From: Acidimicrobiaceae bacterium
Lineage (GTDB): Bacteria > Actinomycetota > Acidimicrobiia > Acidimicrobiales > RAAP-2
Direction of reading: 5' to 3'
Length of the DNA: 64,000 bases
Assembly (NCBI GenBank): GCA_947455165.1
Contig: CANGMP010000003.1
Location: 1 to 64,000, forward strand
Shown: piece after piece, positions 1 through 64,000 of the stretch
How positions within the stretch are numbered: the stretch's first letter is position 1
How the letters are laid out: each line of letters starts with the position of its first letter
The notes under the pieces: model-generated
What the model saw: only the letters and a program-made list of their open reading frames with translations
What the model was told of the DNA's origin: nothing
Databases searched by the model: none
Translations under genes and position numbers: made by a program

Positions 1-2
1 AA

Positions 3-758
3 CGAATCATCGGTTGCAGCGACGCCGTACTGGCCAGTTGTGAGATTGAAGCGCAGCAGATCGTTGACTACTACGACGCCAACCCGGCCCGAGTGCACAT
101 CGTGCCGCTCGGCGTCGAACACGCCTTTTTCTCACCGGGTAATCGCATCGAGGCTCGCCGAGCGCTCGGCATGCCGACCGATCAACCACTGTTGCTCTTC
201 GCTGGACGCATCCAAGCCCTCAAGGGTGTCGAGCTCGCCCTGGAGGCCTTCATCGAACTCCGTCAGCGACGCGGCTGTGGTCACCTCGCGATTGTGGGTG
301 GCCCGAGCGGTCCCCAGGGTCGTGAAACGCTGGAGCGAGTCCACGCCCGCATCGCCGAGGCCGGGGTCATCGATGCCGTTTCCTTAGTGGCCCCGCAGTC
401 GCACCAGTTGCTCTCAACGTGGTTCCGAGCTTCGGACGTCACTCTCGTGCCATCGCTCGCCGAGAGTTTTGGTCTCGTCGCACTGGAGTCGGCGGCCTGC
501 GGTACTCCGGTTATTGCCTCGGCCGTTGGTGGTCTTTTGACGCTGGTCGAGCCGAATGAGAACGGCATCTTGCTCGAAACCCGCGACCCCAGTGACTGGG
601 CCGACGCCATTGAGGACGTTTTGACGCCCACGAACTCTCGACACATGGCCCAAGCCAGTGCCACGATGGCCCGTCGCTACACCTGGCGCCACACGGCTGA
701 CGCCATCAGTGACCTCGTTGATCGGCTGCGCTCCGGCGCGCTGTTGCTCTGCCCCTGA
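3..758 (+). CDS. Glycosyltransferase family 4 (MshA-like), 5' truncated by window edge
   Basis: Open in frame 3 from the window edge (RIIGCSDAVLASCEIE...); GT4 motifs LLLFAGRIQALKGVELALEA and SLAESFGLVALESAACGTPVIASAVGG; followed by a YbjN gene as in mshA loci. Confidence 0.85.
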   Translation, partial: RIIGCSDAVLASCEIEAQQIVDYYDANPARVHIVPLGVEHAFFSPGNRIEARRALGMPTDQPLLLFAGRIQALKGVELALEAFIELRQRRGCGHLAIVGGPSGPQGRETLERVHARIAEAGVIDAVSLVAPQSHQLLSTWFRASDVTLVPSLAESFGLVALESAACGTPVIASAVGGLLTLVEPNENGILLETRDPSDWADAIEDVLTPTNSRHMAQASATMARRYTWRHTADAISDLVDRLRSGALLLCP

Positions 759-1255
759 TGAGTTCAACACCGCTCACTGACGAACAGGCGGCTCGTGCCT
801 TTGGCGAGATGCTCCAGACCTGGGCGGCCGATTTGTTGGTCAACGACCAAATGGTGGCACTCGAGGGAACCAACGAACCCGACGGCCGCGGTCAGTTGCA
901 GTGGCTCCTGCGCTTTGCCGGTGAGGAAAAGCAGTTCATCGCCCTGTGGCTCAGCGTCCGTCAACGCACGGTCTATGTCGAGTCTGAAATCATGCCGGCG
1001 CCCGAGGAGAACACGGAAGAGGTTCTGCGTTTTGCGTTGACGAAAAATGCCGAGCTCTACCCACTGCATATCGCCATTGGTCCCGACAGTGGCCTCTATC
1101 TCGTGACTCGTTTCCCCGTGGGGGAGGGTTCGCCGGAACTACTCGATGAACTCTGTGGCGCCACGTTGCGCTACGTGGACGAACTCTTTCCGACGATGAT
1201 GGCTCGTGGCTTTGCCTCGGTCTATCGCCGACGATCTCGTCGTGCCTCCCACTGA
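758..1255 (+). CDS. YbjN domain-containing protein
   Basis: 165 aa; overlaps stop of upstream GT4 gene (TGATG); sequence and context resemble the YbjN protein adjacent to mshA in actinobacteria. Confidence 0.7.
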   Translation: MSSTPLTDEQAARAFGEMLQTWAADLLVNDQMVALEGTNEPDGRGQLQWLLRFAGEEKQFIALWLSVRQRTVYVESEIMPAPEENTEEVLRFALTKNAELYPLHIAIGPDSGLYLVTRFPVGEGSPELLDELCGATLRYVDELFPTMMARGFASVYRRRSRRASH

Positions 1256-1295
1256 CCCGAAATTGGTGGTTTCACAACTGCACTAGCGTGGTGGG

Positions 1296-2105
1296 ATGGC
1301 TTTTGACCTCATCATTGTTGGCGGTGGACGTATGGGCGGCGCGCTCGCCAAGGGCCTCGTGAAGGCCAACTGGTGCGCCCCTAGCGCCCTCGCCATTATT
1401 GAAACTTCCCAGCAAACTCGTGAAGCGCTGGCCCTCGAACTTCCCGGCGTAACCGTGTTGGCATCGCTCGAACTCGAGCACGTTGACACTGAGCGCACCG
1501 GTGCCGTCCTCGCCGTCAAGCCGGACCAGGCTGAAGGCACCGCACGTCTCATTGGCGCCGTTGGCGTTCGTCGTCTCCTCTCGGTCGTCGCGGGGCTCTC
1601 AACCAAGCGTCTCGAAGCCGTACTGCCGTCGGGGGCCGCGGTCATCCGATCGATGCCCAACACGCCAGTCCTCGTCGGCAAGGGCGTGTCGGCGATCTCC
1701 GGTGGCGACTTTGCCACCAAGGACGACCTCGACTGGGCCTCGAGTGTGCTCGGTGCCGTCGGCACCGTCGTTCGCTTGAGCGAAAAGCACATGGACACCG
1801 TCACCGGACTTTCGGGTCCCATGCCGGCTTATCTCTACATGGTCGTTGAGGCACTCGTGGAGGCTGGTGTCCACCAAGGGCTCACGCGCGAAGTTTCGCG
1901 GGAACTCGTCATCGGCACCTTTGAAGGTTCGGCCGCACTGTTAGCCGCATCCGGTGAGACGCCCGAAGAGCTCCGCAGTCAAGTCACCTCGCCCGGTGGC
2001 ACGACGGCGGCCGGACTTCGCATGCTCGAAGCTCGCGCGGTGCGCGCCGCATTCCTAGAAGCCGTCGCGGCTGCCTCGGAGCGCAGTCGACAACTGGGTC
2101 GTTAG
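1296..2105 (+). CDS. proC: Pyrroline-5-carboxylate reductase
   Basis: N-terminal GGGRMGGALAKGL Rossmann motif; MPNTPVLVGKG; C-terminal VTSPGGTTAAGLRMLE signature. Confidence 0.92.
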   Translation: MAFDLIIVGGGRMGGALAKGLVKANWCAPSALAIIETSQQTREALALELPGVTVLASLELEHVDTERTGAVLAVKPDQAEGTARLIGAVGVRRLLSVVAGLSTKRLEAVLPSGAAVIRSMPNTPVLVGKGVSAISGGDFATKDDLDWASSVLGAVGTVVRLSEKHMDTVTGLSGPMPAYLYMVVEALVEAGVHQGLTREVSRELVIGTFEGSAALLAASGETPEELRSQVTSPGGTTAAGLRMLEARAVRAAFLEAVAAASERSRQLGR

Positions 2106-2126
2106 GCCAGCGAGAGTCTCTTCATC

Positions 2127-2825
2127 ATGTCGAGTGCACTGAATCGCCAGAACCAACTGTCCGAGCCGACGATTGCCCGTCTGCCCGTCTATCAGCGAAT
2201 CGCCCAAGAGATGCTGCGTCGTGGAACGACCAAGACCGACTCCAAACGACTTGGTGAACTCGCGGGAGTTACGCCCGCCACGGTGCGTCGTGACCTCTCG
2301 GGTCTTGGCCCACTCGGAACCCGAGGTTCCGGATATGACGTGCAGACACTCGAGGTTCAGATCGACGAGGCCCTTGGCCACAACCGTCACTACGACGTTG
2401 TGATTGTCGGACTCGGAAATCTGGGTCGCGCCCTCGTTGGTTCCACCAACTTTCTTATCCGCGGAGCGCAGATCATTGGCCTCTACGACATCGACCCTTC
2501 ACTCGTCGGCACGACGCTGAACAACATCCCCGTGCTCGATCCCCGGGAGGGCATCATGAACGCCACCATTGGCGTTATCTGTACGCCGGCCGAGGCGGCT
2601 CAGGCCGCGGCCGACGCCTTGGTCGGCGCCAATATTCACGCCATTTTGAACTTCTCGCCGCGAGTCTTAGACGTCCCGGTCGGCACGGCCGTGCGCTACG
2701 TCGACTTCTCGATTGAGCTGCAGATTCTCGCGTATCACCTCACGAACGGCACCGGACCGCTGGGTGGGGGACTGCTGCGCACCCTGGGTCTCACCACCCC
2801 GCCCGTCGTGGCCCGACCCTCCTAG
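2127..2825 (+). CDS. rex: Redox-sensing transcriptional repressor Rex
   Basis: Winged helix (AGVTPATVRRDLSGLGPLGTRGSGYDV) and NADH-binding VGLGNLGRAL. Confidence 0.92.
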   Translation: MSSALNRQNQLSEPTIARLPVYQRIAQEMLRRGTTKTDSKRLGELAGVTPATVRRDLSGLGPLGTRGSGYDVQTLEVQIDEALGHNRHYDVVIVGLGNLGRALVGSTNFLIRGAQIIGLYDIDPSLVGTTLNNIPVLDPREGIMNATIGVICTPAEAAQAAADALVGANIHAILNFSPRVLDVPVGTAVRYVDFSIELQILAYHLTNGTGPLGGGLLRTLGLTTPPVVARPS

Positions 2826-2843
2826 CATGAGGTCGGAGGCGAC

Positions 2844-4106
2844 GTGTCATTTCTCTCAGTTGGTTTAAATCACGAACGGGCCTCACTCGACCTGCTTGAA
2901 CGGGTCACGGTGCCCGACGACGAGTTCGGCAAAGCGCTCGGCACGCTGCTCGCCAACGCCAATATTCAAGAGGCCGTCTTAGTTTCAACGTGCCTGCGTA
3001 CCGAGGTCTACGCCGTCATCGATCGCTTTCACGGTGCCGTCGAAGAGATCACGGCCACGTTGGCCGACATCACTCATGTCGATGCCGAGGAGATTGCCCC
3101 ACTGCTCGAAATTCACTTTGACCGTGGTGTCTCCAATCATCTCTTCTCCGTGGCCGCCGGACTTAAGTCAGTGGTGCCGGGCGAGTTTGAAGTACTTGGC
3201 CAACTCCGTCGATCTCTCGAACGGGCCGAAGAAGAGCACGCGGTCGGCGGTGAACTTTCCGCTCTGTTCCAGCGTGCCATCGGCGCCGGTCGCAAGGTCC
3301 GTGCCGAGACGGCCATCTCTCGTGGCACGACCAGTTTCGCCCAGGCCACGGTCGACCTCATTGCTCGCGAAGCGGGCAGCGAGACGTCCGGCACGACGGC
3401 CATCGTCTTTGGCGCCGGTCAGCTCGGCCAGGGCATCGTCAAGGGTCTGCGCGACGATCGCTTCGGCTTCGACCGCATCGTGGTGGCCAACCGCACGTTG
3501 AGCAACGCCCAACAGTTGGTTGACGAACTCGGCGATGGCCGAGTCACTGCGCTCACGCTCGAAGACGTGTCGACGCTGGTGCCAACGGCCCGGGTCGTCG
3601 TCACGGCCGTGGAAGTGCCGCAGACCATTTTGGGCCTGACTGACTTCGTTGCCAGTCCAGCCCCCGTCTTGATCGTGGACCTCGGCATGCCGCGAGTCGT
3701 CGACGCCGACGTCGACGCCTTGTCTCACGTGCGACGCCTTGACATTGCTCACTTGCAACAAGTTGTCGACACGTCACTCTCCGAACGTCGCGAAGAGATC
3801 ACTGCCGCTCAAGAGATCTTGAAAGTCGAGGTTGAAAAATATCTCGAAGACCGACGTTCTCGCGGAGCCGCCTCGATTGTTTCTGAGTTTCGTGAACGAC
3901 TCGAGACGCTTCGCCGCAACGAGCTCGCCAAGCGCGAGAGCGAGTTCTCGTTCCTCACCGCCGAGCAGTGGGAGCAAGTTGAATCACTCACTCGCTCCAT
4001 CGTGGCCAAAGTCGCCCACCAGCCCACGCAGACGCTGAAAGACTCGGCCGGCACTGACCGCGGCCAGCGCATGACCGAGGCTCTTCGAAACCTCTTTGAT
4101 CTGTGA
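2844..4106 (+). CDS. hemA: Glutamyl-tRNA reductase
   Basis: FLSVGLNHERASLDLLERV; STCLRTEVYAV; SRGTTSFAQATVDL; GTG start; first gene of hem cluster. Confidence 0.93.
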   Translation: MSFLSVGLNHERASLDLLERVTVPDDEFGKALGTLLANANIQEAVLVSTCLRTEVYAVIDRFHGAVEEITATLADITHVDAEEIAPLLEIHFDRGVSNHLFSVAAGLKSVVPGEFEVLGQLRRSLERAEEEHAVGGELSALFQRAIGAGRKVRAETAISRGTTSFAQATVDLIAREAGSETSGTTAIVFGAGQLGQGIVKGLRDDRFGFDRIVVANRTLSNAQQLVDELGDGRVTALTLEDVSTLVPTARVVVTAVEVPQTILGLTDFVASPAPVLIVDLGMPRVVDADVDALSHVRRLDIAHLQQVVDTSLSERREEITAAQEILKVEVEKYLEDRRSRGAASIVSEFRERLETLRRNELAKRESEFSFLTAEQWEQVESLTRSIVAKVAHQPTQTLKDSAGTDRGQRMTEALRNLFDL

Positions 4107-4999
4107 GCACGCTTCGTCTCGCCACTCGTCGTTCGCCCCTCGCCCTCACGCAGGCGACCGAAGTGGCTCGTCGTCTAAACGACGCCGGGATTGCAACCGA
4201 GATTGTCGAAGTTGTGACGACGGGTGACGTGCGTACGGATGTCCCACTGGCGACTATCGCCGGGCAAGGCGTCTTTGCCGCCGAAGTGCAGTTGGCGGTG
4301 CTCGAAGGTCGGGCCGATGTGGCCGTGCATTCAGCCAAGGATCTCCCGTCGGTCACGCCGGCCGGCTTGGTGATTGCCTCGGTGCCCGAACGTCGGGACC
4401 CCGCTGACGTCCTCGTCGGTCGCGCCCTCGCGGGACTCGGGCCCGGTGCGACAATCGCGACCGGCTCACCCCGCCGCCGGGCCATCTTGGCCGAGCGCCG
4501 ACCCGATCTCAATTTCGTGGAACTTCGCGGCAACATGGCCGCTCGCCTCGATGCGGCATCGCAGCCCGGCATCGACGCCGTCATCGCCGCCGCGGCAGCG
4601 CTCGACCGTTTGGGCTGGAACGACCGCATCGCTGAACGGCTCGACCCCGAGTGGTTCACACCCCAAGTTGGTCAAGGAGCGTTGGCGCTCGAGAGTCGTC
4701 TCGATGATGTCTCGACACGCGAACTCCTTGCCACGATTAACGACGAGCAGGCCGCTCTTCGCCTCACGTGCGAGCGTGCATTTCTGGCTGAGCTCGGCGC
4801 GGGCTGCTCAATACCGGCGGCGGCCTATGCCACGCTCGATGGTTCGCACATCACCCTTCGTGGGGTGATGGCCGACGCCGAGGGATATCGCGTGGTTCGC
4901 CACAGCGCCCAAGGGACCGACGCCCAAGCGCTCGGCCGCGATGTCGCACGCTTTGTTCGAGATGAACTCGGTGGCGGTTCGCTTCAATCGAGTCGATAA
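4103..4999 (+). CDS. hemC: Porphobilinogen deaminase (hydroxymethylbilane synthase)
   Basis: LRLATRRSPLALTQ; VHSAKDLPS; LGAGCSIPAAAYA cofactor Cys motif; GTGA overlap with hemA. Confidence 0.95.
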   Translation: MSTLRLATRRSPLALTQATEVARRLNDAGIATEIVEVVTTGDVRTDVPLATIAGQGVFAAEVQLAVLEGRADVAVHSAKDLPSVTPAGLVIASVPERRDPADVLVGRALAGLGPGATIATGSPRRRAILAERRPDLNFVELRGNMAARLDAASQPGIDAVIAAAAALDRLGWNDRIAERLDPEWFTPQVGQGALALESRLDDVSTRELLATINDEQAALRLTCERAFLAELGAGCSIPAAAYATLDGSHITLRGVMADAEGYRVVRHSAQGTDAQALGRDVARFVRDELGGGSLQSSR

Positions 5000-5001
5000 C
5001 G

Positions 5002-5679
5002 GTGAAGCGGGTCGTCCTCACGCGAGAGTCTCCGCGAAACGACGAACTGCGCGACGTGTTAAGCGCAACCTTCACCGTCTTTGAGGTGCCCGCCACGTTC
5101 ACCGAGGAGTTTTCGGCAGCCGAAGTCTGTGTCGCATTTGATGCGCTCCACATCCAACCGGCCACGATTGTGGTGACGAGCGCGCGAAGTGCCCGAGCGC
5201 TCGCTGCCGTCCTTGCGAACATCGAAGTCTCTCCCACCGTGGTGGCCATCGGTCCGGCCACGTTGCGGGCGCTGGAGCACGTGGGTCTTCATGGCGCCAC
5301 GATGGCCCCCGAGGCGTCGGCCACAGCAGTTGGTGCGATGCCACTTACGACCCCAATCCTTTCGGTGGGGGCCGAAGCGCCTCGTCCCGAGTTAACCGAA
5401 ACGCTCGCCCAGCGCGGCCTGAGCTCGACGCACCTCGTGGCCTACCGCACGGTTCCGCGCACATTAAGCGAGGCTGAGCAGCGTCTCGTGGCCGAGGCCG
5501 ACGCCGTCGTCGTGGCGGCGCCGTCGGCGTGGCGAGTCGTCAAGTCGCTGGTGTCGCCCACGAGCGTGGTCGTGGTGCCGGGTGAGACCACGGCCGGCGA
5601 AGTTCGTGCGACTCACGGACGAGTCGTGGTGGCCGCCTCCACACAAGAAATCCAGCGCTCGCTGGCCTCAAGCATCTGA
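5002..5679 (+). CDS. hemD: Uroporphyrinogen-III synthase
   Basis: Position between hemC and hemB; HemD-like sequence (VVLTRE..., VVTSARSARALAA, VVVAAPSAWR); GTG start. Confidence 0.8.
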   Translation: MKRVVLTRESPRNDELRDVLSATFTVFEVPATFTEEFSAAEVCVAFDALHIQPATIVVTSARSARALAAVLANIEVSPTVVAIGPATLRALEHVGLHGATMAPEASATAVGAMPLTTPILSVGAEAPRPELTETLAQRGLSSTHLVAYRTVPRTLSEAEQRLVAEADAVVVAAPSAWRVVKSLVSPTSVVVVPGETTAGEVRATHGRVVVAASTQEIQRSLASSI

Positions 5680-5703
5680 ATTCGCCGCTACTAGCCTGAA
5701 CTC

Positions 5704-6687
5704 ATGGCCTTCCCCAACGAACGTCCTCGACGCCTGCGTACCACCCCGGCCCTTCGCCAGTTGGTGGCCGAAACGACACTTCACGTTGATGACCTCGTGG
5801 CCCCGCTCTTTGTGGCCGAGGGTCTCAGTGCGCCGAATCCGATCAACTCACTCCCGGGGCAGTTTCAACACACGGTGCCGAGCCTGCTGGCCGAAGCTCG
5901 CGAGCTCTACGCCCGCGGTATTCGCAGCCTCATCCTCTTCGGCGTGCCGGCCTCCAAGGATGAACTCGGCTCGGGAGCCTATGACCCCAACGGCATTGCT
6001 CAAGTGGCGCTGCGTACGTTGCGTGACGAGTTCGGTGACGACATGGTGATCATGGCCGACCTCTGCCTCGACGAGTACACCAGCCATGGCCACTGCGGCA
6101 TCGTGCGCAGTGACGGCACGGTCGATAATGACGCCACCCTCGAGCTCTACGCCAAGACTGCTGTGGTGCAGGTCCAAGCCGGTGCCCACATCGTCGCTCC
6201 GAGCGGCATGATGGACGGGCAAGTGGCCGCCATTCGCCGCGGCCTCGACGAGGCCGGGGCCACCGATACGGCGATCTTGGCCTACGCCGCCAAGTACGCG
6301 AGCGGTCTCTACGGGCCCTTCCGTGAAGCCGTGGGTGTGGAAATTGCCAACGGTGGTAACCGGCGGACCTACCAACAGAACCCGGCCAATCGCCGCGAGT
6401 CGCTGCGCGAGGCCCGCGCCGATGTTGAGCAGGGTGCCGACATCATCATGGTGAAGCCGGCCATGACCTACCTCGACGTCGTGGCCGACTTGCGCCGCGA
6501 ACTCGATGTTCCGCTCTGTGCGTACCACGTGAGTGGTGAATACGCGATGATCAAGGCGGCCGCCGCGAACGGTTGGATTGACGGCGAAGCCGTGGCCCTC
6601 GAACAGCTACTCGCCGTTCGTCGCGCCGGCGCTGATTTTGTCTTGACGTACTTTGCCAAGGAGATAGCGGAAGTGTTGCAGCGATGA
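5704..6687 (+). CDS. hemB: Delta-aminolevulinic acid dehydratase
   Basis: RRLRTTPALRQLVAET; DLCLDEYTSHGHCG metal motif; DIIMVKPAMTYLDVV. Confidence 0.96.
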   Translation: MAFPNERPRRLRTTPALRQLVAETTLHVDDLVAPLFVAEGLSAPNPINSLPGQFQHTVPSLLAEARELYARGIRSLILFGVPASKDELGSGAYDPNGIAQVALRTLRDEFGDDMVIMADLCLDEYTSHGHCGIVRSDGTVDNDATLELYAKTAVVQVQAGAHIVAPSGMMDGQVAAIRRGLDEAGATDTAILAYAAKYASGLYGPFREAVGVEIANGGNRRTYQQNPANRRESLREARADVEQGADIIMVKPAMTYLDVVADLRRELDVPLCAYHVSGEYAMIKAAAANGWIDGEAVALEQLLAVRRAGADFVLTYFAKEIAEVLQR

Positions 6688-7958
6688 CGACCAACAGTGA
6701 GTGGTTCACTCGAGCTCAAGCAGTTATTCCCGGCGGCGTTGACTCGCCAGTCCGCAGCTTCCGAAGCGTCGGTGGCACCCCGTACACGGTGGTCTCCGGT
6801 AGTGGTGCCTACGTGACCGACGTCGAGGGCAAGACCTACATCGACTTCGTACAGAGCTACGGAGCCTCCCTCCTCGGCCACGCCCACCCCTCGGTCGTCA
6901 AGGCACTCTGTGATCGAGCCGCCCTCGGTACCACCTTTGGCGCTCCCACGCAGGGTGAAGTGCTGCTCGCCGAGGCCATGACCGCGCGCGTCGCCGGCCT
7001 CGAACAGGTCCGACTCGTGAGCTCGGGTACCGAGGCCGTGATGAGCGCGGTTCGTCTCGCTCGTGGCGCCACGAAGCGAAGCAAGATCTTGAAGTTTGAT
7101 GGCTGCTACCACGGACACTCCGACGCCCTCCTCGTCGCTGGTGGCAGTGGCGTGGCTCAGATGGGTCTGCCCGACTCGGCCGGTGTTACTGCCGGCGCCG
7201 TCGGCGACACGATCGTGGCGCCGTACAACGTCGTGCCGACGCTCGATGAGACCGTCGCCGCTGTGCTGGTCGAGCCCGTCGCCGCCAACATGAATCTCGT
7301 GGCCCCGGTGGCCAACTTCCTACAGGGTCTGCGCGCTGAGTGTGACCGTGTCGGCGCGCTCATGATTTTTGATGAAGTCATCACTGGGTTCCGTTTGGCC
7401 TACGGCGGCGCCGAAGAGTTCTTTGGCGTGACGCCCGACATCTGGTGCTTTGGCAAGGTGATTGGCGGAGGTCTGCCGGTCGGTGCCTTTGGCGGCAGCC
7501 GAGAACTCTTGACCAACTTGGCCCCGCTGGGGCCGGTCTACCAAGCCGGCACGCTTTCGGGAAATCCCCTGGCCACGGCGGCCGGCATCACCGTGCTCGG
7601 CGCCATGGACCGCGCCGCTTACGAGGCGCTCACAACTAAGGCTCAGAACTTCGCGGCCCAACTCCAACAGGTGATTCGCGACAACGGGCTCTACGCCATT
7701 GTTCCGACGCAGGGATCGTTGCTTGGTCTGTACCTCGCTCGTAGTGAGAGTGCCGCGCCGACCAACTTTGACGAAGCCAAGGTTCTCTGCGACAACGGGC
7801 TCTATCGAACCTTCTTCCACGAGATGCTCAGTCGGGGCATTGCCATGGCCCCTGGTGCCTACGAGATCATGTTCCTCTCCATGGCGCACAGCCAAGAGGA
7901 CCTCGACGCCACACTGCGCGCGGCCGCCGAAGCAGCGCGCGCCACTGCCAACGGGTGA
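6684..7958 (+). CDS. hemL: Glutamate-1-semialdehyde 2,1-aminomutase
   Basis: IPGGVDSPVRSFRSVGGTP; FDEVITGFRLAYGGAEEFFGVTPDIWCFGKVIGGGLPVGAFGG PLP site. Confidence 0.96.
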   Translation: MTTNSEWFTRAQAVIPGGVDSPVRSFRSVGGTPYTVVSGSGAYVTDVEGKTYIDFVQSYGASLLGHAHPSVVKALCDRAALGTTFGAPTQGEVLLAEAMTARVAGLEQVRLVSSGTEAVMSAVRLARGATKRSKILKFDGCYHGHSDALLVAGGSGVAQMGLPDSAGVTAGAVGDTIVAPYNVVPTLDETVAAVLVEPVAANMNLVAPVANFLQGLRAECDRVGALMIFDEVITGFRLAYGGAEEFFGVTPDIWCFGKVIGGGLPVGAFGGSRELLTNLAPLGPVYQAGTLSGNPLATAAGITVLGAMDRAAYEALTTKAQNFAAQLQQVIRDNGLYAIVPTQGSLLGLYLARSESAAPTNFDEAKVLCDNGLYRTFFHEMLSRGIAMAPGAYEIMFLSMAHSQEDLDATLRAAAEAARATANG

Positions 7959-9031
7959 GCTCGCCACTTCGTAGCGAGGGGTGGCGCAACCGCGCCTCGG
8001 CGGGACCGAACTTCGACACCCTGTTGCTGGACGACGCTGCCTTGACGTTGCTCGCCGGCACCGTGGCCTTTCAGATACCACTCACGTTGGCTTCGTCGAT
8101 GACGGTCTCTGCCCATGGCGTGCTCCGTCTGGCGGTCACCCCCTACGGTCCACTGCGTCTTTTGGGACCCAAAGATGACGAAGCTAAAGCGCTTCTTCAA
8201 CGATTGCGCTCGGCCGGCGCCAAGACTCGATCAAACACTCTTTCGAAGCGCCCACTCGCAATCTTGGCGGCCACGGTGATTGCCGTCACGGTGCCGTTGT
8301 CCTTGTTGTCGAGTGAGACGTCGCTGCACACGGCGCAGATCACAGAGGGCCTCCTCCGCCTTCGTGACATGCCACCGGGCTTTGAGGTTCGCAGCTCCGG
8401 CGTGATGCCGATCTTCTTTCCATCACCGAATCGAGTGGTCGTGCCAACGACAACCACGACTCCCAAGCACCAAAAACCCGGTGACCGAGAGTGGGCTCGC
8501 GAACAGGCAGCCTTTGAATCGTGCGTCGGCACGACGCATCGAAGTGACCGCACGGTCGGACTCGCGGCCCAGCCTCCCGAGGTCTACGCCTCCTCGTCGA
8601 CCTTTGGCTCGGCGGCCTCTGGCGATGGCATGGTCGTCGGCTCCATGGTGCAGTGGTACGCATCGGTGGACAATGTTCGCCGTGACACCGACCAGATGCG
8701 CCGACCGAAGTTCGCAACCTGCTTCGCCGCGATGTACGCGCAGAGCTATCTCTTCATTACCGGGCAGTCCAAGAGTGGCGCGGTGATCTCGCCCACGACG
8801 TTGGTGGCACCAATCTTCACCTCGACGTTCCACCGTGAGGGCACCGTCTCGGTTCGAGTGCCGGGCGAGCGCCAACCGCTGTATTTCACGGTGAGCGTGG
8901 TGACGACCGGACACTACGAGGCGACGGTGCTCTTTATCTCCGCTTCACTCAATGGAGTAGCGGACGTGGTTCGCTCGATCGTGGCCACGCAGAGTGGTCG
9001 AATCAGCGGGGGAGCGGTCGCGGCGGCTTAG
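7955..9031 (+). CDS. Conserved or hypothetical protein, single TM with extracytoplasmic C-terminal domain
   Basis: GTG start overlapping hemL stop; TM LAILAATVIAVTVPLSLL; Pro/Thr-rich linker VVVPTTTTTPKHQKP; no family recognised. Confidence 0.7.
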   Translation: MSSPLRSEGWRNRASAGPNFDTLLLDDAALTLLAGTVAFQIPLTLASSMTVSAHGVLRLAVTPYGPLRLLGPKDDEAKALLQRLRSAGAKTRSNTLSKRPLAILAATVIAVTVPLSLLSSETSLHTAQITEGLLRLRDMPPGFEVRSSGVMPIFFPSPNRVVVPTTTTTPKHQKPGDREWAREQAAFESCVGTTHRSDRTVGLAAQPPEVYASSSTFGSAASGDGMVVGSMVQWYASVDNVRRDTDQMRRPKFATCFAAMYAQSYLFITGQSKSGAVISPTTLVAPIFTSTFHREGTVSVRVPGERQPLYFTVSVVTTGHYEATVLFISASLNGVADVVRSIVATQSGRISGGAVAAA

Positions 9032-9837
9032 ACGCCGGCGAGCGATACGACAAAGTCAGTCGAAAAGCCCAGGGCCAGTCCGATAACGAGGCCGTAGAAC
9101 AAAAGGTTTCCGGCCTTTTGGCGCTGGGCCACCGTGAAGAGCTGAGCGATGACGTACGTGATCGATCCGGCGGCCAGTGCGTAAAAGGCCACGCTAACCG
9201 TGTCGTTCGTCCAGGACCAGCCAACGATTGTGCCGAGCGTCGTGGGACCACCACCGATGAGGGCCATGAGGCCAAGGAACCTCCACGAGGCGTGCTCCTT
9301 GGCGCCCGACAGCGGAGCAATGATGCCAAAGCCCTCGGTGGCGTTGTGGAGGGCGAAGCCAATAACGAGAACAGCCGTGAGGCCGGTGGCTCCACTGTGG
9401 GCCGATGAACCAATGGCCAAGCCTTCACCGAAGTTGTGGAGGCCAATGCCAATCGCGAGGAGCAAGCTCATGCGAGCGGCCGGCGTCAACTCTTGTTCGA
9501 GACCGGTGACCTCAACGCGCGCACGGCGTCGCTTACTCCAGTTGTCATACCCAACGAGACCCAAAATGCCAACTGCGATACCACCGAGCATGAGCAACTC
9601 GCGGCCCAGGGCCAGACCGTGCTTTTTGAGTTCCAGCGCGGCATCGACGGGAGCGAGAGCCTGACCCAAGACGTCGGCGACGAGGAAGATCAAGATGCCG
9701 ATCGCGATGGCGTTGAGAAGGGCGCGGAACCGAGGCACTGGTGCCTTCATGCGACCAATCAACAGGCCGAGGGCGATGGTGGCTCCGGCGATAAAACCAA
9801 CAACTACGGTGCTGCCAAAGGTCATGTGCGAGCTCAC
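9028..9837 (-). CDS. ZIP family metal transporter
   Basis: TMs with IGIGLHNFGEGLAIG and FALHNATEGFGI ZIP-type motifs. Confidence 0.85.
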   Translation of the reverse strand: MSSHMTFGSTVVVGFIAGATIALGLLIGRMKAPVPRFRALLNAIAIGILIFLVADVLGQALAPVDAALELKKHGLALGRELLMLGGIAVGILGLVGYDNWSKRRRARVEVTGLEQELTPAARMSLLLAIGIGLHNFGEGLAIGSSAHSGATGLTAVLVIGFALHNATEGFGIIAPLSGAKEHASWRFLGLMALIGGGPTTLGTIVGWSWTNDTVSVAFYALAAGSITYVIAQLFTVAQRQKAGNLLFYGLVIGLALGFSTDFVVSLAGV

Positions 9838-9839
9838 TT

Positions 9840-11168
9840 TTAGGCCTTTCGTTCCTTCAAGAGCAGGTCAAATGCTTGCGCTGGAATGAGGTCTACCAGT
9901 TTGTTCATGGCGTTGAAGCCAACTTCGGCCGGACCGTGCGTGCCGTTACTCATAAGGTTCGCCATGATCGCGAGGAGTTCCTTCATGAGTGGTTCGATAC
10001 GCAGACCGAGCTTGACGCAGACGGCCAGGATTTGGGGCTCCGAGATAATTCGAACAAACATGCGCGCGACCTTGTAGTACTCGCCGTAGGCGTTGTCCAT
10101 GCGCGTGTCGTAGAGCGAGAGCAGGCTCAAGTCGTCGGCCAAAAGTGCCTCGGCGACCACTCCGGCGGCCAGACGGCCCGACTCGTAGCCGTAGGAAATG
10201 CCTTCACCATTGAATGGGTTGACGGTGCCGGCGGCGTCACCAATGGTGAGCGTGTTTGGTCCGACGCGTGGTCCCAGGGCCATGCCCATTGGCAAACGGC
10301 CTCCGGTAGCCGGTCCGCACGAGGTGGCCTCGTTTAGACCCCACGCCTCGGCCGTCTGGGCCACGAAGTACTCCTGGAGCTTGGTGGTGTTAACACCCTT
10401 CCAAGCTCGGTCAGTGGAGAGCAGGCCGACGCCGACGTTGACGCGACCATCACCGAGCGGGAAGATCCAGCCGTAGCCGGGGACGACTTCACCTTCGGGG
10501 CTGCGAATGTCGAGGTGGGACTCGATCCACGGCTCGTCGTGGCGGTCGCTCATGTAGTAGCCACGAATGGCCATACCCATGGGCCAGTCGCGGCGACGCG
10601 TGACGCCGAGTTCGCGGCCGATACGAGAGTTCTGTCCGTCACCAACTAAGACGACTCGACCCATGATCTCGTGGAGGTCGCCGGTTTCCTTGTTCTTCAC
10701 CGAGACACCGGCGCAGCCACGCAGGCGACCCTCGACGGGGTCTGAGGCGTTCAGCAGTCCAATGACTTCGCTGCCGGTGAGCACGGTGGCGCCGTGCTTT
10801 TCGGCGTGTCCGGCCACCATGCCGTCCAGGCTGTAGCGGGTGATTGAGTAGCCGTAGTTGGGGAAAACGGGGTGTTCGGGCCACTGGAGCTCGAGCGAAG
10901 CGCCAAAACCGTAGGACCGAAGACCCTCGTAGCGGTGGCCGTGCTTGGCCACTTCGCTCTCGAGACCCATTTCGGCCAATTGGTAGACCGATCGGGGAGT
11001 CAGGCCGTCGCCACAGGTCTTTTCCCGGGGGAAGGTCTTTTTCTCGACGAGGCAGACGTCCCAGCCGGCCGAGGCCAGCCAGTAGGCGGCTGACGAGCCG
11101 GAAGGGCCGCCGCCAACGATGACGACGTCGAAGATGTGGGTGGGTGAGGGGTAGGTGCTCGAAGTCAC
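9840..11168 (-). CDS. Geranylgeranyl reductase family FAD-dependent oxidoreductase (possible menaquinone reductase)
   Basis: VVIVGGGPSGSSAAYWLASAGWDVCLVEKKTFPREKTCGDGLTPR; divergent to nuoA as in many actinobacteria. Confidence 0.88.
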   Translation of the reverse strand: MTSSTYPSPTHIFDVVIVGGGPSGSSAAYWLASAGWDVCLVEKKTFPREKTCGDGLTPRSVYQLAEMGLESEVAKHGHRYEGLRSYGFGASLELQWPEHPVFPNYGYSITRYSLDGMVAGHAEKHGATVLTGSEVIGLLNASDPVEGRLRGCAGVSVKNKETGDLHEIMGRVVLVGDGQNSRIGRELGVTRRRDWPMGMAIRGYYMSDRHDEPWIESHLDIRSPEGEVVPGYGWIFPLGDGRVNVGVGLLSTDRAWKGVNTTKLQEYFVAQTAEAWGLNEATSCGPATGGRLPMGMALGPRVGPNTLTIGDAAGTVNPFNGEGISYGYESGRLAAGVVAEALLADDLSLLSLYDTRMDNAYGEYYKVARMFVRIISEPQILAVCVKLGLRIEPLMKELLAIMANLMSNGTHGPAEVGFNAMNKLVDLIPAQAFDLLLKERKA

Positions 11169-11265
11169 ATCGCCACCCTACGAGGCGACTACGCGGAGCG
11201 TGACAAAGCCCACGCCTATCGCTAACGACGTGAGGCCGTTGTTCTTCTGGTAGAACTAATAACCG

Positions 11266-11706
11266 ATGGACCAGTACCTCCCCATACTGGGACTCCTCGT
11301 TCTGGGTGTGTTGTTTGCGTCTGGCTCGTTTGTGGCGTCGGCCTTGTTGGCCCCGCCGAAGCGGCCGACTGACGCCAAATTGGCACCCTATGAATGCGGC
11401 ATCGTCCCTGAAATCGAGCCGCCGACGCGCTTTCCCGTGCGCTTCTACCTTGTCGCGATGATTTTCGTCATCTTCGACATCGAAGTGGTCTTTATGTACC
11501 CGTTTGCGGTGGTCTTCCGCCAGCTCGGTGCCTTTGGCCTCGTCGAAGTGTTGCTCTTCTCCGTGGTCGTCTTTGGCGCCCTCCTCTTCCTCGTGAGCGA
11601 AGGAGCCCTTTCGTGGGGCCCCGTAAAGCGCCTCACCCGTGGCGCTCCCTCGCGCTCTAGCGATTCGACGATTGCCCGAATCGGCTCTACCTCAAAGGCG
11701 GCCTAG
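11266..11706 (+). CDS. nuoA: NADH-quinone oxidoreductase subunit A
   Basis: [41 protein letters not shown]. Confidence 0.95.
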
Positions 11707-11708
11707 CC

Positions 11709-12272
11709 ATGCCACTCGAAGATCTTCAGCACAACTTTCTGACTGGTCGCGTCGAGGACCTGGTTCGCTGGGCCCGTCGCGCCTCGCTCTGGCCCGCCTC
11801 CTTCGGTCTGGCCTGCTGCGCTATTGAGATGATGGCGGCCGGCGCAGCCGACTTTGACCTCGCCCGCTTCGGTATGGAAGTGTTCCGTAACTCGCCCCGC
11901 CAGGCCGACCTCATGATCGTGGCCGGCCGCGTGAGCCAAAAGATGGCCCCTGTTCTTCGCCAGGTCTACGACCAGATGATGGAGCCCAAGTGGGTTATCT
12001 CGATGGGCGTCTGCGCGTCGTCAGGTGGCATGTTTAACAACTACGCCATCGTCCAGGGCGTTGACCAAATTGTGCCCGTCGACGTGTACGCACCGGGATG
12101 CCCACCCAGCCCCGAGACGCTGATGCACGCCATTTTGACGCTGCACGAGCAGATTCGCACCGGTGAAATCATGAAGCGTCGCGAGGCCGGTCTGCCCGGA
12201 ATTACTGCTTCAAACGCCAGCCCGTGGACGCCTGAAGTTCCGGTCGCCGTTCGCTTGGGAACCCCCAAGTGA
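11709..12272 (+). CDS. nuoB: NADH-quinone oxidoreductase subunit B
   Basis: [31 protein letters not shown] (N2 cluster ligands). Confidence 0.97.
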
Positions 12273-12763
12273 TCGCGCTGCCCGCTGCTGCACCGGCCGG
12301 AGTCGCCACGGCCGAAGGCCTCAACGCCGACCTGGCCTGTTTCCCCACTCGCGAGCAGTACCGCCCGCTCGTTGCTTCCTTCCGGGCCGATGGGTATGAG
12401 ATGTGCGTCGACCTGTGCGCCGTTGACTACTTGACCCACCCCGGCCGCGAGTTGCCCGAGGGCGTCGCCCCCGAGCGCTTCGAAGTTGTTGTGAACTTGC
12501 TCAGTTTGAGCAAGCGCCAGCGCGTTCGTATTCGCGTGCAGGTTCCCGAAAATGACTCGGTCGTCGAGTCCCTCTTTGGCGAGTACCCCGGTACAGAAGC
12601 CATGGAGCGCGAGGCCTACGACCTCTTCGGCGTCGTCTTTTCAAATCACCCCGACCTCACGCGCATCTTGATGCCCGAGGACTGGGAAGGACACCCACTG
12701 CGCAAGGACTACGGCATAGGTCGCGTCCCCGTGCAGTTCAAGGAAGCGCCAGGCCCACGATGA
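12269..12763 (+). CDS. nuoC: NADH-quinone oxidoreductase subunit C
   Basis: [41 protein letters not shown]. Confidence 0.95.
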
Positions 12764-14118
12764 CCGACACCGCGAAGAACATCCGCTCAATTGACCGCGC
12801 CGACAAGCTCGTCGCCGAAACGAGCGAAGGACCCCAGGAACTCTCGTTCCGTCGCGACACCGACAGTGACGAACTCGGCCGCGAACTCGGTGCCGTCCTT
12901 CGTCTCGATGGTCGCCCGCTCGACCCCAACTCCATCGACTTTGAGAGTCGCGACGATGAGTTGATGATCATCAACATGGGTCCGAGCCACCCCAGTACGC
13001 ACGGCGTACTACGCCTCATGCTCGAACTCGATGGTGAGTTTGTCCTGCGCACCAAGCCCGTTATTGGCTATCTCCACACCGGCATGGAAAAGCAGGGTGA
13101 GGAACTCAGCTACGTCCAGGGCGGCACCAACGTGACTCGCATGGACTACTTGAGCCCAATCAACAACGAGCTCAGCTACTCCATGGCCGTTGAGAAGTTG
13201 CTCGGCATCGAAGTTCCCGACCGTGCCGTTTGGATTCGCATGATGATGAGCGAACTCAACCGCGTGTCGAGCCACCTCGTCTGGATGGCCACCAACGGTA
13301 TGGACCTCGGTTCGACCTCGATGATGATCTACGGTCTGCGCGAACGCGAGCTGGTCCTGGCTTTCTTCGAAAAGACGGCCGGCCTTCGTCTGAACCTCAA
13401 CTACGTGCGCCCCGGTGGCGTGGCCGCTGATCTGCCCGACGGTTGGCAGGACGACGTGCTCGTTATCTGCGACACCATCGACGCACGCAGCTACGAGTAC
13501 GACCAGCTGCTCACCGGTCAGCCCATCTTCCGTAATCGCATGGAGGGCGTCGCCCCCATCACGGCCGAAGAGGCGCTCGCCCTTGGACTCACCGGTCCGC
13601 TGCTGCGTTCCACCGGTGTGCCGTGGGACCTTCGCCGCGAGATGCCGTACTTGGCCTACGACCAGGTCGACTTCGACGTGATCGTTGGTACCTACGGCGA
13701 CAACTTCGACCGTTACGCGATTCGTCTGAACGAGATTCGCGAGTCGATCAAGATCATTCGCCAGTGCATCGAGATGATGCCGAGGGGTGACTACCGCACC
13801 CAGGACCCGAAGGTCACGCCACCACCGCGTGCGCGTATCGACGAGTCCATGGAAGCATTGATTCACCACTTCAAGCTCTTCACCGAAGGCTTTCACGTGC
13901 CAACGGGCGAGGTCTACTCAGCCATTGAGTCGCCTCGCGGTGAGTTGGGTTGCTACATCGTTTCCGATGGTGGCCCCAAGCCCTATCGAATTCACGTGCG
14001 CGCACCTTCCTTTGTGAACCTCCAGGCCATCCCGCTCCTCATGCGCGGAGGTTTGGTTTCTGACACCATCACGGTGATCTCAACCGTGGACCCCGTTATG
14101 GGAGAAGTGGACCGATGA
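12760..14118 (+). CDS. nuoD: NADH-quinone oxidoreductase subunit D
   Basis: NMGPSHPSTHGVLRLMLELDGE; ESPRGELGCYIVSDGG. Confidence 0.97.
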   Translation: MTDTAKNIRSIDRADKLVAETSEGPQELSFRRDTDSDELGRELGAVLRLDGRPLDPNSIDFESRDDELMIINMGPSHPSTHGVLRLMLELDGEFVLRTKPVIGYLHTGMEKQGEELSYVQGGTNVTRMDYLSPINNELSYSMAVEKLLGIEVPDRAVWIRMMMSELNRVSSHLVWMATNGMDLGSTSMMIYGLRERELVLAFFEKTAGLRLNLNYVRPGGVAADLPDGWQDDVLVICDTIDARSYEYDQLLTGQPIFRNRMEGVAPITAEEALALGLTGPLLRSTGVPWDLRREMPYLAYDQVDFDVIVGTYGDNFDRYAIRLNEIRESIKIIRQCIEMMPRGDYRTQDPKVTPPPRARIDESMEALIHHFKLFTEGFHVPTGEVYSAIESPRGELGCYIVSDGGPKPYRIHVRAPSFVNLQAIPLLMRGGLVSDTITVISTVDPVMGEVDR

Positions 14119-14735
14119 GTTATCTCCGCCCCGATATCCGTCAACGCGCCGAAGACCTCGTCGCCCTTTACCCGCACAAGCGCTCGGCCATGTTGCCGCT
14201 ACTGCACTTGGTCCAAGAGCAAGACGGGTACTTGACCGAAGAAGGCATGACCGAAGTTGCTGAGCTCACCGGAACGACTCCGGCCGAAGTCCGCGGCACC
14301 GCGACCTTCTACGACATGTTCCACCTGGAGCCCGTCGGCAAGTACGTCGTCGGTATCTGCACCAATATCGCCTGCCTGTTGGCCGGTGGCGAAGAGCTAC
14401 TCGAGCACGCCACCAAGACCCTTGGGTGCGCCGTTGGCGCAACGTCGGCCGACGGACTCTTCACGCTGGAAGAGACCGAGTGCTTGGCCGACTGCAACAT
14501 CGCCCCAACCGTGCAGGTGAACCACCGTTACGTTCGCACGACCACCCCTGAAGCACTCGACGCGCTCGTGGCCGAACTTCGTGATGGGCGGCGTGAAGAC
14601 GAGATCCCACCCCACGGCACCTTGATTCGCGTCCGTCGCAGTGGTGGACTTCGAGCGACGCGCGCCCAAGTGGCCGCCGAGCGCGAAGCCGCGCAGAAGG
14701 CCCGTGAAGCACGCGCCGCACAGGAGACCAAGTAA
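14115..14735 (+). CDS. nuoE: NADH-quinone oxidoreductase subunit E
   Basis: Thioredoxin-like 2Fe-2S ligands CTNIAC ... ECLADC. Confidence 0.95.
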   Translation: MSYLRPDIRQRAEDLVALYPHKRSAMLPLLHLVQEQDGYLTEEGMTEVAELTGTTPAEVRGTATFYDMFHLEPVGKYVVGICTNIACLLAGGEELLEHATKTLGCAVGATSADGLFTLEETECLADCNIAPTVQVNHRYVRTTTPEALDALVAELRDGRREDEIPPHGTLIRVRRSGGLRATRAQVAAEREAAQKAREARAAQETK

Positions 14736-16039
14736 TGGCTGAACTCACGGCCCCCAAGATTGTTTCGTCGCGTTCGGAGTTCTCCGACAGTCACACCATG
14801 AGTCGCTACCTCGCCACCGACGGTTTCACCGGACTGCGCAAGGCCCTCGCCATGAACCCCGAAGATGTCGCGGCCGAAGTTGACGCCGCGTCGCTGCTCG
14901 GACGTGGTGGCGCTGGCTTCCCAGCCGGCCGTAAGTGGTCGATGCTCCGCAAGGCTCCAATCTCGTACCTCGTCGTCAATGGTGACGAGTCCGAGCCGGC
15001 CACGTTCAAGGACCACTACCTCGTAGAGCGCGAGCCCCACCAGCTCGTCGAAGGTGTCACCATTGCCGCCTACGCGCTCCAGGCTTCACAGGCCTTTATC
15101 TACCTGCGTGGTGAGTTCGCCCTCGGTCTTGAGCGCCTGCAGCAGGCCGTGAATGACGCCTACGAACACGGCGCTCTCGGCGCCAACATCTTCGGCTCGG
15201 GCTTCTCGCTCGACATCGTGGTTCACCCCGGTGCCGGTGCCTATATCTGTGGTGAAGAGACATCGCTGATCGAAGCCCTCGAGGGCAAGCGCGGATTCCC
15301 GCGTATCAAGCCCCCCTACTTCCCGGCTGCCATTGGTCTGTACGGCCAGCCGACCATCGTGAACAACGTTGAGACCATGTCCAACATGCCGTGGATCGTG
15401 AACAACGGTGGCGCCGCCTTTGCGGCCCTCGGTCTCGGTCGATCGACCGGTACGCGTCTGTTTGCGCTCTCGGGTCGCGTGAAGAACCCCGGCGTCTACG
15501 AACTCGAGATGGCCAAGAACACGTTCCGCGACATCATTTTTGACCCGGCGCTCGGTGGCGGCATCATCGGTGACAAGAAGATCAAGGCCTTCATCCCCGG
15601 TGGCGTCTCGGCTCCGTGGTTCACGCCCGAACAGCTCGACGTACCGCTCGGCCAAGACGAAGTTGCCGAACAGGCCTCGATGCTCGGTTCTGGTTCGATC
15701 GTCGTTCTCGACGAAGACAGCTGTGTCGTCCGCGCCGCGTGGCGTATCACCAAGTTCTTCTCGCGCGAATCCTGCGGTCAGTGCACCCCGTGTCGTGAAG
15801 GTTCGGGTTGGCTCGAGCGCATCATGTACCGCCTCGAACACGGTGGTGGTCGTCGCGAAGACCTCGACCTCTTGCTCGACCTCTGTGACAACATCGCCCC
15901 GGGTCTGAGCTGGCCGCCGCAGCAGACGACCATCTGCGTGCTCGGTCCGTCGATCCCGTCGTCAATCCACTCTGCCCTGACCAACTTCCGTGAGGACTTC
16001 ATCGCTCACGTCGACCACAACGGATGCCCTCATGACTGA
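14735..16039 (+). CDS. nuoF: NADH-quinone oxidoreductase subunit F
   Basis: GRGGAGFPAGRKWSM; AYICGEETSLIEALEG; ESCGQCTPCREG. Confidence 0.97.
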   Translation: MAELTAPKIVSSRSEFSDSHTMSRYLATDGFTGLRKALAMNPEDVAAEVDAASLLGRGGAGFPAGRKWSMLRKAPISYLVVNGDESEPATFKDHYLVEREPHQLVEGVTIAAYALQASQAFIYLRGEFALGLERLQQAVNDAYEHGALGANIFGSGFSLDIVVHPGAGAYICGEETSLIEALEGKRGFPRIKPPYFPAAIGLYGQPTIVNNVETMSNMPWIVNNGGAAFAALGLGRSTGTRLFALSGRVKNPGVYELEMAKNTFRDIIFDPALGGGIIGDKKIKAFIPGGVSAPWFTPEQLDVPLGQDEVAEQASMLGSGSIVVLDEDSCVVRAAWRITKFFSRESCGQCTPCREGSGWLERIMYRLEHGGGRREDLDLLLDLCDNIAPGLSWPPQQTTICVLGPSIPSSIHSALTNFREDFIAHVDHNGCPHD

Positions 16040-18662
16040 CGCACTCGAAACTCGCACCACGGTTTCCATCACCGTTAACGGACGTTCGATTGACGTTCCG
16101 AAGGGTGAGATGTTGATCGCCGCCGCCGAGCGCGTCGGAACCTACATCCCACGCTTTTGCTATCACCCCCGCATGGAGCCCGTCGGTGTCTGCCGTATGT
16201 GCCTCGTCGAAGTCGACGGCCCTCGTGGCGCCACGCTGCAGCCGGCCTGCTACATCCAGGTCAACGACGGCATGGTCGTTAACACCGAGAGCGAGAAGGT
16301 CAAGAAGGCCCAAGACGGCGTTTTGGAGTTCCTCCTCGCGAACCACCCGCTCGACTGTCCCGTCTGTGACAAGGGTGGCGAGTGCCCCCTCCAAGACCAG
16401 GCCCTCGCCCACGGTTCTGGCGAGACCCGCTTTATTGAAGAGAAGCGTCACTTCCAAAAGCCCATCGCCATCGGCGAGCTCGTTTTGCTCGACCGCGAGC
16501 GTTGCATTCAGTGCAGCCGCTGCACCCGCTTCGCCTCCGAAGTGGCCGGTGACGCCCAGATTGACTTCGCCGGCCGCGGTGACAACATCGAAGTTTCACC
16601 GTTCCCGACGGAACCCTTCGATTCAGTTTTCTCAGGCAACACGGTGCAGATCTGTCCCGTCGGCGCCTTGACTGCCAAGCCCTACCGCTTCGCGGCTCGG
16701 CCCTGGGACCTCGACCAAGTCGAGTCCACCTGCACCACGTGTGCCGTGGGTTGCCGGGTGGCCGTGCAGTCATCGGGTAACCGAGTGACTCGCGTGCTCG
16801 GTGTTGACAGCGACGCCGTGAACCACGGCTGGCTCTGTGACAAGGGTCGTTTCGTCGTTGACTCCATCGTCGGCGAAGAAGACGCCTCGCTCCTAAGCCC
16901 GGCGCACCGTTTGACAGCACCGCTCGTTCGTCGCAACGGCCAACTCGAAGAGGCCACGTGGGGTGAAGCCCTGAAGGCCGCCGCAACCATCATCTCGTCG
17001 GCCTCGTCGCCAGCCGCCGTCGGCGCCATCGGTGGTGCCGCGTTGACCAATGAAGGTGCCTTCGCGTGGGAGCGGTTCTTGCGCGGCGTTGTCGGCACTG
17101 ACTCCATCGACGCCCAGTACGGCGACGGACTCGACGCCGTCCTCGTCGAGGCGCTACCTCGCGCCACCATTAACGAAGCGGCCGAAGCATGCACCGTCGT
17201 TCTCTTGACCGGTGACCTTCGCGAAGAACTTCCCGTTCTCTTCTTGCGTCTCCGTGAAGGTGCGCGCAAGGGCAGCACCAACCTCATTGAGATCTCGGCG
17301 GCCGGCTCGGCGCTCTCGGGTCTCAGCCGCGTGAAGCTTCCGGTTCGCCCCGGTGAGGCTCACCTCGTGGCCCAGGCCATTGCGACCGACGACGCTCCGC
17401 TGTCGGCGCTCGCGTCTCACCCGCACGGCGGACTCTTCACGTCCTCGGACCTCGTCGAAGCCCGTCGCCTGCTCGGCGAGGACGGCGCCGGTGTCGTCTT
17501 TGTCGTGGGCCGTCCGAATGCGGCCGAGTCGGCTGAGGCCATCGAAGCGGCCATCGTGCAGTTTGCGAACCGCTTCCCGAAGGCCAAGTTCCTACCGACG
17601 CTTCGTCGCGGCAACGTCATGGGTGCGCTCGATATGGGGCTCACCCCCAACATGGCTCCCGGACAGACCCTTGCCCGCACCAACGGTCGCGACACGGTCG
17701 CGCAGCTGCAGGCTGCCGCCAAGGGCGAGCAGACGGTCATCATCGAACTCGGTGGCGACATCATCAGCAACGTGATCGACACACCGCTGGCCACGGCTGC
17801 ACTGTCGGCCGCCTCGCTCATCGCCATCACCGGACACGGTGGCCCTTCGTTGGCTCACGCTGACGTGGTCTTGCCGACCACGGTGATGCACGAGCGCTAC
17901 GGCACGGTTACCAACATCGAAGGTCGCGTCAGCACGCTCGCGCCAAAGGTGACTCCACCCGGTTCGACCTGGCCTGACGTCGCCATCGCCGCCGAGTTGG
18001 CCGAAGAGTTTGGTCAAAACCTCGGACTCTCGAATCCCGAAGAGACAGCCGCCACCATCGAGGCCACCACGGGCTACCCGTGCGCCACGGCACTGCGTAG
18101 CGCCGGAGACGGCGTCGTCGTTGGTCGTGAGTTCACTGCCAGTGCGCCCAAGCCGCTCGACCCCATGGCCTTCCCCGGTGTTCGTTCGGCCGACCTCGTA
18201 GGACTGGCTCCTCGAGCCGGTGCCGTCGTTTCGCCAACTAGTGGTGATGCTCGCGTCGGTGCTCGCCCGACCATGAGTGACGTCTCCGTGACGCTCTCGC
18301 CCGTGATTCCGTTGCCGGACGCGTACTCGCTGCGACTGGTTGTAACGCGCACGATTTACGACGACGGTGCCGCGGTTCAGGGCGCCGAAGCCCTGCGTGT
18401 GCTGAGCCCGTCGACGGTCTTGCGCGTCAATGCCCACGACCTCACCCGCATCGGTGCCGACAGCGGAGCGCAGGTTCGCCTGACCTCGGCTCGTGGTTCG
18501 GAGTTGGTCTCGGTGGTGGTGGACAATGCCATTCCTCGCGGCTGCGTCGCACTGCAAGCCGGCACCTCGGTGAGGCCTGACGCGACCGACTCGGCCAACC
18601 TCGTTTCGTGGATTGTTGACTCCGCGCAGGTCGTCAACGAAGTTCGGATGGAATCACTATGA
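16032..18662 (+). CDS. nuoG: NADH-quinone oxidoreductase subunit G
   Basis: Start set at ATG 16032 (8-bp overlap with nuoF); 2Fe-2S and 4Fe-4S motifs (CPVCDKGGECPLQ, CIQCSRCTRF); MopB-type C-terminus. Confidence 0.95.
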   Translation: MTDALETRTTVSITVNGRSIDVPKGEMLIAAAERVGTYIPRFCYHPRMEPVGVCRMCLVEVDGPRGATLQPACYIQVNDGMVVNTESEKVKKAQDGVLEFLLANHPLDCPVCDKGGECPLQDQALAHGSGETRFIEEKRHFQKPIAIGELVLLDRERCIQCSRCTRFASEVAGDAQIDFAGRGDNIEVSPFPTEPFDSVFSGNTVQICPVGALTAKPYRFAARPWDLDQVESTCTTCAVGCRVAVQSSGNRVTRVLGVDSDAVNHGWLCDKGRFVVDSIVGEEDASLLSPAHRLTAPLVRRNGQLEEATWGEALKAAATIISSASSPAAVGAIGGAALTNEGAFAWERFLRGVVGTDSIDAQYGDGLDAVLVEALPRATINEAAEACTVVLLTGDLREELPVLFLRLREGARKGSTNLIEISAAGSALSGLSRVKLPVRPGEAHLVAQAIATDDAPLSALASHPHGGLFTSSDLVEARRLLGEDGAGVVFVVGRPNAAESAEAIEAAIVQFANRFPKAKFLPTLRRGNVMGALDMGLTPNMAPGQTLARTNGRDTVAQLQAAAKGEQTVIIELGGDIISNVIDTPLATAALSAASLIAITGHGGPSLAHADVVLPTTVMHERYGTVTNIEGRVSTLAPKVTPPGSTWPDVAIAAELAEEFGQNLGLSNPEETAATIEATTGYPCATALRSAGDGVVVGREFTASAPKPLDPMAFPGVRSADLVGLAPRAGAVVSPTSGDARVGARPTMSDVSVTLSPVIPLPDAYSLRLVVTRTIYDDGAAVQGAEALRVLSPSTVLRVNAHDLTRIGADSGAQVRLTSARGSELVSVVVDNAIPRGCVALQAGTSVRPDATDSANLVSWIVDSAQVVNEVRMESL

Positions 18663-19897
18663 GCCACCTTCTGATCGCCGCCGGCGACCCGCTCTACTTC
18701 ATGGGCGTCAACCTCGCCGTGGTCATCATTGCGCTCGCCAAGGTCCTGGTGGCCTTTGGTGCACTGATGGGCTGTGTCACATTGATGATCTGGTTTGAGC
18801 GCAAGGTCATCTCCGACATGCAGAGCCGCATCGGACCAAACCGCTGGGGACCGTTCGGTCTACTCCAGACGTTGGCCGACGGCATCAAGCTCTTCTTCAA
18901 GGAAGACCTGGTTCCCGCGAACGCCGACCGTTTCACCTTCAAGTTGGCTCCCTATTTGGCATTGGTTCCGGCACTGATTACGTTCTCGATCGTGCCGATT
19001 GGTGGCTCGGTGACTATTGCTCACCACACCTTCTTGCTCCAGGTCGCCGACCCGCCGATCGGCATCTTGCTGCTGCTCGCCATGTCGGGTCTTTCGGTCT
19101 ACGGCGTAATCTTGGCCGGTTGGTCGTCGGGTTCGAAGTACCCACTCATCTCCTCGGTTCGCGCCAGCGCCCAGATGATCTCCTACGAAGCGGCCCTCGG
19201 CATGACGGTCGTCACGATTGTTCTGGCCACCGGATCGCTCTCCACTCACGACATCGTCACGAGCCAGGCTCACGGTGTTTGGCACTGGAACCTCATTCGA
19301 CTCGGTGTCGTGCCGTTTGTTCTCTTCCTGATCTCCATTACGGCCGAACTCAATCGTCCTCCCTTTGACGTCGTTGAGGCCGAGAGTGAGTTGGTCGGTG
19401 GATTCCACACCGAGTACTCCTCGATTCGTTTCGCCCTGTTCTTCCTCGCGGAGTTCATGAACACCATCACGATGTCGGCCGTCATGGTCACCCTCTTCTT
19501 CGGCGGTCCGGCCGGTTGGGCGCCCAACATCCCTCACATCAAGTGGGTCTTTCCGATCATTTGGTTCCTCGGCAAGACGACGCTCTTCTGCTTTGCCTAC
19601 GTGTGGTTCCGCGCTGCCTTGCCGCGATTCCGTTACGACCAGTTGATGGACCTCGGTTGGAAGCGTCTTATTCCGCTGAGCCTCGCCTGGATGCTCCTGG
19701 TCGCCGGCTTTATTGTTTCGCCGGCTTGGGGCTTTGGTCTCGCGGCCGTGGGCCTCTTCGGCTCGGTGCTCTTGACGCGGGCCTTTGCCATCGGTGAAAA
19801 CCGTGAGGCTGGACCCGATGCCGTGCTGCGCACCATTGGTGAGCGCCCGCTTCCTCCGTACATCCTGCGCCAACTGACTGATGGAGATGATCGCTAA
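18659..19897 (+). CDS. nuoH: NADH-quinone oxidoreductase subunit H
   Basis: ERKVISDMQSRIGPNRWGPFGLLQTLADGIKLFFKED; FDVVEAESELVGGFHTEYSSIRFALFFLAEF. Confidence 0.97.
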   Translation: MSHLLIAAGDPLYFMGVNLAVVIIALAKVLVAFGALMGCVTLMIWFERKVISDMQSRIGPNRWGPFGLLQTLADGIKLFFKEDLVPANADRFTFKLAPYLALVPALITFSIVPIGGSVTIAHHTFLLQVADPPIGILLLLAMSGLSVYGVILAGWSSGSKYPLISSVRASAQMISYEAALGMTVVTIVLATGSLSTHDIVTSQAHGVWHWNLIRLGVVPFVLFLISITAELNRPPFDVVEAESELVGGFHTEYSSIRFALFFLAEFMNTITMSAVMVTLFFGGPAGWAPNIPHIKWVFPIIWFLGKTTLFCFAYVWFRAALPRFRYDQLMDLGWKRLIPLSLAWMLLVAGFIVSPAWGFGLAAVGLFGSVLLTRAFAIGENREAGPDAVLRTIGERPLPPYILRQLTDGDDR

Positions 19898-20655
19898 TGG
19901 CGAATCCACTGAACTTCTTTGGCGGCTTCAAGCTGACGCTGCAGCACATCGGACGCCCCGCGGTGACCTCGAGTTACCCGAAGGAAAAGCGTCCCAAGCA
20001 GCCCCGTCAGCACGGTCGTCACGTGTTGAACCGTTACGAAGACGGTATGGAAAAGTGCATCGGTTGCGAACTGTGCGCCGGTGTCTGCCCAGCCGACTGC
20101 ATCTACGTTCGTGGTCTCGACAACCCGATGGACCACCCCGTGAGTCCCGGTGAACGCTACGGCTACATCTACGAAATCAACTACTTGCGTTGCATCCACT
20201 GCGACTTGTGCGTGGAGGCCTGCCCGACCGAAGCAATTACCGAATCAAAGATGTTCGAGTTCTCCTTCACCAATCGCGCCGACGCGATCTACACCAAGGC
20301 CGAGTTGGTCGTTGACGACCTCGGAGAGCCCAAGCGCTTGCCCTGGGAAGACTGGCGCGCCGGCGAGTCAGCGATGACTGGTGGCTGGATGCGCGCGACG
20401 GCTCCGGCCGGTAACGCCGAGTACGAAGGAATCGCTCAGTGGTCCGGCGACCTCGGTGTCGGCGTCCGTGCCGCCGAGGCTGGACAGAGCGAACACCGTG
20501 ACGACGACGCCACCGGTTCCAAGCAACTCCGCAACGCCTTCAGCGCTCACCTCGAGCCCGAAGACATTCCTCTCGACCAGCTCGGTTTGGCGGGACTGCA
20601 AAAGAAGCTGGCCGCTTCTAAGTTGGGCCAGATTTTGCGAAAGGTGCGTTCATGA
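19897..20655 (+). CDS. nuoI: NADH-quinone oxidoreductase subunit I
   Basis: Two 4Fe-4S motifs CIGCELCAGVCPADC and CIHCDLCVEACPTEA; long C-terminal extension. Confidence 0.95.
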   Translation: MANPLNFFGGFKLTLQHIGRPAVTSSYPKEKRPKQPRQHGRHVLNRYEDGMEKCIGCELCAGVCPADCIYVRGLDNPMDHPVSPGERYGYIYEINYLRCIHCDLCVEACPTEAITESKMFEFSFTNRADAIYTKAELVVDDLGEPKRLPWEDWRAGESAMTGGWMRATAPAGNAEYEGIAQWSGDLGVGVRAAEAGQSEHRDDDATGSKQLRNAFSAHLEPEDIPLDQLGLAGLQKKLAASKLGQILRKVRS

Positions 20656-21221
20656 TTGCCGCTACCTACGCCATCCCCGACCTGATTGTCTTCTTCGCCG
20701 CCGCGGCGATGGCCATCATCGGAGCCCTCGGCGTTATCTCGTTTCGTAACCCGGTGCACTCGGCACTCAGTCTGATCTTGACGCTGCTCGGTGTGGCCAT
20801 TGGTTTCCTCGAACAGCAGGCCCACTTCCTCGCCGCCGTTCAGGTCATCGTTTACTGCGGCGCCATTGTGGTGCTCTTCCTCTTCGTCATCATGTTCCTC
20901 GGTGTCGACAACAAGGAAGACGTCTCCGTTGAACCGCTCATTGCCCAGCGCCCCCTGGCCTATGCCTCAGTCGCCGTCACGGTGATGGGCATCTTGGCCA
21001 TGCTGAGCCGCGGTGGTTGGTACACCGGCGCCCAGGTAGCGACCGGTGCCTCGCCCGGTGGCAATGCCAACGTGCAGGCCGTCGGTACCGCAGTGTTTAC
21101 GACCTACCTCTTTGCCTTCGAAGCTACGGCGGCGCTCTTGATCATCGCCGTTGTTGGCGCCGTGCTGCTCGCTCGTCGCGACCGTACCGGCGAAGAGCCC
21201 CTGGAAGGAGCGCAGGCGTGA
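20652..21221 (+). CDS. nuoJ: NADH-quinone oxidoreductase subunit J
   Basis: [26 protein letters not shown]; position between nuoI and nuoK. Confidence 0.93.
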
Positions 21222-21523
21222 CGATTCCTGTTTCTTGGTTTCTGATTTTGGCGGCCATCCTCTTTGGCATCGGCATGTTCGGTCTCTTGACCCGCCGCAG
21301 CGCTCTCATCATGTTTATGTGCGTCGAGCTGATGCTTAACGCCGTGAACCTCACCTTCGTGAGTTTTTCTCGTGCCCTGCACGACATTGGGGGACAGGCT
21401 TCGGTCTTTTTCATCCTGGTCGTCGCGGCGGCCGAAGTAACGGTCGGTCTCGCCATTGTGGTGTCGATCTTCCGCCGCCGTCAGTCCACCACCGTGGACG
21501 AACTCTCCGAGATGCGAGGCTGA
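21218..21523 (+). CDS. nuoK: NADH-quinone oxidoreductase subunit K
   Basis: GTG start at 21218 (GTGA overlap with nuoJ); [40 protein letters not shown]. Confidence 0.95.
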
Positions 21524-21524
21524 G

Positions 21525-23402
21525 ATGAACTCCCTAGCGGCACTCATTCCACTCTTCCCGCTGGTCGGCTTCTTGACCGTGCTGATCATGCCGAAGGCCC
21601 GCCGCGAGTCGACGCCCGGTTGGATCGCCACGTCGGCCGTCCTGGCGTCGTTTGTCACGACGGTCGTCTGCTTCTTCTGGCTCCTCGGTCAGTCGAATCG
21701 CGAGGTCTCTATCCACCTCTTCTCGTGGCTGTCCACCGGCAGTCTGAACGTCGAGGCCGGCTTCTTGCTCGACCCTCTTTCTGTCACGATGTGCCTCTTT
21801 GTTTCGGGTATTTCGACCTTGATTCACCTCTACTCAATTGGCTACATGCACGGGGAGAAGGACTTTAAGAAGTTCTTCTTATATCTGAACCTCTTCGTCT
21901 TCTCGATGCTGGTGCTCGTACTCGGTAACAACCTGCTCGTGACCTTCGTGGGCTGGGAAGGCGTCGGTGTCTGCTCGTACTGGCTCGTGAGCTACTACTT
22001 CACCAAGGGCGCCGCCGCATCGGCCGGTAAGAAGGCCTTCATCTATAACCGCGTAGGTGACGTTGGTCTGCTGCTTGCGATGTTCATGCTCTTCAATCAC
22101 TTTGGTTCGCTGAACTACGTGACGATCATTGGTCTCGGCACCGCCGTGCCGCTGTCGAGCGTGGCTGCGCTACTGATTGTGCTGGCTCTGTTGCTCGCCG
22201 CCACTGGTAAGTCGGCACAGATTCCGCTCTTTAACTGGCTGCCCGACGCCATGGAAGGCCCGACGCCAGTTTCGGCGTTGATTCACGCCGCCACCATGGT
22301 GACGGCCGGTGTCTACCTGCTCGTTCGCATGTCGCCGGTCTTGTCGTGGAGTACGTCGGGGCGCTGGACCATCGCCGTTGTCGGTGGACTGACGGCTTTC
22401 GTGGCGGCCACGGTCGCGACGTCGCAAAAGGACATCAAGAAGGTCCTGGCCTTTTCGACCGTCTCTCAGATTGGCTACATGGTCATGGCCGTGGGCGCCG
22501 GGGCCTACTCGGCCGCCATCTTCTTGATGGTGAGCCACGCCTTCTTCAAGGCCCTCCTCTTCCTCGGTTCCGGTTCGGTCATTCACGCCCTCAACGGTGA
22601 ACAGGACCTGCGCAAGATGGGTGGACTGCGCAAGTACTTGCCGCTCACCTTCCCGACGTTCTTGATTGGCTGGCTGGCTATTGCCGGTCTGCCGCCGTTC
22701 GCCGGCTTCTGGGCCAAGGGTGACGTCTTGTCGAACATCTACGAGTTCAGCAAGCCCCTCTACGCCCTGGGTCTCTTGACGGCCGTGATGACGGCCTATT
22801 ACATGAGCCGTCTCTTCGTTCTCACCTTCCGCGGTGAAGAGCGCTTCCGCGAGGTCACGCACGGCCACGACCCCCACGAGAGTCCGTGGGTCATGACGGT
22901 GCCACTCGTCATCCTCTCGGTCCTGAGCGCCCTCGGTGGTCTGTTGGACCTGCCCTGGGCCCACAAGATCTCGCTCGCCGGATTCTTGGACCCGGTCGTT
23001 GACTCATCGGTTGCCCCGATGCTTGGTTCGCACACGGCCGAGTTCGTACTCGCCGGCGCCGATGCCGTCGCCGGTGTGGTTGGTCTCGTGCTGGCCTTCT
23101 TCCTCTGGCGCAGCACGACACCATGGCCCCGCTACGAGTCGAGCTTCCTCGAAAAGGTCTGGCGCTGGGACGACTTCTACGACTTCACCATTGGTCGTCC
23201 GCTCCAGCGCGTGGCCGCCTTTGGCAGCACGGTCGTGGAGCCCAAGGTGCTGGACGGTGCCGTCATGGGCTCGGCCGGCTCAGTGCGTCGGAGTGCTGAA
23301 GGTGTCCGCAAGCTTCAGACGGGCTTTGTCCGCCACTACGCACTCACCGTTGTCTTTGGCATGGCGCTCGTCGTGCTCTTCTTGGTTGCGAGGTCTTGGT
23401 AA
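21525..23402 (+). CDS. nuoL: NADH-quinone oxidoreductase subunit L
   Basis: ATG at 21525; GWEGVGVCSYWLVSYYF; LPDAMEGPTPVSALIHAATMVTAGVYL. Confidence 0.96.
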   Translation: MNSLAALIPLFPLVGFLTVLIMPKARRESTPGWIATSAVLASFVTTVVCFFWLLGQSNREVSIHLFSWLSTGSLNVEAGFLLDPLSVTMCLFVSGISTLIHLYSIGYMHGEKDFKKFFLYLNLFVFSMLVLVLGNNLLVTFVGWEGVGVCSYWLVSYYFTKGAAASAGKKAFIYNRVGDVGLLLAMFMLFNHFGSLNYVTIIGLGTAVPLSSVAALLIVLALLLAATGKSAQIPLFNWLPDAMEGPTPVSALIHAATMVTAGVYLLVRMSPVLSWSTSGRWTIAVVGGLTAFVAATVATSQKDIKKVLAFSTVSQIGYMVMAVGAGAYSAAIFLMVSHAFFKALLFLGSGSVIHALNGEQDLRKMGGLRKYLPLTFPTFLIGWLAIAGLPPFAGFWAKGDVLSNIYEFSKPLYALGLLTAVMTAYYMSRLFVLTFRGEERFREVTHGHDPHESPWVMTVPLVILSVLSALGGLLDLPWAHKISLAGFLDPVVDSSVAPMLGSHTAEFVLAGADAVAGVVGLVLAFFLWRSTTPWPRYESSFLEKVWRWDDFYDFTIGRPLQRVAAFGSTVVEPKVLDGAVMGSAGSVRRSAEGVRKLQTGFVRHYALTVVFGMALVVLFLVARSW

Positions 23403-23404
23403 TC

Positions 23405-24913
23405 ATGCATTCATCTCTCCTGATCTCCCTCTTGCTCGCACTGCCGCTGGTGGCCGCCCTGGCCATCGTGGCCTTGCGGGTCTCCAGCAGTACCGCTCGC
23501 GTCATCGGTATTTCGACGGCCGCCCTCGAGCTCGTGGTGTCAACCATCGTGGCCTTTGGTTACCGCACTTCCCACGTCGTTGGATCGCACAGCACCGTTT
23601 TTGACTTCACCTACCGCAAGATCTTGGCGCCATCACTCGGTATTGCTTATGACCTCGGTATTGACGGTATTTCGCTGTTCCTCGTTGTTCTGACGGCCCT
23701 GGTCGTTCTCCTGGCCCTCGTCGGGGCCAACGAGTCACACCGAACTCCGGCCTTCGTGGCGTGGCTCATGGTGCTCACGACGGCCACCATCGGTGCCTTT
23801 GCGACCCGTGACATGCTGCAGTTCTTCCTTTTCTTCGAACTGACGTTGATCCCCAGCTACTTCCTCATTGCTGGCTGGGGCGGTGCACAGCGCTCAGCGG
23901 CCGCACTCAAGTTCTTCGTCTACACCCTCTTTGGTTCGGGCTTCTTGCTAGTCGGCATGATCTACATCGCCATTCGCCACCAACAGACACTCGGTGGCGA
24001 GCTGACCTTTGCCATGTCGGCGCTCAAGGCCACACCGCTCTCATCGAGCGTGGCCACCTGGCTGCTCATCGGTTTCTTGATTGCTTTCGGTATCAAGAGC
24101 CCAATCTTCCCGTTGCACACCTGGTCACCTTCGGCCTACGCCGAAGCGCCGATCGCCGGGTCGATGGTGCTCTCGGCTCTGTTGGCCAAACTCGGTACGT
24201 ACGGTCTGCTCCGATTCGCCGTCGGTCTGTTGCCTCAGGGTCTCGTTAACGTTCGCCCCGTCGTGCTGACCCTCGCGGTCATCGGCATTCTCTACGGCTC
24301 GGGTCTCGCCGCCGTAAGTAAGGACCTCAAGCGGCTGGTGGCCTACTCGTCACTGGCCCAGGTCGGCTTCATCGTGCTCGGTATCTTCTCCGGTTCGCAG
24401 ATCGCGACCGGCGGCGCCGTCTTGTTGATGTTCAACCACGGTGTCATCACCGCCGGACTCTTCCTGTTGATTGGTGGCATCGAGCGCCGTCGCGGTACGT
24501 CGCAGATCAGCGCACTCTCGGGTCTCCAGGGACCCGCCCCGGTCCTCGCCGCGCTCTTCACTGTGGTCATGCTGGCCTCAATCGGTCTGCCGGGTCTCTC
24601 GGGCTTCGTCTCGGAACTCTTGGTCCTGCTCGGTTCCTTCCAGACCCACCCCTGGTGGGCAGCTGTCGCCACGACCGGCGTCATCTTCGCCGCGCTCTAT
24701 CTGCTCTGGGCCTACCAGCGCGTCTTTCACGGTGAGGCCACCGGTGAGAACGCCGACGTCGTTGACGCCACGCGCAATGAGCGTCTCGTGCTGGCACCGA
24801 TTGTGCTGCTCGTCTTTGTGCTCGGTATCTACCCGGCTCCCTTCTTGAACAAGATCACGCCATCGGCGCACGCCGTGGTGGCTCATTCGACCCCGCAGGG
24901 AGTGAACCGATGA
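23405..24913 (+). CDS. nuoM: NADH-quinone oxidoreductase subunit M
   Basis: FFLFFELTLIPSYFLIAGWGG; SPIFPLHTWSPSAYAEAPIAGSMVLSALLAKLGTYG; a TTG at 23396 is an alternative start. Confidence 0.95.
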   Translation: MHSSLLISLLLALPLVAALAIVALRVSSSTARVIGISTAALELVVSTIVAFGYRTSHVVGSHSTVFDFTYRKILAPSLGIAYDLGIDGISLFLVVLTALVVLLALVGANESHRTPAFVAWLMVLTTATIGAFATRDMLQFFLFFELTLIPSYFLIAGWGGAQRSAAALKFFVYTLFGSGFLLVGMIYIAIRHQQTLGGELTFAMSALKATPLSSSVATWLLIGFLIAFGIKSPIFPLHTWSPSAYAEAPIAGSMVLSALLAKLGTYGLLRFAVGLLPQGLVNVRPVVLTLAVIGILYGSGLAAVSKDLKRLVAYSSLAQVGFIVLGIFSGSQIATGGAVLLMFNHGVITAGLFLLIGGIERRRGTSQISALSGLQGPAPVLAALFTVVMLASIGLPGLSGFVSELLVLLGSFQTHPWWAAVATTGVIFAALYLLWAYQRVFHGEATGENADVVDATRNERLVLAPIVLLVFVLGIYPAPFLNKITPSAHAVVAHSTPQGVNR

Positions 24914-26394
24914 ACGCGGCCGTAACGCAGCTCGCCATGCCTTCAGTGCACTACGTGGCCATTGCGCCAATTTTGATCTTGCTCGGTGGCGCCCTCGTCT
25001 TGATGTTCGTCACGGCGCTCACGCGAGCCCGCGTCGCCACCGCAACGGCGACCATCATCACGGCCATCACCTCGTTGTCGGCGCTGGTCGTCTCCTTCTT
25101 CCAGTGGCACGACATCTCGATGAACGGTTCGACCACGACGCTGGCTCACGCCATCGCTCTTGACGGCTTTGGCGTCGTAGCCAGCTCGGCCATTGCCCTC
25201 GGACTCTTCTTGACCTCGTTTGTGGCCCACGACTGGACCAAGCGGGCCCGCGTCGTCGGTGCCGAGTTCCACATCTTGGCGATGGCTTCGGCCTCGGGCG
25301 CCATGATGATGGCCCAGGCCAACGACCTCATCGTCCTCTTCTTGGGTCTCGAGATTCTCTCGATTGGTCTGTACGTCCTTGTCGCCTTTGACCGTCACCG
25401 GGCCAGTTCGGCCGAAGCGGCCCTCAAGTACTTCTTGCTCGGTGGCTTCGCGTCGGCCATCTTCATCTACGGCGCAGCCCTGACCTACGGCGGTACCGGT
25501 TCGACCACGCTTACCTCGATCGCCTACTTCTTGGCCCACAACTTCATCATGCAGCCCGGCGTGCTCGTCGCGGGTCTCGGACTCATGGTCATCGGCTTCG
25601 CCTTCAAGGTCGCGGCCGTTCCCTTCCACGTCTGGTCACCCGACGTCTACGAGGGCGCCCCGACACCGGTCACCGGTTTCATGGCCTCCGTCGTGAAGGT
25701 CGGTGCCTTCGCCGCGGTGATGCGCGTCATTTTCGGGGCAATGCTCACCCAGGCCGATTCGTGGCGTCCGCTCGTCTGGGGCATGATCGTGCTCTCGACG
25801 CTGCTCGGAGCGAGCGTGGCCCTGGTGCAGCGCAACATCAAGCGCCTGCTGGCCTACTCGTCGATCTCGCACGCCGGTTTCATGCTGCTCGGTCTCTGGT
25901 CGGCTTCGCCGGCCGGTGTGGCGGGCACGCTCTACTACGTGGTGACGTACCTCCCCGTTGTCGTGGCCACCTTTGCGGTCATTACCTTGGTCGGTGGGGC
26001 CGATGAGTCGAACCACGACATTGAGCACTACCGCGGCCTGGCTCGTCGTCAGCCGCTCCTCGGTGCGGCCTTGGCCGTCCTGCTCTTGTCGCAGGCCGGT
26101 GCCCCCTTCACCACTGGTTTCTTCGCCAAGTTCTCAGTTATCACTGCCGCGGTGGCCGCCGGCGGTGCCTGGCTGGCCGTGATTGTCATGGTGGCCGCGG
26201 CCATCGGTGGTTTCTTCTACGTGCGCCTCGTACTCTCGCTCTACGCCGAGGACTCCCTCGACCGTGTGCGCGTTGAGGTGCCCCGCCTGACGGGTCTCGT
26301 CATCGCCTTCGGTGCCGTGACGGCCATTGTGTTCGGCGTCTGGCCTGGCCCGATCGCCAACCTGGCCCACCACGCCACGCTGCTGCTGCCGTGA
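24910..26394 (+). CDS. nuoN: NADH-quinone oxidoreductase subunit N
   Basis: FLGLEILSIGLYVLVA; VPFHVWSPDVYEGAPTPVTGFMASVVK. Confidence 0.96.
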   Translation: MNAAVTQLAMPSVHYVAIAPILILLGGALVLMFVTALTRARVATATATIITAITSLSALVVSFFQWHDISMNGSTTTLAHAIALDGFGVVASSAIALGLFLTSFVAHDWTKRARVVGAEFHILAMASASGAMMMAQANDLIVLFLGLEILSIGLYVLVAFDRHRASSAEAALKYFLLGGFASAIFIYGAALTYGGTGSTTLTSIAYFLAHNFIMQPGVLVAGLGLMVIGFAFKVAAVPFHVWSPDVYEGAPTPVTGFMASVVKVGAFAAVMRVIFGAMLTQADSWRPLVWGMIVLSTLLGASVALVQRNIKRLLAYSSISHAGFMLLGLWSASPAGVAGTLYYVVTYLPVVVATFAVITLVGGADESNHDIEHYRGLARRQPLLGAALAVLLLSQAGAPFTTGFFAKFSVITAAVAAGGAWLAVIVMVAAAIGGFFYVRLVLSLYAEDSLDRVRVEVPRLTGLVIAFGAVTAIVFGVWPGPIANLAHHATLLLP

Positions 26395-27239
26395 CCAGCC
26401 GCGTCGCGATAGCGACGTGCCAAGACCTTTACGTCGACGAAGACACGCCACTGCTGCTGGAGGCACTGAGTGTCGCGGGGGTGGAGGCCGATCTGCTGGC
26501 TTGGGACGACCCCGAGGCCCACTGGGATCGTTACGACCTCACGGTGGTTCGCTCGACCTGGGACTACTCGGCCCGACGGGACGAGTTCTTGGCCTGGACC
26601 CGGTCGGTGCCGAACCTGGCCAATCCGGCCTCAGTGATGGCATGGAATACCGACAAGCACTACCTCCGCGAGCTGGCGCAGCGCGACGTGCGGATCATTC
26701 CCACCACCTTTGCCGACGTCGGCATTGAGCCCATCTTTCCGACGGGGGACTTCGTCGTGAAGCCGGCCGTCGGGGCAGGCTCCATTGACGCCGAGCGATA
26801 TGGTTCGCACGACCATGCCGCGGCCGCCGAACACGTCCGTCGCCTGCACCGCGAGGACCGGGACGTCATCGTCCAGCCCTACGTCGCCTCCATCGACGAC
26901 GAGGGTGAGCTAGCCCTTGTCTTCATTGATGGAGAGTTCACCCACGCCCTGCGCAAGGGCGCGATGCTCAATACCCACGAGCACGACCGGAGCCAGCTCT
27001 TCCGGGCCGAGCAGATGCGTCTCATCGACGTCAGCGACGAGCTCGTAACGCTGGCGCACGCCGTGATTGCGGCCGCGACTGACGAACCCCTCCTCTACAC
27101 CCGGGTTGACCTATGCCGCCTCGACAGCGGCGAGCATGCCCTCATGGAGCTCGAGATGGTGGAGCCTTCGCTCTTCTTGACGCACTGGCCCAGCGCGGCG
27201 ACCACGCTGGCTCGAGCTATTGCTCGTCGGACGGCGTAG
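26391..27239 (+). CDS. ATP-grasp domain protein (RimK/glutathione-synthetase-like ligase)
   Basis: VVRSTWDYSARRDEF; FVVKPAVGAGSIDAERY; VIVQPYVASIDDEGELALVFIDGEFTHALRK; GTGA overlap with nuoN. Confidence 0.8.
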   Translation: MTSRVAIATCQDLYVDEDTPLLLEALSVAGVEADLLAWDDPEAHWDRYDLTVVRSTWDYSARRDEFLAWTRSVPNLANPASVMAWNTDKHYLRELAQRDVRIIPTTFADVGIEPIFPTGDFVVKPAVGAGSIDAERYGSHDHAAAAEHVRRLHREDRDVIVQPYVASIDDEGELALVFIDGEFTHALRKGAMLNTHEHDRSQLFRAEQMRLIDVSDELVTLAHAVIAAATDEPLLYTRVDLCRLDSGEHALMELEMVEPSLFLTHWPSAATTLARAIARRTA

Positions 27240-30216
27240 GGTCGAGCGAGATATTGGCCTTGGCCAAGACGTCGTCGGGAATGACGGTGCTGGGTCGATT
27301 CGCCGGATCGTTGGCCAGCAGTCGACCAATCAAGGGAATCTCAGTCAAGCTTTCGGCGCGCAGCACGGCCGCGACGACTGGCACCAGTGACTCAAAGGCC
27401 GGGTAGACGAGGTAGCGGGGCAGCCAGTCCGGCTGATACTTGGCGTTAAAGGTCCAGAGCGACTCAATTGGCAAAATCCCCGAGAGGCGCTTGAGGGCCC
27501 AGCGCTCCACCTTGGTGAAGGTGCCGTCACCCTTTTCGCCGTCGAGCACGCTGCGAAAGGCTGCGAAGTTGAGACTGAGACCCTGACCCCCACGTCCTCG
27601 GAGATACTCAATCGTTGAACAGAGCGCGTAGTCAATGAGTCCATTGGGGTGCTCACCCGGGTCTCGACGCATGAGGTCCAGCGAGTAGCCGTTGATGGCG
27701 GGGGAGGGGACGAACTGGCAGACCGCCACCGGGACGCCGTCGGGGCTGTTGACGATCGTCAGAATCAGACCCTTGTCCCGAGGGTTAAAGAGTCGGCCCA
27801 GCATCATTGAAAAGCCGCGCTCGCCTTCGCCGCGGCGCAACTTGGCGATGAGGTCCATGATGCCGCGAACGCGAGCCGGGTCGATCGTCGAGGGGTCGAC
27901 GAACTCCACGGTGTAGCCGTTGCGAGCCAGACGGGTGCAGGCCTGACGCAGTCCCTTCATCTTGCCGCCCTCGAGGGAGAAGGTCTGGCAGTTCACGACG
28001 CCCTCGTCACCGATGTAGATGTGATGCAGGCCAGCGCCCTGGTAGATCGGCAACCACTGTTGGCCGGCTCCGATGACCGCGAGGGTCCAACCACGCTCGT
28101 CGGCGAAGCGGCGAAAGGCCGCGAAGACCTCAATGCGGTCACCCTCGGGACCGATGGGGTCCGGCGAGATCAGCGAGACACCGCCGTAGACGGCGTAGGC
28201 CACGACCGAGTCGCGGTAGAAGAAGAACTGCTTGTCATCACGCAGCGCGAAGAAGTCGAGCGTGCCTCGACCGTGGCGACGGACGATGTCACGGGCTCGC
28301 AGTTCGGCCAAACGACGATCAGCCGAACTGCCGTGCGACGAAAGTCGGCGGTCCACCACCGGTCGGGTCAAGAGGTAGAGACCACCGATGAGCACGATGA
28401 TGCCGAGCGAAAAGAGAGTGGGGGAGAGAAAGTCGCCGGCCCGGTCGGGGAGGGCCAGTCGCTCAACGCCAATCAGTCGCTCGACGCACGCTTGGATGAC
28501 GCTGATCCAGCGATGACCAAAGGGGATCTGCGAGGTGACGATGACGACGATCGAGGCGACCGCGACAGCACTAACCAGGATGCCAGCCAGTTTCGGCAGG
28601 GCCGAAGAGAATGAGCCCCGATCGGTGGCCGCTCGAAAGCTCGGCCGTTCGGTGACGAGGAGCGCCAGCACCGCGATGTTGAGGACCGTGCCAAAGAGGT
28701 TGCCGCCGTGCAGGGTGTGTGTGATGGTCGTGGCGGCAAAGAGCAGCGTGGCCACTACCCAGGAACGGCGCTGGCCTCGTCGCAATCCTCGAGCCATCAT
28801 GATCATGCCGGCGCCGGCTAGAGCGGTGGCCGCCGCGGCCGACTGAGCCACGCCGAGCGGGAGGATGTGGAGCAGCGTGCCGAGCCGGCCTCGAGCCGGT
28901 GGCACGATGGCGGTGGCCACGTTGGCCAAACCAGACGCCAAGACGACACCACTAACCATGCGGCGGATGCGCTGTTCGCGACGGAAAATGAGCTGGCGAA
29001 GCGGCGTCTGGGGCCAGGCCTCGCCTTCGGGCCACGCGCTGAGCAGGGTGGGGGTCTGCGGCGGTGCCGGCAGCAGGGCTCGACCCGCAACCCAGCGTTC
29101 TAGGCGTGTGGCCGTCGCTTCACGGACACCGCTGGCAACGAGGCGAACGCGAACATCACTACCGGCTTCGACGACGACGTAGGTGAATCGAGACACTGGT
29201 TGAAAGACTGGCGGCAGTGCGAAGCGACCACGTCGCTCAACGAGCACTCGCCCCGATGGGCCGGGTGCCGCACAGACGCCATTTTCGAGAAAGGCGACGG
29301 TTGGTCGCGTACACCCACCGACGATGAGGCCGAGCCGGCCCTGGCTGATCGCGGTGCGGGCGTAACTCACGGCGTCGGTCTCGTTCACCATCACCATGCT
29401 GAGTGGTTCGCGAGCTTCACTATCAATGGCTGAACGCCGAAAGAAACGACGACGAGCCAACGTGCTCGCCACAAAGACCAAGACGGCCTCAAAGAGTGCG
29501 ACGGCAAAAAAACTGGCTGAAGCCCAGGCCCACGACGTGAAGTGAGGAGTCTTTCCGAAGAAGCTCGATCCTCGTGGGCTCACCAAGTCGCTGATGCCCA
29601 GCGCCACTGAGGTGGAGATAAGCAGACCAAAGACGGCGATGGGCAGCCAGACCCAGGGGCCGAACCGACGGTAGAGGAGTCTGGATTGGGTAAAGCGGGT
29701 AATGCTCTCGGCGTCGTCGAGACGGCGGGCGTCGGCCCGTTCCCGTTCCGCGACCGGTTCGACATCACGCTCGCTACGACCGGCCTCGACATCCAGAAAG
29801 CGCACACCGCGCCAGGTCTCCAAGCGCAGCTGGAGCGACGAGGCCGTTGAAAAGCCCCACTCACTCAGGTAGGCCTGGGCGTCCGCGGCGTCGGTGAGTG
29901 CGGCGTCGGCCACGCCGGGCAGGAAGGTGACGGTAGCGCCCTGGCGTGTGGCGACCTGCGTAAGCGCATCATGCAGGGGGGCGAGTCGCTGAAACGTGGC
30001 CGCAATGAACCGACGGGGATCGCTGGTGGGGGCAAAATCAAAGGTGCCTCCGGCAAAGACGATGTGGGCCACTTCGTCAATTTCGTTGAGTCGGGCCACC
30101 AACGAGCGCAACGCCGGCGCCTGAAGGTCGCTGTCGGGCGAAAGGCCGAGGTCGCTAAAGACGTAAACCCGCTGGCCTCGAGGAATCGACAACAGTGTCG
30201 GGGGCACGGTACTCAC
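27217..30216 (-). CDS. Multidomain membrane protein: degenerate metallophosphoesterase-like N-terminus, TM segments, MprF/DUF2156 (phosphatidylglycerol lysyltransferase-type) C-terminus
   Basis: N-term VYVFSDLGLSPDSD / IVFAGGTFDF / VTFLPGVADAAL; C-term FFFYRDSVVAYAVYGGVSLISPDPIG, GFSMMLGRLFNPRDKGLILTI, GLSLNFAAFRSVL typical of MprF-type aminoacyltransferase domains; GTG start. Confidence 0.82.
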   Translation of the reverse strand: MSTVPPTLLSIPRGQRVYVFSDLGLSPDSDLQAPALRSLVARLNEIDEVAHIVFAGGTFDFAPTSDPRRFIAATFQRLAPLHDALTQVATRQGATVTFLPGVADAALTDAADAQAYLSEWGFSTASSLQLRLETWRGVRFLDVEAGRSERDVEPVAERERADARRLDDAESITRFTQSRLLYRRFGPWVWLPIAVFGLLISTSVALGISDLVSPRGSSFFGKTPHFTSWAWASASFFAVALFEAVLVFVASTLARRRFFRRSAIDSEAREPLSMVMVNETDAVSYARTAISQGRLGLIVGGCTRPTVAFLENGVCAAPGPSGRVLVERRGRFALPPVFQPVSRFTYVVVEAGSDVRVRLVASGVREATATRLERWVAGRALLPAPPQTPTLLSAWPEGEAWPQTPLRQLIFRREQRIRRMVSGVVLASGLANVATAIVPPARGRLGTLLHILPLGVAQSAAAATALAGAGMIMMARGLRRGQRRSWVVATLLFAATTITHTLHGGNLFGTVLNIAVLALLVTERPSFRAATDRGSFSSALPKLAGILVSAVAVASIVVIVTSQIPFGHRWISVIQACVERLIGVERLALPDRAGDFLSPTLFSLGIIVLIGGLYLLTRPVVDRRLSSHGSSADRRLAELRARDIVRRHGRGTLDFFALRDDKQFFFYRDSVVAYAVYGGVSLISPDPIGPEGDRIEVFAAFRRFADERGWTLAVIGAGQQWLPIYQGAGLHHIYIGDEGVVNCQTFSLEGGKMKGLRQACTRLARNGYTVEFVDPSTIDPARVRGIMDLIAKLRRGEGERGFSMMLGRLFNPRDKGLILTIVNSPDGVPVAVCQFVPSPAINGYSLDLMRRDPGEHPNGLIDYALCSTIEYLRGRGGQGLSLNFAAFRSVLDGEKGDGTFTKVERWALKRLSGILPIESLWTFNAKYQPDWLPRYLVYPAFESLVPVVAAVLRAESLTEIPLIGRLLANDPANRPSTVIPDDVLAKANISLDPTPSDEQ

Positions 30217-30269
30217 GGCTCCTAGTCTCGCAGAGAGGCCGAGCGAGTGAGAAGTGAGAGAATTTCCCC

Positions 30270-30761
30270 ATGACGATGCGTGAAGGCAGCCCCGAAAACT
30301 GGCATTGGCGGGCCGCGGAAATCTCCCCGGGACCGGCGGTCATCTTTGACATTGACGGGGTGCTGGCCGACGCGGCCGGACGCCAGCACTACCTCGACTT
30401 TGGTGACTGGCGCAGTTTCTTTGACGCCTGCGGCGACGACCCGGTCATCGAAGAGATTGAACGACTCCTCGAGCTCCTTGATCAGAGCCTCACCATCATC
30501 TTGTTGACGGGCCGACCTCGCCGAGTGGCACCTCATACGCTCGCGTGGTTGGAGCGGTACGGACTGCGGTGGGACGTGCTCATTATGCGTGAGTACGGGG
30601 ACTACTCGGGCGTTGATTACTTCAAGCGCAGTGTCGTTCATGAGCTCCGCGAGACGGGCTTTGAACTGCGCCTAGCGCTCGATGACGATCCGAAGAATCA
30701 CGCGATGTACGTTCGCGAAGGCGTGCCCTGCATCTACATCCACTCCGGGTACTACCTGTAG
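30270..30761 (+). CDS. HAD-like phosphatase (acid phosphatase / PNKP 3'-phosphatase-like fold)
   Basis: VIFDIDGVLAD motif I; ILLTGRPRRV motif II; LALDDDPKNHAMY motif IV. Confidence 0.75.
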   Translation: MTMREGSPENWHWRAAEISPGPAVIFDIDGVLADAAGRQHYLDFGDWRSFFDACGDDPVIEEIERLLELLDQSLTIILLTGRPRRVAPHTLAWLERYGLRWDVLIMREYGDYSGVDYFKRSVVHELRETGFELRLALDDDPKNHAMYVREGVPCIYIHSGYYL

Positions 30762-32176
30762 CCCAGAAGCGTGAGGGCCTCGCGGCCGGCCTGTCGGCCC
30801 GACCCGACACTGGCCGGAACCCCGACGCCGTCATAGGCCAAGCCGGCCAAGAGGACTCGGTGCGCTCGGGCGGCCGAGCGGGCCGCGTCAATCATCTCGC
30901 GGTGACCGACGTAGTACTGCGGCAACGCCTCGGGCCAGCGCTGCACGATACTTTCGCGCACCGGCCAGGCCCCGAAGAGCTGCACCATTTCGGCCGTGAC
31001 TCGACTCGTCACGTCAGAGTCGCTCATGGCCTGGGCCCGGCGGTCGTCGATGCGACCGGTGTGGACGCGAACGAGGACGTCGTCATCGTGGGCGAGGTGG
31101 GGCCACTTGCGATCGAGCAAGGTGACGGCCGTCGTGATCATCGAGTCGTCGCCGGCACGAAACGGTGTCTGGAGCGGAACGAGGACGCCGGTTCCCGTGT
31201 CGGGCAACGTCACGGTCGATCGACGTACGGCGAAGGTGACCATGGTGCTGCTGGCGCTCTCCATGAACTCCAACTCACGAAGTTCCGGTGAGAGTTGACC
31301 TAAGAGGCTTCCGGCGACCTGGGGTGGAGCGGCCACGATAACGACATCGGCCGGGGTGAGCGACGTGGCGGTCTCGACGGCCCAGACCCGTGGTTCGCGG
31401 GGTGTTGCGCGCAGCGAGGTGACGGGCTCACCGAGGTGAAAGACCACGCCGCGCTCGAGGAGACGCTCACGGAGTTGAGTCGGTAGGGAGCCGACACCGT
31501 GGCGCAGTGAGTAAAAGAGTGGCGCCGGAGTACTGGGCGGCGTACTGGGTTGGGGTGGTCGAATGGCCCGCATGAGCGAACCACCGCGCTCGGCCGCCCG
31601 GAGGAGTGCCGGGAAGACTTCGGCCGCACTAAGGGTGTCCACGCGGCCGGCCTGAATGCCCCCAATCATTGGCTCGATGAGTTCATCCACCAGGGCGTTC
31701 CCGAACTTGACTCGCAGAATGTCCCCAATGGACATGTCGCCACTGACGCGAAGTCGCTTGGGAAGGGTGAGATCGCGGAGAGCGCCGAGCTTGGCACGAC
31801 GAGAGAGGTGGGGGACGCTGCGCACTTGGGCCCAGCGAGTCGGCACGCCCAAGACCAGTCCCGTCGGAATCTTGTCGAGTGAACCGTCGAGATAGATCCA
31901 GGCGCCACTCGCGCCGATTGGCACGAGTTGATCGCCGAGCCCAAGCTCGTTGACAAAGGCCACGACTTCGCTACGGGTCGCGAGAAAGCCATCGGCTCCA
32001 AGGTCTATGGTTCGGCCGGCGAACTCCGTGGTGCGCAGTGCGCCGCCGTGGGTCGGGTCGGTGTCAAGGACTTGGACGTAGACATCGTTGGGTCCATCAA
32101 TGCCACCGGAGGCCTCCCAGGCTGCGGCCAGCCCGGCAATGCCACCTCCGACAATGACGACGGACCGACGACTCAC
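30752..32176 (-). CDS. hemY: Protoporphyrinogen/coproporphyrinogen oxidase (HemY/CgoX type)
   Basis: VVIVGGGIAGLAAAWEA FAD motif; FAGRTIDLGADGFLATRSEV; operon with hemH and hemE. Confidence 0.9.
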   Translation of the reverse strand: MSRRSVVIVGGGIAGLAAAWEASGGIDGPNDVYVQVLDTDPTHGGALRTTEFAGRTIDLGADGFLATRSEVVAFVNELGLGDQLVPIGASGAWIYLDGSLDKIPTGLVLGVPTRWAQVRSVPHLSRRAKLGALRDLTLPKRLRVSGDMSIGDILRVKFGNALVDELIEPMIGGIQAGRVDTLSAAEVFPALLRAAERGGSLMRAIRPPQPSTPPSTPAPLFYSLRHGVGSLPTQLRERLLERGVVFHLGEPVTSLRATPREPRVWAVETATSLTPADVVIVAAPPQVAGSLLGQLSPELRELEFMESASSTMVTFAVRRSTVTLPDTGTGVLVPLQTPFRAGDDSMITTAVTLLDRKWPHLAHDDDVLVRVHTGRIDDRRAQAMSDSDVTSRVTAEMVQLFGAWPVRESIVQRWPEALPQYYVGHREMIDAARSAARAHRVLLAGLAYDGVGVPASVGSGRQAGREALTLLGYR

Positions 32177-33078
32177 TGGTTCGCGAGCACCACGTCGGCC
32201 AAGAGGGAGATGAAGTCCTCAGCCGCGTTCAGTGACGCCGTACGCACGAGGTTGAGGCCAACTTCGTGGGCCACACCTTGAGCTTCGATGTCGATGTCAA
32301 ACAAGACTTCGAGGTGGTCTGAGACAAAGCCAATGGGGCACGAAACAATGTCGGTGAAGCCAGTGGCGGCTTTAGTGCGCAAGACGTCAAGGATGTCCGG
32401 TCCGAGCCACGGGTCCGGGGTCCGACCGGCCGACTGCCAGGCCAGGTCAAAGCTCGGCACGGCGGCCGCTTCGGCCACCGCAACGGCCGAAGCCCGCAGT
32501 TGCTCGGGGTAGGTATCGCCGACCAGCAAAATCTTCTCCGGTAGCGAGTGGGCGCTGAAGAGGACCTCGGTCGTGGCGTGGCGCTCGGTGGGAATCGTGG
32601 CCAGCGCCGCGTTGACGCGCTGGGCGGTGATGTCGACAAAACCGGGGAAGTCCCACCACGCACCAATGGCCGTGAACGCAATATCGCCGAGTGACGCGCG
32701 GGCTCGGTCCATGTACTGATCGGTGGACATTGTTGAGGCGTGAGGTGCCAGCACGATGCCGATCACTTTCGTAAAACCATCAGCGACAAACGTGGCCGCG
32801 GTCTCTTCGATCATCGGTGCCTCGTACTTCGAACCGAAGCGAACATCAAAGAGTCCTGGGGCGCGGGACTCGAGCGTGGCACGAATGCCCTCGACCTGAG
32901 CATCGGTGCGCTCGCGAAGTGGGCTGATGCCACCAATGGCGTCGTAACGGCGGGTCAGGTCGGCCAGCTGCTCGGCGGTCGGCGGCCGACCGTGACGGAT
33001 CCGGGTGTAGTAGGGCTCAATGGCTTCCGTCGAGGACGGGGTGCCGTAGGCCATTACGAGTACGCCAATCTTGCTCAT
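32173..33078 (-). CDS. hemH: Ferrochelatase (coproporphyrin ferrochelatase type)
   Basis: GVLVMAYGTPSSTEAIEPYYTRIRHGRPP; LFSAHSLPEKI; CPIGFVSDHLEVLFDID. Confidence 0.93.
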   Translation of the reverse strand: MSKIGVLVMAYGTPSSTEAIEPYYTRIRHGRPPTAEQLADLTRRYDAIGGISPLRERTDAQVEGIRATLESRAPGLFDVRFGSKYEAPMIEETAATFVADGFTKVIGIVLAPHASTMSTDQYMDRARASLGDIAFTAIGAWWDFPGFVDITAQRVNAALATIPTERHATTEVLFSAHSLPEKILLVGDTYPEQLRASAVAVAEAAAVPSFDLAWQSAGRTPDPWLGPDILDVLRTKAATGFTDIVSCPIGFVSDHLEVLFDIDIEAQGVAHEVGLNLVRTASLNAAEDFISLLADVVLANQ

Positions 33079-34112
33079 CGCACGCCGGCCTTTCCTTCTT
33101 CGTGAACAACGCGAACGACGGCCTCGAGAACGGCCGGGTCGGTCTCGGGCAACACGCCGTGACCGAGGTTGAAGATGTGACCGGCGCCACTGCCGGCGCG
33201 AGCCAGTACTTCGCGAGCGGCTTCGACGGCGAGTGCTTCGCCATTGAGGCAGCGGGCCGGGTCAAGGTTGCCCTGGACCGGGCGACCACCAACTCGACGC
33301 CGCCCCTCGTTGAGGTCGACGTGCCAGTCGATACCCATCACGTCGGTGTTGGCCGTAGCCATGAGGTCAAGGAGCTCGCCGGTGCCCACGCCAAACAAGA
33401 TGGTCGGCACGTTGAGATCGGCAACGCCTTCGAGTACGCGCTTCGTTGCCGGGAGGGCGTAGCGAACGTATTCGTCCCGGGTCAACGCACCGGCCCAGGA
33501 GTCAAAGAGCTGCAGGGCACGTGCGCCGTGTTCGACCTGGGCCCGAAGGAACGAGATTGTGATGGGCACAAGGTGATCCATCAGCGCATCAAAGAGCGCC
33601 GGGTCCGAGTGCATCATTCCCTTGATGACCCCGAAGGTGCGAGTGGGGGCACCCTCGACCAAGTAACTGGCCACGGTGAAGGGGGCACCGGCAAATCCAA
33701 TGAGGGGAGTGTTGAGCGGCGCGAGTTGCTCGACGACGAGGTCCACGGTTTTGGTGACGTGCGCAATGTCATCGGCCTCAAGCGGACGGAGGCGAGCCAG
33801 GTCGGCGCTGGAGGCGAAGGGCTGCGCCACAACGGGACCGCGACCGGGAACGACGTCGACGCCAAAGCCAATGGCCTCGACGGGAACGACGATGTCGGAG
33901 AACAAAATGGCCGCGTCGACGCCGTAACGACGGACGGGCTGCATGGTGACCTCGCAGGCGAGGGCCGGGTCGGCAATGGCGTCGAGAATCGACCCGCTAC
34001 CGCGCAGGGCGCGGTATTCGGGCAACGAGCGGCCGGCCTGGCGCATGAACCACACCGGAACGTGGTCTACCGACTCACCTCGGGCGGCCCGCAGGAAATT
34101 TGGCTCGGTCAT
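33075..34112 (-). CDS. hemE: Uroporphyrinogen decarboxylase
   Basis: PVWFMRQAGRSLPEYR; IGFAGAPFTVASYLVEG; NLDPARCLNG...IFNLGHGVLPETDP. Confidence 0.96.
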   Translation of the reverse strand: MTEPNFLRAARGESVDHVPVWFMRQAGRSLPEYRALRGSGSILDAIADPALACEVTMQPVRRYGVDAAILFSDIVVPVEAIGFGVDVVPGRGPVVAQPFASSADLARLRPLEADDIAHVTKTVDLVVEQLAPLNTPLIGFAGAPFTVASYLVEGAPTRTFGVIKGMMHSDPALFDALMDHLVPITISFLRAQVEHGARALQLFDSWAGALTRDEYVRYALPATKRVLEGVADLNVPTILFGVGTGELLDLMATANTDVMGIDWHVDLNEGRRRVGGRPVQGNLDPARCLNGEALAVEAAREVLARAGSGAGHIFNLGHGVLPETDPAVLEAVVRVVHEEGKAGVR

Positions 34113-34225
34113 TTATCCTCCTCGAACTGCCTCGTTATCGTACGGCGAAGTACCCCTGAGCCGCCCCGCCCCAACCCCTTTAGACTGGCTCATCTCGTAT
34201 TTGGGATAGACGGAAGCAGGCAGCC

Positions 34226-36532
34226 ATGCATGAGCGCGAAATTGCTGAGGAACAGGCGTTCCTCGAGTACGCGTACGAAGCGCACGCCCAAATGCTGGCC
34301 GACGCCGAACTGAGCCGTAAGCGCTACGCCGTCTCGGACGGGGTGCCCGGTGACCTGTCGGTCCGCGACGGCGCCATGGAGAACTTCCTGCGTCGCATCG
34401 ATCACCTCCAAATTGGCGACACGCCCCTCTTCTTCGGTCGACTTGATTTCTCGGCCACCAGCGCTAAGGGCGAGGCCTCCTATCGACTGGGTCGCGTTTC
34501 GATCGTCGACCTGCACCAGAACCAGTTGGTTATCGACTGGCGTGCGCCGGTGGCCGAAGCGTTCTATCGCGCCACGGCCATCGAGAACTTCGGCGTCACG
34601 CGCCGCCGCCACATCTCGATTCGCAGTCGCCAAGTTGTCTCGGTCGAAGACGAGTACCTCTCGGACGAGGGCGCCGAAATGGCCTACCCCGCATCAACGG
34701 CTGTCTCGATAAACGATGAGGGTTTGGTCGAAGGCGGTCTCGCGCTCGGCGGACCGGCGGCCTTGCTCGCGGCCCTCGGTCGAGCCCGCACCGGTCGTAT
34801 GGGTGACATCGTTGAGACGATTCAACGCGAACAAGACGAAATCATTCGAACCGAACTCAACACGATTTTGTTGGTGCAAGGTGGACCCGGCACCGGTAAG
34901 ACGGCCGTAGCCTTGCACCGCGCGGCCTACCTGCTCTACACCTATCGCGCCACGTTGGAGCGTCAGCGCGGCGTGCTGGTCGTTGGTCCGAACCCAGTCT
35001 TCATGGGCTACATCGGCAACGTGCTGCCTTCGCTCGGTGAGTCGGGCGTCACCTTGACTACCGTCACCGACCTGGTTCGTGGCGTGGCCGTTCGCGGGCG
35101 CGAGTCCGACGAGCTGGCCCAACTCAAGGGCGACATTCGGATGCGTGACGTCATCGCTCGGGCGCTCGCCACCCGCCAGCGTCCACTGCGCAAGGTCATG
35201 GATGTCCCCTACGGACGATTCATCCTGAAGGTCGACCCCGAGGAGACCAAGGCCATTGTTGATCGTGCTCGCCGACGTGGTGGCCAGCACAACCCTCGGC
35301 GTAGCGCCGTAGGTCGTGAACTCGCGAGGTCACTCGCCGATCAGTTCCGAACTCGTTCGGGCGTTACGGCCAGCGACTTAGACATCGATGATGTCGAAGG
35401 CGGTCTCGAAGACGCCATTCGTTCGACGACGGCTTTTAAGCAAGTGCTCCAGCGAATCTGGCCCCGCCTCACGGGCCAGGACTTGCTCCACGACCTCTTT
35501 GGTGCCGAAGCCCTTTTGCGAGTGGCCGCTCGCGACATCTTGAACGACGACGAAATCGCGATGCTGGTACGACCCCGTTCAGCGTCAATGGCCGACATCC
35601 CCTGGACCGACGCAGACCTCGCGCTCATTGACGAGGCCCGCGTACTCCTCGGTCCCCGCAAGAAGCCCCGCGGACTCTCTCGCGTCGTCGACAGCGAGCT
35701 CACGCTCGAGGATGTCGATCAACTGCCCGATCACCACCGTGAAGCGGCACTGCGTGAGCGCTCCGTCGTAACCCGGGTCGTCGAGCGCGACTTTGACGAG
35801 GCTGAATTCGTTAAGTACGGCCACATCGTGGTCGATGAAGCCCAAGACCTCTCGGCCATGCAGCTGCGCGTTATCGCTCGTCGAAACGAGACGGGTTCGA
35901 TGACCATCGTCGGCGACATGGCTCAGGCCACAACCGCGGCCGCGTCGGCGTCGTGGGACGCCACCATCGAGATCTTGTCGCCGCTGAAGAAGCCGACGCG
36001 GGTGGACCTCTCCGTGAGTTACCGCACCCCCGAGGAAGTCTTGGAGTTCGCCGCGCCGACGCTGCATGCCGCAATGCCCAATCTTGACCCTCCGGTACCG
36101 GTGCGCCGGGCTGGTGCGACGCCGAGAACGGTGTCGAGCGGCTTCGACGAGTTCGGTCCCGTCCTCGCCTCGGTCGTGCGCGAAGAGCTCGCCGCGGTCA
36201 TCGGAGGACGCATCGCCGTTGTCGTTACCACCACCCGCGTGGGAGAAATTGTTGAGACGCTCCAGCGCAACGGCGTCATTGCCGTTGACCCGAGCGTTGA
36301 CATGGAGGTGGGTTTGGCAGCGGAGGTAGTGGTAATTGCCGCCGAGTCGGCGAATGGCTTGGAATTTGACGGAATTGTCGTGGTGGAGCCATCGCAGATT
36401 GCCAGTCGGGGGAGCCGTTCCGGCGACATTACGCCTCGCGGTCTGCGGACGTTGTACGTCTCGCTGACCCGTCCGACGCGACGGCTAGCCGTCGTTCACA
36501 CCCTCGATTTACCACCGAGTCTTCGCTTCTAG
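34226..36532 (+). CDS. HelD/UvrD-like superfamily 1 helicase (RNA polymerase recycling motor ATPase family)
   Basis: Walker A VQGGPGTGKTAVALHRAAYLLYTYR; VVDEAQDLSAMQLRVIARR; N-terminal coiled coil plus IVDLHQNQLVIDWRAPVAEAFYRAT. Confidence 0.87.
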   Translation: MHEREIAEEQAFLEYAYEAHAQMLADAELSRKRYAVSDGVPGDLSVRDGAMENFLRRIDHLQIGDTPLFFGRLDFSATSAKGEASYRLGRVSIVDLHQNQLVIDWRAPVAEAFYRATAIENFGVTRRRHISIRSRQVVSVEDEYLSDEGAEMAYPASTAVSINDEGLVEGGLALGGPAALLAALGRARTGRMGDIVETIQREQDEIIRTELNTILLVQGGPGTGKTAVALHRAAYLLYTYRATLERQRGVLVVGPNPVFMGYIGNVLPSLGESGVTLTTVTDLVRGVAVRGRESDELAQLKGDIRMRDVIARALATRQRPLRKVMDVPYGRFILKVDPEETKAIVDRARRRGGQHNPRRSAVGRELARSLADQFRTRSGVTASDLDIDDVEGGLEDAIRSTTAFKQVLQRIWPRLTGQDLLHDLFGAEALLRVAARDILNDDEIAMLVRPRSASMADIPWTDADLALIDEARVLLGPRKKPRGLSRVVDSELTLEDVDQLPDHHREAALRERSVVTRVVERDFDEAEFVKYGHIVVDEAQDLSAMQLRVIARRNETGSMTIVGDMAQATTAAASASWDATIEILSPLKKPTRVDLSVSYRTPEEVLEFAAPTLHAAMPNLDPPVPVRRAGATPRTVSSGFDEFGPVLASVVREELAAVIGGRIAVVVTTTRVGEIVETLQRNGVIAVDPSVDMEVGLAAEVVVIAAESANGLEFDGIVVVEPSQIASRGSRSGDITPRGLRTLYVSLTRPTRRLAVVHTLDLPPSLRF

Positions 36533-36590
36533 AGAACGGTCTCGTCACAAATGTGGCGAAGTGACCCTGATTTCTATTAGAACTTATGTC

Positions 36591-37187
36591 GTGAGTCAGG
36601 CAACTTCCCCCCTGGGCCTGGTGAAGCAGGACAAGATCGTGCACGATCGTCCACCGATGCTGGCCATCGGTGTGATGATTTGGCTCGGTTCAGAGTTGAT
36701 GTTCTTCTCTGGTCTCTTCGCCGCGCTGTTTACTATCCGTGCACACGTCCCCGTTTGGCCGCCCACCGGCACCAAACTCGACACGTTGCAAGCGGGCATC
36801 TTCACGATCATCCTCGTGGCGTCCTCCTTCACCATGCAGTGGGCGGTGTGGCTCGTTGAGCACCGCCAGCGCGCCAAGGCGAAGCTCTGGGTCGTCATCA
36901 CGATCGTCATGGGTGCTGTCTTTGTCGGCAATCAGATCTACGAATGGATCAACCTCGAAACCCGTTGGTACACCAACTCGTACGGTTCGGTCTTCTACAT
37001 CACCACCGGACTCCACGGCCTCCACGTGTTCCTCGGCCTCGTCGCCATGGGACTCTTGATGTACCGCATGAAGGGTCGCACAGGCGACGCCGGTGAGTTG
37101 GCCGCCTTCCAGGGCGTGTCGTACTACTGGCACTTCGTTGACGTCATCTGGGTGGGTCTCTACTCGGCCCTCTTCCTTCTTAAGTAG
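36591..37187 (+). CDS. ctaE: Cytochrome c oxidase subunit III
   Basis: MLAIGVMIWLGSELMFFSGLFAALFTIRA; TTGLHGLHVFLGLVAMGLLMYRM; YYWHFVDVIWVGLYSALFLLK. GTG at 36591 preferred over the ORF-track start 36561. Confidence 0.92.
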   Translation: MSQATSPLGLVKQDKIVHDRPPMLAIGVMIWLGSELMFFSGLFAALFTIRAHVPVWPPTGTKLDTLQAGIFTIILVASSFTMQWAVWLVEHRQRAKAKLWVVITIVMGAVFVGNQIYEWINLETRWYTNSYGSVFYITTGLHGLHVFLGLVAMGLLMYRMKGRTGDAGELAAFQGVSYYWHFVDVIWVGLYSALFLLK

Positions 37188-37193
37188 GCGACT

Positions 37194-38123
37194 ATGAACG
37201 CAACTTTCCCATCACTCCGTCGAAGCATTGCCGCGATGTTTGTGCTCTGTCTCGGAACTTTTTCAATCTTCACGTCGTCCGCCCACGCCGAGGACGAAGT
37301 CGGCGTCACTAGCTCGAATGTGAACACGAAGTCGAACATCGGTCAGCCCTCAGCGACGAACACGACTCGTGATGCCAACGGCAACATCGTGCAGTACGGC
37401 AGCGACGCCATCACCTACCAGTCACCCTCCAAGGTCACGGGTAAGACGGCCGCAGAGCTGCAGGCCATTGGCCGCGCCCTCTACATGGAGAACTGCGCCT
37501 CGTGCCACGGCCTCAAGGCCGACGGCGTGCTCGCCAAGGGCAACCCCGAGGCCTATCCTTCGCTGCTCGGTCTTGGGCCAGCAGTTATCGACTTTTGGAT
37601 CTCGTCCGGCCGCATGCCGGCCGCTGACCCTACGGTCATTCAGGCTGCTCGTAAACCCTCGCGTCTGAGCCGTGCTCAGAGCCTCGCCATTTCGGCCTGG
37701 GTTAGCTCATTGGGTGACGGGTACCCGTACATCCCAAAGGTCAACTCCAAGGACGCCAGCCTTTCGAGTGGCCTCAGCCTCTTTGCGCTGAACTGCGCCG
37801 CGTGCCACACCATCACCGGTGGTGGTGACGCTTTGGCCCTTGGCACCTACGCCCCGTCGTTGCAGAACTCGGCCATCACGGCCACGCAGATTGCTGTGGC
37901 CATCCGCTCAGGTCCCGGCAACATGCCGAACTTCGGCAGCAGTTTGACCGACCAGCAGGTCGCCGACATCGTTAAGTACGTCAAGAGTGACATCCAAAAC
38001 CCGAACAACATCGGTGGCGCCGGCCTCGGTGGTCTCGGACCGGTGGCAGAAGGATTTGTTGCGCTGGCTTTGGGTATCGGCATCTTGGCCCTCGCCGCAT
38101 TCTGGGTAGGAGACCGCCAGTGA
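37194..38123 (+). CDS. qcrC: Cytochrome bc1 complex diheme cytochrome c subunit
   Basis: Two CxxCH hemes (CASCHG, CAACHT), signal/TM N-terminus, C-terminal TM; upstream of qcrA. Confidence 0.92.
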   Translation: MNATFPSLRRSIAAMFVLCLGTFSIFTSSAHAEDEVGVTSSNVNTKSNIGQPSATNTTRDANGNIVQYGSDAITYQSPSKVTGKTAAELQAIGRALYMENCASCHGLKADGVLAKGNPEAYPSLLGLGPAVIDFWISSGRMPAADPTVIQAARKPSRLSRAQSLAISAWVSSLGDGYPYIPKVNSKDASLSSGLSLFALNCAACHTITGGGDALALGTYAPSLQNSAITATQIAVAIRSGPGNMPNFGSSLTDQQVADIVKYVKSDIQNPNNIGGAGLGGLGPVAEGFVALALGIGILALAAFWVGDRQ

Positions 38124-39058
38124 GCACGACTGAAGAACACCGCACTCCCGTCTCGCTTTCGAGCGTGACGGCCGACTCCCCGCACATGCAGCCCGCCGCT
38201 CGCAACCCTGAGCGCGTCGAGCGCTGGACGGCAGTACTGCTACTGCTGGGCCTTCTCGGCTTCATCGGGTTTGGCTGGGCCTACTGGGTCGACGCCACGC
38301 CGTGGATCCTCGGTGCCACCATGGGCGCCGGGTTTAGCTTCGTTGGTATTGCCGTCGTTGCGTGGGGTAAGTACCTCATGCCCAAGGGGCCTTTCGTTGA
38401 AGAACGTCACGACCTGCGCAGCAGCGATGCGGAGCGCGAAGCATTCGCCGCCGCAATCACTCAGCGCGGCGGTGGCGTCATCAAGCGTCGCCCAATGCTC
38501 GGTGCGTTGCTTGGCGGAGGCCTCGGTGTGTTTGGCATCGTGGCACTCTTCCCGTTGCTTCGCTCCTTGGGACCCCTTCCCGGCAAGACGCTCGAGCGCA
38601 CTGACTGGAAGAAGGGCTCGTACCTCGTTACCCAGGACGGCCGTCGCGTTCACGTCGATGACTTCCTGATCAACGAAGTCGCCACGGTCTTCCCCGAAGG
38701 CTTCGAGGAGACCGAGAACGGCCAGGCCGTCGACCAGACGATCATCATTCGACTCGACACCGAAGACTTTGTGACGAAGAAGGGTCGCGAGTCATGGGGT
38801 CCCGCTGGTTACGTGGCCTACTCCAAGCTCTGCAGCCACCTCGGTTGCCCCGTGGGTCTCTACGAGCAGTCGTTGCAGTTGCTCGTCTGCCCGTGCCACC
38901 AGTCGATGTTTGACGTGACCATTGGTGCTCAGCCGAACTTCGGTCCGGCACCTCGTCCGTTGCCTCAGTTGCCGCTCTTTGTTGACAAGGACGGCTACCT
39001 CCGTAGTCAGAGCGACTACCTCGAACCCGTTGGCCCTGGATATTGGGAGCGTTCATGA
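38120..39058 (+). CDS. qcrA: Cytochrome bc1 complex Rieske iron-sulfur subunit
   Basis: Rieske motif CSHLGCPVGLYEQSLQLLVCPCHQSMFDV; multiple N-terminal TMs. Confidence 0.94.
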   Translation: MSTTEEHRTPVSLSSVTADSPHMQPAARNPERVERWTAVLLLLGLLGFIGFGWAYWVDATPWILGATMGAGFSFVGIAVVAWGKYLMPKGPFVEERHDLRSSDAEREAFAAAITQRGGGVIKRRPMLGALLGGGLGVFGIVALFPLLRSLGPLPGKTLERTDWKKGSYLVTQDGRRVHVDDFLINEVATVFPEGFEETENGQAVDQTIIIRLDTEDFVTKKGRESWGPAGYVAYSKLCSHLGCPVGLYEQSLQLLVCPCHQSMFDVTIGAQPNFGPAPRPLPQLPLFVDKDGYLRSQSDYLEPVGPGYWERS

Positions 39059-40581
39059 GTGATGTAAAGACGAAGCGGACCGCCAAGGCGGCTCTGGGGC
39101 CGTACGGCAAGGTCGGTCACGTACTCAACGAGCTCGACGACCGCGTTGGCGCAGCCAAGGCTCGTAACTTCCTCGACAAGATCTTCCCCGACCACTGGTC
39201 GTTCATGCTCGGTGAGATCGCCCTCTACTCGTTTGTCATCGTGCTCGCTACCGGTGTCTTCTTGACCCTGTACTACGTGCCGAGCCAGACGCTCGTTACC
39301 TACCGTGGTTCGTACGCGCCGCTCTACGGAGTCAAGGTGACCCAGGCCTACGCCTCGTCGATTGACTTGACGTTTGCGGTTCGTGGCGGTCTCTTGATGC
39401 GCCAAATGCACCACTGGGCCTGTGACATCTTCATTGGTGCCATGGTCGTACACATGGCTCGAGTGTTCTTCACGGGTGCCTTCCGCAAGCCTCGCGAGCT
39501 CAACTACTCGATCGGAACGACGTTGCTGACTCTCGGCATCGTCAACGGATTCCTCGGCTACTCGCTGCCCGACGACTTGGTCTCGGGAACCGGTATTCGA
39601 ATTGCTTACTCAATTCTTGAGTCGGTCCCGGTCGTGGGAACGTATCTGGCCTTCTTTATCTTCGGTGGCAACTTCCCCGGAACAGCTGTTATTCCGCGGT
39701 TCTTCATCATCCACGTGTTGCTGGTCCCCGGCATCATCATGGGAATGGTCGGCGCCCACCTGTTCTTGTTAGTTCGCCAGAAGCACACCCAGTTCCCTGG
39801 CCCCGGCCGCACGGAAAAGAACGTTGTCGGTACGCCGATGTTCCCCGTCTTTATGGGCAAGACCACTGGCTACCTCTTCATCGTGGCCGGCGTCACTGCT
39901 CTGCTCGGTGCCTTCGCCCAGATCAACCCGATCTGGCTGTTTGGCCCTTACGACGCCGCGAAGATTTCCTACGCCGTGCAGCCTGACTGGTACATGGGAT
40001 TCTTGGACGGTGCTCTCCGCATCGCACCGGCGTGGCAGACGAATAACTTCGGCCACACGATTCCATGGGAAGTGACGTTCCCGGCGCTGATCTTGCCGGG
40101 CATCATCTTCGGTATTGCCTACGCCTGGCCCGCCCTTGAGCGCAAGATCACTGGCGATAACGAGTTGCACAACTTGCTCGACCGACCCAGTGAGGTGCCT
40201 GTGCGTACCGCCGCTGGTGCCGCCGTGCTGTCACTTGTGATCTGGCTCTTCATCGCCAGCTCGACTGACGTCATTGCGAACTTCGCCCACCTGTCGCTGA
40301 ACTCCGTTCTGTGGTTCATGCGTATCTCCACATTCTTTGTGCCGATCATCACCTACGTCATCACGTTGAAGATCTGTCAGGAAATGAATGAGGCCGATGG
40401 CGCCGGACGTCGCAAGACTCCGAACCTCGTGACCCGTACGAGCGAGGGTGAATACATCGCCACCGCCGCTCCAGTTCACGAAGAGTTCGCCCACCACGAA
40501 GAGGTTGCCGTGCCGGTTCCGACCTTCATTGTGGACGAGCCCGCTTCTGAGACTGACGGTGTCCGCACTGTAGAGCGTTAA
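39055..40581 (+). CDS. qcrB: Cytochrome bc1 complex cytochrome b subunit
   Basis: ATG at 39055; HHWACDIFIGAMVVHMARVFFTGAFRKPRELNY; GFLGYSLPDDLVSGTGIRIAYSI. Confidence 0.95.
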   Translation: MSDVKTKRTAKAALGPYGKVGHVLNELDDRVGAAKARNFLDKIFPDHWSFMLGEIALYSFVIVLATGVFLTLYYVPSQTLVTYRGSYAPLYGVKVTQAYASSIDLTFAVRGGLLMRQMHHWACDIFIGAMVVHMARVFFTGAFRKPRELNYSIGTTLLTLGIVNGFLGYSLPDDLVSGTGIRIAYSILESVPVVGTYLAFFIFGGNFPGTAVIPRFFIIHVLLVPGIIMGMVGAHLFLLVRQKHTQFPGPGRTEKNVVGTPMFPVFMGKTTGYLFIVAGVTALLGAFAQINPIWLFGPYDAAKISYAVQPDWYMGFLDGALRIAPAWQTNNFGHTIPWEVTFPALILPGIIFGIAYAWPALERKITGDNELHNLLDRPSEVPVRTAAGAAVLSLVIWLFIASSTDVIANFAHLSLNSVLWFMRISTFFVPIITYVITLKICQEMNEADGAGRRKTPNLVTRTSEGEYIATAAPVHEEFAHHEEVAVPVPTFIVDEPASETDGVRTVER

Positions 40582-40584
40582 GCC

Positions 40585-41544
40585 GTGCGTGCGCAGCGAC
40601 GAGCCTCTCGGCGACTGCGCTCAGTTCTGACGGTGGCGTCAGTGGCCCTCGTGGCTACTGGCGCCACTTTCTATTTCTCCGGTCGCCACTCCTCGGCCCT
40701 CGCCGACGCACCCTCTACGACGACCACCAGCACGCCCAAGGAAGCTCGAGAGGATGGCTGGAATGTGGTCGCCGAGGGTCGCCGCGGTGTCTACTCCGAT
40801 CGCAAGACGGTCGTCGTCGACGGCATAAGTTTCACGGTGGCTCGATTCCGCCAGCGAAACGTTCGGTTTACCTGGCACGCTGGGAGCGAGGATCCTCCGG
40901 GGTTTGCGGCCTCACACCCCGGCTACGGCAACTCCATCAACTTCTCGGGCTCTGAGGGCGCTCAGGGCGTGTTAGGCGCCTTTAACGGAGCATTCAAGCT
41001 CGATGCCCGCGCCGGGGGGCTGCGGGTCGCAGATCAGGTTGTAGCCCCCTTTGTTTTGGACTACGCCACGGCCGCCATCGATGCCGACGGCCGCCTCTCG
41101 ATTTTTCAGGGACCGGCCTACGCCCAGCCACCCGGCTTCACCGGCGTCGTCTTCCGACAGAACCTTCCCTATCTGGTAAATCAGGGTGCGTTGACTGATG
41201 TAGTCAAGCAGCGAGAACCCGGATTCTGGGGTGGCACAATCAAAGGTGGCGTCGCTCAGGCTCGCACCGGACTGGGCCTAGATATGAATGGCAACGTTCT
41301 GTACGTGGCCACGATGGGTAAGTGTCTGCCGATTCAATTGGCTCGAGCCCTCGTGCTGGCTGGAGCTCGCAAGGCGATGGAACTCGACATCAATCCCTAC
41401 TGGCCGATTATGGGTATGGCCTCAACGCCACTCAAGTCGGCCCAGGGCGGCTTCGCCTTTGCCCTTCCGGGGGCCGAGCACGCACCACGAGTCTTTATTA
41501 CCGGATGGACTCGCGACTTCTTTGTCGTGACGGCTCGTCCGTAG
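40585..41544 (+). CDS. Phosphodiester glycosidase / DUF2233-like secreted or membrane-anchored protein
   Basis: GAFNGAFKLDARAGGLRVADQVVAPFVLDYATAAIDADGRLSI; RTGLGLDMNGNVLYVATMGKCLPIQLARAL; N-terminal TM. Confidence 0.65.
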   Translation: MRAQRRASRRLRSVLTVASVALVATGATFYFSGRHSSALADAPSTTTTSTPKEAREDGWNVVAEGRRGVYSDRKTVVVDGISFTVARFRQRNVRFTWHAGSEDPPGFAASHPGYGNSINFSGSEGAQGVLGAFNGAFKLDARAGGLRVADQVVAPFVLDYATAAIDADGRLSIFQGPAYAQPPGFTGVVFRQNLPYLVNQGALTDVVKQREPGFWGGTIKGGVAQARTGLGLDMNGNVLYVATMGKCLPIQLARALVLAGARKAMELDINPYWPIMGMASTPLKSAQGGFAFALPGAEHAPRVFITGWTRDFFVVTARP

Positions 41545-41586
41545 TCGTTGGTCATCACTTGAATCAGACAGTGAGACATGCCAGGG

Positions 41587-41676
41587 CCCGTTGAGCGCTG
41601 GCTACTGCCTCGCATCATTTGCACGGCGCGCCGCATGATGAATCCTGAACTCTGGCTGACTGCAGGCAGCAACGGG
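41587..41676. other. Intergenic inverted-repeat structure (possible structured RNA or terminator)
   Basis: CCCGTTG (41587-41593) and CTGCCT (41605-41610) pair with contiguous AGGCAGCAACGGG (41664-41676); inner CATCAT (41613-41618)/ATGATG (41635-41640). Confidence 0.4.
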
Positions 41677-41702
41677 TCTAACGAGAGTCGAACTGAGGGC
41701 GA

Positions 41703-42065
41703 CTATTCATCCTGCACATCGAACTCGTCGCACCGCTCGTCCTCGCTGTAACCAAAGCGCAGACCGCAGTCTCGGCACGAGTGGTTTAAGTAAACCGTCT
41801 CGTCGCCGAAGGCAATCGTGCATCCCGCGAAGTCAAAGATCTCCCCATCGATGTCACCCAGAAACGAGCTGAAGTCCAGGCTCTCCGCCGCGTAGTCCGG
41901 TTCAACGGTGCGGTAGTGCCAGACGCCGCTGATGTCGCGCGCGGCCCAGACCTTGGTTTGAACAAACTCGGAAAACTCCGGCAGGCCGTGGACCGTGGTG
42001 CAGAGCCGTGGCGATGCGCATCGCGGACAGATATTCTGTTGAAACGCTTCGGGGTTCTTGTTCAT
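41703..42065 (-). CDS. Hypothetical protein with Cys-rich (zinc-ribbon-like) ends
   Basis: Start set at ATG 42065; NICPRCASPRLC near N-terminus and SCRDCGLRFGY near C-terminus. Confidence 0.55.
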   Translation of the reverse strand: MNKNPEAFQQNICPRCASPRLCTTVHGLPEFSEFVQTKVWAARDISGVWHYRTVEPDYAAESLDFSSFLGDIDGEIFDFAGCTIAFGDETVYLNHSCRDCGLRFGYSEDERCDEFDVQDE

Positions 42066-42170
42066 GGTGTCTTCCTTGCCGTCGGGCGATCTAGGTCCGT
42101 AGCCCTCGTGGGGCCGTAGCAAGACCGTAGAGACGACCTGCGACACGGCTACCGACCGCAAAAGAGCAAC

Positions 42171-42203
42171 AAAAAAGCCCGCCGGTCTCCCGGCGGGCTT
42201 TTT
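42171..42203 (-). terminator. Rho-independent terminator of ctaC-ctaD-ctaF (potentially bidirectional)
   Basis: AAAAAA GCCCGCCGG TCTC CCGGCGGGC TTTTT: perfect 9-bp GC stem flanked by A6 and T5. Confidence 0.9.
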
Positions 42204-42216
42204 GACGAACTACGAC

Positions 42217-42609
42217 TTACTTGTCGCCACCACGGCGGCCTTCGGCGATACCACCGAGGGCGGCCCAAATGACGAGGCCGAGGCCGGGAATGAGCAGCCA
42301 TGAACCAAAGACCATCGAGAGGACGACGAAGAAGGCGCCCGATCCGAGGGTGAAGGGGAAGATGCTCGAGCCGGGGAAGGCGTCGATGTAGCCAGCGCCA
42401 GTTTCCTGTGTGGCGTTGGGGTCGTCTTCGGGACGGTAGCCCATGCGACGGCTCCACCAGAAGTAGTAGAGACCGGGCAGGAAGCACAGACCCATGGCGA
42501 AGAACATCATGACGCCACCGGCGTTCTCGAGGCTCCAGGTCCAGTAGACGGCGCACATGAGGCCGAAGAAGATACCGAGCCAGAGAAGAATCTTGGATTC
42601 AATACGCAT
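42217..42609 (-). CDS. ctaF: Cytochrome c oxidase subunit 4 (actinobacterial CtaF)
   Basis: Start set at ATG 42609, overlapping ctaD stop; KILLWLGIFFGLMCAVYWTWS...GLYYFWWSRRMGYRPEDDP, typical of the small actinobacterial subunit IV. Confidence 0.85.
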   Translation of the reverse strand: MRIESKILLWLGIFFGLMCAVYWTWSLENAGGVMMFFAMGLCFLPGLYYFWWSRRMGYRPEDDPNATQETGAGYIDAFPGSSIFPFTLGSGAFFVVLSMVFGSWLLIPGLGLVIWAALGGIAEGRRGGDK

Positions 42610-44285
42610 TAGTGGTCTTCCTTTCCGTGGGCCAAGGCCTTGGCTTCGGGGTGGTTGTGGTCCCAGGTCGGACGCTCGGAACGAATCTGGGGGAGGCGGA
42701 AGAAGTTGTGGTGGGGCGGCGGTGAGGTGGTGAACCACTCCAACGTGTGACCGTCCCAGGGATTGTCTCCGGCCGGGTGCTTCTTCCAGCTAGCCACGAT
42801 GTTGACCACGAAGAGCAGGGTCGAGATGCCGATCATGATGGCACCAACTGAGCTCCAGGTGTTCAACGTCTGCCACTCTGGGTCGTTCGGGTAGACGGCC
42901 ATACGACGCGGCATGCCGTTCAGGCCCACGATGTACTGCGGGATGGTAAAGACCTGGGTGCCAATGAAGGCCAGCCAGAACTGAACCTTACCGATGCGCT
43001 CGTTGAGCATGTAGCCGGTGATCTTCGGGCCCCAGTAGTAGAGACCGGCCATTCCACCGAGCACCAACGCCATAACCACGGAGTGGAAGTGGGCGACGAC
43101 GAAGTAGGTGTCGTGGGTGAAGAAGTCGAGCGGCGGGCTCGCGAGGTAGATACCGGTCAGACCACCGATGAGGAAGGTCACCACGAAGCCAATGGCAAAG
43201 AGCATGGCCGTACTGAACCAAATCTGTCCTCGCCACATCGAACCAATCCAGTTAAAGAGTTTGATTCCGGTTGGTACCGCAATCAGGAGGCTCATGATGG
43301 AGAAGAACGGCAGCAGCACCACGCCAGTCGTGAACATGTGGTGAGCCCACACGCCGAGCGACAGAGCGGCGATGGTCAGGGTCGCAAAGACCATTCCCTT
43401 GTAACCAAAGACAGGCTTGCGCGAGAAAACCGGGATGATCTCAGTCACCATGCCGAAGAACGGAAGGGCCAAGATATACACCTCGGGGTGTCCCCAGAAC
43501 CAGAAGATGTGTTGCCAGAGAACCGGCACACCACCTCCAGCCACGCTGTAAATGTGTGTTCCCAGGTGACGGTCGGCGTAAAGCATTACGAGACCGGCGG
43601 TCAGAATCGGGAAGGCCAGCAGAATCAAGATCGAAACGACCAGCAGGTTCCACGTGAAAATTGGCATGCGGAACAAGGTGAGTCCCGGGGCACGCAGGTA
43701 GAAGACCGTCGCACAGATGTTCACACCGGTGAAGATGGCCGAGAAGCCGGTGAGCAACAGACCACCGATCCACAGGTCGGCTCCGGCACCTGGCGCGTAG
43801 ACGGCGTCAGAGAGCGGGGCGTAACCGACCCAGCCGAAGTTGGCAGCGCCACCAGTGACGAAAAAGCCCAGCAGCATCGTGATTGCACCGGAGAGGTACA
43901 GCCAGTAGGAGAGGGCATTCAGTCGTGGGAAGGCCATGTCGGGTGCACCGATTTGGATTGGCACGATGATGTTGGCCAGTGCACCGAACGCGAATGGTCC
44001 GGCGAAGAGGTAAATCATGATCGAGCCGTGCATCGTGAAGAGCTCGTTGTACTGAGCCATCGTCACGAGGTGACCGTTCGGGTTGGCGAGCTGGCCACGA
44101 ATAACTTCGGCCAAAGCACCACCAATGACCAACATCAACACTGAAGTGATGGTGTAGGACAGGCCAATGACCTTGTGGTCCGTTGAGGTGAGCCAGTTCA
44201 GGATGCCGCGGGGACCGTGGTGCTCAGCATGTCCGTGCTCGTGTCCGTGACTCTCTACGGCGGGGTTGTGGGCAGTAGTCGTCAT
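42609..44285 (-). CDS. ctaD: Cytochrome c oxidase subunit I (aa3 type)
   Basis: LTSTDHKVIGLSYTITS; FWFWGHPEVYILALPFFG; THDTYFVVAHFHSVVM. Confidence 0.97.
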   Translation of the reverse strand: MTTTAHNPAVESHGHEHGHAEHHGPRGILNWLTSTDHKVIGLSYTITSVLMLVIGGALAEVIRGQLANPNGHLVTMAQYNELFTMHGSIMIYLFAGPFAFGALANIIVPIQIGAPDMAFPRLNALSYWLYLSGAITMLLGFFVTGGAANFGWVGYAPLSDAVYAPGAGADLWIGGLLLTGFSAIFTGVNICATVFYLRAPGLTLFRMPIFTWNLLVVSILILLAFPILTAGLVMLYADRHLGTHIYSVAGGGVPVLWQHIFWFWGHPEVYILALPFFGMVTEIIPVFSRKPVFGYKGMVFATLTIAALSLGVWAHHMFTTGVVLLPFFSIMSLLIAVPTGIKLFNWIGSMWRGQIWFSTAMLFAIGFVVTFLIGGLTGIYLASPPLDFFTHDTYFVVAHFHSVVMALVLGGMAGLYYWGPKITGYMLNERIGKVQFWLAFIGTQVFTIPQYIVGLNGMPRRMAVYPNDPEWQTLNTWSSVGAIMIGISTLLFVVNIVASWKKHPAGDNPWDGHTLEWFTTSPPPHHNFFRLPQIRSERPTWDHNHPEAKALAHGKEDH

Positions 44286-45142
44286 TAGTTAGCTCCTCGA
44301 GAAATCTCGGTCTTCACTGGTACGTGGGCCGACATCTGCTCGGCCAGTACCTTCTTGGCTTGGGCGGCCGCGAGGCGGCCTTCGGGGGTGTCAAAGCTGG
44401 CCAACCACACCTTGTATTCGTCGGCGGTGACGACCTTGACCTTGAAGTACATGATCGAGTGGTAGAGACCACACAACTGGGTGCACTGACCGAAGAATGT
44501 GCCGGTCTTTAGGGCGTGCAAGGTGAACTGGTTGCGAACACCCGGCAGCGCGTAGCGCGAGAAGCTGAAGTCACGAACGTAGAAACCGTGGACGACGTCA
44601 GTCGAGGTCACGGTGATCTTTACGTCGGTGTCGACGGGCATCACCATGGTCGGCGTCTCGGTCGTGTTGCCGATAGCTACGGCGTTGTGGTCCTTGTAAG
44701 TGAATCCCCAGCCCCACTGGAAGGCGTTGGCGTTGATCGAGACATCGGTCTTGGGCATAGCCAGGACCTTGTTCTCAACAACGACCGTTGCCACAAAGAG
44801 GGCCACGACGACCAACACCGGGATCACGGTGTAGATCACTTCGAGGGGGATGTGGTACTGAGACTGCTTCGGAATGGTGTCGTCCTTGCGACGGTACGCG
44901 AGTACCGCCCACAGGATCAGACCCAACGTGAGCGCACCGATGATCACGGCACCGACAGAGAAACCCTGCCAGAGGTGATACACCGACTGTCCAGTCGTGG
45001 TCTCGGGAGTGCGCGCACCAAAACTTGGCAGCGTGCAGCCCGAAAGGAGAATTCCAGCAATGGGGAGTGCGATCGCAGCACCGAGTCGACGGAGTCGGCT
45101 CTTAGCTGGCGCACCCTTGGGGGGTTGGGGCGTCAATTCCAC
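44285..45142 (-). CDS. ctaC: Cytochrome c oxidase subunit II
   Basis: Lipoprotein-like N-terminus (LLSGCTLP); CuA motif GQCTQLCGLYHSIM; GTG start. Confidence 0.94.
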   Translation of the reverse strand: MELTPQPPKGAPAKSRLRRLGAAIALPIAGILLSGCTLPSFGARTPETTTGQSVYHLWQGFSVGAVIIGALTLGLILWAVLAYRRKDDTIPKQSQYHIPLEVIYTVIPVLVVVALFVATVVVENKVLAMPKTDVSINANAFQWGWGFTYKDHNAVAIGNTTETPTMVMPVDTDVKITVTSTDVVHGFYVRDFSFSRYALPGVRNQFTLHALKTGTFFGQCTQLCGLYHSIMYFKVKVVTADEYKVWLASFDTPEGRLAAAQAKKVLAEQMSAHVPVKTEISRGAN

Positions 45143-45204
45143 AACGAAACCTTAGTCAGTCCGCGACGACAAACGACAAATTCATTAAGGGAGTTCTGAC
45201 CTTT

Positions 45205-45224
45205 TCTCCTACCGATGTAGGAGA
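45205..45224. promoter_or_regulatory. Perfect inverted repeat upstream of ctaC (candidate operator)
   Basis: TCTCCTAC-CGAT-GTAGGAGA, 8-bp perfect arms, 4-bp spacer, 63 bp upstream of the ctaC start. Confidence 0.45.
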
Positions 45225-45266
45225 GATTGATGCTGCAGGCTCGACACGCTGATGCGCGTCGAAGGC

Positions 45267-45458
45267 TTAGGCCTGCTTGTCTTCGTTAGGGCTGTCGGTC
45301 TCGGCCTTGGCCTTGGCGTCCTTCAGACCCTTTTCGAACTCGGTCTTGGCCGAACCCAGGTTGCGAGCGAGCTTCGGGATGGCGCTGCCACCGAAGAGAA
45401 CAACTGCGATTACGACGATGAGAATGATGATGTCGGGGCCTGCGATGTTGGCGATCAT
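45267..45458 (-). CDS. tatA: Sec-independent translocase subunit TatA/E
   Basis: 63 aa; IIILIVVIAVVLFGGSAIPKLARNLGSAKTEFEKGLKDA amphipathic TatA signature. Confidence 0.9.
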   Translation of the reverse strand: MIANIAGPDIIILIVVIAVVLFGGSAIPKLARNLGSAKTEFEKGLKDAKAKAETDSPNEDKQA

Positions 45459-45511
45459 GGTGCCTTCTCCTTGGTTAGTACAACGGCTCTTGAACAAACA
45501 GTAGTGCGGAC

Positions 45512-45934
45512 TTAGCCGGCGAGGGCGACGCCCAGCACCATGGCGATAAGTGACGCCAAGAGGCCAATTCCGGCGGTGGCGCCCCGTCGAGATGCGGTCT
45601 GCGCCTTGCTGTGGAGGTAGGCGCCGGCGCCGGCCGCGAGCACGAGGAGAAACTTCGCGCCAAAGACCATCTGCCAGCTGTAGGGCAACTTGTGATGGTT
45701 GGCCAGTACGGCGTAGTTCCAAAAGCCAGTCACTACAGCCAGCACGAAAGCCGGCCAGCTCAGTCGAGCAAAGGCCCGGGCGGCCTTCTGCGGTACACCG
45801 TCGCCTGCTTCGCGCAGTACGGGCACGAGGCCGGCGAGCACAATCTGCCCACCAACCCAGACCGACGCGGCCAAGACGTGCAGCGAAACGCGCAGCACGT
45901 CCATGCCACTCGCGAGGTGTACCGCGGCCGTCAT
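45512..45934 (-). CDS. Integral membrane protein, CopD-like
   Basis: LRVSLHVLAASVWVGGQIVLAGLVPVLR; four predicted TMs. Confidence 0.6.
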   Translation of the reverse strand: MTAAVHLASGMDVLRVSLHVLAASVWVGGQIVLAGLVPVLREAGDGVPQKAARAFARLSWPAFVLAVVTGFWNYAVLANHHKLPYSWQMVFGAKFLLVLAAGAGAYLHSKAQTASRRGATAGIGLLASLIAMVLGVALAG

Positions 45935-46698
45935 TACTTACCCTGCCAGTTCGGGGTGCGCTTCTCGGCGAAGGCAATGGCGCCTTCCATGGCGTCGGCC
46001 GAACGGCCGATCATGCCGAACTTGTCATTGTTGATGGCCCACGAGGCTTCCTCGGTGATCTCGAGAGAGTCGCGCATGACCTGCTTGGAGGTGCGCACGG
46101 CCAATGGAGCGTTGGCTTCGATGCGAGCGGCGAGGTTGAGGGCAGCCTCGAGGACCTGGTCGCCCGGTACGACGGCGTTCACGAGACCGAGCTCGGCTGC
46201 ACGGGTGGCCGAGATGGGGTCACCGGTGAGAGCCATTTCGTAGGCGATGGCCAGCGGGATGCGCTTGCCGAGGCGGATGAGTCCACCACCACCGGCAATG
46301 AGGCCACGCTTGGCTTCGGGAATACCGAACTGGGCGTGGTCGGCGGCAATAACCATGTCGCAGCTGATCATCATTTCAAAACCACCGGCCAGGGCCGAAC
46401 CGTTGACGGCGGCAATGAGGGGCTTGGAGAACTGACGCTGCGTGATGCCACCGAAGCCCTTGTCGGTCACGGGGAACTCACCCGTGGCGAAGGCCTTGAG
46501 GTCCATACCGGCACTGAAGGCCTTGTCGCCTGCGGCGGTGAGAACAACGACCCAGACGTCGTCGTCGGTCTCGCACTCATCGAGCGCCTCCGACAGCGCG
46601 ACGGCCGCGGCGCGGTTCATCGCGTTGCGGGCCTCGGGGCGGTTGATGGTGAGAAGTTCGACGTGTCCACGTCGCTCACGGAGAAGTTCGTCGGCCAT
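45934..46698 (-). CDS. Enoyl-CoA hydratase/isomerase (crotonase) family
   Basis: Start set at ATG 46698; AFSAGMDLKAF; AVNGSALAGGFEMMISCDMVIAADHAQFGIPEAKRGL. Confidence 0.92.
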   Translation of the reverse strand: MADELLRERRGHVELLTINRPEARNAMNRAAAVALSEALDECETDDDVWVVVLTAAGDKAFSAGMDLKAFATGEFPVTDKGFGGITQRQFSKPLIAAVNGSALAGGFEMMISCDMVIAADHAQFGIPEAKRGLIAGGGGLIRLGKRIPLAIAYEMALTGDPISATRAAELGLVNAVVPGDQVLEAALNLAARIEANAPLAVRTSKQVMRDSLEITEEASWAINNDKFGMIGRSADAMEGAIAFAEKRTPNWQGK

Positions 46699-46779
46699 GA
46701 TTGCTCCTTGGAGAAAGTCACCTTGTGGTGTGAGCAGAACGCTAGTAGACAAAGACGACCCACGGGGAAGTGCGAAACT

Positions 46780-47607
46780 ATGACTATGGCCGCCACCCCG
46801 CCACTGCTCGCCACGCTCGATGGATACGCCGTCGAGGGAGGCTTCGACACGCCCGGTGGAATCGCCACCTGTTACTCACCGGCCGTGGCCCTCGGTCGAA
46901 TCTCCGGTCCCGGCAGCGCGGCCAATCTGTGGGAGCACTACGAAATCGCTGTTCGCCACGTCAACGAACTAGGACTCGACGGCATCGTGCTGACGGTCGA
47001 GTGGGCTCGTGTTGAGCCCCGGCAGGGCCAGATCGACGAATCGGCCTGGGAGCGCTACCGCACCGTCATAGCAACGGCGCGAGCTTGTGGTCTGCGGGTG
47101 ACGGTTACCGTCATCGACGCCGTTTGGCCGGCGTGGCTCGGCCCCGAGTCCTGGCTCTTGCCGTGGACAGGCCCCGCCTTTTTGCTGCACGTTGAGCGAC
47201 TGGTCGAACGACTGGGTGGCGACATCGACGGACTGCAGCTCTTCTCTCGTGGGGAAGCACTTATCGATGATGGATTTCTCCGCGGCGTGATTCCTCCGTG
47301 GCGCAAGCGAGAAAAGCTCGACGCCGCCGAGGCCAAGAACCACCTACGAACTCTGGAGTCGACGGTTCGTTCCCGCCCGGCCTTTTCTCGTTTACTCATT
47401 GGATCAGTGGCGGAAATCCCGGCAGTCCTTCCCGCGTCGGCGTGGCCGGCCGTGGTGGCCCAAGCGCGCAAGGCGAGCGAGGTGCATATCCGTTCCCTCG
47501 TCCGCGGAGCCGGACCTACAGCTGCCGCATCCGGTCTGTTGACCGTGGTCGGTGGCGAGGCCCGAGGTCAGGCGCCAAAGGCCCTACTTGACCTCTGGCG
47601 GAGTTAG
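46780..47607 (+). CDS. Glycoside hydrolase family 1-like protein, probably catalytically degenerate
   Basis: Start corrected to ATG 46780; GIATCYSPAVALGRISGPGSAANLWEHYEIAVRHVNELGLDGIVLTVEWARVEPRQGQIDESAWERYR resembles GH1 N-terminal half. Confidence 0.65.
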   Translation: MTMAATPPLLATLDGYAVEGGFDTPGGIATCYSPAVALGRISGPGSAANLWEHYEIAVRHVNELGLDGIVLTVEWARVEPRQGQIDESAWERYRTVIATARACGLRVTVTVIDAVWPAWLGPESWLLPWTGPAFLLHVERLVERLGGDIDGLQLFSRGEALIDDGFLRGVIPPWRKREKLDAAEAKNHLRTLESTVRSRPAFSRLLIGSVAEIPAVLPASAWPAVVAQARKASEVHIRSLVRGAGPTAAASGLLTVVGGEARGQAPKALLDLWRS

Positions 47608-48287
47608 TTCTCTTCGTTTACTTCGGGGTGGGTTGCGGCGTACTCGCGCTCAAAGGCCTGTTCCTTGCGCTTGGCGTGAATGTGGTGCCACACCATGAAT
47701 GCCACGAGCAGGACGAGCAGTGCAATACCGAATCGGCCAACGTACTTTTCCACCTTGTGGATGGCGTGGCCGGAAAGGTAGCCAATCAGGGTGAATCCCA
47801 CACCCCAAACAATTCCGCCGGCGGCGTTCGCGAGTAGGAACTTCTTGTAGTCCATCCGACTCATACCGGCCAGACCCGGCATGACGGCCCGAAGGAAGGC
47901 CGTGAAGCGTCCGAGGAAGACGTACATCGGACCACGCTTCTTGAGTTGCGCGAGGGCCGAGTCAATGGCACCGCGGCGGTGGCGAATGATTGGAAGGCGC
48001 AAGAGGTGGTGTCCGTGCTTTTCGCCAACGACGTAACCAACGCTGTCACCGAGGATGGCCGCCACCGGCACGAGGATGCAGAGCGCTACGACATTGACGT
48101 GTCCTTGCGTGGCGGCGACGCCACCGATAATGACGGCCGTCTCGCCAGGGAAGATAAAGCCAATAAATACTGCGGCTTCGGCAAAGGCCAAGAGTCCAAC
48201 GGTCACGTAAATCAATGTGGGGGGCAGGTGGCCAATCTTGTCCACCAGCGTCGTCAAGATTGAAGCAGTCATCATGGGATTAATCAT
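47604..48287 (-). CDS. DedA/SNARE-associated (VTT domain) membrane protein
   Basis: Start set at ATG 48287; FIGFIFPGETAVIIGGVAA; FLGRFTAFLRAVMPGLAGMSRMDYKKFL. Confidence 0.9.
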   Translation of the reverse strand: MINPMMTASILTTLVDKIGHLPPTLIYVTVGLLAFAEAAVFIGFIFPGETAVIIGGVAATQGHVNVVALCILVPVAAILGDSVGYVVGEKHGHHLLRLPIIRHRRGAIDSALAQLKKRGPMYVFLGRFTAFLRAVMPGLAGMSRMDYKKFLLANAAGGIVWGVGFTLIGYLSGHAIHKVEKYVGRFGIALLVLLVAFMVWHHIHAKRKEQAFEREYAATHPEVNEEN

Positions 48288-48352
48288 TACCGAAGGCGCC
48301 ACACGCCGGTGTGAGTCATGGTGGGGCGGCCAAAGAGTGCCAAACTGAACAC

Positions 48353-49516
48353 ATGAGCACTCCTCTTTCTTCCTCTCGCGCTCCACGTCAGTGGGCATTG
48401 GCTGAATACGCCCTGCTGCCGTTACGCCTCTTCCTCGGGGTCACGTTCCTCTTCGCCGGCTTGCAGAAGTTGGCCAACCCGGGATTCTTTGACTCCAACG
48501 ACCCAGCCTCGATTCAGTCCCAGCTAATCGCCGCCTCGACCCGCAGTCCTATCAAGTTCTTGCTCTCACACCTCGTGGAGCACGCTTCATTTATTGGCGC
48601 GGTAGTTGCGTTTGGTGAAGTCGCCATTGGGCTCGGTGTCCTCGTGGGTCTCTGGACCCGAGTGGCGGCCCTCGGCGGTGTAGCCCTCTCTCTGGGCCTT
48701 TTCTTGTCGATTAGCTTTCACGCCTCGCCCTTCTACACCGGCTCGGACATTGTCTTTGCCTTCGCGTGGCTTCCCTTCGTCATTGCCGGTGCCGGTTCTC
48801 ACTTCTCGCTCGATGCATGGATTGCTCGGCGTGTGGCGAGCGAACGGAATGTGCCGGCCCCTGGTCTCGTCGCCATTCCCTTCTCCTTCATTCCGCACCA
48901 CTGCGGCAACTTCAGTAAGGGTCACTGCACGGCTCGCGGCAATCGCCCGTGCGAAGAGGCAGGATGCCCGGTTCTCGCTGACGAGCGCGCGTCGGTCATT
49001 GCGCGCCGGACGCTGGATGACATCGATCGACGCACCGTCGTGCTCGGGGCAACTGTTGCGGCCGGCGTGGCGGCGGTGGCCGGTGTGCTCGCCGCGGCCA
49101 GTGCCGGTATTGGTCGCGCCATCGGCAACGTGAAGCCTTCGACCGGTCCGACCCACTTGACGACTACGACGACGAGCTCGGTGCCCGGTGGTTCAACGAC
49201 GTCAACGACACCCGGTACCGAAATCGGCAGCGTCTCCCAGGTGCCGGTCGGTGGCTCGGCCGCCTTCACGATCCCGACGACCTCCGAACCGGGCATTGTT
49301 CTGCAACCAACGGCCGGCAACTTCGTGGCCTACAACGCCGTGTGCCCCCACGCTGGTTGCACTGTGAGCTACTACAAGGCCAACGACGCGATTGTCTGCC
49401 CCTGCCACACCTCAATCTTCAATGTCAGCGACGGCAGTCTCGTCTCGGGTCCGTCACCGACCGGTCTGGCCACCCTCAACGTCGTAGAGCGCAACGGCAA
49501 TCTCTATCTCGAATAA
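48353..49516 (+). CDS. DoxX-Rieske [2Fe-2S] fusion membrane protein
   Basis: Start set at ATG 48353; DoxX-like RLFLGVTFLFAGLQKLANPGFFD; C-terminal Rieske motif CPHAGCTVSYYKANDAIVCPCHTSIFNV. Confidence 0.85.
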   Translation: MSTPLSSSRAPRQWALAEYALLPLRLFLGVTFLFAGLQKLANPGFFDSNDPASIQSQLIAASTRSPIKFLLSHLVEHASFIGAVVAFGEVAIGLGVLVGLWTRVAALGGVALSLGLFLSISFHASPFYTGSDIVFAFAWLPFVIAGAGSHFSLDAWIARRVASERNVPAPGLVAIPFSFIPHHCGNFSKGHCTARGNRPCEEAGCPVLADERASVIARRTLDDIDRRTVVLGATVAAGVAAVAGVLAAASAGIGRAIGNVKPSTGPTHLTTTTTSSVPGGSTTSTTPGTEIGSVSQVPVGGSAAFTIPTTSEPGIVLQPTAGNFVAYNAVCPHAGCTVSYYKANDAIVCPCHTSIFNVSDGSLVSGPSPTGLATLNVVERNGNLYLE

Positions 49517-49522
49517 GAGGCG

Positions 49523-50557
49523 TTAGACGACCCGTCGAAGACGCGGGGGCTGCTCGAGTTCGCGCCATCGCTCAATGATGCGTCCCATGAACTGCTGACC
49601 ACTCGGCACGTGACTCAAGAGATCGACCATGCCGCCCGGGCGCGCCAGCATCCAGGAGTGGCCTCCCGGGACCCACTGGACTTCGGCGCCGGTCGCTCGG
49701 GTGAAGCTTTCGGCCGCTTCATTCGGAACGACGCGGTCAAAGCAGCCCCAGACGGGATAAATCGGAATGCCGGCTTCGGCGACCGTGCGGGCCCGTTCGG
49801 TCAAGTTGAGCTCGAGCAGCATCGAGGCGACGGGTGCCGAACGGGCCACCGTCTTGACGTTGCTGCGCAGGTCCGGCAGGAGGGCCTTCAATGTCGTCAA
49901 CATGTGACCGACCAGCAGGTCGGGGGCATCCATGACGACCGCGGTCATCAGGTCCGCAATCGGGGCCACGTCCGGAAGAATCGGCGAGAGGACGCGGGCG
50001 GTGAGGCCTCGGCGCACGCTCCATTCGGGCGTGGCGATGCCGTCGCGGTAGAGAACGGCAATGACGTCGTTGGGGAAGCGACTGGCAAAGTCAATAGCCA
50101 CGGCGCCACCCATCGAGTGGCCAATAACGACGCACTTGGTGATGCCGAGTTCTCGGCGCACGATTTCCACGTGATCGGTGAGCGCCTCGAGTGAGATGTC
50201 GACGAGCTCAAGGGGGTCCGAGCCGCCGAAGGCCGGGAGTGAGGGATTAACGACCCGCCACCCGAACCGCTCAGCGAGCAGTTCAGATTCGCGGGCGTAC
50301 ATCGAACCACCGGCGAAGTAGCCGTGGAGGTTGATGGCCCAGATAGGTGGGGTGCCGACGCCGTCGGGGCCGTAGGCGTCGTCGTTGTCGGTGACTCGGT
50401 AGCGAAAGTTACGACCGTCAATGTCGAGATTCACGATGCGCCAGCCAACGGTGGCACGCGGCGTCGAGTCGGTGACGGAGCGAACACGGTCGAGCGCGGC
50501 CGTCGGGACAGTACGGGCGAGGACCTCGCCGACCTGTCGCCACACTGTCAAATTCAT
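49523..50557 (-). CDS. Alpha/beta hydrolase
   Basis: Start set at ATG 50557; NLHGYFAGGSMYARE; VVIGHSMGGAVAIDFA nucleophile elbow. Confidence 0.85.
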   Translation of the reverse strand: MNLTVWRQVGEVLARTVPTAALDRVRSVTDSTPRATVGWRIVNLDIDGRNFRYRVTDNDDAYGPDGVGTPPIWAINLHGYFAGGSMYARESELLAERFGWRVVNPSLPAFGGSDPLELVDISLEALTDHVEIVRRELGITKCVVIGHSMGGAVAIDFASRFPNDVIAVLYRDGIATPEWSVRRGLTARVLSPILPDVAPIADLMTAVVMDAPDLLVGHMLTTLKALLPDLRSNVKTVARSAPVASMLLELNLTERARTVAEAGIPIYPVWGCFDRVVPNEAAESFTRATGAEVQWVPGGHSWMLARPGGMVDLLSHVPSGQQFMGRIIERWRELEQPPRLRRVV

Positions 50558-50651
50558 CTCGCACCCGCGGTGAGTCGCTTGAAACCGCACTCTGACGCTA
50601 GTCAGCCCAACGTCCCCACACGAGGCACGCTTTGACCTCTAAAGTTCGCGT

Positions 50652-51410
50652 ATGAACTCAACAGACACCGCACTGGCCATTGCCGACCCCTTCGGAACCG
50701 TCGGCATGATGTACTACTTCGACAAGGGCACCGTCGCTCGAGGCCAAGAGATTGACCTCGACGTCGTTAGCTTTTACGCCCTCGGTCGTGGAGGCGTGCT
50801 CGGTGACATTCCGGCGGCCGAAGTCGACGACATCTTCTTCTTCTTTAAGACCGGGGCCATCAACGGCATGTACTCCGGTGGTCGCGCCAAGCAGACGGCC
50901 GAGATCGGTGCCAAGGCCCATCTCAACGCGGCCGAAGAGTACGCCGAGCGCACCTTCGGTGGCATTGCCACTGACGTGTTGGTGGCCTTCAACCAAGCGG
51001 CCGAGGCACTCTTTTCGACCCTCCCGGCGGGACGCTGGCCGATCTACGACGGCTACCGCGCCTTTGGCTACACCGGCCAGACGCTGCGTGACGCTTACCG
51101 CAACGCCATTCTCATGCGCGAGCTCCGCGGTGGTGTCCACACCGACGCCGTGAAGGACGCCGGCCTAACCCCGGCCGAAGCATGCGCCCTCGACCGCGAG
51201 GGTGCCTACTTCGCGCTCCACGGATTCCAAGAGTCCGACAAGCCTGAAGTGACTGACGAACTGCGGGCCCGCCGCATCGCCGCCGAAGAGGACACCACGG
51301 TTCGCATGGCCGCGCTACTCGAGGTCCTCACCGACGCTCAGCGTGACGCCCTGGCAGCCGCAGCCACCGCGATGCAGGCCGCCCTGGCCTCCCCTGTCGC
51401 GGCGTCGTAG
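50652..51410 (+). CDS. Conserved actinobacterial protein, possibly SCO6745-like family
   Basis: 252 aa; MMYYFDKGTVARGQEIDLDVVSFYALGRGGVLGD; EACALDREGAYFALHGF. Confidence 0.55.
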   Translation: MNSTDTALAIADPFGTVGMMYYFDKGTVARGQEIDLDVVSFYALGRGGVLGDIPAAEVDDIFFFFKTGAINGMYSGGRAKQTAEIGAKAHLNAAEEYAERTFGGIATDVLVAFNQAAEALFSTLPAGRWPIYDGYRAFGYTGQTLRDAYRNAILMRELRGGVHTDAVKDAGLTPAEACALDREGAYFALHGFQESDKPEVTDELRARRIAAEEDTTVRMAALLEVLTDAQRDALAAAATAMQAALASPVAAS

Positions 51411-51416
51411 TTCTCG

Positions 51417-51908
51417 ATGCACTGGAGGCGTCCGGCTCAGCGCGAGTCTCTGATGACCGTTCTGGTCGCCTCCAGTCTCGGTCTCGCCGTTTGGACGGCG
51501 TATCTGGCCTGGCGATTGCCGGTGCACTACCGCGCCAATCACTGGGACGCCGCCTGGGTCGGTGTGGATATCGCGCAGATGGCAATGTTGCTCGGCACGG
51601 CGTGGGCCGCGTGGCGCCGCCGCGTGATCATCGTGCTCTTTGCAGTTGGCGCCGCCATGCTCTTTGTGACCGACGCCTGGTTTGACATCATGACAGCCAG
51701 TGGCGCAGATCTGTGGCGCAGCCTCTTTTCGGCCGTGGCGATTGAAATTCCCTCGGCCCTCGTTCTGTTTTATGTGGGACGTCGCGCCGTGCAGAATGTG
51801 GCCAACGAATGGTGGCAGCTCCTCTTTGGTCGGGACGCTCCGCCACCTTCGAAACTCACGATGCGTGACTTTGAGCGTGAACGAGAGCGCGAAGTTCCGC
51901 TTGACTAG
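51417..51908 (+). CDS. Hypothetical 4-TM membrane protein
   Basis: 163 aa; hydrophobic helices VLVASSLGLAVWTAYLAW, AQMAMLLGTAWAAW, VIIVLFAVGAAMLFVTDAWF, SAVAIEIPSALVLFYVG. Confidence 0.65.
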   Translation: MHWRRPAQRESLMTVLVASSLGLAVWTAYLAWRLPVHYRANHWDAAWVGVDIAQMAMLLGTAWAAWRRRVIIVLFAVGAAMLFVTDAWFDIMTASGADLWRSLFSAVAIEIPSALVLFYVGRRAVQNVANEWWQLLFGRDAPPPSKLTMRDFEREREREVPLD

Positions 51909-51912
51909 TGGG

Positions 51913-53127
51913 GTGACCCCAGAGCTCGACATTGCCATCGTTGGTGCCGGCATGGCCGGTCTGCGAGCGGCTCAATTACTCGAGCGGGCCGGTCGTGACG
52001 TGACGATTTTTGAGTCGAGTGACGCCGTGGGTGGCCGTATTCGATCCCGACCCGTTGACGGATTCGTGATCGACGAGGGCTTTCAGTTGCTCAACACGGC
52101 GTACCCCGAATTGCGCGCCACGGGCGTGCTGTCCGCCCTTACGTTGCAGCCCTTCGCGTCGTCATTGACGCTTCGATCTGGTGGGCGTGACCGCGTGTTG
52201 GCGCACCCGTTACGAGAACCACTCAGCGCACTGCAGTCACTCCTGGTGCGCAGTGGTTCACCTCGCGATCTCGCTCGCTTTGGGTGGCTGCTCGGCCGCG
52301 TTGGTCTCTCCGATCAACCCACCTTTCTTGCACACCCCGACTGCACTGCTCGGGAGGGTTTTCGGACTGCGGGACTCTCTGATGAGTTCGTCACCAGCGT
52401 GGTCGAACCGTTTCTGCGCGGTGTGCTGCTCGAGGGTGATCTTTCGACTTCGTGGCGCTACGTGCAGCTGGTGTTACGCAGCTTCGTCAAGGGCCAAGCG
52501 GCCGTCCCAGCCGGGGGCATGCAGCAACTGCCTCTCGCCCTGCGGGGACTGCTCAGCACGACACACTTCCACTTCAACGAACCGGTCGATCGCGTTAGCG
52601 CCACCTCGGTGACCACGTCACTCGCCACCTACTCGGCGCGGGCCGTGATTGTGGCGACCGAGGAGCCGGCAGCGGCCACTTTGCGGGGCGAGATCCCACC
52701 AACCGGTCGGGCCGTGACGACGTGGTGGTTTGCCACGCCCGTGCTGCGCGATAGTCGGCTCCACCTCGACGGTGACGGCGGCTTTCTAAGCAACGCACTG
52801 GCCATCTCGGTCGGCGCTCCGTCGTACGCCCCGGCCGGTTCGACGCTGGTGGCTGCTTCGGCCAACGGACTTCACGACAGCGCGGCTGACCTGGAGCGGG
52901 CCACCGCCGATGTCGCGCGCCTCTACGGGCTTGCGACGAACGACGTTTCGCTGGTCGCCACAACTCCGGTGCGCTACGCCCTGCCGGCGTTGTCTCCGAC
53001 CGACCACTTCGCTGGACTCTTGAACCGCGACGGCGTTATCTTCGCCGGGGACTACGCCGAGACGCCATCGATCCAGGGCGCCCTCGTGAGTGGTCGACGG
53101 GCCGCCCGGGCCGTGCTCGCGAACTAG
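51913..53127 (+). CDS. FAD-dependent amine oxidase / phytoene-desaturase-like oxidoreductase
   Basis: IAIVGAGMAGLRAAQLLERAGRDVTIFESSDAVGGRIRSR; GVIFAGDYAETPSIQGALVSGRRAA; GTG 51913 (alternative TTG 51901). Confidence 0.85.
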   Translation: MTPELDIAIVGAGMAGLRAAQLLERAGRDVTIFESSDAVGGRIRSRPVDGFVIDEGFQLLNTAYPELRATGVLSALTLQPFASSLTLRSGGRDRVLAHPLREPLSALQSLLVRSGSPRDLARFGWLLGRVGLSDQPTFLAHPDCTAREGFRTAGLSDEFVTSVVEPFLRGVLLEGDLSTSWRYVQLVLRSFVKGQAAVPAGGMQQLPLALRGLLSTTHFHFNEPVDRVSATSVTTSLATYSARAVIVATEEPAAATLRGEIPPTGRAVTTWWFATPVLRDSRLHLDGDGGFLSNALAISVGAPSYAPAGSTLVAASANGLHDSAADLERATADVARLYGLATNDVSLVATTPVRYALPALSPTDHFAGLLNRDGVIFAGDYAETPSIQGALVSGRRAARAVLAN

Positions 53128-53585
53128 TAGGAAACTCCCTCGAGCGCCAAGAGTGCACGCTTGACGCTGAGTCCTCCGGCGTAACCACCGAGTCCATTGC
53201 TGGCCACGATGCGGTGGCAGGGCACAATCACGGGGAAGGGGTTCTTGCCGTTGGCGTTCCCCACGGCCCGAAAGGCCCGTGGTCGCCCAACGGCGCGAGC
53301 GATGTCTTGGTAGGTCACGACCTGACCGTAAGGGACTGTCATAAGAGCCGACCAGACGTCGATCTGAAAGTCCGTGGCCGCCACGTGGAGATCAACGTCA
53401 AAATCGGCTCGCTTGCCTGCGAAGTACTCCTCGAGTTGTGCGGCCGCGGCGCGCACCGGGCCGGCCCACGCTTTGGTGGCCGAGGCTGCCTCGTGGGGGA
53501 GGTAGATCCGGGTTAGGCCGTCGTCGTCTCCCTCGACGACAAAACGACCGAAGGGGCTTTCTACCGTGGCGCGCGTGAGCTTCAT
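53124..53585 (-). CDS. ogt: Methylated-DNA-[protein]-cysteine S-methyltransferase
   Basis: Start set at ATG 53585; PVIVPCHRIVASNGLGGYAGGLSVKRALLALE active-site motif. Confidence 0.95.
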   Translation of the reverse strand: MKLTRATVESPFGRFVVEGDDDGLTRIYLPHEAASATKAWAGPVRAAAAQLEEYFAGKRADFDVDLHVAATDFQIDVWSALMTVPYGQVVTYQDIARAVGRPRAFRAVGNANGKNPFPVIVPCHRIVASNGLGGYAGGLSVKRALLALEGVSY

Positions 53586-53626
53586 GGGGGCAGTGTTGCA
53601 TAGCGACGCTGCGATACCGTGCACGC

Positions 53627-54442
53627 GTGGAAACGCTGTCGATACCCCGGGGCGACGTCACGCTCGTCATGGACGTGCAGGGACAGGGTCCGACCATCCT
53701 CTTGCTGCACGGTTGGCCCGACACGGGTCGACTGTGGCGTGAGGTAGCTCCGTTGCTCGTGGCCGGTGGCTACCGGGTAGCCGTACCGGATCTGCGAGGC
53801 TGCGGACGTAGCTCCAAACCCACCGCGACGCCGGCGTACGCGATGCAAGAACTCGTCTTCGACGTGGCCGCACTCGTCGAAGCACTCGGCGCACCGGTAA
53901 CGTTGGTCGGTCACGACTGGGGTGCAAACTTGGCGTGGGCCACCGCGGCCTTTATGCCCCAGTTGGTCGACCGATTGGTCGCTCTCAGCGTTGGACACCC
54001 GACGGCCTTTCGCAGCGCCGGACTGGCCCAACAAATCAAAAGTTGGTACACCCTGCTGTTTTCCTTCGAGGGCCTGGCCGAGGAGTGGCTACGCAAGAAC
54101 AACCACGAGGCACTGCGCCACTGGCTCGGCCACCCCGATGCCGACGCAGTTATTGCTGAACTCGAACGGGACAACCAGCTCTCAGCTCACCTCAACTGGT
54201 ACCGAGCCAACATTCCGCCCTCGTCCTTCGTGGCCGAACCCCCAGTGTTACCAGCGATTCAGGCCCCCACACTCGGCATCTGGTCGACCGGTGACTTCGC
54301 ACTGAGCGAGGGGCAGATGACCAACTCGGCGGCCTACTGTGCCAACGGATTTACCTACGAACGCATCGAGGGTCCGGGCCACTGGCTCCCGCTCGAAGAG
54401 CCAGCCGAAGTCGCACGTCGCATCCTGACCTTTCTTAAGTAG
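53627..54442 (+). CDS. Alpha/beta hydrolase (epoxide hydrolase-like)
   Basis: LLLHGWPDTGRLWREVAPLL; VTLVGHDWGANLAW (Asp nucleophile); GTG start. Confidence 0.87.
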   Translation: METLSIPRGDVTLVMDVQGQGPTILLLHGWPDTGRLWREVAPLLVAGGYRVAVPDLRGCGRSSKPTATPAYAMQELVFDVAALVEALGAPVTLVGHDWGANLAWATAAFMPQLVDRLVALSVGHPTAFRSAGLAQQIKSWYTLLFSFEGLAEEWLRKNNHEALRHWLGHPDADAVIAELERDNQLSAHLNWYRANIPPSSFVAEPPVLPAIQAPTLGIWSTGDFALSEGQMTNSAAYCANGFTYERIEGPGHWLPLEEPAEVARRILTFLK

Positions 54443-54476
54443 CCCCGGAGGGGTTACCGGCTGGTAAAAAGGACAG

Positions 54477-55625
54477 ATGAGGATTGCCCTAATGCGAGAA
54501 ACCCGAGTCGGTGAGACTCGGGTAGCCCTCACTCCCGAAGCAGTGAAGGCGCTCGTCGCCGACGGCTTCGAAGTGCAGGTACAAACGGGCGCCGGTGTTG
54601 CCGCCCACTTCACTGACGACCACTACAAGTCGGCGGGAGCCACGATCGAAGCGCACCCCACGGGTGACGCAACGTTCCGGGTGAACCCACCGACGCTGGC
54701 TGAGGCTCAGGACGTTCCGGAAGGGTCGCTGCACTTGTCCTTCCTGTCGCCCTTGCTGGCCAGCGACGTGGTCAAGGTACTGAACGACCGAAAGGTCACC
54801 ATCGTGTCGTTCGACATGGTGCCGCGTATTTCGCGGGCCCAGTACATGGACGCCCTGTCGAGTCAGGCCACGGTGTCGGGCTACCGTGCTGCACTGGCCG
54901 GCGCGACCCACTTTGACCGCTTCTTCCCTCTCCTCACCACGGCCGCCGGAACTATTCGTCCGGCCAAGGTGCTGGTAATGGGCGTCGGTGTCGCCGGACT
55001 CCAGGCCATCTCGACGGCTCGCCGTCTCGGTGCCAAGGTTCGCGCCTACGACGTTCGTAGCGCCGCGAAGGAAGAGGCCGAATCGGCCGGTGCCGTCTTT
55101 GTCAAGCTCGGCGTAACGGCCGACGCCGCGGGTGGCTACGCCCGCGAGTTGACCGCCGAAGAGCGCGCCGAACAGCAGGCCGCCCTCGCCGGTGAAGTCG
55201 CCAATGCCGACATCGTCATCACGACGGCCGCCGTGCCGGGCCGCAAGGCGCCAATCCTGTTGACCCAGTCCATGGTCGAGGGAATGGGTGAAGGCTCAAT
55301 CGTGATCGACATGGCCGCCGATGGTGGCGGTAACTGTGAACTCACCAAGGCCGGCGAAATCGTCGAGCACCAGGGAGTTCGCGTTGTCGGTCTCACCAAC
55401 CCGCCCGCCGAGATGGGTGCGCACGCCAGCTTCATGTACGCCAACAACGTCCTGAAACTGTTCGCGCTCTTTGGTTCAAAGGGTCAGATCAACCCCGACT
55501 GGAACGACGAAGTTGTCGTCGGCAGCACCGTCGCCACTGGCGGCCACATAAACCACGCCCCGACCGCAGAAGCGCTCGGTGTCAGCCACAGCCCCATCGT
55601 GGCTCCGGTAAAGGAGACAGAGTAA
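54477..55625 (+). CDS. pntAA: NAD(P) transhydrogenase subunit alpha part 1
   Basis: MRIALMRETRVGETRVALTPEAVKAL; VLVMGVGVAGLQAISTARRLGAKVRAYDVR. Confidence 0.95.
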   Translation: MRIALMRETRVGETRVALTPEAVKALVADGFEVQVQTGAGVAAHFTDDHYKSAGATIEAHPTGDATFRVNPPTLAEAQDVPEGSLHLSFLSPLLASDVVKVLNDRKVTIVSFDMVPRISRAQYMDALSSQATVSGYRAALAGATHFDRFFPLLTTAAGTIRPAKVLVMGVGVAGLQAISTARRLGAKVRAYDVRSAAKEEAESAGAVFVKLGVTADAAGGYARELTAEERAEQQAALAGEVANADIVITTAAVPGRKAPILLTQSMVEGMGEGSIVIDMAADGGGNCELTKAGEIVEHQGVRVVGLTNPPAEMGAHASFMYANNVLKLFALFGSKGQINPDWNDEVVVGSTVATGGHINHAPTAEALGVSHSPIVAPVKETE

Positions 55626-55940
55626 ATGGGTAACACCCTGTTGCAGTACTCAACTGTGCTGATTCTCAGCATCTTTGTTGGTGTCGAGATCGTGGCCAAG
55701 GTGCCCAGCATTCTGCACACGCCACTCATGAGTGGATCAAACGCCATCCACGGTGTCATCCTCGTCGGCTCCATGCTCATCTTGGGCTCGGCCAACACCT
55801 CAGCGGAAGAGATTCTCGGCTTTGTGGCCGTCATCCTCGCCACGTTGAACGTGGTCGGCGGATTTGTCGTGACGGACCGCATGCTCGAAATGTTTAAGGC
55901 CAAGCCCAAGGCTCCGGCCAAGACTGAGGAGAACGCATGA
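55626..55940 (+). CDS. pntAB: NAD(P) transhydrogenase subunit alpha part 2
   Basis: 104 aa; FVGVEIVAKVPSILHTPLMSGSNAIHGVILVG. Confidence 0.94.
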   Translation: MGNTLLQYSTVLILSIFVGVEIVAKVPSILHTPLMSGSNAIHGVILVGSMLILGSANTSAEEILGFVAVILATLNVVGGFVVTDRMLEMFKAKPKAPAKTEENA

Positions 55941-57340
55941 GTCGGACGACCTTGATCGACCTGCTGTACCTCGTCGCCGCGACGACATTCCTCATTGCCC
56001 TCAAGGGCCTCGGCAGCCCGAAGCGCGCCCGTTTGGGCAACGTGGTGGCCGCCGTTGGTATGGCGCTTGCGGTGGGTGCAACGTTCTTCCACCAAGACGC
56101 CAATGGCAAGGGTCTGGCCCACATCAACTTGATGGTGCTGGCCATGGCCATCGGTGCCATCGTGGCGGTCCCGGCCGCTCGATTCGTTCAGATGACGGCC
56201 ATGCCACAACTCGTCGCAATCTTTAACGGAGTTGGTGGCGGCGCCGCGGCCCTGGTTTCGGTGACCGAATTCATCAAGTTGCGCAGCACCGAAAAGCCGG
56301 CCACGTACGTCGTGCTCGAAGTGCTGCTCGGTGTGTTGATCGGAACGGTTTCCTTCTCCGGTTCGGCAATCGCCTACGCCAAGCTCCAAGAGCTCATGAC
56401 GGGTCGCCCCATCACGTACCCCGGCCAGCAAGTTATTAATGCCCTCTTCGGCGTTGGCTCGCTCGCCATCATCGTGATGCTGCTGATTTCGCCATCGACG
56501 ATTCTGCTCTGGGTCCTGCTCGGACTGGCCTTCATCCTCGGTATTGCCTTCGTCTTGCCTATCGGTGGTGCCGACGTTCCCGTATTGATCTCGCTGCTGA
56601 ACTCCTTCACCGGTCTCGCCGTGGCGGCCAGCGGTTTCACCATCGGCTCGAATCTGCTGATTGTGGCCGGAACCCTCGTGGGCGCCTCCGGTATCTTGCT
56701 GACTCGCATGATGAGTAAGGCCATGGGTCGTTCCCTCGCCAACGTGCTCTTCAGCGCCTTCGGCTCGGTCGTCACCGCGTCGGGTGACGGTGCCCGTGAA
56801 GACGGTCGCACCGTTCGTTCGGGCACTCCCGAGGACATTGGGGTGCTGTTGGCCTACGCCAGCAAGGTCATCATCGTCCCCGGCTACGGCCTCGCCGTAG
56901 CGCAGGCCCAGCACGTCGTTCGCGAACTGGCCGACGAATTGGAAAAGAAGGGTGTCGAAGTTTTCTACGCCATCCACCCCGTGGCCGGTCGCATGCCGGG
57001 TCACATGAATGTGCTGCTCGCCGAGGCCAACGTGCCGTACGAGAAGCTCAAGGAGATGGACGAAGCGAACTCCGAAATGTCGACCGCCGACGTTGCGCTC
57101 GTGGTTGGTGCGAATGACACCGTGAACCCGGCCGCCAAGGCCGACCCCAGTTCGCCGATCTACGGCATGCCAATCATCAACGCCGACCAGGCCGGCAGTG
57201 TCGTCTTCTTGAAGCGCTCAATGCGTCCCGGCTTTGCCGGTATTGAGAACGAGTTGCTGTTTGACCCGAAGACAGTCTTGCTCTTCGGTGACGCCAAGGA
57301 CACGCTCACCAAGTTGGTTTCGGCTGTAACGAACAGCTAA
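55937..57340 (+). CDS. pntB: NAD(P) transhydrogenase subunit beta
   Basis: IIVPGYGLAVAQAQHVVRELAD; FYAIHPVAGRMPGHMNVLLAEANVPY; VGANDTVNPAA. Confidence 0.96.
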   Translation: MSRTTLIDLLYLVAATTFLIALKGLGSPKRARLGNVVAAVGMALAVGATFFHQDANGKGLAHINLMVLAMAIGAIVAVPAARFVQMTAMPQLVAIFNGVGGGAAALVSVTEFIKLRSTEKPATYVVLEVLLGVLIGTVSFSGSAIAYAKLQELMTGRPITYPGQQVINALFGVGSLAIIVMLLISPSTILLWVLLGLAFILGIAFVLPIGGADVPVLISLLNSFTGLAVAASGFTIGSNLLIVAGTLVGASGILLTRMMSKAMGRSLANVLFSAFGSVVTASGDGAREDGRTVRSGTPEDIGVLLAYASKVIIVPGYGLAVAQAQHVVRELADELEKKGVEVFYAIHPVAGRMPGHMNVLLAEANVPYEKLKEMDEANSEMSTADVALVVGANDTVNPAAKADPSSPIYGMPIINADQAGSVVFLKRSMRPGFAGIENELLFDPKTVLLFGDAKDTLTKLVSAVTNS

Positions 57341-57344
57341 GTCA

Positions 57345-57405
57345 AAAAGGCCGCCCCGTTCCGGCGCCAGAGCACCAGCTCGGGTGACCCGCGGGGCGGC
57401 CTTTT
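57345..57405. terminator. Bidirectional rho-independent terminator between pntB and aldo/keto reductase
   Basis: Perfect 14-bp arms AAAAGGCCGCCCCG (57345-57358) / CGGGGCGGCCTTTT (57392-57405) with 33-nt loop. Confidence 0.85.
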
Positions 57406-57414
57406 GCTGGGTGG

Positions 57415-58350
57415 CTACTTCGTTAGTTCGTTGAGGCGCTCGACGACGTGCGCGTCGAGCGACGTGGCGGCTGCGACGTTGGCCGCCACCTGGGATGGAT
57501 TCGAAGCGCCGGCAATGACCGAACTGACCTGGGGGTGGCTGAGCAGCCAAGAAAAGGCCAGCGTCAACACGGGAGTATTGATCTCCTTGGCGTAGGCGTG
57601 AACGCGTCTCGCTTGCTCCACCATGTCGTCGCCGAGCCAGTGGCTACGGCGATTCTCGGGCATGGTCGAGAGGCGGCTTCCTTCGGGCGGGGCTTCGCCT
57701 GGGACGAACTTGTCAGTCAGCATGCCGTTGGCCAGTGGGTAGTAGGGGAGAAGGCCGAGTCCTAGTTCATCGCAGGCCGCGAGCACGCCGTCCTCAGGCT
57801 CTCGCGAGAGCAGCGAGTACTGGTTCTGTACCGAGCGGAAGGGCCGACCGCCCTTGGCGGCCGTCGTGGCGTTATGCAGGCCGGCGGCGTCAAAGTTGGA
57901 GCAGCCGAACTCGCGGATCTTGCCCTTCTCAACGAGCGTCTGCAGTGTGGCGATCGTGTCCTCAAGGGGTGTGGCGGCGTCGGGGAAGTGGAGTTGGTAG
58001 AGGTCGATGTAGTCGGTGTCGAGACGCTGCAGCGAAGCCTCGCAGGCCGCCTCGATGTAGGCGGGGCTGGCGCTCCACTTGATGGCGGGGAAGCGATCGT
58101 CAAGACCCATACCGAACTTGGTGGCGATCGTGACCTGACCACGCCGGGCACCGAGGGCTCGGCCCAGCTGGAGTTCAGACTTAGTTTCGCCGTAGGTGTT
58201 GGAGGTGTCAAAGAGGGTCACGCCGTGGTCCAGCGCCGCGTGCACGACGGCGTCGGTGCCGGCCTGATCGAGACGAAGGCCGAAGTTATTACAGCCAATT
58301 CCGACTTCCGAGACGGTGAGTGAACCTAGTGAGCGCTGCTGCATGGACAC
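57415..58350 (-). CDS. Aldo/keto reductase
   Basis: GVTLFDTSNTYGETKSELQLGRAL; TDYIDLYQLHFPD; TLAFSWLLSHPQVSSVIAGASNPSQVAAN. Confidence 0.92.
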   Translation of the reverse strand: MSMQQRSLGSLTVSEVGIGCNNFGLRLDQAGTDAVVHAALDHGVTLFDTSNTYGETKSELQLGRALGARRGQVTIATKFGMGLDDRFPAIKWSASPAYIEAACEASLQRLDTDYIDLYQLHFPDAATPLEDTIATLQTLVEKGKIREFGCSNFDAAGLHNATTAAKGGRPFRSVQNQYSLLSREPEDGVLAACDELGLGLLPYYPLANGMLTDKFVPGEAPPEGSRLSTMPENRRSHWLGDDMVEQARRVHAYAKEINTPVLTLAFSWLLSHPQVSSVIAGASNPSQVAANVAAATSLDAHVVERLNELTK

Positions 58351-58404
58351 CTACTTTCAAGTTGGCTCAAGTGTACGGGCGGTGAGTTCGGGGTCGCCTT
58401 TAGG

Positions 58405-59880
58405 GTGACCTACGTGAACTCAGTCAACGCTGAGGGAGCCCCTCGCTACTACGGACGCCCTCTTCCCACTCCTAGCCGCTTCCAACTCGCCCAGCGCGGT
58501 TGGCGTATCGCGCGCGCCTTTGTGCCTCGAGTGGGACCAGTGGCGCTGCGTCAACTCCGCACGGCCTCCAAGGGGCCGCTCGACGCGGCCCTCTTTGCTA
58601 AGCCCCTGCGCGAGTCGTTCGAAAAGGTGGGCGGAACGTTCGTCAAGTTTGGCCAAATTATTGCCTCGTCGCCCGGCCTCTTTGGCGAAGAGTTGGCCAA
58701 CGAGTTCCGCTCGTGTCTCGACACCGGTCCCGTGGTGGCTATTGAACAAGTGCGGGCCATTGTTGAAGAGGAGCTAGGTCGTTCCATCGAGGAGGTCTTT
58801 GCCACCTTTGATCCCACGCCCATTGGACGCGCATCAATTGCGGTCGTGCATCGCGCCACGCTCCACGACGGAACTGAGGTGGCTGTCAAGGTCTTGCGCC
58901 CCGGTATTGATCAGTTGGTGGCCACCGATCTCGATTTGATGCAGCCAATGTTTGACATTCTGGTCAAGCAGACTGGGGCTCAGCTGGCCGGAGCCACCCT
59001 CCAGCAGCTCGACGGCCTGCGCGTCCAGATCGGCGAAGAGCTCGACCTACGAAATGAAGCGCGCGCCCTGGTCCACTTTCGTCACCTGACTGACGAGTCG
59101 GAGCTTGATCTCATCGCCGTACCCCGTCCCTACCCGGAGTTTTCTGGGCGGAATGTCTTGACGATGGAGTTTCTCGACGGCGTGGCAATTGACGATCTCA
59201 GCAAGGTCGAGGCCCTCGGGCTCGATCCCGCACCGGTGCTTGAGCAACTGATTCGTGGTTTTTTCACCATGACGGTTCGATGGGGCACCTTTCACGGAGA
59301 CGTGCACGCCGGCAACTTGTTGATGTTGCGCGATGGTCGAATCGGCGTCATTGACTGGGGCATTGTCGGCCGACTCGACGCCGCGACCCACCGATTCTTC
59401 ACCAAGATGTTGAGTGCCGTACTGGGCGACGAATCGGCGTGGCGCGAGGTTACCGATTTCATCATTGGCAACTACGGGACGGCGATTCGCGAAGCCATGG
59501 GTATGGATGACGAGCAGCTCGCCCAGTTCATGCGCATGATGATTGAGCCGATTCTGCTGCGCCCCTTCGGCGAAGTCTCCTTCGCCGAAATGATGAATAT
59601 GACCCAGGTGCAGGTCGCCCAAGCCAACGGCGTGGAGTGGCAGCACCAGAGCTGGCGCCAACTCTTTCAGCGCATTCGGATGCAGCGCAAACTCCACCGT
59701 ATGGCCGTGGCCGGCGGCGGCCTCATGACCGAGTTTGACCGGGGTAACTTCCTGCTCGGCAAGCAGCTCATGTATTTCGAGCGCTACGGCCGTCTCTATC
59801 TGGCCGATCGTGCCATCTTGTCGGACCGTCCCTTCCTCGAAAAACTGCTGGCCGACTACGCCACTGATGAGAGCGCCTAG
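58405..59880 (+). CDS. ABC1/AarF/UbiB family atypical kinase
   Basis: GGTFVKFGQIIASSPGLFGEEL; ASIAVVHRATLHDGTEVAVKVLRPGI; FHGDVHAGNLLMLRDGRIGVIDWGIVGRL; GTG start. Confidence 0.93.
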   Translation: MTYVNSVNAEGAPRYYGRPLPTPSRFQLAQRGWRIARAFVPRVGPVALRQLRTASKGPLDAALFAKPLRESFEKVGGTFVKFGQIIASSPGLFGEELANEFRSCLDTGPVVAIEQVRAIVEEELGRSIEEVFATFDPTPIGRASIAVVHRATLHDGTEVAVKVLRPGIDQLVATDLDLMQPMFDILVKQTGAQLAGATLQQLDGLRVQIGEELDLRNEARALVHFRHLTDESELDLIAVPRPYPEFSGRNVLTMEFLDGVAIDDLSKVEALGLDPAPVLEQLIRGFFTMTVRWGTFHGDVHAGNLLMLRDGRIGVIDWGIVGRLDAATHRFFTKMLSAVLGDESAWREVTDFIIGNYGTAIREAMGMDDEQLAQFMRMMIEPILLRPFGEVSFAEMMNMTQVQVAQANGVEWQHQSWRQLFQRIRMQRKLHRMAVAGGGLMTEFDRGNFLLGKQLMYFERYGRLYLADRAILSDRPFLEKLLADYATDESA

Positions 59881-59923
59881 CCCGATACGCTGAAGGGGAC
59901 TCAAGTTCTCTAAAGGAGACCCC

Positions 59924-60115
59924 GTGAAAGTTGTCGTTGACTTCGACCTGTGCGCCAGCAACGCCGTGTGCATGAGCATCGCCCCCGAAATCTTTGAAGT
60001 GCGCGATGACGGTTACCTCTACATCCTGAACGAAAACCCCGGTCCCGAGCTCGAAGAGAAGCTCCGCGACGCCGTCAACGGCTGTCCGACCGGTGCCATC
60101 AGCATTGGCGAATAA
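59924..60115 (+). CDS. Ferredoxin, 3Fe-4S type by Cys spacing
   Basis: 63 aa; CASNAVCMSIAPEIFEV ... CPTGAISI; RBS-like AAAGGAG upstream; GTG start. Confidence 0.88.
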   Translation: MKVVVDFDLCASNAVCMSIAPEIFEVRDDGYLYILNENPGPELEEKLRDAVNGCPTGAISIGE

Positions 60116-60118
60116 GTC

Positions 60119-61567
60119 GTGACCGCGACTCGCGTCCGGTTCGCACCAAGTCCCACGGGGTACTTCCACGTTGGATCGGCCCGTTCCGCGCTCTTTAATT
60201 GGTTCGTAGCGCGTCAAGCCGACGACGGCGTCTTCTTGCTGCGTATCGAAGACACTGACGCCGACCGCAACCGTGAAGAGTGGGTCGACGGCATTGTTGA
60301 AGCCATGGAGTGGCTGGGTCTTCATGCCGACGAGGGCCCGTTTCGCCAAAGCGACAATGCGCCGGCCCACCAGGCCGCTATCGACCAACTCTTCGCCGGC
60401 GGCTACCTCTACTTCTGCGACTGCACAGGTGATGCCGTGCAGTCGCGCAAGGGTGACAACAAGACCCCCGGATACGACGGCTTTTGCCGAGACCGAGGCC
60501 TCGAGCGATCGGCCACAACGGGTATTCGATTTAAGACGCCGCTCGAGGGTGGCACCACGGTGCGTGACCTCATTCGTGGCGACGTGGAGTTCTCCCACTC
60601 AGTCATTGATGACTTCATCATTGCCAAGTCGTCGGGCGCCGTCCTCTTCGCCCTGGCCAACGTGGTTGATGACCGCAACGACCGCATCACGCACGTCATT
60701 CGTGGTGAAGAGCACTTGCCCAACACACCCAAGCAGATTCTTCTCTGGGAGGCCCTCAACGCCGTAACGGGCGTCGCGACGCCGACCCCCGTCTACGCCC
60801 ATCTGCCCCTCCTCGTCAATGAGCAGCGCAAGAAGCTTTCGAAGCGCAAAGATCCCGTGGCCACCGAGCAGTATCGCGACGAGGGATACCTCCCCGAAGC
60901 CTTTGTGAACTACTTAGCCCTGCTGGGCTGGTCGCCTCGAGGTGATGAGGAGAAGGTCCCCGTAGCGCAACTCATTGCTGAGTTCCGTCTAGAAGACGTC
61001 TCGCACTCACCGGCCTTCTTTGATGTCAAGAAGCTCCAACACCTAAACGGCGAATACATTCGCGAGATGCCCCTCGAGCAGTTCATTGCCCATTCAATGC
61101 CGTGGGTGAGCCCAGATCCGGCGGCGTGGTCGCCATCCGCGCTGTCGCTGCCGTGGCGTCCGGAGCAGTTTGATTACGAGCGGTACGCGACGATTGCGCC
61201 GCTCGTGCAAGAACGAATCAGTCTGATGAGCGAAATCGCACCCATGATTGACTTCCTCTTTCTTCCCGAGCCACCGATGGACGCCGAGGCATTCGCCAAG
61301 TCAGTCGCGAAAGACGAAACGGCCCGAGTCATTCTTCGCGAACTTGCCGCTGAACTTTCGACAACTTCGTGGGATCGCGACACCCTGCACGCATGCGTGG
61401 TCGGCGTGGGCGAACGTCACGAGTGGAACCTGAGAAAGACGCAAGCACCCGTGCGCTGTGCCGTAACGGGCAAGTTGGTCGGGCCACCGCTCTTTGAGTC
61501 GATGGAGCTACTCGGTCGAGACGAAACGATTCGACGAATCGTGGATGCGGCGGAGCGTGCCTCGTGA
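60119..61567 (+). CDS. gltX: Glutamate-tRNA ligase
   Basis: VRFAPSPTGYFHVGSARSALFNW; LRIEDTDADRNREEW; KKLSKRKDPV; GTG start. Confidence 0.96.
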   Translation: MTATRVRFAPSPTGYFHVGSARSALFNWFVARQADDGVFLLRIEDTDADRNREEWVDGIVEAMEWLGLHADEGPFRQSDNAPAHQAAIDQLFAGGYLYFCDCTGDAVQSRKGDNKTPGYDGFCRDRGLERSATTGIRFKTPLEGGTTVRDLIRGDVEFSHSVIDDFIIAKSSGAVLFALANVVDDRNDRITHVIRGEEHLPNTPKQILLWEALNAVTGVATPTPVYAHLPLLVNEQRKKLSKRKDPVATEQYRDEGYLPEAFVNYLALLGWSPRGDEEKVPVAQLIAEFRLEDVSHSPAFFDVKKLQHLNGEYIREMPLEQFIAHSMPWVSPDPAAWSPSALSLPWRPEQFDYERYATIAPLVQERISLMSEIAPMIDFLFLPEPPMDAEAFAKSVAKDETARVILRELAAELSTTSWDRDTLHACVVGVGERHEWNLRKTQAPVRCAVTGKLVGPPLFESMELLGRDETIRRIVDAAERAS

Positions 61568-62211
61568 TCTTTGGACCCTTCAAGTTGATTTTGAAGATTA
61601 TTTCGCTCTTTCTCAGCATCGTGATCTTGTATTTCGCCTTTGGCTTTGTCCAGATCTGGATGGCCGGACGTGAACACTCGCACCGTCCGAGCGATGCCAT
61701 TCTCGTCTTTGGAACCCGACAGAACAACTGCGTGCCCTCACCAACCTTGGCTGGGCGTCTCGACGAGGCGGTTCGTCTCTACAACCTGCACCTCGCTCCG
61801 TGGGTTGTCGTCACGGGATTCAAGCAGCCCGGAGACGTCTGCACGGAGGCACAGGCCTCGGCCCGCTATCTGATTCAGCACGGCGTTCCCGCTCGAGTCA
61901 TCTTGCAAGGGGCCGGAACTGATACCTGGCAAAACGTCTCAACGACAATGGCGGTGATGAACGCCCACCAGATTCACTCGGTGCTCGTCGTTTCGGACAC
62001 GTTTCATGTCTATCGCTGCACCCAAATCGCCAAGGCCCAGGGCCTTGACGCGGTGCCGAGTGCCACCACCACCAGCTTCGTTAAGGGGTCGCACCTCCTG
62101 ACCTACTACCTCGGCGAGACCTTTCGCGTTGGAATTGCACGCATTGTGGGCTATCAGCGCTTGAGTCAGTGGACGGCGACGGCCCGCGAGGTAGTTCCCG
62201 TCAAGAACTGA
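61564..62211 (+). CDS. YdcF/SanA/ElyC family (DUF218) membrane protein
   Basis: N-terminal TM; DAILVFGTRQNNCVPSPTLAGRLDEAVRLYN; VVVTGFKQPGDVCTEAQASARYL; SVLVVSDTFHVYR. Confidence 0.87.
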   Translation: MIFGPFKLILKIISLFLSIVILYFAFGFVQIWMAGREHSHRPSDAILVFGTRQNNCVPSPTLAGRLDEAVRLYNLHLAPWVVVTGFKQPGDVCTEAQASARYLIQHGVPARVILQGAGTDTWQNVSTTMAVMNAHQIHSVLVVSDTFHVYRCTQIAKAQGLDAVPSATTTSFVKGSHLLTYYLGETFRVGIARIVGYQRLSQWTATAREVVPVKN

Positions 62212-62257
62212 CCCGAACGGAGACCCTGTTCGCATCGGTTAGAATGGACTCTGCCCT

Positions 62258-62329
62258 TCGGGGGTGGTGTAATTGGCAACACAAGTGGTTCTGGTCCATT
62301 TATTCAGGGTTCGAGTCCTTGCCCCCGAG
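62258..62329 (+). tRNA. tRNA-Gln(CTG)
   Basis: Cloverleaf by eye: acceptor TCGGGGG/CCCCCGA, D-arm GTGT..ACAC, anticodon stem AGTGG-TTCTGGT-CCATT (CTG), T-arm CAGGG-TTCGAGT-CCTTG. Confidence 0.93.
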
Positions 62330-62374
62330 CGAACAGCAGTACGAAGTCCGGTAGGATGAAGTGCTGCTTTACAT

Positions 62375-62450
62375 GGTCCCATCGTCTAGTGGCCTAGGAC
62401 ACCACCCTCTCAAGGTGGATGCACGGGTTCGAATCCCGTTGGGACTGCCA
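62375..62450 (+). tRNA. tRNA-Glu(CTC), CCA encoded
   Basis: Acceptor GGTCCCA/TGGGACT, anticodon stem CCACC-CTCTCAA-GGTGG (CTC), T-arm ACGGG-TTCGAAT-CCCGT, encoded GCCA 3' end. Confidence 0.95.
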
Positions 62451-62593
62451 CATGCCCTATGGGGAGTTCCGTCATTCTCGCGCCAAAGTAAAGCGTTAGT
62501 GACGGGGCTAAGGGACGAGATCATTTATTTAGCCCGCGGTTGCCGATGCTGCAACGGGGCACTACCTCTTGCAGCGCGATGTATTCGAGGTGA

Positions 62594-63544
62594 TTAGCCC
62601 TCTACCTCGGGCGGCTGAGGGGAAATCGCCATCAAACCTTGGAGTCGGCGCATGGCGTCATCCATCGTGCCGAGGTTGCCATCAAGGAAAAGCACGTTGC
62701 CCTTGCCGTCTTTGGCTACGTCACGGATTGTTTCGGTCCACAAGGTCAGGGCGAGCACCCCAGAACCCACTCCGGAGTTTTCGAGCAACCGTGCTGAGTC
62801 CGAAAGGCCTTGGGCGAGAGCAGTTCGAAAATTTGCGAGACCCTCACCACGCAACTTGGCCGCCGTGGCTTCGTTCTCTGCCGCGATGCGAATGGCGGCT
62901 CCTTCCGCTTCGGCCTGCTTAGTGCGAGTGATGAGGAGTGCCTGGCCTTCGAATTCGGCCGCCCGCTGAGCATTTGTCGCGGCCACGACTCGACTCATGG
63001 AGGTCATGACTTCTTGGTCAAAGCTGATGTCGTTGATTGCGAGGTCGAGCAGGCTATAACCCCAGCCCGCTAGCTGTTCATTGAGGCTCTCTTTCGCGTG
63101 GCTGGCAATTTCGGTGCGCAGGCCCAGGACTTCGGCCTGCTTCTTGGTGGCCACAAACTCGCGAACCGAAGCTTCAACGGCGGAGGTCATGGCCGTTGTG
63201 AATGCGCGAGCGTCGATGAACTTGAATGCAACGAGCTGGATTGTTTCGGCGTGGTGATCGGAGACCGTGAAAATAATGGTCGCTTTGAAGTGAACGGCGG
63301 CTTGGTCGCTCGTGATAGCGGCAAACTCCAGCTGGGACGTCTGGTTCTGGACAGGCACCTTCCAACGCACTTTTTCAATGAGAGGGATGACGAGATTAAG
63401 TCCTGGATTTATGACTCGTCGATACTTACCAAACAGGGTGACAACGCCGACGTGCGCCTGGTCGATAGTGCGCAAACCGGTGGCGATTATCACCACGAGA
63501 AGGATGACAGCCAAAGTAATCAGGCCGGAAATGGTGCTGCTCAT
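62594..63544 (-). CDS. SPFH/Band 7 (stomatin/prohibitin-like) membrane protein
   Basis: N-term TM; TIDQAHVGVVTLFGKYRRVINPGLNLVIPLIEKVRWKVPVQNQT; AAEFEGQALLITRTKQAEAEGAAIRIAAENEA. Confidence 0.9.
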   Translation of the reverse strand: MSSTISGLITLAVILLVVIIATGLRTIDQAHVGVVTLFGKYRRVINPGLNLVIPLIEKVRWKVPVQNQTSQLEFAAITSDQAAVHFKATIIFTVSDHHAETIQLVAFKFIDARAFTTAMTSAVEASVREFVATKKQAEVLGLRTEIASHAKESLNEQLAGWGYSLLDLAINDISFDQEVMTSMSRVVAATNAQRAAEFEGQALLITRTKQAEAEGAAIRIAAENEATAAKLRGEGLANFRTALAQGLSDSARLLENSGVGSGVLALTLWTETIRDVAKDGKGNVLFLDGNLGTMDDAMRRLQGLMAISPQPPEVEG

Positions 63545-63569
63545 TAAATGCTCCTCGTCGACATTGACG

Positions 63570-63618
63570 CGTTAGTTCTCTTTGATTCCACAATACGCCC
63601 AATGAGAGAGAACTAACG
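63570..63618. repeat. Perfect 12-bp inverted repeat upstream of SPFH gene
   Basis: CGTTAGTTCTCT (63570-63581) ... AGAGAACTAACG (63607-63618), 25-nt spacer. Confidence 0.8.
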
Positions 63619-63848
63619 AACGGAAATTCAAGTTCTTCCGAGCCAACCAATCTTGTCCGGTCCAGTTGGTCGCTGAAATTGAGCTCAACTCGATTTCGTC
63701 ATGGTCGAATGCAACTGACAAGCCGATCACTGGACTCTGGCGTGTCATTCTTGCTGGGTGGGCGACATTCCCTTTGGCGCCTATGGGCTGTCATGCCGAG
63801 ATTCTTGAAACCAGACTGCTCTAATGTTCGACCCGGTTCCACAATGGG

Positions 63849-63864
63849 CCCGCTGGGACTGCCA
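63849..63864 (+). repeat. Duplicate of tRNA-Glu 3' end (att-like repeat candidate)
   Basis: CCCGCTGGGACTGCCA vs tRNA-Glu 3' end CCCGTTGGGACTGCCA (62435-62450): 15/16 identical, same orientation. Confidence 0.6.
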
Positions 63865-63937
63865 AAAATCAGTGACGAACCATCGGGAATCGAGACTGCC
63901 TGAATTCTTTGTCATAGGTCAGTATCAGCATTGAGGC

Positions 63938-64000
63938 ATGATAAAAGAACGTTACGTCTTGGACGGTGAGTCGCTTGTTTCGCTAGCGGAACTCAAAGGT
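63938..64000 (+). CDS. Start of ORF, possibly barstar-like, truncated by window end
   Basis: ATG at 63938 open to window end: MIKERYVLDGESLVSLAELKG; resembles barstar-family N-termini (short strand, DG, then helix). Confidence 0.35.
   Translation, partial: MIKERYVLDGESLVSLAELKG

Follow-up and report, generated by a model that had tools for sequence, protein, structure and literature searches.

A degenerate metallophosphoesterase domain, split by a membrane hairpin, at the place of the flippase in an MprF-type protein

The window (the whole 64,000-nucleotide stretch of DNA analyzed here) contains a fusion gene, at 27217-30216 on the minus strand, whose 999-residue product joins a metallophosphoesterase (MPE) domain, itself split by a transmembrane (TM) hairpin, to six TM helices and an LPG synthase domain. 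The protein is probably a lipid aminoacyltransferase of the MprF/LysX type that attaches an amino acid to a membrane lipid. The reading that we favor is of a cytoplasm-facing lysyl-PG synthase in which the flippase half has been replaced by a lipid-binding pseudo-phosphoesterase, which feeds or positions PG or gates the synthase; taken as a whole, this reading seems to us evenly poised between right and wrong.

The reading frame is uninterrupted and begins with GTG, either at 30216 or at 30207, the latter being better spaced from an AGGAG sequence (30223-30219). It comes from a 1.54-Mb draft MAG; the close relatives that bear names are for the most part MAGs of Acidimicrobiaceae or Acidimicrobiales recovered from peat, lakes and similar sites. 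An orthologue was found in all 37 of the genus genomes searched (some copies are cut by contig ends), and this, along with single open frames in independent MAGs, rules out an assembly or frameshift artefact. By inspection the gene lies among housekeeping genes, flanked on one side by the nuo operon together with an ATP-grasp gene and on the other by a HAD-like gene, hemG, hemH and hemE; this gene order recurs at locus L083 of a genome from the window's own family (G368). The convergent ATP-grasp gene (26391-27239) and the fusion gene overlap at their 3' ends by 23 bases (27217-27239). No lipid genes were seen in these nuo/hem surroundings, and the loci read around stand-alone MPE genes of the same type (see below) hold no MprF-like neighbors, so that gene neighborhood is uninformative about the role of the MPE domain.

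Members of the LPG_synthase_C family carry out aminoacyl-tRNA-dependent aminoacylation of PG. The Pfam profile of this family (PF09924) matches residues 644-938 (27403-28287, minus strand) with an E value of 1.8e-63 and 214.8 bits against a cut-off of 27.5, which bears out the MprF/DUF2156-type C-terminal domain recognized in the initial annotation, and the fusion gene is the sole carrier of a PF09924 domain in the draft genome. Sequence comparison with the solved LysPG and AlaPG synthases gives E values as low as 2e-23, and Foldseek returns MprF and synthase-domain structures (4v36, 5vrv and 6lv0), with a TM-score of up to 0.83 on 5vrv/4v36. The top NCBIfam matches are LysX (261.7 bits, cut-off 742) and MprF (207.6 bits, cut-off 600), both below cut-off. 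One genome carries a second, shorter PF09924 protein in addition to the fusion (a 338-aa frame at G029:C48:67026-67841).

The six TM helices ahead of the synthase domain, at residues 404-616 (28369-29007, minus strand), match MprF Subdomain 2, and the full-length model has six long helices in this region. In sequence, residues 418-940 align with Rhizobium MprF (RtMprF) starting at its residue 345; Subdomain 2 of RtMprF has been defined as Ser334-Arg530, with TM9-14 (PMC8131360), and by these limits the matched stretch consists of Subdomain 2 plus the synthase. The flippase Subdomain 1 (TM1-8) that would precede it is absent from the window protein, where residues 1-400 are MPE, and a C-terminal lysyl-tRNA synthetase (LysRS) module is absent as well, the protein ending at residue 999 after the synthase with no LysRS match in Pfam or NCBIfam. 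Six TM helices and the synthase are enough for LysPG synthesis by SaMprF, and mycobacterial LysX (MtLysX) also has six TM helices (PMC8974105); on this precedent, the corresponding parts of the window protein can constitute a complete synthase. The suggestion of a "lipid-modifying or scramblase system" is thus upheld in its first half by the synthase domain but finds no support for its second, the flippase Subdomain 1 being the very part that is missing.

The N-terminal region, from about residue 4 to residue 400, is firmly predicted from sequence profiles and structural models to adopt an MPE fold, with a core that a membrane hairpin interrupts after motif IV and before motif V. The first half of the domain, which holds motifs I-IV, covers residues 1-170 (29707-30216), the hairpin residues 171-265 (29422-29706, with helices at 191-212 and 229-258 in the model) and the second half residues 266-400 (29017-29421), all on the minus strand. 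The window protein alone gave no significant MPE match in Pfam or NCBIfam, and no Metallophos domain was found above threshold in its genome. The corresponding domains of ligand-complete relatives do pass Pfam Metallophos (28.2-33.4 bits, cut-off 21.5), and hhalign of 74 window-type homologues against four of these relatives gave a probability of 100 and an E value of 1.7e-41 over residues 4-380, a profile-profile result that rules out chance resemblance of motifs. The AlphaFold2 model of residues 1-415 (pLDDT 87.1, pTM 0.85) retrieved LpxH first in Foldseek (2.7e-6), followed by GpdQ, Rv0805, Vps29 and DNA-polymerase B subunits. A profile search of the PDB with the four intact relatives found nothing significant (the best MPE matches were Vps29 at E 0.24 and LpxH at E 0.5), and the fold assignment therefore rests on hhalign and structure.

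The agreement of model, Foldseek and hhalign substantiates the N-terminal MPE fold of the initial annotation, which had named structure prediction as the check, but its extent had been misjudged. The domain had been taken to occupy some 180 residues followed by TM segments; it is really about 400 residues long, its second half lies beyond the hairpin, and motif V (GGCT) had been missed. Six TM segments do follow the domain, while two TM helices lie inside it. Orthologues align through the SDL, AG(N/G) and PG..D motifs, then the two membrane helices, then a GG..RP motif. Flanking charges place the MPE domain, like the synthase, on the positive-inside face of the membrane, toward the cytoplasm, which is what an aminoacyl-tRNA-dependent enzyme requires. 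The full-length model has a pTM of 0.66, at which the mutual placement of the two domains is not reliable.

Column-by-column alignment with the ligand-complete relatives assigned the metal motifs, all on the minus strand, and confirmed that the three motifs quoted earlier are real and correspond to motifs I-III. Motif I is SDLGLS (residues 21-26, 30139-30156; SDLHL in the canonical form), in which D22 is kept and H has become G; motif II is AGGTF (residues 55-59, 30040-30054; GDxF), with D changed to G; and motif III is PGVAD (residues 100-104, 29905-29919; GNHD), with N changed to V and H to A. Motif IV, VEAGR (residues 143-147, 29776-29790), reads VEHGH in intact relatives and has A for H, and motif V, GGCT (residues 300-303, 29308-29319), has lost both H residues of GHTH (GHxH). 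One of the eight canonical residues of the two-metal ligand set (D-x-H, GD, GNH, H and GHxH) is thus left in the window protein, namely D22; D104, the equivalent of the D in GNHD, is also kept. The eight positions correspond to D8, H10, D41, N79, R80 (in place of H), H114, H195 and H197 of LpxH, where R80 takes the place of the customary His and does not figure among the listed metal ligands (PMC6286764).

Nearly all tabulated genus members likewise retain one of the eight residues, and one retains two. The complete set is present in fused relatives from the window's own family (L062/L076), from elsewhere in the class (L045, L046) and from another phylum family (L187, L188), and in all stand-alone MPE-hairpin relatives. 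Toward more distant members of the same family the classical residues reappear stepwise (L034, for example, has GHTR and EPGH). Ligand loss across the clade, which the initial annotation had proposed to check by aligning orthologues, therefore holds for the genus and not in general. The initial annotation had also said that orthologues with intact ligands would count against it, and this applies by half: intact relatives exist and are themselves fusions, but the window's lineage has truly degenerated.

In the 44 degenerate copies the metal positions scatter: motif II has N in 27, D in 7 and G in 6, motif IV has P in 16, A in 11 and S in 9, and the commonest residue at the motif III H position is R (20 of 44). 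An S-R-x-x-Y-R motif at the base of the hairpin (residues 178-183, 29668-29685, minus strand) is strictly kept in the same set, with S178, R179, Y182 and R183 each retained in 93-98% of copies. The MPE halves are under purifying selection, weaker than that on the synthase, with dN/dS values in the closest orthologue pairs of 0.11-0.39 and 0.04-0.18, respectively. One fusion (L039, at G039:C67) is 850 aa long and keeps the synthase, but the hairpin and the greater part of its first MPE half are gone; it marks an end point of domain erosion, and L024 is also strongly eroded.

A distant-family query found matches in 69 of the 346 genomes that were sampled from the class, almost always in long open frames, and fusions also occur in two families outside it (L187, L188 and L189). 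A typical Acidimicrobiales-type fusion gene in a record titled Candidatus Saccharibacteria (L093, CAJCJA010000002.1) probably reflects mislabeling or mis-binning. Stand-alone split MPE proteins of about 420-500 aa are encoded in other families; six of them (L182, L184-L186, L190 and L191), from genomes of one other family, are ligand-complete with the hairpin between motifs IV and V, and an ArsA-like ATPase gene lies near L182 and L184. Three of four stand-alone-MPE genomes tested have no PF09924 gene (G038, G434 and G399), and the fourth (G415) has one elsewhere, indicating that the phosphoesterase, when it stands alone, needs no aminoacyl-lipid synthase in order to function.

In a tree of the MPE domain, built with the eight metal columns left out and rooted on the stand-alone proteins, three changes between complete and incomplete ligand sets are needed, and strongly supported branches force at least two. 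The counts alone give no direction, but the sensible reading is that the changes are losses of the metal site, about three in number, because none of the stand-alone relatives lacks any of the eight residues and it is implausible that the full set was regained several times. The fold thus began as an enzyme, became part of the fusion, and afterwards lost its metal ligands on about three occasions.

The amino acid attached is likely lysine, for which the hint comes from a relative in G368. The ligand-complete fusion in this genome (L076, 6222-10801 of contig WLNI01000001) begins where a LysRS gene ends on the same strand. That LysRS gene scores 605.6 bits against a cut-off of 468 and is the only one above cut-off in the genome; such adjacency was seen once among the loci read. 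The pair recalls the LysRS module of LysX. At the position syntenic to that of the window gene, G368 also retains a degenerate copy (L083).

The favored reading can be set out as follows. The pseudo-MPE domain, six TM helices and GNAT-type synthase domain would together form a membrane-bound aminoacyl-PG synthase, most likely using Lys-tRNA. The MPE domain would derive from a stand-alone membrane-hairpin phosphoesterase resembling LpxH, which was fused at the place of the MprF flippase Subdomain 1 and then lost its two-metal site in the window's lineage. What is left may no longer catalyze a reaction but serve, at the inner surface or inner leaflet of the membrane, as a module that binds a phospholipid head group through the kept S-R-x-x-Y-R at the hairpin base, so that bound PG could be fed to or positioned for the synthase, or the synthase gated. 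In LpxH a helical cap that binds lipid sits between H114 and H195, in the motif IV-V interval (PMC6286764); the location of the hairpin in the same interval, together with the kept basic and aromatic motif, is what points to lipid holding or delivery. Three steps here are inferred: that the amino acid is lysine, that the dead domain binds lipid, and that it is coupled to the synthase. S-R-x-x-Y-R may be no more than a motif whose positive charge anchors the protein at the membrane.

The main rival is that the MPE part is a relic, which does no more than anchor the synthase in the membrane or offer it a platform for folding, and whose leftover conservation reflects fold stability and TM anchoring. 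The MPE domain is the faster-evolving part of the protein (mean identity to the window protein of 40%, versus 78% for the synthase), the metal site was lost about three times, erosion has gone nearly to completion in L039 and far in L024, and many of the best-kept MPE columns are G, P or hydrophobic. Nevertheless, nearly all copies keep the full domain length, the dN/dS values of the MPE halves stay low, the conservation of S-R-x-x-Y-R and E373-R374 is stricter than a simple anchor would call for, and the domain persists in small genomes of 1.3-1.5 Mb. On balance, we consider the relic explanation rather unlikely.

A wider scheme takes in the intact proteins. In Actinomycetota, a lipid phosphoesterase inserted in the membrane would have been joined to an aminoacyl-PG synthase. 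Ligand-complete fusions would be two-step lipid enzymes, for example hydrolyzing a lipid phosphate to an acceptor lipid that is then aminoacylated, and several lineages would independently have turned the phosphoesterase into a lipid-binding pseudoenzyme controlling substrate supply to the synthase. We regard this scheme as quite doubtful. PgpA, a PGP phosphatase considered as the activity of the intact MPE, was found in none of 14 genomes, but since no more than 4 of 14 control genomes have it, its absence is uninformative.

That the dead domain is a regulatory sensor of a nucleotide or protein partner, as the initial annotation proposed, appears improbable. The structural matches include Vps29 and DNA-polymerase B subunits, and VPS29 is an inactive scaffold of MPE fold (PMC3101248); inactive MPE folds of this kind serve to bind proteins. 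However, no conserved partner gene was seen beyond the housekeeping nuo/hem neighborhood, and a membrane-crossing cap suits a lipid better than a soluble nucleotide. Finally, D22 and D104 are kept and LpxH itself has R at the motif III H (PMC6286764), the residue commonest there in degenerate copies, but continued phosphoesterase activity at an unusual or single-metal site is very improbable given that seven of the eight canonical residues are gone from the window protein, including both of GHxH and the bridging D, and that replacements differ between close relatives.

Among known systems, the bifunctional lysyl-PG flippase/synthetase MprF (RtMprF 6lvf/7duw, PaMprF and SaMprF) shares TM Subdomain 2 and the GNAT-type synthase with the window protein, which has a hairpin-split MPE domain where MprF has the flippase Subdomain 1 (TM1-8). 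Mycobacterial LysX (PRK02983/NF002821), the best NCBIfam match of the C-terminal part, also has six TM helices ahead of the synthase; it carries a LysRS domain, whereas the window protein lacks one and has an N-terminal MPE domain instead. LpxH (5k8k, UDP-2,3-diacylglucosamine hydrolase, a pyrophosphatase of lipid A synthesis), the best structural match of the N-terminal model, resembles it in fold and in where the insertion lies, and in nothing more: the insertion of LpxH is a soluble cap rather than a TM hairpin, sequence identity is 16%, and the window protein no longer has the metal site. Other Actinomycetota families have stand-alone proteins (L182, L183, L184, L060 and L181) with the same kind of split MPE and hairpin, a full ligand set and no MprF part. 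In the open-access literature searched, we found no description linking MprF, DUF2156 or lysyl-PG with a metallophosphoesterase or calcineurin-like domain.

MprF-type proteins determine the charge of the membrane as well as resistance to cationic peptides; their known architectures have either a flippase half or a LysRS module. The MPE fusion is a third MprF-type architecture. Because it occurs in ligand-complete and dead versions, sometimes within one genome (G368), it provides a natural series on the role of a pseudoenzyme after the loss of its chemistry, and one that also bears on whether the catalytic MPE makes or consumes the lipid of the synthase.
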